23,983 bases of DNA from a virus. The translations under genes were made by a program, and so were the position numbers. This document shows positions 1 through 23,983 of this stretch, piece after piece. The notes below the pieces were generated by a model. The model searched no databases. It worked only from the letters and a program-made list of their open reading frames with translations, and had not been told where the DNA came from. Position 1 is the first letter of the stretch. The number at the start of each line of letters is the position of its first letter. The stretch is taken from the IMG/VR virus record IMGVR_UViG_3300044825_002816, positions 1 through 23,983 of that record. The stretch is one strand, 5' to 3'.

Positions 1-158
1 ATAGAGACATCTGTGCTTCCGTCGGTGTTTTTGTCAGTATAAACGTTGTTGTCATTTGCTTGCCTAGATAACAATAAACTTTCTAAAAGTTTGCTGTGAT
101 TATCAAGAAGAGTTTTGCCCTCTTCTATGACCTGCATGTATTCTGGCAGTTTTTCCAT
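1..158 (-). CDS. Hypothetical protein, 5' part only
   Basis: The frame opens at an ATG at 158 and runs off the left edge of the window, so only the first 52 residues are visible. It begins MEKLPEYMQVIEEGKTLLD, is rich in Leu, Glu and Lys up to about residue 32, and probably forms a helix there; it then becomes polar (Asn/Asp/Thr). I do not recognise it. It lies 43 bases after the stop of the glycosyltransferase gene on the same strand, so it may belong to the same leftward transcript. Start choice is the first ATG; a GAAGA stretch just upstream is a weak ribosome binding site. Confidence 0.5.
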   Translation of the reverse strand, partial: MEKLPEYMQVIEEGKTLLDNHSKLLESLLLSRQANDNNVYTDKNTDGSTDVS

Positions 159-201
159 GGTCTTCAAATACGGAGAACTTGAATAAAAAGTACGGTTTGC
201 C

Positions 202-939
202 TTAGTTACCTAAGTGGGTTAAAAGAATATTGTAGAGGCCAATCTTCTTATAGCCACGGGCAGCAAACTCATAACAGATATTAGATGTATCGCAGTCCCA
301 GGAATCAGTCAGTGGGTTGATACCAGAGAAGCGGGCGCCTTCCTCAAAAGGTTTTGCGTAATATACACAGAAACAATTAAAGGTTGCTGCTACATCAAGT
401 CGGGGTGGGCAATGAAAAATTCTTGGTCCTTTAAAGATGTCATCCTCCGGATTGATTCGAGTGGCCCAGCTGTCATAGATCCAGCGGTGGCTATGCATTT
501 CAATGGGATGAACACTGTAAGGAGATGCAATGTCGTCATCAACCCAAAACAATTGACTAATTAACTCTGGGTCGTAATCAATGTCTGGCTCAATAAAGAC
601 AACCTTGTCATACTGCTTGAGCCCAACTTCTGCATCAGCCTTATCCAGGCATTCATTGCGGGCCATCGCTAAATACTTAACCCTGTCCTCAGCTCGAATG
701 GAACCGAAGTAAGGCCAGTCTCTTTTGCAGGTTTGAATCCAGACTTCGTTTAGCTCTTCCTCTAGTTCAGGTTTTATCTCGTTTAGATACTCAACTGTCC
801 GATCTTGAGAATCATTCTCGAATACAGATAGGTCGAATGTGATGCCAGGGTTTTCATCCTTGAGGCAAAGGATCTGATCCTTCCACCCAAACAGGAACGG
901 CTCTCTATTTCGGATGATGCTGCAAATCAAAATCCGCAT
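202..939 (-). CDS. Glycosyltransferase, GT-A fold, CAP59/GT69-like
   Basis: This 245-aa protein looks like a nucleotide-sugar-dependent glycosyltransferase. The N-terminus starts with a beta strand (MRILICSIIRN), followed by ENDSQDRTVEYL at 41-52, which fits the first nucleotide-binding segment of GT-A enzymes. ARNECLDKA (93-101) and VVFIEPDIDYDP (113-124) follow, the latter holding a DxD-like Asp119/Asp121. The Cys-rich segment near 189-223 (FNCFCVYY, SWDCDTSNICYEF) resembles fungal CAP59-type alpha-mannosyltransferases. There is no signal peptide. Its start overlaps the end of the upstream ColD-like gene by 13 bases and has a strong AAGGAG site at 948-953 with an 8-base spacer, so the two genes are probably co-translated. 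It may transfer the sugar made by that pathway. The donor and acceptor cannot be read from sequence. Confidence 0.75.
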   Translation of the reverse strand: MRILICSIIRNREPFLFGWKDQILCLKDENPGITFDLSVFENDSQDRTVEYLNEIKPELEEELNEVWIQTCKRDWPYFGSIRAEDRVKYLAMARNECLDKADAEVGLKQYDKVVFIEPDIDYDPELISQLFWVDDDIASPYSVHPIEMHSHRWIYDSWATRINPEDDIFKGPRIFHCPPRLDVAATFNCFCVYYAKPFEEGARFSGINPLTDSWDCDTSNICYEFAARGYKKIGLYNILLTHLGN

Positions 940-2102
940 CGGTCTAGCTCCTTGGAAAGATCTTTGATATCAGCTTCTTTAATGAAATGATTGTTACCGA
1001 TATAGAACGAATGGGTGTGCATCCGTTCGCTATTGGGCAGCGGAATTAAGGACGTGTAGTCCTCCATGAAAGGTTGGCGTAGCAGGTTGCCTACCAGGAA
1101 GGGGCGCGTCTCAATGCCAATCAACTGGAGAAACTTCTTGACTTCAGTGGCAGTCTTCTCATCTTTGCAATGGAACGGTAGTGTCATTGCGCTGTTACCA
1201 CGGGCTGTTGGTAGCGCTTCAAACCAAGGTCGCTTAAGCATCTCGGTTCGGAATAGCGCATAATTTTTGGCACGCTGTTCGTTCCAGCTGTCAAGTTTCT
1301 TTAGCTGAACCCTGCCAAGGACTGCGCCAGTCTCAACATTTCGGAAGTTGTAACCCTTAGTTGGGAACAGAAAAGTCGGGTCGATGTCTGGGTACTTCTC
1401 TTGGATAGCGTTCTTGTAAGAAGGGATCATCTCGCGGGACAAACCGTGAGAGCGCTTGGCCCGCAAGAGGTTATACAGTGACTCGTTGTTAACGCAGATC
1501 ATTCCACCTTCTACGGTGGTCATGTGATGGCCAAAATAAAAGGAGAAGGTTGAGCCAAGGCCCGTGTTGCCTACCTTTACTCCGGTCTTGGAATCACATG
1601 CTCCGTGCGATTCGCAACAGTCTTCAATAATTGCTGCATGCGGCCACAGCTCCTTGATCAACTCCATGTCATTGGAGATGCCAAGGACATGCGTCAAGTA
1701 AACAACATCAGGCTGCAGGCCCTTGAGGAACAAGTTCTGAACTGAATCTCGGGTTGGGCTGTAGGTCTCGTAATCAATGTCATAAAAATACACATTGTGA
1801 TTTTGCTGACAGAAAGTTGAGATGTTGGTTGCCCAGTTAATGGCTGGCGCAAAGATGGTCAGTTGCTTTTTAGTTGGAAAGTAGTGCTCATGTACTGCAT
1901 CCAGCAGCAGAAAATTGGCAACAGAACCGTTAGCTACATATAAGGAATACGGTGCACCCTGCCATTTACTCCAATCTTCTTCGAACTGGCGGCACTCAGG
2001 ACCGTTCGTAAAACGATCAGCAGTCAGTACAAATTTTGCCAGTGCCAGGCGCTCCTTCCATCCCAACGTGTTTTTTTGGAGCGGCCAATCAAAGATCGTC
2101 AT
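927..2102 (-). CDS. PLP-dependent sugar 3-dehydratase, ColD/E1-like (DegT family)
   Basis: This 391-aa protein belongs to the DegT/DnrJ/EryC1/StrS fold-type I PLP family. Numbered from an alternative TTG six codons upstream (2120), the landmarks are NGSVANFLLLDAV (64-76), IEDCCESHGA (165-174) and FSFYFGHHMTTVEGG (192-206). Ordinary sugar aminotransferases have a PLP-binding lysine where this protein has His198-His199. That replacement is the known signature of ColD (GDP-4-keto-6-deoxy-D-mannose 3-dehydratase) and the E1 dehydratase, which remove the C3 hydroxyl instead of transaminating stably. GYNFRN near 258 and the GIETRPFLVGNLLRQ segment also resemble ColD as I remember it. The length matches ColD (about 390 aa). 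The divergent neighbour gmd makes ColD's substrate. I chose ATG 2102 over TTG 2120 because family members begin close to the FDWPL segment. No ColC-type reductase is visible. Confidence 0.82.
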   Translation of the reverse strand: MTIFDWPLQKNTLGWKERLALAKFVLTADRFTNGPECRQFEEDWSKWQGAPYSLYVANGSVANFLLLDAVHEHYFPTKKQLTIFAPAINWATNISTFCQQNHNVYFYDIDYETYSPTRDSVQNLFLKGLQPDVVYLTHVLGISNDMELIKELWPHAAIIEDCCESHGACDSKTGVKVGNTGLGSTFSFYFGHHMTTVEGGMICVNNESLYNLLRAKRSHGLSREMIPSYKNAIQEKYPDIDPTFLFPTKGYNFRNVETGAVLGRVQLKKLDSWNEQRAKNYALFRTEMLKRPWFEALPTARGNSAMTLPFHCKDEKTATEVKKFLQLIGIETRPFLVGNLLRQPFMEDYTSLIPLPNSERMHTHSFYIGNNHFIKEADIKDLSKELDRCGF

Positions 2103-2151
2103 AACCAGGCGTTGTTTCAATGGTTATACTTTAATCACGCAGATATTGCAA

Positions 2152-3174
2152 ATGAAAAGGGCACTAATCACCGGAATCACTGGCCAAGATGGTTCTTATC
2201 TGGCGCGTAACCTGATCGATAATGGCTACAAGGTCTGTGGTGTCGTACGCAATCACACGCAACCAAACCATCTTGAGAAACTCAAGTGGGTATTCGGTGG
2301 CAAAATACCTGGTGATGTCTCAGTTGAATATTCAGATTTAACTGATGCACCTTCTTTGACCCGGGTGATCCAGGATTTTGCTCCTGATGAGGTCTACAAT
2401 CTGGCAGCTCAAAGCCATGTCGGTGTCAGCTTTAAATCTCCGGTGAGCACAGCCTCTGCAAATGCATTGGGTGTCATGAATGTTTTGGAGGCATGCCGGG
2501 CTGCCGGTTGTCCTCCCAAGTTTTATCAGGCTTCTACCTCTGAAATGTTCGGCAAGGTACAGTCGTTTCCTCAGAATGAAGAAACTGGCTTTTATCCCAG
2601 AAGTCCTTATGGGGTGGCCAAGCTTTTTGGCTATTGGCTGACCGTTAATTACCGAGAAAGCTACGACCTTTTTGCGTCGAACGGTATCCTTTTTAACCAT
2701 GAGAGCCCCATCAGGGGCGACAATTTTGTTACCAAGAAGATCACCAAGGGTTTGGTGGGGGTCATGCGAGGCAAAATTCCTGTCCTCGAACTAGGAAATT
2801 TGGAGGCAAAACGTGATTGGGGCCACGCAAAAGACTATGTTGAGGCCATGCGTCTGATCTTGCAGCAAGACTCAGCGGATGACTATGTGATTGCAACGGG
2901 TATGCAGCACAGTGTTCGGCAGTTCTGTGAGATTGCAGCTGACTACCTCAACCTAAAACTTGAATGGCGGGGTGAAGGCGTTGATGAAATTGGTTACAGC
3001 AAGACGTTGGATCGTGTCATCATCAAGATCAATCCACAGTTTTATCGTCCAGCAGAAGTCGATACTCTCTTGGGTGATTGCACCAAGGCTTACCGGGAGC
3101 TGAGCTGGGAGCCTCGTATCCTTTTTGAGGATATGGTGAAAGAGATGATCAACTACGATCTGGCAACCGTTTAA
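2152..3174 (+). CDS. gmd: GDP-mannose 4,6-dehydratase
   Basis: Gmd converts GDP-D-mannose to GDP-4-keto-6-deoxy-D-mannose, the branch point for GDP-fucose, rhamnose, perosamine and colitose. The 340-aa product is an extended SDR enzyme: NADP-binding GxxGxxG at 8-14 (GITGQDG), AAQSHVGVSF at 85-94, STSEMFG at 128-134 with the catalytic Thr129 and Glu131, and the YxxxK pair Tyr153/Lys157 in SPYGVAK. NHESPIRGDNFVTKKI at 182-197 and RDWGHAKDYVEAM near 221 are Gmd hallmarks. It is slightly short for the family (about 345-370 aa). The frame is open far upstream over the opposite gene, but translation clearly starts at ATG 2152, where homology begins. It is divergent from the ColD-like gene by only 49 bases, so the two probably share a regulatory region. 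Confidence 0.95.
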   Translation: MKRALITGITGQDGSYLARNLIDNGYKVCGVVRNHTQPNHLEKLKWVFGGKIPGDVSVEYSDLTDAPSLTRVIQDFAPDEVYNLAAQSHVGVSFKSPVSTASANALGVMNVLEACRAAGCPPKFYQASTSEMFGKVQSFPQNEETGFYPRSPYGVAKLFGYWLTVNYRESYDLFASNGILFNHESPIRGDNFVTKKITKGLVGVMRGKIPVLELGNLEAKRDWGHAKDYVEAMRLILQQDSADDYVIATGMQHSVRQFCEIAADYLNLKLEWRGEGVDEIGYSKTLDRVIIKINPQFYRPAEVDTLLGDCTKAYRELSWEPRILFEDMVKEMINYDLATV

Positions 3175-3353
3175 AGATCAACCCTGAGGTAAGGCTCCTG
3201 TTCTTCCAGGAGCTTTGCTTCAAAAGCATCTGCCTCACTGGTAGAGATGTCGTCATATGCAACACCGTTCCTTGAGCGGTGCTCAATTTGCAGGAACGTT
3301 TTTATGTCAATCGAAGGATCACAGTAATAAAAACGGCTAATGTGACAAACCAT
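3171..3353 (-). CDS. Small hypothetical protein (60 aa)
   Basis: I do not recognise this protein. It begins MVCHISRFYYCDPS and ends in an acidic helix-like stretch (TSEADAFEAKLLEEQEPYL). It is convergent with gmd and their 3' ends overlap by 4 bases. A TTG at 3371 would add six residues; I prefer ATG 3353. Its 5' half overlaps, in another frame, the small membrane peptide at 3302-3415, so either the first ~17 codons are wrong or the genes truly overlap. The acidic C-terminal half looks like real coding sequence. Confidence 0.45.
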   Translation of the reverse strand: MVCHISRFYYCDPSIDIKTFLQIEHRSRNGVAYDDISTSEADAFEAKLLEEQEPYLRVDL

Positions 3354-3415
3354 ACTGCGATCAATTCCCAATTCAATTTAAAACAGGTCCATAAAATTTG
3401 AAAGAGGACCGTCAT
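3302..3415 (-). CDS. Small single-span membrane peptide (37 aa)
   Basis: The frame starts at ATG 3415 and stops with TAA at 3302-3304. The product starts MTVLFQILWTCFKLNWEL and continues with an unbroken hydrophobic stretch (LIAVWFVTLAVFITVIL, residues 18-34) long enough to cross a membrane, ending in Arg-Leu-Thr. A GGTGG sequence lies 10 bases before the ATG. It is the second gene after a good leftward promoter and follows another membrane peptide by 38 bases. It overlaps the next small gene in a different frame. Its function is unknown; phage peptides of this kind often act at the host membrane in lysis, lysis inhibition or superinfection exclusion, but nothing here proves that. Confidence 0.45.
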   Translation of the reverse strand: MTVLFQILWTCFKLNWELIAVWFVTLAVFITVILRLT

Positions 3416-3453
3416 GCAGGACCACCAACCCTGTATGAATAGTCCTATTTTTG

Positions 3454-3543
3454 TCAGCGGATCCAATGGGGCACCAGTTCGATCAGTGTTGTGATCAGCA
3501 TAGCTGACAAAATCGAGATCATCAGGTACTTGAATTCTTTCAT
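3454..3543 (-). CDS. Small single-span membrane peptide (29 aa)
   Basis: The frame starts at ATG 3543 and stops with TGA at 3454-3456. The product begins MKEFKYLMISILSAMLITTL and ends IELVPHWIR. Residues 7-24 are hydrophobic and flanked by charged residues, giving one predicted transmembrane helix with positive charges on both sides. It lies directly downstream of a near-consensus sigma70 promoter at 3565-3592, with an expected leader of only about 14 bases. TAAGA before the ATG is a weak ribosome binding site. It is too short for homology calls, but the promoter, the topology and the second membrane peptide after it make chance less likely. Confidence 0.45.
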   Translation of the reverse strand: MKEFKYLMISILSAMLITTLIELVPHWIR

Positions 3544-3564
3544 TCTTAGTTTGTGATCTGCTAA

Positions 3565-3592
3565 ATTATAGGCAATATACAAAACCTGTTAA
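3565..3592 (-). promoter_or_regulatory. Sigma70-like promoter driving the leftward small genes
   Basis: Read leftward, TTAACA (3587-3592) and TATAAT (3565-3570) are separated by 16 bases. That is 5/6 and 6/6 of the bacterial -35 and -10 consensus. Transcription would start near 3557 and reach the 29-aa membrane peptide at 3543. The -35 box ends on the first base of the exonuclease start codon on the other strand, so the two transcription units abut. Confidence 0.55.
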
Positions 3593-4446
3593 TGGTTGCT
3601 AAACTAAATAATGAGGATCCTTGGATTAAAGCCAAGGATGAGCAACCAGAAGTCATGCGGTCGATTAATCGGACCGCAGCCAGGATTACACTTAACGGAA
3701 AACGTCACTATACAACTCCGTTACCAACTGGACCTGCGCCGTCCGTAACTACAATCATTAGTGAAACAGCTTCCGAAGCAAACAAACGGAAGCTTGAAAT
3801 GTGGTCTAAAAATAATCCAGGTGTTAAAGAAGCTGCAGCCGAACGAGGTACGGCAATTCACTATGGAATGGAATGTTACCTCAAAGGAAATAAAACCCCT
3901 GATATCCCGGAAGAATATGCAGATTTTTGGTCGGGTATGCCAAAAATTCTCGATCAGTTCCAGGAAGTTTTATGGGCAGAATCTCCTGTTCTGGACAAAT
4001 TTAATTTTACTATTGGTGCTGATGACGTTGCTCGCGTCTGGGGTTGCGATGACGAAGGTCGTGCTTGGGCTGGCGCTCCTGATATTATTGCTGTTGCCAA
4101 TAACAAACTGACGCTTGCTGACTTGAAAACCAGCGTCAAACCTTACAGTCGCAAGTGGCCCAAGGACCTTGAGAAGGGTTCGCCTGAATGGCGTGATCTC
4201 TTGGGCGGTCACCTCAAATTTAAAAAGACATGCAAACAGCTCGCGGCATACGATATAGCTATTACCCAGACACTGGGAATAAAAGTTCAACAAGCTGCTA
4301 TTCTTGTCTCAACACCCTTGCGAACTCAGGTATTTAAGATCTCCAGGAGATTTCTTGATTCGTTGCATGAAGATTGGTACAAAATTGTAGATGAGTACTA
4401 CAAGCAAATCGAAAACTGCGGGGTATATGATCCAGATCTCATCTAA
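3592..4446 (+). CDS. PD-(D/E)XK exonuclease (RecB/Cas4-like)
   Basis: This 284-aa protein has the motif order of Mg-dependent PD-(D/E)XK exonucleases: ERGTAIHYGMECYL near residues 84-97 (motif I, RGT..H), GAPDIIAVANNKLTLADLKTS near 162-182 (the acidic D and DxK catalytic residues), and QLAAYDIA near 217-224 (QxxxY). Such phage enzymes process DNA ends in recombination or degrade host DNA. It has no helicase domain. The start is the first ATG; no good Shine-Dalgarno site is visible. The last 21 codons (from 4381) are duplicated in diverged form at 4818-4883, beyond the next gene. The present C-terminus was therefore probably brought in with the inserted endonuclease gene. Codon use is A-rich compared with the primase gene downstream. 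Confidence 0.85.
   Translation: MVAKLNNEDPWIKAKDEQPEVMRSINRTAARITLNGKRHYTTPLPTGPAPSVTTIISETASEANKRKLEMWSKNNPGVKEAAAERGTAIHYGMECYLKGNKTPDIPEEYADFWSGMPKILDQFQEVLWAESPVLDKFNFTIGADDVARVWGCDDEGRAWAGAPDIIAVANNKLTLADLKTSVKPYSRKWPKDLEKGSPEWRDLLGGHLKFKKTCKQLAAYDIAITQTLGIKVQQAAILVSTPLRTQVFKISRRFLDSLHEDWYKIVDEYYKQIENCGVYDPDLI
4381..4446 (+). repeat. Exonuclease tail, copy 1 (in use)
   Basis: These 66 bases encode the last 21 residues and stop of the exonuclease (KIVDEYYKQIENC..VYDPDLI). They match 4818-4883 at 46 of 66 bases and 18 of 21 residues, with most differences at third codon positions. This copy, but not the other, contains GGGGTATATG, which gives the following endonuclease gene a start codon and a purine-rich site. 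That suggests this copy belongs to the inserted module. Confidence 0.85.
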
Positions 4447-4831
4447 ACTTTGCATTCGTTGCAACAAAAACAAAGATTTAAACTGCTTTGGATGGTCTGG
4501 TTATGTCAAAAAGAACGGCGTAAAAAGTTTATGTAGTTATTGCAAAACATGCCAAAACGAGCTTCGTGTTCAACGCAAATACGGTGTTGATTACGAAACA
4601 TATAAGAATATGTTGGAAGCTCAGAATGGATGTTGTGCAAATTCTGGGTGCAATTCAGCTGAGCCAGGCGCTCCCGGAAGAACAAGATTCTATATTGATC
4701 ACTGCCATGCAACAAATAAAATACGCGGTTTACTTTGTCACAAATGCAATCTTGCTCTTGGTCATGTTAATGATGACATCAAAAGACTAGAAGGATTAAT
4801 TAAATATTTAAAAGATCAAGATCGTAGCTGA
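4427..4831 (+). CDS. Endonuclease VII-family (HNH) nuclease, probable homing-type insertion
   Basis: The 134-aa product matches the recombination endonuclease VII family. It has a zinc-finger region (CIRC near residue 9 and CKTC near 41), then the His-Me-finger core DHCHATNKIRGLLCHKCNLALGH at about 98-120, with DHCH and CxxCN carrying the catalytic and zinc residues. T4 endonuclease VII resolves branched DNA; many phage relatives behave as free-standing mobile nucleases. I chose ATG 4427, six bases after GGGG began, because the first zinc cysteines then sit near the N-terminus as usual; ATG 4391 would add 12 residues. The start lies inside the exonuclease 3' end and the stop lies inside a second copy of that 3' end, so the gene sits exactly between two exonuclease tails. 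That context favours an inserted mobile gene over a resident junction resolvase. Confidence 0.85.
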   Translation: MIQISSKLCIRCNKNKDLNCFGWSGYVKKNGVKSLCSYCKTCQNELRVQRKYGVDYETYKNMLEAQNGCCANSGCNSAEPGAPGRTRFYIDHCHATNKIRGLLCHKCNLALGHVNDDIKRLEGLIKYLKDQDRS

Positions 4832-4883
4832 ATACTATTCTCAAATAGAGAACTGTAATGTCTACGATCCTGATCTAATTTGA
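4818..4883 (+). pseudogene. Displaced 3' remnant of the exonuclease gene (copy 2)
   Basis: In one frame these bases read KIVAEYYSQIENCNVYDPDLI and stop at TGA 4881-4883. That is 18 of 21 residues identical to the exonuclease C-terminus encoded at 4381-4446. Upstream in this frame a TAA comes within a few codons and there is no start codon, so it cannot be translated as a gene. The substitutions are mostly synonymous, showing that both versions evolved under selection as part of a working exonuclease before being brought together. It is most simply the native tail left behind when the endonuclease VII module inserted. Confidence 0.85.
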
Positions 4884-4884
4884 A

Positions 4885-5361
4885 TTAACGGCCAGTGGTG
4901 CGAGGCTTAATGCCTTTATTGCCAGGCTGGGTTTTCTTTTGCACAGGACGCTGCGCTGCTTTAGGTGTTGCCTTGGGTGTTGCTGCAGCAGCTGGCTTCC
5001 GAGCTGGAACTGCCGAAGGTTTGCCTGCAGAGCCAGTTGTTTGACGTGGAGTCCTGCCTTCTTCCTTAAGTTTAATCCTTTGCTCGTTCAATTTATTCAA
5101 ACGATTTGCAAGAGCTTCTTTATTTAGTTTCTTTTCCGGTGCAGCAGGCCTGTTATTGCTTTGAGCACTGGCAGGCCGGCGTGGGGGAACAGGCTTTTTG
5201 GTTTCCGTAGAACCTTTGGTCCTTTCGCCAATTACTGGTTTTTTAGAACCTGCATCATTCGGCTTGCTAGCACGATTTGGAGTGCCAGGGGCAGGGCGTT
5301 TTGGGCCTCCTGGATTTGGGTAATTGGTGGTATAGCCAGCACCGGGAACTACTAATGACAT
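4885..5361 (-). CDS. Basic Pro/Ala/Lys-rich disordered protein
   Basis: I do not recognise a family. The 158-aa product is strongly basic and low in complexity. Residues 1-75 are rich in Pro, Gly, Lys, Arg and Asn; about 76-105 form a charged helix with coiled-coil character (LNKEALANRLNKLNEQRIKL); the C-terminal 50 residues are Ala/Pro/Lys-rich (PARKPAAAATPKATPKAAQR), like histone H1 tails. It could bind DNA or act as a virion or scaffold accessory, but that is a guess from composition. It is the only minus-strand gene between 3.6 and 13 kb. Its stop lies one base beyond the displaced exonuclease tail. It starts at the first ATG, and 53 bases separate it from the divergent gene at 5415. Confidence 0.6.
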   Translation of the reverse strand: MSLVVPGAGYTTNYPNPGGPKRPAPGTPNRASKPNDAGSKKPVIGERTKGSTETKKPVPPRRPASAQSNNRPAAPEKKLNKEALANRLNKLNEQRIKLKEEGRTPRQTTGSAGKPSAVPARKPAAAATPKATPKAAQRPVQKKTQPGNKGIKPRTTGR

Positions 5362-5414
5362 GGACTTTTAATTTTCTATTGCTATTTTAAAGTAAAGAAA
5401 TCAATTAAATTGAA

Positions 5415-5693
5415 ATGAAAATACTAGCTCTCCTGTTAGATGCCGTAATCAAATGGTGGAAACGTATTTGGTTTGAAGCCAAGCTCAAGGCGCGGCTTGA
5501 TATGATCGAACTGGAAAATAAGATTGAAGCTGAAATTGAACGTGAAGAACAGAACAAACCAATCTATATTGAACATCCTATTGATCCAGAGCTACAGACC
5601 GGTGAGTCTCAAAAACTTGGTGGGGCAATGGAACTGAGAGCACCTTGGTACACTGATGGCCTGGAATCCGAACGGGAAAATGGAAAGCCGTAA
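5415..5693 (+). CDS. Small protein, hydrophobic N-terminus and coiled coil
   Basis: The 92-aa product opens with MKILALLLDAVIKWWKRIWF, an amphipathic or membrane-associated helix, continues with a charged helix (residues 20-47, Glu/Lys-rich, coiled-coil-like), and ends in a polar tail. I do not recognise it. The N-terminal segment could be a membrane anchor, but Lys14, Lys17 and Arg18 make a peripheral amphipathic helix equally likely. It starts a run of plus-strand genes; its end overlaps the next small gene by 14 bases. The AT-rich stretch at 5362-5414 must hold promoters for both this gene and the divergent one, but no clear boxes stand out. Confidence 0.6.
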   Translation: MKILALLLDAVIKWWKRIWFEAKLKARLDMIELENKIEAEIEREEQNKPIYIEHPIDPELQTGESQKLGGAMELRAPWYTDGLESERENGKP

Positions 5694-5832
5694 GCGTTAC
5701 GCTTGGCAAATTGCATGCGAAACAGCAGTAGTGACCAAAGAGGATGCACTGTTGGTTTATGAACGGTTAATGAAACAATTTGAAATGAAAGATAAGGAAC
5801 GGAATAATAATGAGTCCAATAAGACTTGCTGA
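5680..5832 (+). CDS. Small hypothetical protein (50 aa)
   Basis: The frame runs from ATG 5680 to TGA 5832. The product (start MESRKRYAWQIACETAVVTK) has a predicted helix from about residue 18 to 45 and a Lys/Asn-rich end. It overlaps the end of the preceding gene by 14 bases, with CGGGAAA directly before the ATG, which suggests coupled translation. No family is recognised. Confidence 0.5.
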   Translation: MESRKRYAWQIACETAVVTKEDALLVYERLMKQFEMKDKERNNNESNKTC

Positions 5833-5906
5833 TCTACAGGAAATCGTAATAGCCCCTCTGGATTGGTCGCCGTAGGATAAGGAGACACACAAGTCAAGCC
5901 CTCACC

Positions 5907-6092
5907 ATGGACATCAATGTCTGTATGGGTGAGTGGATGAATAGTCTCATGAGTCGCATGGTAAGTGCGGCGGATGGGGACTGTTTTTATCTGCCCACTG
6001 ACATGCATCTTCATGCTTTTTTGCTATTGAAAGAGGCAAGTTTTGCGGATAAAAACTTTAAAGTAGAAGTTCGACCGATGAACCAGGCATGA
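5907..6092 (+). CDS. Small conserved-looking hypothetical protein (61 aa)
   Basis: The product begins MDINVCMGEWMNSLMSRMVS and contains DCFYLPTDMHLHAFLLLKEASF, which looks like a compact folded domain. I do not recognise it. Its TGA overlaps the ATG of the primase gene (ATGA at 6089-6092), the typical sign of coupled genes, so I accept it as real. The start is uncertain: a perfect AAGGAG lies at 5879-5884, 22 bases before ATG 5907, and no ATG, GTG or TTG occurs at normal distance from it. ATG at residue 7 is an alternative. The 74 bases at 5833-5906 hold no other convincing gene. Confidence 0.6.
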   Translation: MDINVCMGEWMNSLMSRMVSAADGDCFYLPTDMHLHAFLLLKEASFADKNFKVEVRPMNQA

Positions 6093-8716
6093 CCAATACC
6101 AACAAACAATCCCTCAAGCCCGGTGAAATCAGGCTCGATTACATCCCAATTGATTGGCCCTTAACTCCTTTAGGTCCAAACAAAGATCCTTACGTTGCTG
6201 GCTGGCAAAACAAACCATTCAGCCCTCAAGAAATTGAAAATGAAATACTGCTTGGTCGTTGCAAGGCTGTCGGTCTTCTTGGTGGTCCTGTCTACAACAA
6301 TCCATATGGCCTGATCTGGGTTGATGTTGACGGTCCAACCGTCTACGCGCTCATCGAATCATTGTCTGAGCTGGCTTTTGATGAGGCGCTGCCAGATACC
6401 CTCACAATTCTTAGCGGTAAAGAGGGACGCGAACGGAAGCTGTATCGCCTTTCTCGCGATAATCACAAGCACATCGTCAGGAATAAATACACCTGGCACG
6501 CAGAAGGCAAGAAAGAAAAGCTTGAGATCCTCTGGAAAAAGCACCAGGGTGTTCTCATGGGTCTACACCCTGAGACAGAGGGGTACTTCACCGCAGAAGA
6601 CCAGGGTTTTGAGTGGATCCAGCAGTTGCCTGAATTCCCGGAATGGTTGCTGAATGCCATCATTCAAAAGAATGTCAAGCAAGGTGTTCCGGCAAAAGAA
6701 ACGACCCGGATCATCGGCCCATCATTTGCCATTAACGCTGAAATCTCCCTCGAACGGGACATGCAGCTGGCACTTGAAGCAATGTGGGGAATGCCGCCAG
6801 AAGCCACAGATGATTACGACATCTGGATCATGGTTGGGCAATCGCTTCATTCACTGGATGAATCACTGCTTGATCACTGGGATGAATGGTCCCGTCAATC
6901 TGAAAAATACCAGGAGGGTGAGTGCCACAGGCGCTGGCTTTCCTTCTCGAAAGGTGGTGGTCGTGGCATCGGATCTCTGGTGCACGTCGCAAAAGAAAAC
7001 GGATGGCAACCATCTGAGAATCACAAATCAATGAATGTGGATGACAACATGCTTGATCACGTAGCAAAACTATTAAGCGAACTAGAAGACGACTTAAATA
7101 TCACCAGCTCCAAGACAACGGAAGAAACTGAGCATTTCGAAATCAAGAGTGGGTGGAAGACGAAGGCTACAAGGGGGCGTTCGGGTAAAGAGCAGAAGAC
7201 TCGTAACCCTTCCTCTGATGTCATCGCTGGAATTTTGTTGCAGGATTACCAGGGCAATCTGCGCTACAGCCAGTCGCATGGCGCCTTTTTCATGTATCAA
7301 TATCAACGAAAGGGCCTGTGGTCACAACTTTCGGACTATGAAGTTAAGGGCGATATCAAGGGAAGGTTGGATGCCATTAAGGAGGGCTTGCTTCACAGCG
7401 GCTACTCCATGAATCTCATCTCCGACTTAATGGAGCAATTGAGGATTTCAACTATTTTTGACGATTGGTATGAAGGTAATGAATACCTATTGTTTACAAA
7501 CGGCATCTTGAATGTTCAAACAAGGGAGCTGATGCCATTCGATCGGGAGCTGCATATCACGCAACAACTTCCGTATGAATACGATCCTTATGCCGGTTGT
7601 GAACCGATCATTAAGTGGTTGAAGTCCACACAAAATGACAGCTGGGGTAGGGTCCAGGTTCTGAGGGCTTGGTTGCGTGCAGTCCTGCTCAGCCATTCGG
7701 ATATTCAGAAGTTTGTTGAGATTGTCGGCCCCGGTAAATCTGGTAAGTCTACCTACAGCAACTTGGCCCATGCCCTGGTTGGTGATGACAACGCCATGAT
7801 CTCCTCCCTGGAACACCTAGAGAAGAACCGATTTGAAACGGCAAACCTATATAAGAAGAAGCTATTGCTCTTCAATGATGTGGAGCGTTACGGCGGCTCG
7901 GTCTCCGTCTTAAAAGCAATCACAGGTCGTGACTTGATTCGTAATGAGCGCAAGTTCCAGGCTGGTAGCCAGAAGCCCTTTAAGTTCAATGGGCTTGTGA
8001 TGATTACAGCCAACGAACCAATCCAGACGACTGATCCGACTTCCGGTTTGGCGCGTCGGCGCCTGACCATCCCATTCGATCGTCCTTTCACTGGAAGTTC
8101 AGCTGAACAACGCACCCTTATTGATATGGATGACCAGGGTCGTCCCTTCGGTGAGTTCGCTGCTTTACTGCCAGGGCTCGTGAATTGGGTGCTGGATATG
8201 ACGGAAGCTGAGATGCGGGAATACCTGATGGAAACAAACGAGAAGGTTGACTTCTTTGCTAAACACCATAAGGAGCAAATCCTTAAGTCCAACCAAATCC
8301 TGGATTGGATGCAGCACTGTGTGGTCTTTGATCCAGGTATTTCGGTGCCCGTTGGTCTTGCTAAGCATGCCGCTGGTGGTGTCTCAAACCTTTACATCAA
8401 TTGGGATAAGTGGCTTTATGCCAGCTACTGTGAATTCTCCCGTGGTTCCAACAGCAACATTCTGGGTCGCAGCCGTTTTGAATCCCTATTGATGGACGTA
8501 TGTGTTCATCAGCTCAAGCTGAACGTCTATCAATTCAAAAACAGCCGTGGCATGAGGGTTGTCAACCTCGCGCTCAGGGCATCTGGTCCTAAATATGAGC
8601 AGTATCCATCCATCGTTGAAGTTGGTTTGAACAAAGAAGAGTGGCGGACCTTCTACGGCGATGTGCTGGATAAGGAATCCGATGCGACAATGGAAGAATT
8701 GGCAAACGAACTGTGA
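6089..8716 (+). CDS. Primase-polymerase / SF3 helicase replication protein
   Basis: This 875-aa protein combines priming and unwinding. Residues ~20-190 look like an archaeo-eukaryotic PrimPol domain (KDPYVAGWQNKPFS, then AVGLLGGPVYN and the acidic WVDVDG with Asp79 and Asp81). Residues ~221-306 match the PriCT-2 primase C-terminal domain (DYDIWIMVGQSLHSLD ... HRRWLSFSKGGGRGIGSLVHVAKENGW). Residues ~460-670 are a D5/P4-type superfamily 3 helicase: LLFTNGILNVQTREL, Walker A GPGKSGKST (547-555), Walker B LLLFND (592-597), motif C MITANE (638-643), and an arginine-finger cluster RRR (656-658). The region 310-375 is a polar linker. It is probably the main replication initiator or fork enzyme of this phage. 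It overlaps the previous gene by ATGA and the next (speD) by GTGA. No frameshift or missing key motif is visible. Confidence 0.9.
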   Translation: MTNTNKQSLKPGEIRLDYIPIDWPLTPLGPNKDPYVAGWQNKPFSPQEIENEILLGRCKAVGLLGGPVYNNPYGLIWVDVDGPTVYALIESLSELAFDEALPDTLTILSGKEGRERKLYRLSRDNHKHIVRNKYTWHAEGKKEKLEILWKKHQGVLMGLHPETEGYFTAEDQGFEWIQQLPEFPEWLLNAIIQKNVKQGVPAKETTRIIGPSFAINAEISLERDMQLALEAMWGMPPEATDDYDIWIMVGQSLHSLDESLLDHWDEWSRQSEKYQEGECHRRWLSFSKGGGRGIGSLVHVAKENGWQPSENHKSMNVDDNMLDHVAKLLSELEDDLNITSSKTTEETEHFEIKSGWKTKATRGRSGKEQKTRNPSSDVIAGILLQDYQGNLRYSQSHGAFFMYQYQRKGLWSQLSDYEVKGDIKGRLDAIKEGLLHSGYSMNLISDLMEQLRISTIFDDWYEGNEYLLFTNGILNVQTRELMPFDRELHITQQLPYEYDPYAGCEPIIKWLKSTQNDSWGRVQVLRAWLRAVLLSHSDIQKFVEIVGPGKSGKSTYSNLAHALVGDDNAMISSLEHLEKNRFETANLYKKKLLLFNDVERYGGSVSVLKAITGRDLIRNERKFQAGSQKPFKFNGLVMITANEPIQTTDPTSGLARRRLTIPFDRPFTGSSAEQRTLIDMDDQGRPFGEFAALLPGLVNWVLDMTEAEMREYLMETNEKVDFFAKHHKEQILKSNQILDWMQHCVVFDPGISVPVGLAKHAAGGVSNLYINWDKWLYASYCEFSRGSNSNILGRSRFESLLMDVCVHQLKLNVYQFKNSRGMRVVNLALRASGPKYEQYPSIVEVGLNKEEWRTFYGDVLDKESDATMEELANEL

Positions 8717-9063
8717 GCAACGGGCGGCACCTCATTCTCGATCTCTACAACTGTGATCGAGATCTACTCGATGATTACGAAGAGCTGGAGAGGTTGCTCC
8801 AGGTGGCGCTCAATATGGCAGGCGCTAATATCCTGCGTGTTTTTGGTGAGAAATTTCAGCCGCAAGGTGTCACACTACTTGCCTTGCTGGCTGAATCTCA
8901 CGCATCTATCCACACCTGGCCTGAGCTGGGCTATGCAGCTATTGATCTATATACCTGTGGTGACACAACAAATACCCATAGGGCAGCTGAATTCCTCAAA
9001 ACAAAACTGAAATCAAATCAATCTGAGGAAAAAGAACTGGTACGGTCTATAACTCCTCAATAA
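8713..9063 (+). CDS. speD: S-adenosylmethionine decarboxylase proenzyme
   Basis: SpeD cleaves itself to form a pyruvoyl group and decarboxylates S-adenosylmethionine, supplying aminopropyl groups for spermidine. The 116-aa product is the short bacterial form. The cleavage site is Glu61-Ser62 in LLAESHASIHTWPE; Ser62 becomes the pyruvoyl group. His67 and Cys82 (in YTCGD) follow at the same spacing as Ser63, His68 and Cys83 of the Thermotoga maritima enzyme, so it should be active. The start is GTG 8713, overlapping the TGA of the primase gene (GTGA). speD is a known auxiliary metabolic gene of cyanophages; polyamines could help DNA condensation and packaging, or host growth. No spermidine synthase gene is in the window. 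Confidence 0.93.
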   Translation: MSNGRHLILDLYNCDRDLLDDYEELERLLQVALNMAGANILRVFGEKFQPQGVTLLALLAESHASIHTWPELGYAAIDLYTCGDTTNTHRAAEFLKTKLKSNQSEEKELVRSITPQ

Positions 9064-9096
9064 TTCGTATACTGTTTTCAGTCAATCAATAGTTAA

Positions 9097-10374
9097 ATGA
9101 CTGAAAATAAACCCAAATTGCTGTGGGTTGGTGACATTGTTGCAACCACTGGCTTTGCACGCGTTACTGAAAACGTGCTTAGTCGCCTGAAAGATAAATA
9201 CGAAATCCATGTGCTGGGTTGCAATTGGCATGGTGATTACACGCCGCTCCAGCAGGAGTACTTCATGTACCCTGCCTCCAACATGTACCAGAATCAGCCG
9301 TTTGGTGAAGCTCGGATTCGTGAAATCACGGAACGAGTGCGTCCCGATGTGATCTTCACGATCAACGACTGTTGGATCATCAATAATCAGTGGACTCAAA
9401 TCAAAGACCTGCGCGAAAAGCTGGGCTTTAAGTTTGTCGGTTACTACCCCATGGATTCCTATGGGTGGTACGGCTGCTTGACCGACACCATGAATGAGTG
9501 GGATGCAGCGGTCTGCTACACCAAATTCGGTGCAGAAGAAACGATTAAAGCTGGGGTTGAGAAGCCGATCTGGGTTATTCCTCACGGTGTTACTTCCGGT
9601 CAGTTCTATCCCAAGGATCGAGATGAGTGTCGTAAAAAGTTGAATCTCAACCCTGATGACTTCATTGTTTTTAACGGTAACCGCAACCAGTTCCGCAAAC
9701 GTATCGATATCACGATCTCGGCCTTTGCAAAATTTGCGGTAGATAAGCCGAATACCAAGCTCTATCTCCACATGGGACAAAAGGATCAGGGCTGGGATGT
9801 CATGCCGCTATTTGATCGTGAGATGCGCCGCCAGGGCTTAGATCCGAACAACCGCATCATCATGACTAGCCCAAGTGCCAACGGTCCTTCCGTTGATGTG
9901 GATCTGCTTAACACCATCTATAACGTTGCAGACGTTGGTGTTAATACCTGTAAAGGTGAAGGCTGGGGTCTGGTGAACTTCGAACATGCTGCCTGCCGCG
10001 TTGCCCAGGTGGTGCCCGATCACACGTCCTGTAAAGAGATTTTTGAGGGTCATGGCATGTTGATTCGTAACCTCCATGCTGATGTCGATACCAACTTCGG
10101 TCGCATCATGCCTTGCCCGGATGACAACCATCTGTCTGAGATCCTGAACGAACTCTATGAGGACCGGGAAAAGCTAGATCAAGTTGCCCAGGCTTGCTAT
10201 GAGCGGGTCACTGATCCTTGCTTCAACTGGGATACGGTGGCATCCGACTTTGATGACGTATTTAAAGAGGTGCTTACCAAGAAGGAAGAACCTCAGATCC
10301 GTGTGAGCAAGCGCAAGAAAGCCAAGGCTGCGGATGAGGTTGAGACCAAAGAACTTGCAGCTACTAAGGCATGA
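9097..10374 (+). CDS. Glycosyltransferase family 4 (GT-B)
   Basis: The 425-aa product has a two-domain GT-B layout. The N-terminal Rossmann half begins KLLWVGDIVATTGFARVTENVL (7-28), with a glycine-containing acceptor-side loop. The linker and C-terminal half hold IPHGVTSGQFYP (161-172), a phosphate-binding region GNRNQFRKRID (194-204), and GEGWGLVNFEHAA (287-299) with the E-x7-E pair Glu288/Glu296 that defines retaining GT4 enzymes. The last 40 residues are Lys/Glu-rich and probably disordered. It has no membrane segment, so it acts in the cytoplasm. It lies 33 bases after speD and overlaps the mannose-isomerase-type cupin by ATGA, suggesting a mannose-derived nucleotide sugar as donor. The exact linkage cannot be predicted. 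Confidence 0.88.
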   Translation: MTENKPKLLWVGDIVATTGFARVTENVLSRLKDKYEIHVLGCNWHGDYTPLQQEYFMYPASNMYQNQPFGEARIREITERVRPDVIFTINDCWIINNQWTQIKDLREKLGFKFVGYYPMDSYGWYGCLTDTMNEWDAAVCYTKFGAEETIKAGVEKPIWVIPHGVTSGQFYPKDRDECRKKLNLNPDDFIVFNGNRNQFRKRIDITISAFAKFAVDKPNTKLYLHMGQKDQGWDVMPLFDREMRRQGLDPNNRIIMTSPSANGPSVDVDLLNTIYNVADVGVNTCKGEGWGLVNFEHAACRVAQVVPDHTSCKEIFEGHGMLIRNLHADVDTNFGRIMPCPDDNHLSEILNELYEDREKLDQVAQACYERVTDPCFNWDTVASDFDDVFKEVLTKKEEPQIRVSKRKKAKAADEVETKELAATKA

Positions 10375-10712
10375 CCTACTCAGAAGAAAGGCCTTGGGGA
10401 TCTTTTGAAACAATTTGTTCAGGTCCCAAGTACAAGGTGAAGGTGATCTCAGTTAAGCCTCACTCGAGACTCAGTCTTCAAAAGCATGAGCACCGAGAGG
10501 AGCACTGGGTTGTGGTGGGTGGTGTCGGCACGATTACGGTTGGTGATCAGACTGTCCCCGCCTACCCCGGTACCACAGCCTTCATCCCACCAGGGGAGGT
10601 TCACAGGCTCGAGGCTGAGGACAAGGAGCTCACTTTGATTGAGGTCCAGAGGGGCTCCCAGCTGTACGAAGAAGACATTACGCGACTAAGTGACGACTAC
10701 GGTCGCAAGTAG
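10371..10712 (+). CDS. Mannose-6-phosphate isomerase type II cupin domain
   Basis: The 113-aa product is a stand-alone cupin matching the C-terminal isomerase half of bifunctional ManC/AlgA-type proteins. It begins RPWGSFETI (8-16), has LSLQKHEHREEHWVVVGG (34-51) with metal-binding His39, His41, Glu44 and His45, then FIPPGEVHRLEA (71-82) and LIEVQRGSQLYEEDITRLSDDYGR. The reaction would be fructose-6-phosphate to mannose-6-phosphate, the entry to GDP-mannose. The pyrophosphorylase half is absent. It overlaps the GT4 gene by ATGA, with AAGG just upstream as ribosome binding site, and is followed at once by a terminator. It probably feeds the same pathway as gmd. A sugar-binding or epimerase role for the cupin cannot be excluded. 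Confidence 0.88.
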   Translation: MTYSEERPWGSFETICSGPKYKVKVISVKPHSRLSLQKHEHREEHWVVVGGVGTITVGDQTVPAYPGTTAFIPPGEVHRLEAEDKELTLIEVQRGSQLYEEDITRLSDDYGRK

Positions 10713-10737
10713 GGGTAAAGTCTGCCTGGAGACGAGG

Positions 10738-10763
10738 AGGGGCCTGGACGGGGCCCCTTTTTT
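10738..10763 (+). terminator. Rho-independent terminator
   Basis: AGGGGCC (10738-10744) pairs with GGCCCCT (10752-10758) around a 7-base loop, and the stem runs straight into six T residues (10758-10763). It closes the plus-strand run from the replication protein to the cupin. Confidence 0.88.
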
Positions 10764-11038
10764 GTGAGGTTAATCTCAAGGTTGGACTTGAATGCGGTGC
10801 GTAAGAACTAAGAATGAGTACCGCGTGTATCCCCCCTAGAAGCAAATGACACTTTAGGAAAGTACTGTAAGTTTTGAAGGTTTCCGAGGAAAGTAAAGAG
10901 AAATAAAGTACGTACACTTTGGTCAAGCGGCGTCATTTACTCTATATATAGAATTCTCCTATTTCATTCCTAGTTTTTTGCTGCACTAGACGCCAGGAGA
11001 AAAGCTGATAAAATCTCGGAATGGCCCTATGACCAGCT
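10764..11038. other. Longest non-coding stretch of the window (275 bases)
   Basis: I find no convincing gene here: frames are short, and the one longer minus-strand frame runs back through the terminator and the cupin end. It contains a candidate promoter at 10919-10948 and an AT-rich palindrome CTATATATAG (10942-10951). It separates the metabolic operon from the nuclease and virion genes, and could hold phage-specific regulatory sites. Confidence 0.5.
10919..10948 (+). promoter_or_regulatory. Candidate promoter upstream of the HNH gene pair
   Basis: TTGGTC (10919-10924) and TATATA (10943-10948) are 18 bases apart. The -10 box is good, the -35 box weak. It lies just after a strong terminator and about 90 bases before the next gene, where a new promoter is expected. 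Confidence 0.35.
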
Positions 11039-11404
11039 ATGCCAAGCAACCGAAAGGAAATGCCGCCCCTCTGGCGCGTACAGGAACTGATCAAACTGTC
11101 GGACCGTTACCCCAGTGGATTGGAGTGGGTGGTCGACAAGGCTTGTAATAAGGCTGGGACTCAGGCTGGACGCATGAACAAGGTGACCGGCTTCTATATG
11201 GTCTGCATCGACAACACTGTTTACCTGGCGCATCGACTCGTTTACTTCCTGCAAACGGAAGAAGACCCTTTGCACATCGATATCATTCATGAAAAAAATA
11301 ATGTGAATAAAGACAACCGAATGAAGCTGGTGCCGACAAAACGTACGAACAAAAAACCAAGGGCGGTCCCTGAGGAAAAGAAAGTTCCTTCTTATTCCTG
11401 TTAG
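11039..11404 (+). CDS. HNH endonuclease-like protein
   Basis: The 121-aa product has the core pattern of small phage HNH proteins: YLAHRLVYFLQ near residue 62, IDIIHEKNNVNKDNRMKLV near 80-98, then a basic tail (PTKRTNKKPRAVPEEKK). In classical members the middle reads roughly VDHINxNxxDNRxxNL; here Asp-x-x-His and DNR are kept but the following Asn-Leu is altered, so activity is uncertain. Such genes are usually mobile or homing nucleases; some act in packaging. The start is the first ATG of the frame and has no clear ribosome binding site. It is followed after 6 bases by another HNH-type gene, likely the same transcript. Confidence 0.7.
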   Translation: MPSNRKEMPPLWRVQELIKLSDRYPSGLEWVVDKACNKAGTQAGRMNKVTGFYMVCIDNTVYLAHRLVYFLQTEEDPLHIDIIHEKNNVNKDNRMKLVPTKRTNKKPRAVPEEKKVPSYSC

Positions 11405-11410
11405 TAAAAA

Positions 11411-12073
11411 ATGGCAAACATACACCGTTCAGAACGCAAGCTTGCCAAGGCAACGGACTTCCGGTTTGTGGTCGGTATCGATGAGCTATCCGATGAGGAG
11501 CTTGATGACCGTGGCTACTACAGGGGCTTTGTCTGTCCTCATAACCACCACATCCGGGATAAGGAACGGCACTGGTGCTATCACTGCGTCCACAAGATCC
11601 AATCCAACCTCTGTGGATTTGACATCAACTACTTGAATATCGAATACAAGGCCAGGTATCAAAAGTTATGGGCGAAGGTCACCAAGGGGTCGATGGATGA
11701 GTGCTGGCCCATCCAATCCCCTGGTCCCTACACACCCAAGAGAATCTGTATGCCTTCTTATCGATCTGCATACAGCCACCAGAAGGCTGAAAACTTAAGC
11801 TTTCATAAAGCTATTTACAACTGTGCCTGGGGTGACATCGGAAGCATGGTCGTCACTCACCTGTGTGGCAACCCAAGATGTGGCAACCCACTGCACTTGA
11901 TTTCCAGCTGGAATAAATTGTTCTACCCGGAGACCGTCAATCCTTTTGAAGTTGAGTTCAAAGCGGAGAAGCTGATGTCCTACGGCAGGAATAAGGACAA
12001 CCCCCTTGTATTTAACAAGGCATTCAAACAGTCAATTACCTTCCCCGAAAACATAGAAATACCAGAAGAGTAG
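11411..12073 (+). CDS. His-Me-finger (HNH) nuclease-like protein with N-terminal zinc motif
   Basis: The 220-aa product has a possible zinc-binding N-terminal part (CPHNHHIRDKERHWCYHCVHK, about 42-62, read in two halves with Cys and His ligands) and a C-terminal region following the phage HNH plan: a Cys-Trp near residue 98 (DECWPI), FHKAIYNCAWGD near 131-142, VTHLCGNPRCGNPLHL near 147-162, then SSWN. The last two resemble the aHRxaY and HxCxNPxCxNPxHL segments of homing nucleases such as those with a zinc-binding loop. It could be a homing nuclease, or a repurposed DNA-binding protein. It sits between another HNH gene and a probable virion gene. The C-terminal 45 residues are unassigned. Confidence 0.68.
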   Translation: MANIHRSERKLAKATDFRFVVGIDELSDEELDDRGYYRGFVCPHNHHIRDKERHWCYHCVHKIQSNLCGFDINYLNIEYKARYQKLWAKVTKGSMDECWPIQSPGPYTPKRICMPSYRSAYSHQKAENLSFHKAIYNCAWGDIGSMVVTHLCGNPRCGNPLHLISSWNKLFYPETVNPFEVEFKAEKLMSYGRNKDNPLVFNKAFKQSITFPENIEIPEE

Positions 12074-12101
12074 AATGGATCTACTGGTTTAAAAGTTATA
12101 G

Positions 12102-12842
12102 ATGGCATCTGATAACCCTTCTCAACGTCAAAGAAGTCAAAACAATCCACTAAATATGGGGCAATTTAGCCAATTGTCCTTGCGTAATTTAAAAGGCAAG
12201 CTTGGTCCTACGTACCAGGTGATTGGGCGTCGTGATACAAACCAAAATTCAAACGGCGGCTATGGCGGCGGTACCTATAACCACTGGTTTAGCTTCACGA
12301 TTACTTCCCCAGCTTGGATTATTGTTACCAAAGCGGGTACCCGTTCGAAGTTTATTGACTTTTCTGTCTATGACTTGAACATCACTCCAATTGATGGCAG
12401 GTCAATCTTCCAGGCTGACAGCATTGAGATTACGGTTGACGGCAAAAAGCGTAATCCCTATCTCGGTAACGTGATGGGAGAAGAATCAGACCTATACAAC
12501 ACTTATGATCCAAATCGTTTGGACAAGGGCGATGAGAGGTATTTCCCCTTGGAGCGGGGCACATATCTTTTGTGTGTCTTTGCAACACGCAATGAACCCA
12601 TTGATTACCAGGTTGGCGTTGTTATTGAGTTTCCCACTGCTGACTTTAATATTGCCCTTGAAAACTATGACCTACTTTTATTAGAGAATGGTGACTTTAT
12701 ATTGAATGATAAATCTGATATCTATGATGGACAAGACACTCACCAACACTCTTTAAGTGAGTGGACTACTGCATGGGAACGTGACCACGCACAAGATGAC
12801 CGGTTCCCAGCTATTTTTGTACCATTGACAACTGTGCCGTAA
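12102..12842 (+). CDS. Probable virion protein, unknown family
   Basis: I do not recognise this 246-aa protein. The first 60 residues are Asn/Gln/Gly-rich and look disordered (including GGYGGG). Residues ~60-180 look beta-rich with alternating hydrophobic residues (HWFSFTITSPAWIIVTK, FIDFSVYDLNITPI) and could be a jelly-roll-like virion or receptor-binding domain. The C-terminus carries LSEWTTAWERDHAQDDRF. There is no signal peptide or membrane helix. Location next to small and lysis genes near the fibre cluster favours a structural role, which is inference. The stop overlaps the start of the next small gene (TAATG), so the two are probably translated together. Confidence 0.55.
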   Translation: MASDNPSQRQRSQNNPLNMGQFSQLSLRNLKGKLGPTYQVIGRRDTNQNSNGGYGGGTYNHWFSFTITSPAWIIVTKAGTRSKFIDFSVYDLNITPIDGRSIFQADSIEITVDGKKRNPYLGNVMGEESDLYNTYDPNRLDKGDERYFPLERGTYLLCVFATRNEPIDYQVGVVIEFPTADFNIALENYDLLLLENGDFILNDKSDIYDGQDTHQHSLSEWTTAWERDHAQDDRFPAIFVPLTTVP

Positions 12843-12979
12843 TGAATATCTACAACTGGTTGGTTTGTAAATTATCTAAACGTTTCCATCTTGGTAAACC
12901 TTTGCCAACCTCCCAAAAGTTCAAGAGCTACTGTGATAAAAATCCTTGGGAAAGAAGCTGCCGTGTTTATGAAGATTAA
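12842..12979 (+). CDS. Small protein, translationally coupled (45 aa)
   Basis: The frame runs from ATG 12842 to TAA 12979 and its ATG shares an A with the previous stop (TAATG). The product begins MNIYNWLVCKLSKRFHLGKP and ends in CDKNPWERSCRVYED; it contains three Cys and is basic. I do not know its function. The overlap with the gene before it is the main evidence. Confidence 0.55.
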   Translation: MNIYNWLVCKLSKRFHLGKPLPTSQKFKSYCDKNPWERSCRVYED

Positions 12980-13031
12980 ATAAAATAGTTAACACAAACC
13001 ATTAGAATACAAAAAGATCAGGAGATCAATT

Positions 13032-13196
13032 ATGCACGACCTTAACCGTTACCTCGAAGTTGCACTGGCCATTCATGCCGCTGCTTCCGCCATTGTGGCA
13101 CTGACCCCAACCCCTTCCGACGACAAGCTTGTCGGTAAACTCTATAAGTTGATTGAGATTGCTGCTCTTGTGATCGGACGCGCCAAGCAGCGCTGA
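13032..13196 (+). CDS. Small hydrophobic/amphipathic protein, holin candidate
   Basis: The 54-aa product starts MHDLNRYLEVALAIHAAASA and has two helical parts: an Ala-rich hydrophobic segment (residues 7-24, LEVALAIHAAASAIVAL) and a second one (about 37-50, LYKLIEIAALVIG), split by a TPTPSDD turn. AGGAG (13020-13024) stands 7 bases before the ATG, the best ribosome binding site in this area, and codons are richer in C than those of its neighbours, suggesting strong expression. It ends exactly where the convergent small gene and endolysin unit ends. The closeness to the endolysin and two helices make a holin-like role possible, but the second helix is charged at its end and the case is weak. 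Confidence 0.65.
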   Translation: MHDLNRYLEVALAIHAAASAIVALTPTPSDDKLVGKLYKLIEIAALVIGRAKQR

Positions 13197-13358
13197 TCAA
13201 TCAGGCAAAGCCTGAAACCAGAACACTGTCCCGTCATTCTCTTCAACCCATTCCCTTGTTGCGTAGGCCTGTTCTTTTGACAGGGTTACGCATTTTTTTT
13301 CGTCTCCCACTTGCCAACACAGGTTTACCCTGATGCAGGGCTCCTTATATTTTTTCAT
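13197..13358 (-). CDS. Small hypothetical protein (53 aa)
   Basis: The product begins MKKYKEPCIRVNLCWQVGDE and has a small mixed alpha/beta look with three Cys (CIRVNLCW, KKCVTL). I do not recognise it. I chose ATG 13358 because it is one base after the endolysin stop (TGAAATG); a longer frame from 13412 would overlap the endolysin gene by 53 bases. It ends flush against the stop of the convergent gene at 13196. A hairpin at 13201-13215 lies in its last codons. Confidence 0.65.
   Translation of the reverse strand: MKKYKEPCIRVNLCWQVGDEKKCVTLSKEQAYATREWVEENDGTVFWFQALPD
13201..13215. terminator. Weak hairpin at a convergent gene junction
   Basis: TCAGGC (13201-13206) pairs perfectly with GCCTGA (13210-13215) around an AAA loop. 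It lies just past the stop of the plus-strand gene and inside the last codons of the minus-strand gene. There is no long T run on either side, so it may slow polymerase from both directions rather than end transcription cleanly. Confidence 0.35.
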
Positions 13359-13359
13359 T

Positions 13360-14370
13360 TCAGTAGTCCCAGCGAATTCGTTGACGACTTTCTCTGATTC
13401 CAATGTGGACAAATCCTTTTAGTGCACCATATCCTAATGAGTAGCGCCAGTTTTTATTACACCAATCCTGTACGACATAGATATTGGCACCTTTAATGTA
13501 GAAATCAACAGCCCCTTTTGATGGTGCATTGTAAGTGTGCTCGCTGTTCTTGGCGCCACCAACTTGTGTGTTGATGGGTTCGGGTCGAGAGGCACTGGTA
13601 ATAATCAAAGGTTTATTGCCGAATGCACTGCGTACTTTTTCAAGGAACTCACAGATCTCTAATGCTGTATCACACTGATATTGCTTGGTAAAACGGCGTG
13701 CTTCCTGGTTAAGGGTTAACTCACCATACGTAATATTTGGCGTCACTTTAAATGTAAAGGGGCTCCAGGGATTGAAACCTGTTTTCTTATCTGGTTCTTT
13801 TGCTTGTTCAATGTTTCCTGGTGTTCCAAGCTGACGATCCATGATCTGGATTAGCTTGGTACTGTAATCAGGATCTGTAGCGTATTTTTCAACAACTAAA
13901 AGTTGAGCGCACTCATTACGTGTCTTGGCACGGTTGACACCTTTAAAACGACCAAAGTCTTTGTACCACCGATCTACTAGATAGAAAACACAAGTCTCAA
14001 GATCTGGAAAATCAATAAAACTATCGGTAATTGTGATCCATTTACCGTTGATAAACTCCTGGGTGCTGACAGCACTACCAGATCCCTTCAGACCAAATGC
14101 GTTGAAGGTGCCAGAGAAATGCTTGCCCCATCCTGATTCGAGTGCCCACTGAGCAGCGACACATTCAGGGAATTTTGCCCCGGCTTTTTTGGCAGCAGCG
14201 TACACACCGTCCCAGCTGTTTTCAATTTCTTGCTTTGTTTCCTTTCGATAACGCTTGGCAAATTCAGCCAAGGTTTCAGTCGATGTTGATTTCTGCAGCC
14301 ATTCCCAAGCTTCTTTCTGATGAGGTAATTCCTCATAAAACTTTGCAGCATCCGTAAGTTTTATCGTCAT
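13360..14370 (-). CDS. Two-domain endolysin: glucosaminidase plus M15-type peptidase
   Basis: The 336-aa product carries two peptidoglycan-cutting domains. Residues ~50-185 match the FlgJ-type glucosaminidase family, with catalytic Glu78 in VAAQWALESGWGKH, then AFGLKG (91-96) and YATDPDYSTKL (163-173). Residues ~218-325 match zinc D,D-carboxypeptidase-type M15 proteins: SASRPEPINTQVGGAKNSEH with His278, KGAVDF with Asp289, and GFVHIGIR with His322 as metal ligands. One domain would cut glycan strands and the other the peptide stems. It has no signal peptide or membrane anchor, so it needs a holin, or it acts in the virion during entry. I chose ATG 14370 over the preceding TTG. A small gene follows one base after its stop. 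A free-lysis endolysin is the simplest reading; a tail-associated lysin is possible given the nearby fibre genes. Confidence 0.9.
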   Translation of the reverse strand: MTIKLTDAAKFYEELPHQKEAWEWLQKSTSTETLAEFAKRYRKETKQEIENSWDGVYAAAKKAGAKFPECVAAQWALESGWGKHFSGTFNAFGLKGSGSAVSTQEFINGKWITITDSFIDFPDLETCVFYLVDRWYKDFGRFKGVNRAKTRNECAQLLVVEKYATDPDYSTKLIQIMDRQLGTPGNIEQAKEPDKKTGFNPWSPFTFKVTPNITYGELTLNQEARRFTKQYQCDTALEICEFLEKVRSAFGNKPLIITSASRPEPINTQVGGAKNSEHTYNAPSKGAVDFYIKGANIYVVQDWCNKNWRYSLGYGALKGFVHIGIRESRQRIRWDY

Positions 14371-14397
14371 CAATTTAGAGCTATTAAATAAACTCTA

Positions 14398-14409
14398 AAA
14401 CACGTGTTT
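14398..14409. other. 12-bp perfect palindrome before the endolysin gene
   Basis: AAACACGTGTTT is perfectly self-complementary, centred on CACGTG, and lies 28 bases upstream of the endolysin ATG (14370) in the 53-base gap. Two TATAAAT sequences follow on the plus strand. It could be an operator or half of a terminator for the upstream gene; there is no direct evidence for either. Confidence 0.3.
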
Positions 14410-14423
14410 ATAAATGTTATAAA

Positions 14424-14603
14424 TTAATTTTTTTCTTCCGTGAATTCTTCGTTTACTTTTGTTTCTTCTGGCGAAAAGTCTAGCGTTTCAATTAATTCAA
14501 CAATTAAATCACCGGCGTATTTAATTAGATTAAAATCTCCAGAGGCCCTGGCTGCCCCAAAAGAATTAATCGCAGAAATCAACTCAGATTTTTTGCAAGC
14601 CAT
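14424..14603 (-). CDS. Small helical protein (59 aa)
   Basis: The frame runs from ATG 14603 to TAA 14424. The product begins MACKKSELISAINSFGAARA and continues as helices (FNLIKYAGDLIVELIETLDF) to an acidic tail (SPEETKVNEEFTEEKN). I recall very similar short proteins in cyanophage genomes near tail or lysis genes, without a known function; this is memory, not a search result. A TGTTATACT extended -10-like sequence stands 22 bases upstream. It lies between the fibre cluster and the endolysin on the same strand. Confidence 0.65.
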   Translation of the reverse strand: MACKKSELISAINSFGAARASGDFNLIKYAGDLIVELIETLDFSPEETKVNEEFTEEKN

Positions 14604-14624
14604 ATTGAAGCAATAATTTCAAAC

Positions 14625-14633
14625 AGTATAACA
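14625..14633 (-). promoter_or_regulatory. Extended -10 promoter-like site before the 59-aa gene
   Basis: Read leftward the bases are TGTTATACT, an extended -10 element (TGnTATACT). The matching -35 region is poor. It would start a transcript about 15 bases before the ATG at 14603 and could drive the small gene and the endolysin. Confidence 0.35.
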
Positions 14634-14703
14634 AAAATCACCATCCTAAAACAGCGAATACTGAATATTTTTTAGTATATCAATAATGATTAGTGAGTAG
14701 GAC

Positions 14704-16062
14704 TTAGATGCCTGCCGCAGTTAAACGACCCTCCAGATCTTCAATCTTCTGAAGTGCTTCCTGCAACGCAGCCGTCAGCAACGGAACAAGCTTGGATTGG
14801 TCAATGCCTTGGTAAACGGGGTTACCTTCGTCATCAACTTCGTCCTTCGTGCCGGTGACGCACTCGGGGACGACTTCTTGCGCTTCGTGGGCAAGGAAAC
14901 CATCGACGGTCTTACTGGGATCAGCAATGAAGTTGAAGCGGTGAACCTGGAGTTGATTAACCCTATCTGTAGCGCCAGTTAGCGGGACAACGTTTTCTTT
15001 TAGGCGATAGTCAGATGAAGTGTTGTAGGAAGTAGATGACCCATTCATTTGAATAGAACCTACAACTCCGTTGCCATTCTGAAAAATGGCGCAGTTTTTT
15101 AAGCTTGTCAGTGCTGATTTGATTTTATAAACTGGCGCGTATATGCTGTCTGCCACAAAACCGCAAGCTTCCGTACCAACAAGATCCGCACCTGTGGCTT
15201 GCGGTGAGCAACTTACCGCTCCGCCATTGGTAATTCTGAGCGCCTCAGTTGGTGATGACTGGCCATCGCGTGTAACGGAGAACACTAGTCTCGACGGATA
15301 GTCATTTGTTCCAGTTGCTCCGTCGGCTTCACAACCTATGACTGCATAGTTAGAACCTACGTTGTCTCCAAAGATTATGTATCCCATTGCAGCGCCTGCT
15401 GTAAGACCGCTACTGGAGGTGTCCCTTTGAATTAAAATAATTCCTGGTTGACCACTAGAAAAACTATTGCCTTGGAATACAGCTCTTGCCGAGCCAGTGC
15501 TCGAAGACGTGCCAACTAACAACCTGCCGGAGCTGTCGATGCGGGCGCGCTCAGTGCTTCCTACGGAAAAGTTTATTGAGTTAGTAGTAGTACCAAACGT
15601 TTTAAGATCTAGTGTTTGGTTTTGATCGTAAGTCTGGATTGATCCGCCAGATGCTGTTGTAGCAATATCAATACCTTGTGTCCCATTACTAAAACTTCCA
15701 ACGTTGACGCTACCCGTCCCGCGTACATCTAGAGGTTTGCCCGGGCTAGTAGTGCCCAGACCTACCCTGTTATTCGTGGCATCAATGTAGAGCGTATTGC
15801 TGTCGATGTTTACATTACCGCTCGCATCAATCAGCAGTCGCTGAGAGGAGTTGGTCGAGATGGCTACGTTATTTGAGGAGGGTAGATAAAGTCCGTTTGT
15901 TGGAACAGAACTTCCGGTTGGAATAAAGCTGGCGCCACTTACTGTACCGCTTGCAGAAATATTATTAAAACTACCGCCAACGAGACCGCTTACAGACGTA
16001 CTGGCATCCAATCCACCAGACGTGTAAACAAGGGTATCTAATTTTATAATCCCGTATGGCAT
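14704..16062 (-). CDS. Tail fibre with C-terminal S74 self-cleaving chaperone
   Basis: The 452-aa product begins with the anchor-like region shared with two other fibre genes here (MPYGIIKLDTLVYTSGG). The middle is Ser/Gly/Thr-rich beta-repeat sequence with bacteriophage-fibre style motifs (NNRVGLGTTSPGKPLDVRG near 97-115). The last 103 residues form an intramolecular chaperone of peptidase family S74: SDYRLKENV starts at Ser350, with Lys355 five residues on, the same spacing as the Ser911/Lys916 dyad of phage K1F endosialidase. In that family the chaperone assembles the trimer and then cuts itself off before the Ser. The end (ALQKIEDLEGRL) is a short coiled coil. It is the last gene of the fibre cluster and is probably a host-recognition fibre. 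Confidence 0.88.
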   Translation of the reverse strand: MPYGIIKLDTLVYTSGGLDASTSVSGLVGGSFNNISASGTVSGASFIPTGSSVPTNGLYLPSSNNVAISTNSSQRLLIDASGNVNIDSNTLYIDATNNRVGLGTTSPGKPLDVRGTGSVNVGSFSNGTQGIDIATTASGGSIQTYDQNQTLDLKTFGTTTNSINFSVGSTERARIDSSGRLLVGTSSSTGSARAVFQGNSFSSGQPGIILIQRDTSSSGLTAGAAMGYIIFGDNVGSNYAVIGCEADGATGTNDYPSRLVFSVTRDGQSSPTEALRITNGGAVSCSPQATGADLVGTEACGFVADSIYAPVYKIKSALTSLKNCAIFQNGNGVVGSIQMNGSSTSYNTSSDYRLKENVVPLTGATDRVNQLQVHRFNFIADPSKTVDGFLAHEAQEVVPECVTGTKDEVDDEGNPVYQGIDQSKLVPLLTAALQEALQKIEDLEGRLTAAGI

Positions 16063-16113
16063 TTCTTTTGTGCTTTCCTATTAATTAGTTTAATTCAGGA
16101 TGCACATTTATTA

Positions 16114-16584
16114 TCAATTTGAACCAGGCTCAGGTGGCCACTGTACGTTCCAGGGGAAGCCAGCTTGCTGGGGGATCATACGCAAAGTTTCCCGATACAA
16201 TGCCCAGGCTGCTTTGCCGTCTGGATCCAGGGGACTGTCAGCAAGTTGGGTCCAATCGCAAGCAGCGAGCTTTTGGTTGCGGATCGAACGTACTTCAGCT
16301 GCTTTGTTATCCGTGCGTTCTGCAATTTCTTCTGGAGTTGCAGGCGTACTGATCCATTCCTCTACCCATTGGTCGCCTTGCTTAATGGCAGTGCGATCCA
16401 GGTTGACTGTGTAGTCGTAATCAGGTTGAGGAGTGGACTGTACAGGGTAAGCACCAAATTCTTCTGCAGTTTCATCACTGATGGTTTGCGTGAAGCTGGT
16501 ATTTGGATTGTCCAGGCGCAGATCCGTGAGCGTATATGGATAACGCTTCAGGGTGCCATCGGGATTGAGTAGGGTGTAAAACAT
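16114..16584 (-). CDS. Tail fibre assembly chaperone-like protein
   Basis: The 156-aa product ends with the pattern of phage tail assembly chaperones (Phage_tail_APC type): VRSIRNQKLAACDWTQLADS near 98-117, then KAAWALYRETLRMIPQ and FPWNVQWPPEP. The N-terminal half (MFYTLLNPDGTLKRYPYTLT) resembles a small beta domain found in such proteins. These proteins help fibres fold or attach and are usually not in the virion. Its ATG overlaps the stop of the preceding coiled-coil gene (TGATG at 16582-16586), and it is followed after 51 bases by the S74-domain fibre, its likely client. Confidence 0.82.
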   Translation of the reverse strand: MFYTLLNPDGTLKRYPYTLTDLRLDNPNTSFTQTISDETAEEFGAYPVQSTPQPDYDYTVNLDRTAIKQGDQWVEEWISTPATPEEIAERTDNKAAEVRSIRNQKLAACDWTQLADSPLDPDGKAAWALYRETLRMIPQQAGFPWNVQWPPEPGSN

Positions 16585-16835
16585 CAGGCTTCCTCTATTT
16601 CTTTGAGTTGATCAACGATGACATCACGGATGATGATGGTCTTGAGCTGCTCAGTTTTATGAGACTCAAGCATATCAATCAACTGATCTCGAAACTTCAA
16701 GATCTCAGGTTTGTCAGTGTGTTCTTTATTGATTTTAGCAATAGCACGTTCATAGTTATCAATATTGATCTGATAACCGAGGATTTCATCGTTGCGGGCT
16801 TCTACGGCGCCTTTTAGGGTTTCAAGCTTGTTCAT
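16584..16835 (-). CDS. Small coiled-coil protein
   Basis: The 83-aa product (MNKLETLKGAVEARNDEILG...) is almost entirely charged helix with heptad-like spacing, so it should form a coiled coil. No family is recognised. Its stop overlaps the ATG of the fibre assembly chaperone, so the two are co-translated and it may be a structural or assembly partner. ATG 16835 is preceded by AAGAG 14 bases away. A TTG at 16865 would extend the protein by 10 residues and lies at the position, relative to the 30-bp repeat at 16882-16911, that the ATG occupies in the two other genes following this repeat; that upstream start cannot be ruled out. Confidence 0.65.
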   Translation of the reverse strand: MNKLETLKGAVEARNDEILGYQINIDNYERAIAKINKEHTDKPEILKFRDQLIDMLESHKTEQLKTIIIRDVIVDQLKEIEEA

Positions 16836-16881
16836 GGAGATTGGTGGCTCTTGGTAAGTATACAAATAAAAAGTACGCCAG

Positions 16882-16911
16882 GGTTTCTAGTTAAGACAAT
16901 TCTAATAAATG
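16882..16911 (-). repeat. 30-bp intergenic fibre-cluster element, copy A
   Basis: Plus-strand sequence GGTTTCTAGTTAAGACAATT and ten more bases. It matches copy B at 27 of 30 positions. It lies in the 128-base gap between the propeller gene and the coiled-coil gene. Confidence 0.75.
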
Positions 16912-16963
16912 TTTTTAAAACAAACATTTTGAGCAAATCAATTATTGATTAAGGATAAATACT

Positions 16964-18082
16964 TCAAGCCGAAGAACAGAAAGCTATACTAGTTGCACCA
17001 AAGGTTAATGCTTGCGAAGGGTCATTGACTTTTGCTCCAAATCCTGTGCCAGAGTTGAAATTGTAAACAGAAATATAAGGTGAAGAATTATAGCCTATTG
17101 CAATAAGTTTTCCACTTGATGAAAAGTTCACAGAAAAACCAATTCCTGTTGGCAGGGTAGTGGGGTCTGCATATTTTGTGCCAAATCCTGTACTTGTATT
17201 AAAAGGATAGCAATATATGTAAGGACTTAAATCATAACCAAATACAACATCTGCACCATTAGGACTTATAGCAACATCTCTAGATAAGTTTCCGGTAGGA
17301 GCTCCCCCAGGCGTGGAATATAGGGTTCCAAAACCGGTGCCTGAAGTGTATCGATAGGCTTGAAAAGCTGAAATAGCTATTACGCTTCCGCTGAATGTAT
17401 TGCCTGAATTCGTTTGTAAAACAGCATTTCCACTAGTGTGAAAACGACACGCTTTTCCAGAAGCATTTAATGTGCCATTGGTGTATTTAGTTCCAAACCC
17501 TGTAGAAGAATTCCAGGCGTAGGCATCTATAGCCCTTGCCCCAATGGCCCCGCCATTGCTATATGCAATATCATTGCCACCAGGAGAGAAAGATACTCCA
17601 GATACGTTGCCAGTAGGAAAACTAGATGGATTTGAATACTTTGTTCCAAACCCAGTAGTTGAGTTCCATTGATATGCGTGTATTTGGCTGCCTGTGCCGG
17701 CAAATGGTTGATTTCCTAGAAGAACCGCATTGTTGTTGGGGTGGATGCTTATGTCAAAACATTGCGAGGCATCTGCGGGAAGCGTAGAGGGATTTGAATA
17801 TCTAGTACCAAATCCAGTGCCTGCTAAGTACTGATAAGCTACGCAAAAAGGGCTACTATCTACAGCCAATAAAATTGCATCTTTAGTTGGTGTGACTACA
17901 ATCTTATTTACCATTCCTGGTGGAAGGGTTGCAGGGTTTGAGTATCTAACTCCAAATCCTGCTGAAGATATTGGATAAGAATAAATATACGGAGAAACAC
18001 CTAAGCCTATGATTATGTCTTCTGCCGGTCCTACGGCGGCACCCGCTGCTCCCATCGCAACTCTTGTCGAAATAGGGTCCAT
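16964..18082 (-). CDS. Predicted seven-bladed beta-propeller protein
   Basis: The 372-aa product consists of repeats of about 45-55 residues. Each carries a junction of the type TGFGTKYSNPxxLP, then a beta-rich segment of the type VxFSPxGxxIxxG and SPYIxxYxWNSS. Seven GFG junctions are visible (the first SAGFGVRYSNP near residue 41, the last TGFGAKVNDP near 348). The N-terminal segment IIIGLGVSPYIYSYPI looks like the second half of a blade whose first half is the C-terminal SIAFCSSA, so the ring would close with a shared blade as WD40 propellers do. There are no catalytic motifs. It is probably a host-binding or fibre-tip protein, since it sits inside the fibre cluster, 3 bases downstream of a fibre gene. 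A Gly/Ala-rich N-terminal stretch (VAMGAAGAAVGP) may be the attachment. Confidence 0.78.
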   Translation of the reverse strand: MDPISTRVAMGAAGAAVGPAEDIIIGLGVSPYIYSYPISSAGFGVRYSNPATLPPGMVNKIVVTPTKDAILLAVDSSPFCVAYQYLAGTGFGTRYSNPSTLPADASQCFDISIHPNNNAVLLGNQPFAGTGSQIHAYQWNSTTGFGTKYSNPSSFPTGNVSGVSFSPGGNDIAYSNGGAIGARAIDAYAWNSSTGFGTKYTNGTLNASGKACRFHTSGNAVLQTNSGNTFSGSVIAISAFQAYRYTSGTGFGTLYSTPGGAPTGNLSRDVAISPNGADVVFGYDLSPYIYCYPFNTSTGFGTKYADPTTLPTGIGFSVNFSSSGKLIAIGYNSSPYISVYNFNSGTGFGAKVNDPSQALTFGATSIAFCSSA

Positions 18083-18085
18083 GGC

Positions 18086-18706
18086 TTATGTCGTGTAGTT
18101 AATCAAGGAAGACCCACGCCAACGGCTACCACCATCATCTGTTAAAAACATGAATAGGTGTGTCTTGCCTGTTGTGAGTGTTGGTGCGGTACCGCCGGGC
18201 CATTCTAAACCGCTGAACCAGGTAATCGTACCACTGGTATGAACCACTTCTAATGTAAAGGAATAAGCAGATCCAGAGGCTGGTGCATTAGATACTGTAA
18301 ATGTACTACTGCCTGTGATTGTTTTGATGTAGTAATTACCAGATGTGCAGTCAATGTTTAATGCAGAAACAGTTCTTGCAGTTGCTTGATAAGCGGCGCT
18401 CACGTTTAATTGACCAGATTCACTAACTGTTAAACGACTAACCCCACTGGAACTTAATCCAACTTGGTTTGTCGCTGGAGAATATAAACCGTTTTGCGGT
18501 ATACCAGAACCGGTGACAGTTATGCCTGAAGCGGTAACCAAATTAGAAATTGTTCCGCTTGTACCAACAATGTGTCCGCCGCTTACTGTACCTGTTGTTG
18601 TTACACCTGGGAATTGACCATTAAAAACACTACTGATTGTTGCAGTCGTATCCGTGCTATTTGAAGTATAGAGAATATAGTCAACCGCTAAAGTTCCGTA
18701 AGCCAT
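18086..18706 (-). CDS. Short tail fibre/virion protein with shared N-terminal anchor
   Basis: The 206-aa product begins MAYGTLAVDYILYTSNSTDT, the same N-terminal region as the fibre proteins at 14704-16062 and 21521-22165, including NGQFP and TTGTVSG. It also shares the following module GIPQNGLYSPATNQVGLSS with the S74 fibre. The C-terminal ~85 residues (TFTVSNAPASGSAYSFTLEV ... EWPGGTAPTLTTGKTHLFMF) form a beta domain that I have seen as the end of many marine phage structural proteins. There is no chaperone or enzyme motif. The N-terminus probably docks on the tail or baseplate and the C-terminus is exposed. Its ATG is 18 bases from the 30-bp intergenic element, with AAGAA as ribosome binding site. 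Confidence 0.75.
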   Translation of the reverse strand: MAYGTLAVDYILYTSNSTDTTATISSVFNGQFPGVTTTGTVSGGHIVGTSGTISNLVTASGITVTGSGIPQNGLYSPATNQVGLSSSGVSRLTVSESGQLNVSAAYQATARTVSALNIDCTSGNYYIKTITGSSTFTVSNAPASGSAYSFTLEVVHTSGTITWFSGLEWPGGTAPTLTTGKTHLFMFLTDDGGSRWRGSSLINYTT

Positions 18707-18723
18707 TTCTTAATTTATGCCAT

Positions 18724-18753
18724 GGTTTCTAGTTAAAACAATTCTAACCAATG
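18724..18753 (-). repeat. 30-bp intergenic fibre-cluster element, copy B
   Basis: Plus-strand sequence GGTTTCTAGTTAAAACAATT and ten more bases. It matches copies A and C at 27 of 30 positions each. It ends 18 bases before the ATG of the fibre gene at 18706 and fills half of the 64-base gap there. Confidence 0.8.
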
Positions 18754-18770
18754 ATTCAAAACACAGCATT

Positions 18771-19232
18771 TTAAATTTCTGTAGCAGACCAATTACTATA
18801 GGTTGTACTGGTAATATATGCGGCTAATTCATCGGTGGTATTAGTGGCTTCAATAGCTGTAATTTTTTCACCACATTTTTCGCGTACCAACTGACGATGT
18901 TCTTTTACATCCAGGGGTACAGCAATGCCGTTGTCTGCTTCGCGGATGACCATCCAATCACTTGGCTGAAGCAGTGTGTTGGCTGTAGTGCGTGTTTGAT
19001 CGCTCCACAATCTAACTAAATCTGTGTGATCTTTAGGAATTAAATTACCTTCGGAATCGTAGTTCCAGTAGAAGCGCTGGTCATAAGGTATTGGATCCGG
19101 AACTTCCGTAATTCCAATCGCCTCACGTTCTTCTAGGCTAGAAAGACGCAACCAATTTGCTGGATATTGAGTGCCATCAGGCGTTGTAAATGCAACATCT
19201 GGGCTTAGGGGTTTGCCGTCAAGAATGAACAT
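18771..19232 (-). CDS. Fibre-associated protein, assembly-chaperone-like
   Basis: The 153-aa product begins MFILDGKPLSPDVAFTTPDG and contains YPANWLRLSSLEEREAIGIT near 23-42, YDQRFYWNYDSEGN near 50-63, and TANTLLQPSDWMVIREADNG near 84-103. I recall similar proteins beside cyanophage fibre genes; the TAN.LL..DWMVIR part resembles the DW(T/M) motif of tail assembly chaperones such as the 16114-16584 product. I therefore suggest a fibre assembly role, but with less certainty than for that gene. It follows the large lectin-like protein gene by 19 bases on the same strand and is likely its partner. No signal peptide or membrane helix. Confidence 0.6.
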   Translation of the reverse strand: MFILDGKPLSPDVAFTTPDGTQYPANWLRLSSLEEREAIGITEVPDPIPYDQRFYWNYDSEGNLIPKDHTDLVRLWSDQTRTTANTLLQPSDWMVIREADNGIAVPLDVKEHRQLVREKCGEKITAIEATNTTDELAAYITSTTYSNWSATEI

Positions 19233-19251
19233 GGCTCGTTAGGTGGCTTGT

Positions 19252-21519
19252 TTACCTGGCACGAGCCAGGGAAAAGGGCGATTCGGCAAACGCGGCATAA
19301 ATGTAGGTAATGCCACTGCCATTGATATTGTTAAACGTGTCAGCTCGACATTTAAAGCCATTAGAAAGTAGGTCTAGCGCGGAGTTATTTGCATCTTCTG
19401 CATTTGATAGGTTAGCGTATAGCTGGTTAAATGTCTGATTGTAAGTGCTGCGAGTAGCATCAATTAACAACCAATGGCTGCCTGATGCACTAGATGCTTT
19501 AATCATCACCCACTTTGGCCTAAACCCGGTATAAACAAACGGCCCATCCGTGCTGCCGTTGCCGGTGTAGCTGCCAAAGGCGCTGTAGGAACTGACAGGG
19601 GCGAAGCAGTAGAGCAGATAACTCCCTGCCGAAGCATTTGACGAAGTAGAATTGCCAACATAAACCAAAGAAGATGTTGGTGAGGAGGTAAATAAATCTG
19701 CAGCACTTCCTGCAGCAATAGTTTCAAGACGTAAGAAGTTCTTTGATAGACTCGGCAAAGATAGATGCCAGACATTCCATGGTTCGGTTCCGGTATTTCT
19801 CCTCTTTTGTATAACCATGCCAATCGGCGCGTTTAGGCCATGTCCAACTGTTGCTCCATTGACACCATTTCCAGTGTAAGTGACTATTGAAAAACCTGCA
19901 CTTGCATTTGCTCTGACGCTAGAGGTGATATTGCCATCTGTGTTTGTTACGGTAGTGCTACCTGCATCCCAGGCCCAGCTCACATACGTTGCAGCATTTG
20001 TATTTACCTGCGCCAGTGTGCCTAGTGTAAAACCATTACTGTTAAATGCAGTCAGGCCGTTGTCGCTGGTAACTTCACCATCAAGGGTATTGCTCTCTAA
20101 ACGAGCCTGAGCACCACGCACACTGTCATACAGAGTGTGATCTGTAGCGGCAGAACGCGACTTAATCCAAACCAGATCAGGGTTAAAACCAAGTGAGCTG
20201 GTAGGTGTCAGCGTCGATCCAGTGCCTGTGTAGGTCACCACATCAAATACGCTACTAGGCTTGACTACGGGAAGAGGCAGGTTGGCCGTGCACAGCGCCT
20301 TGAAGCCACTGGGGGATGTTTCAACAAATGCTCTTTGTCCAGCATTGATTGAGGCTGTAACCCCTGAACCGGTACTTGCGTAAGGAAACCGAGTGCCTGT
20401 CAGGCCAGTAGTGATGCTCGTCCAGCTACCAGAATCAGTGATATTCTTGTATTCCAAAGCACCAGCAGTGCTGAGCTTAAAGCCATAAGTCTTGCCGTTG
20501 GCAATCGTCGTCGTGTTTGTGGTACCAGTGTCTGAGACAACTCCAGCAGTAGATGTTCCACCTGTGGATGTGATTTCCCAGTAAGCATCAAAGTTAAGAA
20601 GATTCTGGGTGCCACGCGCCGTGTCATTTGTGACATCCAGATTTCCGTTTGCTGCACTATCTCCGTTAATAAGTGGATTCCAAGTGCAGTAATTTCCCCT
20701 GACCTCACCGCCCACTCCGGTGTCAGTGCCGTAATTAGTGGGAACGTCTACTAGCGAATCATTGCCAGCACCAGCCGTAACGCTCAGGTTATTGGGCGTG
20801 AAATTATTGCCGTTGCCGCTCGTGTCCTTGCCCAGTGTCGTTGCGGTGTTGCTGCTGTTGTCCGCAAAATCAAGTTTGAACCCGTTGGTGCCGTAGGTAC
20901 CGCTGTAGCGCTTTGGTTGCCAGATGCCGTTGGTGTCAAATTCACCAAAGCTGGTAGGAGTTAATGCTTGGCCGTCTATTAGATAACTTTCAGCAAGATA
21001 CAAATTGGCCGGAGAAACCGCTGGTCCAGTAGACCCCATCGTGTGCTGAACCGTGTTATTAACATCAAAATCAGTATTCTGGTTTGGAAAAGTTCCTGAA
21101 AGCGTTTGCTGTATGCCGTTAACAAATATTTTTACTCGGTTTGAAGAAGTTGCCTGTGTTGTATCAAAAGAAAAAACAATGTGATACCAGGCGGATAAAT
21201 CTCTAAAGCTGCCAGCAGTAACAACGTTAATGGCGCCAAGGTTGGCGTAGATCTGAAGTGAGTTAGTTGTTGAATCAAAACCACAAAATAAACGTGTATT
21301 ACCATCTGTTCTGGCTGACAAAATAGCAGTTTCTTCACTTATTTTTGCACGTTTGACCCACCCCGCCCAGGTCCACGTCCTGCGGTTGCCAGCAGATGCA
21401 GGTGTTCTTGATAAATAAGCGGAGTCCGCTGAATTGAAACGCAGCGAACGTGAAATTTGATAGCCGGTTTGGGCTGAAGAACCCAAAAAACCTAATAAAT
21501 TACTAGAAATATTGGTCAT
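19252..21519 (-). CDS. Large LamG-type lectin-like tail protein with triplicated C-terminal domain
   Basis: The 755-aa product starts with a concanavalin/LamG-like domain (about 22-220): SLRFNSADSAYLSR, RRTWTWAGWVKR, WYHIVFSFDTT, VKIFVNGIQQ and NLYLAESYLIDG. This fold usually binds glycans. A linker (about 225-420) contains GKDTSGNGNNFTPNNL. The rest is three related domains of ~105-120 residues starting near 428, 547 and 650; each opens with YTG(T/N)G, has an (N/A/R)PxxVxIK-like strand, and ends with an aromatic strand (YVSWAWDAG, YLLYCFAPV, YIYAAFAESPF). Proteins with this plan are common in aquatic phage genomes, and a role in binding the host surface is likely. Its ATG is one base after the stop of the fibre gene before it (TAAAATG). 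No enzyme motif is visible. Confidence 0.78.
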   Translation of the reverse strand: MTNISSNLLGFLGSSAQTGYQISRSLRFNSADSAYLSRTPASAGNRRTWTWAGWVKRAKISEETAILSARTDGNTRLFCGFDSTTNSLQIYANLGAINVVTAGSFRDLSAWYHIVFSFDTTQATSSNRVKIFVNGIQQTLSGTFPNQNTDFDVNNTVQHTMGSTGPAVSPANLYLAESYLIDGQALTPTSFGEFDTNGIWQPKRYSGTYGTNGFKLDFADNSSNTATTLGKDTSGNGNNFTPNNLSVTAGAGNDSLVDVPTNYGTDTGVGGEVRGNYCTWNPLINGDSAANGNLDVTNDTARGTQNLLNFDAYWEITSTGGTSTAGVVSDTGTTNTTTIANGKTYGFKLSTAGALEYKNITDSGSWTSITTGLTGTRFPYASTGSGVTASINAGQRAFVETSPSGFKALCTANLPLPVVKPSSVFDVVTYTGTGSTLTPTSSLGFNPDLVWIKSRSAATDHTLYDSVRGAQARLESNTLDGEVTSDNGLTAFNSNGFTLGTLAQVNTNAATYVSWAWDAGSTTVTNTDGNITSSVRANASAGFSIVTYTGNGVNGATVGHGLNAPIGMVIQKRRNTGTEPWNVWHLSLPSLSKNFLRLETIAAGSAADLFTSSPTSSLVYVGNSTSSNASAGSYLLYCFAPVSSYSAFGSYTGNGSTDGPFVYTGFRPKWVMIKASSASGSHWLLIDATRSTYNQTFNQLYANLSNAEDANNSALDLLSNGFKCRADTFNNINGSGITYIYAAFAESPFSLARAR

Positions 21520-21520
21520 T

Positions 21521-22165
21521 TTACGCCTTAATATCTTGTACTAAACGATAAGCAATAGTACTTGAATTAATAACATAATACGCCAGAACATCAACTGCTC
21601 CACTGGTGGCAGTTAATGAGGGAACGCTTCCGGATCCCCCTGGATATCGCCAGTTAGAGCCAAAGGCCATTGTGTTGCCCGAGCTGCCTTGAATAATTGT
21701 AAGTATCCCTGCTTGTCCTGAAACTAAATTTGATGGATTTTGAAGAGTAGTATTACCTGTCAATGTTAATTGAAAATTATTTCCACTGTTTAAATCAATT
21801 GCAACCCCAGTCGAATACGTAAGCGTATTAACTAATCCCCTCTGTCCTCCACTAAAAGTTTGAGCTCCAGATAAAACCGCATAACCAGGTATAGATGTTG
21901 CGTTAATAGTTCCAAAGTTACCGGTTGTACCAGTTACTGTATTAAAAGTTCCTGTTGTACCAGTTACTGTACTAAACGAACCAGTTGCACCGGTTACTGT
22001 TCCTACAAATGCGCCACTATTTGCAGTAAGGTAATGACCACTCAATGTGCCAGTTGTGGACATGTTGGGGAACTGTCCATTAAAAAGGCCGCTAAAAGAC
22101 CCTGTTACACCAGTGCCATTGTTTGTATATCTAATAAAATCGACCCCTAGTGTTCCGAAAGACAT
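21521..22165 (-). CDS. Tail fibre protein with shared N-terminal anchor
   Basis: The 214-aa product begins MSFGTLGVDFIRYTNNGTGV, the anchor-like region also found at 18086-18706 and 14704-16062. Residues ~55-85 are short Thr/Gly repeats (VTGTTGTFNTVTGTTGNFGT) of the type that builds triple beta-helix shafts. The C-terminal ~100 residues resemble the end domain of other marine phage fibre proteins (LTLTGNTTLQNPSNLVSGQA, then WRYPGG and YRLVQDIKA). The 30-bp intergenic element lies 18 bases upstream, and AAGGA precedes the ATG. It is one base upstream of the lectin-like gene, so the two are co-translated. Confidence 0.76.
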   Translation of the reverse strand: MSFGTLGVDFIRYTNNGTGVTGSFSGLFNGQFPNMSTTGTLSGHYLTANSGAFVGTVTGATGSFSTVTGTTGTFNTVTGTTGNFGTINATSIPGYAVLSGAQTFSGGQRGLVNTLTYSTGVAIDLNSGNNFQLTLTGNTTLQNPSNLVSGQAGILTIIQGSSGNTMAFGSNWRYPGGSGSVPSLTATSGAVDVLAYYVINSSTIAYRLVQDIKA

Positions 22166-22182
22166 TTCCTTATCTGCGCTTT

Positions 22183-22212
22183 GGTTTCAATTTAAAACAA
22201 TTCTAACCAATA
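22183..22212 (-). repeat. 30-bp intergenic fibre-cluster element, copy C
   Basis: Plus-strand sequence GGTTTCAATTTAAAACAATT and ten more bases. It matches copy B at 27 of 30 positions. It lies in the 56-base gap after the long fibre gene and ends 18 bases before the ATG at 22165. Confidence 0.8.
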
Positions 22213-22221
22213 TTCTAAATA

Positions 22222-23983
22222 TTAAACTACAACCCAATAACTACCACTGGGAATAGTGATGTCAATACCAGAAGTAATAGCGATAACACCAGCTGTTACT
22301 GCGTTTTTATTTGTTGTGATTGTGTAGTTTGCAGTTACAACTTGATCGTTCTCATAGAAAATCTCATCAGTGCCACCACCTGTGGCACCTCCCCCACCTG
22401 CTTCTCCCCAAGTCAAATTACCGGAGGCATCACTGATTAGGGCGTAACCAGAGACAGCTGCATCCCCAGATGGTAGTGTCCATGTTACGTTAGACGGAAC
22501 AACGGATGCTGACCTGAAGGCAACCCAGTTACTTGCGTCTGCATCAGGGAAAACAATGCCGCTACCAAATGTTCCACTGCCTGAAACAGCTAAAGATCCG
22601 CTGGTTAGCAATCCTGAACCAAAGATGCCACTGCCACTTGCGGTGACATTGCCTGTAAAAGAACTCTGAGCAATAGGTGTGCCCCAGGAAAGATTTCCAG
22701 ATGTGTCACTGATTAATGCATAACCTGATACAGCTGCATTTCCAGAGGGCAATATCCAGATAACGTTAGATGGGACAACAGGCGCAGATTGAAATGCAAC
22801 CCAGTTACTCTTATCAGCGTCTAAGAAAACAATGCCGCTACCAAATGTACCGCTACCAGAAACGGTGAGATCTCCACTGGTCAATAGACCAGAGCCAAAA
22901 ATGCCACTACCACTGGCGGTCATGTTACCAGTGAAGGTGGAGTTAAAGTTAAATACGTTTGCGTTTAACGTTTCAAAACTTGCAACAGTTCCGTTAAAAC
23001 TATTACCTGTAATTGTTGCTCCGGAAAGATAATTAAATGTTCCCGAGACGCCTGTTACAACCGAAAACAGTGCCGATGTTCCTGTAATATTCGTGCCACT
23101 TAAGGTGCCAGTGACTTGAATTCCCGACTCAAAATAACTGTTTCCTGAAACAATTAAATTACCGCTGTAAACAACAAAATCACCGCCTATATAACCAGCG
23201 CCACTTGGCACAACCCAATTTGTTGTGCCATCTGCATTGGTTGAAAGAATGTAGCCTGCAGTGCCAACACTGCTTGGGAAGGAAAATAAACCCCTTGGTC
23301 TAACATCACCAGAACCACTGACGAAAGTAACGCCATTTGCAATGAATTGATTTCCGGATACGGTTGAGAAAGTACCGGTTGTCCCTTGAACTAAATTACC
23401 AGTAATCGTTTGTCCGGATAATCTAGATGTAAATATGCCAGTGACACCACTAATTAAGGCACCAGATAAAGATTGATAAATACCGGTGGCACCACTAATT
23501 GTGGTTCCAGTGATGCCGACAGCATATAAATAATCACCGCTAATAACCTGACCAGTTATTCCACTTGCTCTGATTACATTACCGGTAATTGTTGCACCAC
23601 TAAAATTAGTTGCAGTCGCAGATACAAATGCCGCGTTGGTTGCGCTAAGCGAATTAAAAGTGCCAGTATTTCCGTTTACGTTTACACCAAGAATGGATGT
23701 CCCGGTAATCGTTACACCACTGATTAAACCGGTGCTTACAATACCGCTGGTTACAAAGTTATTAATAAATGCAGTGCCTGAAACATTCAGGTCATGCTGC
23801 AGGTTTGCATTGCCAGATACGTTAAGAGTTCCACCAACAACTAAATTGTTGGTAATGGTGCCCCCAGTGAGTTGTAGATAGTAATTATTTAAATAAGCCT
23901 TATGTTCTGCTACAGTAAACTTCTTATTCTTGAGACCTGGATCAACTTCAGAAACATCAACTACGGTAAATAGGTCGGCATCG
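22222..23983 (-). CDS. Long tail fibre protein, 3' part only
   Basis: The frame is open to the right edge of the window, giving 586 residues without the true start. The first visible residues (DADLFTVVDVSEVDPGLKN) and TVAEHKAYLNNYYLQLTGG look like a fibre N-terminal region found in cyanophage tail proteins. A long shaft follows with many short Thr/Gly/Ser repeats (TGTFNSLSATN, SGATGIYQSLSGA, TGTTGTFSTVSG-like units). Then come two tandem copies of an 85-residue module and a Gly-rich hinge (GGGGATGGGTDE). The end, TDEIFYENDQVVTANYTITT to PSGSYWVVV, is a terminal beta domain I recall from marine phage structural proteins. A GTG at 23211 is an internal Val codon, not a start. It is the first visible gene of the leftward fibre unit. 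Confidence 0.82.
   Translation of the reverse strand, partial: DADLFTVVDVSEVDPGLKNKKFTVAEHKAYLNNYYLQLTGGTITNNLVVGGTLNVSGNANLQHDLNVSGTAFINNFVTSGIVSTGLISGVTITGTSILGVNVNGNTGTFNSLSATNAAFVSATATNFSGATITGNVIRASGITGQVISGDYLYAVGITGTTISGATGIYQSLSGALISGVTGIFTSRLSGQTITGNLVQGTTGTFSTVSGNQFIANGVTFVSGSGDVRPRGLFSFPSSVGTAGYILSTNADGTTNWVVPSGAGYIGGDFVVYSGNLIVSGNSYFESGIQVTGTLSGTNITGTSALFSVVTGVSGTFNYLSGATITGNSFNGTVASFETLNANVFNFNSTFTGNMTASGSGIFGSGLLTSGDLTVSGSGTFGSGIVFLDADKSNWVAFQSAPVVPSNVIWILPSGNAAVSGYALISDTSGNLSWGTPIAQSSFTGNVTASGSGIFGSGLLTSGSLAVSGSGTFGSGIVFPDADASNWVAFRSASVVPSNVTWTLPSGDAAVSGYALISDASGNLTWGEAGGGGATGGGTDEIFYENDQVVTANYTITTNKNAVTAGVIAITSGIDITIPSGSYWVVV
22405..22659 (-). repeat. Tandem fibre module, second copy
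   Basis: This codes for 85 residues (FTGNVTASGSGIFGSGLLTS ... SGNLTWG) and matches the copy at 22681-22935 at 73 of 85 residues. The period is 276 bases. It ends at the Gly-rich hinge. Confidence 0.9.
22681..22935 (-). repeat. Tandem fibre module, first copy
   Basis: This codes for 85 residues (FTGNMTASGSGIFGSGLLTS ... SGNLSWG). Many third codon positions differ from the other copy, so the duplication is not recent. The 7-residue connector between copies (TPIAQSS) is not repeated. Confidence 0.9.

Follow-up and report, generated by a model that had tools for sequence, protein, structure and literature searches.

An endonuclease VII-type nuclease between two versions of a phage exonuclease 3′ end: a probable homing cassette with a carried gene end

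The exonuclease locus and its two tails

The window, i.e. the whole stretch of 23,983 nucleotides of viral DNA analysed here, contains an exonuclease gene whose 3′ end occurs twice, on either side of a small nuclease gene. The features of this locus are as follows (positions in the window; exonuclease nucleotide and codon numbers in the text count from the start of that gene).

3592..4446, + strand: exonuclease gene, 284 amino acids, PHROG 298; its frame is intact and ends in copy 1
4213..4215, + strand: codon 208 (CTC, Leu), a candidate altered target site, function putative
4256..4446, + strand: exonuclease 3′ stretch unlike the native lineage, probably the carried replacement end; start approximate (sliding comparison, site table)
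4381..4446, + strand: copy 1 of the exonuclease tail, 21 codons plus stop, used by the gene
4420..4422, + strand: codon 277, Gly in copy 1
4427..4831, + strand: NucA, endonuclease VII-type nuclease, 134 amino acids (PF02945, conserved start, alignment)
4815..4823, + strand: approximate 3′ junction between the NucA coding sequence and the apparently native exonuclease tail
4818..4883, + strand: copy 2 of the exonuclease tail, apparently the stranded native end, outside the intact exonuclease
4885..5361, − strand: small proline/lysine-rich gene after the native-like tail, matching neither Pfam nor PHROG

This anatomy, with a nuclease open reading frame (ORF) between two exonuclease tails, is confirmed. 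The recurrence of the tail behind an endonuclease VII gene, as described in the initial annotation, is real: copies 1 and 2 are identical at 46 of 66 bases and at 18 of 21 residues, plus the stop codon. The runner-up among 21-residue matches in all six frames of the window reaches only 7 of 21, which excludes a match by chance. Sustained similarity is absent from the flanks of the two copies; the 20 preceding codons share scattered bases only, and the first codon past the stop is ACT after copy 1 and ATT after copy 2.

The nuclease gene starts within copy 1 and stops within copy 2, as had been noted, and the ORF at 4427-4831 agrees with this. Its ATG (4427-4429) creates a 20 nt overlap with the exonuclease, and its TGA (4829-4831) is an out-of-frame stop in the native-like exonuclease tail. 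The NucA homologues of two other loci, L066 and L126, diverge in their continuation past the 3′ junction. A second IMG/VR contig has the identical arrangement and differs at one of 8,443 aligned bases; the diverged locus L002 (~81% DNA identity to the window) shares both gene order and 3′ junction. An assembly artefact is therefore unlikely.

The nuclease and its family

NucA belongs to the Endonuclease_7 family (PF02945, E=4e-21 in a Pfam search), with a match spanning residues 45-128 of 133. Residues D90, H91, H93, R99 and N107 and the cysteine pairs C69/C74 and C103/C106 (numbered without the start Met) are invariant in eight homologues. These comprise the D-H-x-H, R and N residues and the two Cys pairs of F-CphI-type enzymes, and, as in those enzymes, the motif of NucA lies in the C-terminal half. 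F-CphI of cyanophage S-PM2 is a characterised homing enzyme of the family with the DHHRN/endonuclease VII motif; according to the accessible text of the same article, most resolvases have this motif N-terminally and F-CphI-type homing enzymes have it in the C-terminal half (PMC6083498). Assignment to the T4 endonuclease VII type of resolvase, for which an N-terminal motif is expected, was rejected on this ground. A predicted structure of NucA has a mean pLDDT of 61 and was left out of the argument.

Two familiar forms of mobile gene do not fit the locus. An intein was rejected because NucA is read in a different frame and overlaps the exonuclease by merely 20 nt. A group I intron with a homing endonuclease was rejected because the exonuclease frame is intact and intron RNA was not detected. 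An Rfam search returned zero matches up to E=1 for the window, and for eight related loci nothing but a tRNA.

Distribution of the nuclease among exonuclease relatives

Exonuclease relatives are encoded in 207 IMG/VR stretches identified by a scan, of which the best 80 were used; 92 exonuclease loci were tabulated, the window counted in. Dropped before counting were L001 (the window's own virus), L115 (tail the same as in L113), L038 (a duplicate of L035), as well as identical tails. Of the named phages, Synechococcus phage S-EIV1 is closest (exonuclease 65.5% identity); it lacks the nuclease at this spot and alone exceeds 60% identity among the 22 named-phage records with a protein match. This relationship points to a picocyanobacterial host, and the hosts of the virus are probably cyanobacteria. 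A distant DNA search of named phages with window positions 3000-6000 gave no match.

Endonuclease VII genes are present at the exonuclease end in 15 of the 92 loci (12 of 75 distinct loci), 11 of them NucA (9 distinct) and 4 a second type, NucB (3 distinct). NucA starts 20 nt before the exonuclease end in all nine distinct carriers, with its start codon conserved, and an alignment search with NucA retrieved 10 IMG/VR contigs at 67-100% identity, all ten with the gene over the exonuclease 3′ end. NucB is ~35% identical to NucA and sits at or just past the exonuclease stop codon. That the same gene end is occupied by two nucleases of only distant similarity suggests a preferred target. NucA is thus free-standing between conserved genes and optional, being absent from most relatives at that spot.

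Here and below, 'without nuclease' refers to this spot and to the DNA examined: L003 and L061 have endonuclease VII elsewhere in their flanks, that of L003, the locus nearest to copy 2, lying ~1.6 kb downstream. Gene content past the exonuclease also varies in loci without the nuclease, so illegitimate joining occurs there independently of it.

Origins of the two tails

The two tails differ in origin. Copy 2 of the window is closer to the tails of L003 (identity 0.894) and L011 (0.879) than to copy 1 (0.697), and the best match of copy 1 outside carriers (0.833) comes from other lineages. Identity between the two copies of a locus is 69.7% for the window, 71.2% for L002 and 68.8% for the NucB carrier L008; among relatives without nuclease the best matches to copy 2 reach 0.894 for L002 and 0.873 for L008. 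A close donor of copy 1 was not found, the best match of the window's exonuclease at nt 665-760 being 0.81.

Comparison with the genes on either side helps to tell which copy belongs to the backbone. Across 61 relatives without nuclease (incomplete genes left out), upstream exonuclease identity is rank-correlated with copy 2 identity for the window (0.39, p=2e-3) and for L008 (0.50, p=3e-5); the values for copy 1, 0.02 and 0.17, are not significant. For the downstream primase, comparable in 32 relatives, the rank correlations are 0.52 (window) and 0.65 (L008) with copy 2, and −0.10 and −0.23 with copy 1. Copy 1 of L002 correlates with the backbone too (0.40). Among the 10 relatives nearest by primase, copy 2 is preferred by nine for the window, nine for L008 and eight for L002.

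The initial annotation expected relatives lacking the nuclease to be closer to copy 2. This holds for the nearest relatives by primase (9 of 10 for the window), but not over all 61, of which 32 are closer to the window's copy 1 and 27 to copy 2, with 2 ties; the split means that the comparison is valid only for relatives with the same backbone. The corresponding figures are 46 closer to copy 2, 14 to copy 1 and 1 tie for L008, and 43, 14 and 4 for L002. Together these comparisons support copy 2 as the native-like tail and a different origin for copy 1.

Probable insertion points and relics

The clearest insertion appears to be that of L008, without clear net loss of the native gene. Its exonuclease has a mean identity to the native group of 0.88 at nt 570-665, then of 0.69 and 0.71. 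The second tail of L008 takes up the gene at ~nt 667, and its 189 bases resemble the native sequence (0.873 to L003, 0.69 to copy 1). Native-like sequence up to ~nt 665 and a relic from ~nt 667 place the insertion at about one point. In the window, mean identity to the native group falls from 0.84 at nt 570-665 to 0.72 and then to 0.69; the gene is non-native from ~nt 665 and the relic begins only at nt 790, so that ~120 bp of native gene have gone. The exonuclease of L002 is native-like again at nt 665-760, and a 24-base stretch is identical between its two copies. L002 is mosaic and its copy 1 tracks the backbone, so that the picture there is blurred by later recombination or conversion. The proposal of an inserted unit of tail plus nuclease is thus supported, but in a larger form than the 66 bp originally named, since the window's gene is non-native from ~190 bp before its stop.

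Second tails go with the nuclease: 4 of 15 carrier loci have one, against 0 of 77 others, or 3 of 12 against 0 of 63 distinct loci (p=0.003). The scan threshold was 11 of 21 residues, so that shorter remnants, for example in L083, are not in these counts. In L083 the nuclease is seemingly fused in frame to the final 4-5 exonuclease codons, a short and weaker case. Two tails without a nuclease, looked for as the case that would speak against an insertion, are represented by none of the 77 loci. Among the nine distinct NucA carriers a long relic is confined to the window and L002; a second tail at the threshold is absent from six other distinct NucA carriers and from two of the three distinct NucB carriers. 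The idea that the native tail is left behind as a relic therefore stands in that such tails are found with the nuclease only, but long relics are seen in just 3 of 12 distinct carriers.

Sequence marks shared by carriers

Carrier-linked changes extend upstream of the duplicated tail to codon 208. Leu208 is present in 9 of 9 distinct NucA carriers and in 11 of 63 loci without nuclease (the rest being 51 Met and 1 Ile), and nt 622, in this codon, is the strongest of 855 sites in a scan for association with carriage (p=2e-6, surviving correction). Gly277, 70 codons downstream, is likewise found in 9 of 9 distinct NucA carriers, as against 16 of 63 tails without nuclease (p=2e-5); both residues together mark 9 of 9 carriers and 6 of 63 others (p=6e-8). 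L002 keeps Leu208 although the stretch that follows is native-like again. It is possible that codon 208 represents an immunity change near the target; the association of Leu208 and Gly277 with the nuclease may instead come from shared descent of the carried DNA.

The glycine had been regarded as a by-product of the nuclease start site. Its link with NucA (9 of 9) fits this idea, but is an association only, the residue also occurring in the 16 of 63 tails mentioned above. Less can be said for a start codon peculiar to the inserted tail, since the same ATG is found in 38 of 63 distinct tails without nuclease and was thus probably available before insertion.

Duplicated gene ends beside other nucleases

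The arrangement recurs with other nucleases and other host genes. A screen for similar peptides flanking a gene, corrected for composition and with control ORFs taken from the same loci, detected duplicated neighbour ends at 12 of 83 endonuclease VII ORFs and at 2 of 389 control ORFs (p=3e-8), the 12 including 3 exonuclease cases and 1 doubtful one (L236). When each nuclease-side host-gene family is counted once, 6 of 83 remain (p=5e-4). An enlarged screen gave 43 of 162 against 3 of 590; three of its families had been fetched for showing the duplication, and 12 of 83 against 2 of 389 is therefore the fairer comparison. GC-rich matches of low complexity from a first generic screen (L236, L197, L154, L089 and L155 among them) were set aside. 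In named phages, a flank screen of 20 endonuclease VII regions, picked non-randomly from match lists, detected no case.

The search originally suggested, for endonuclease VII genes enclosed by two variants of an adjacent gene's end, was thus successful on phage contigs, and extended to 5′ ends as well. Apart from the exonuclease, the genes with duplicated ends are a small gene (with the nuclease nucC), the large terminase subunit (nucD), a helicase (nucE) and a virion structural protein. These loci are mirror images of the window: the end of the nuclease gene overlaps the start of the replacement 5′ end, and the truncated 5′ end lies upstream. At five terminase loci, an 11-residue peptide was picked for its identity in relic and replacement, and of the 33 bases that encode it 19-26 agree.

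An empty site is available for nucC. Between L034 and L246, 772 bases replace 10, with flanks 91.6% identical over 1,651 + 439 columns. The stranded 5′ end of L246 is the same as L034 over 90 bases, whereas its replacement is at most 0.67 identical to any uninterrupted allele. A pattern search placed the relic in 23 of the 32 nucC carriers. Median best identities to uninterrupted alleles are 0.73 for the relic (including two mis-registered relics at 0.30 and 0.37), 0.67 for the replacement and 0.81 for the 3′ part, so that across all nucC carriers the contrast between relic and replacement is weaker than in L246.

Proposed mechanism and alternatives

We consider it probable that a free-standing homing cassette, consisting of a foreign exonuclease 3′ end and an F-CphI-like endonuclease VII, invaded the exonuclease gene at its 3′ end. 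NucA, as the putative homing enzyme responsible for cleavage and movement, would cut exonuclease alleles without the nuclease near their 3′ end, and repair of the break would copy the cassette from a carrier phage. The 5′ side would join through homology inside the exonuclease, whereas on the 3′ side the native end left by the break would be joined with little homology or none. The tail brought in would restore the interrupted exonuclease frame, with the native tail staying behind the nuclease as a relic, and the incoming allele, altered for example at codon 208, would presumably remain uncut. These sequence patterns are best read as homing driven by a break, with homology at just one of the two sides.

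Ordinary phage mosaicism is an unlikely alternative. Two unconnected events, a homologous crossover within the exonuclease and an illegitimate joining downstream, would then have placed the exonuclease end and nuclease of one phage ahead of another phage's tail, with the nuclease as passenger rather than driver. Gene content past the exonuclease is highly variable without the nuclease too, and the exonuclease genes here are themselves mosaic, with several switches in L002. Mosaicism does not readily explain why second tails are confined to carriers (4 of 15 against 0 of 77), why endonuclease VII ORFs have duplicated gene ends beside them so much more often than control ORFs do (12 of 83 against 2 of 389), or why both junctions of L008 fall at about one place in the native gene.

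A fixed housekeeping role of the nuclease here, as a phage Holliday-junction resolvase, is improbable. NucA and T4 endonuclease VII have their Pfam family in common, but the gene is optional (12 of 75 distinct loci), its motif is C-terminal as in F-CphI-type enzymes and not N-terminal, and two family members only 35% identical occupy one spot.

Two further explanations concern the tails themselves. Local tandem duplication, followed by landing of the nuclease between the copies and by divergence, could account for the identical 24-base stretch in L002, but is strongly disfavoured by the fact that copy 2 resembles tails from elsewhere (up to 0.89 in other phages) more than it does copy 1 (0.70), by the same contrast over 189 bases in L008 (0.87 against 0.69), and by the lack of two tails in all 77 loci without nuclease. 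It is equally hard to credit that copy 1 is native and copy 2 arrived with the nuclease: 32 of 61 nuclease-free tails are closer to the window's copy 1, but 9 of the 10 relatives nearest by its primase match copy 2, the nine distinct NucA carriers share the copy 1-type Gly277 and start codon, and a second tail is missing in 6 of these nine, which makes copy 2 an unlikely part of the travelling unit.

Relation to known mobile nucleases

Free-standing homing nucleases must spare the gene that they invade, and the familiar answers are introns, inteins and intergenic landing. A carried gene end is a further answer, so far described, in the accessible literature, in fungal mitochondria. There, mobile endonuclease ORFs with carried gene ends have been reported for Allomyces atp6 and for Glomus atp6, atp9, cox2 and nad3 (PMC3630166). 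As far as the available text of that article goes, the shared features are an endonuclease ORF between two versions of a 3′ end, the inserted one in frame and the native one stranded. Native ends are given as 91-98% identical to a close relative and inserted ends as 64-81% (PMC3630166, same portion); the window's counterparts are 89% and 70%, the latter being copy 1 against copy 2. In the window, too, the stranded end is nearer to nuclease-free close relatives than the inserted end is.

The fungal enzymes described there are mitochondrial and of the LAGLIDADG or GIY-YIG type, and in this respect the window's endonuclease VII, in a phage, is different. Differences from the Allomyces and Glomus cases also include the nuclease start codon within the carried tail and, at other loci, the mirror-image 5′ versions. 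The logic would thus be that of the fungal mobile ORFs, and the enzyme family, the phage replicon and the 5′ versions would be new. The initial annotation is right that the locus has neither intron nor intein, but a strategy of this kind was already known from fungal mitochondria.

Among phage systems, F-CphI resembles NucA in its catalytic motif in the C-terminal half and as a small free-standing cyanophage nuclease adjoining a conserved gene. In the accessible description F-CphI works with a group I intron in psbA, whereas the window has no match to an RNA family and the nuclease carries a gene end instead. Intronless homing by the Seg and Mob enzymes of T4 (PMC2988022) shares the optional nuclease between conserved genes, the overlapping start and the co-conversion of flanks. 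According to the available part of that account, transfer there occurs via flanking homology, or hosts are split (mobE in nrdA, mobA in a topoisomerase gene), and it makes no mention of a replacement end being brought along while the native one is stranded. Islands of homing endonuclease genes (HEGs) likewise have nuclease genes at the borders of phage-phage exchange, but these are large regions bracketed by nucleases, and the accessible text does not describe gene-end duplication (PMC10448857); nor do the accessible parts of papers on HNH nucleases in a Xanthomonas phage and in Skunavirus. A phage nuclease carrying a replacement gene end was not found in the literature covered, from which subscription journals were largely absent.

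On balance, we lean towards a recurrent class of phage elements, i.e. intron- and intein-free endonuclease VII cassettes that would replace 3′ or 5′ gene ends; one lineage would also bring a short translational bypass element (see below), and its rebuilt protein would be read across a gap of 20-30 bases. The proposed class covers 3′ ends of exonuclease genes and 5′ ends of large terminase, helicase, virion protein and small genes. If this is true, a nuclease could target conserved coding sequence, mend the damage and present a changed target at once. Gene ends would move between phages, and the resulting chimeric genes would confuse phylogeny and annotation. Codon 208 and the start points of copy 2 are candidate target positions.

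A bypass-like element in nucC cassettes

The nucC cassettes, which lie outside the window, have an additional peculiarity. The small gene's replacement 5′ end closes, in each of 32 distinct carriers, with TCG directly followed by TAG. These 32 loci were collected with the requirement that the replacement end close in EWS; without this filter the same 32 are obtained, plus 4 matches to other nuclease families that lack such a site. The 3′ part resumes after 20-30 bases at a serine codon (TCG in 30, TCT in 2), in three relative frames (22, 6 and 4 loci) and with 49-63 open codons behind. Uninterrupted alleles have other serine codons, TCG being present in 0 of 29.

In 31 of the 32 loci the gap folds into UAGCC-tetraloop-GGCUA. 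T4 gene 60 has GGA followed by UAGCC-UUCG-GGCUA, and the nucC gaps share its UAGCC/GGCUA stem, a likeness in which UAG is fixed and only the CC/GG pairs are free agreement. Bypass cases named in the accessible text of a review are T4 gene 60, a yeast mitochondrion and a candidate in a Streptomyces phage (PMC5009743). We propose the nucC-associated small gene as a candidate for translational bypass of the T4 gene 60 type.

Other endonuclease VII genes with duplicated neighbour ends

Endonuclease VII genes at several other virus loci (L-numbers) are accompanied by two versions of a neighbouring gene's end, here termed stranded (the truncated end, taken to be the native one) and replacement (the version presumed to have come with the nuclease cassette):

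Most of L237-L276, including the contigs of L002 (L262), L035 (L245) and L066 (L237): nucC cassette, interrupting a small gene
L161-L163 and L281-L289: nucD, preceding the large terminase gene; stranded start upstream, replacement start downstream
L101 2300-4003 and L094 2000-3700: nucE, with duplicated helicase N-termini on either side
L233 3402-4232 and L234 199-1303: endonuclease VII at a virion structural gene, with stranded 5′ end and replacement start

The nucC gene, an endonuclease VII distinct from NucA, supplies a replacement 5′ end to the small gene split by its cassette. These loci contain a gap of 20-30 bases that opens with TAG and is flanked by matched TCG serine codons in 30 of 32 distinct loci (distinct nucC carriers whose replacement 5′ end closes in EWS), and in all but one of the 32 the gap folds as UAGCC-tetraloop-GGCUA. 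The take-off stem that serves translational bypass in T4 gene 60 (L396 2803-2852) is similar, and the nucC-linked gap is a candidate for a further phage bypass tied to a homing nuclease.

At the nucD loci the stranded terminase start reads M[AS]DLNFSLLPWQQ, and stranded and replacement starts have 19-26 of 33 bases in common (five loci measured). The helicase N-termini duplicated around nucE are LRDYQQRTIDQLYAWF and LREYQSRALDMLYAWF. In L233 and L234 the endonuclease VII is fused in frame to the stranded 5′ end of the virion structural gene, and its own end overlaps the replacement start of that same gene. L238 encodes a second endonuclease VII (5377-5925); a copy of one 15-residue peptide (GECDDYFW) lies at each end of it.

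The exonuclease-primase interval and other genes of the window

The interval between exonuclease and primase (window 4447-6089), together with its equivalent in relatives, is a hypervariable spot, variously occupied by minus-strand genes, a WWK-motif gene, a CRKRLAW gene and nucleases. Such gene turnover also occurs in loci that have no nuclease at the exonuclease end. Further genes of the window include:

8713-9063: S-adenosylmethionine decarboxylase gene (PHROG 3125), directly 3′ of primase
11039-12073: two neighbouring ORFs
within 13360-16062, minus strand: ORF with glucosaminidase and M15 peptidase domains
within 13360-16062, minus strand: ORF for a tail-fibre-like protein that contains a chaperone domain (Peptidase_S74)

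Histidine and cysteine patterns, judged by eye, suggest that the ORF pair encodes HNH-type nucleases; a Pfam search with the pair at E ≤ 0.001 returned no match. The glucosaminidase/M15 peptidase ORF probably encodes a lysin. The placement of the decarboxylase gene right behind primase is common to the window and Synechococcus phage S-EIV1.
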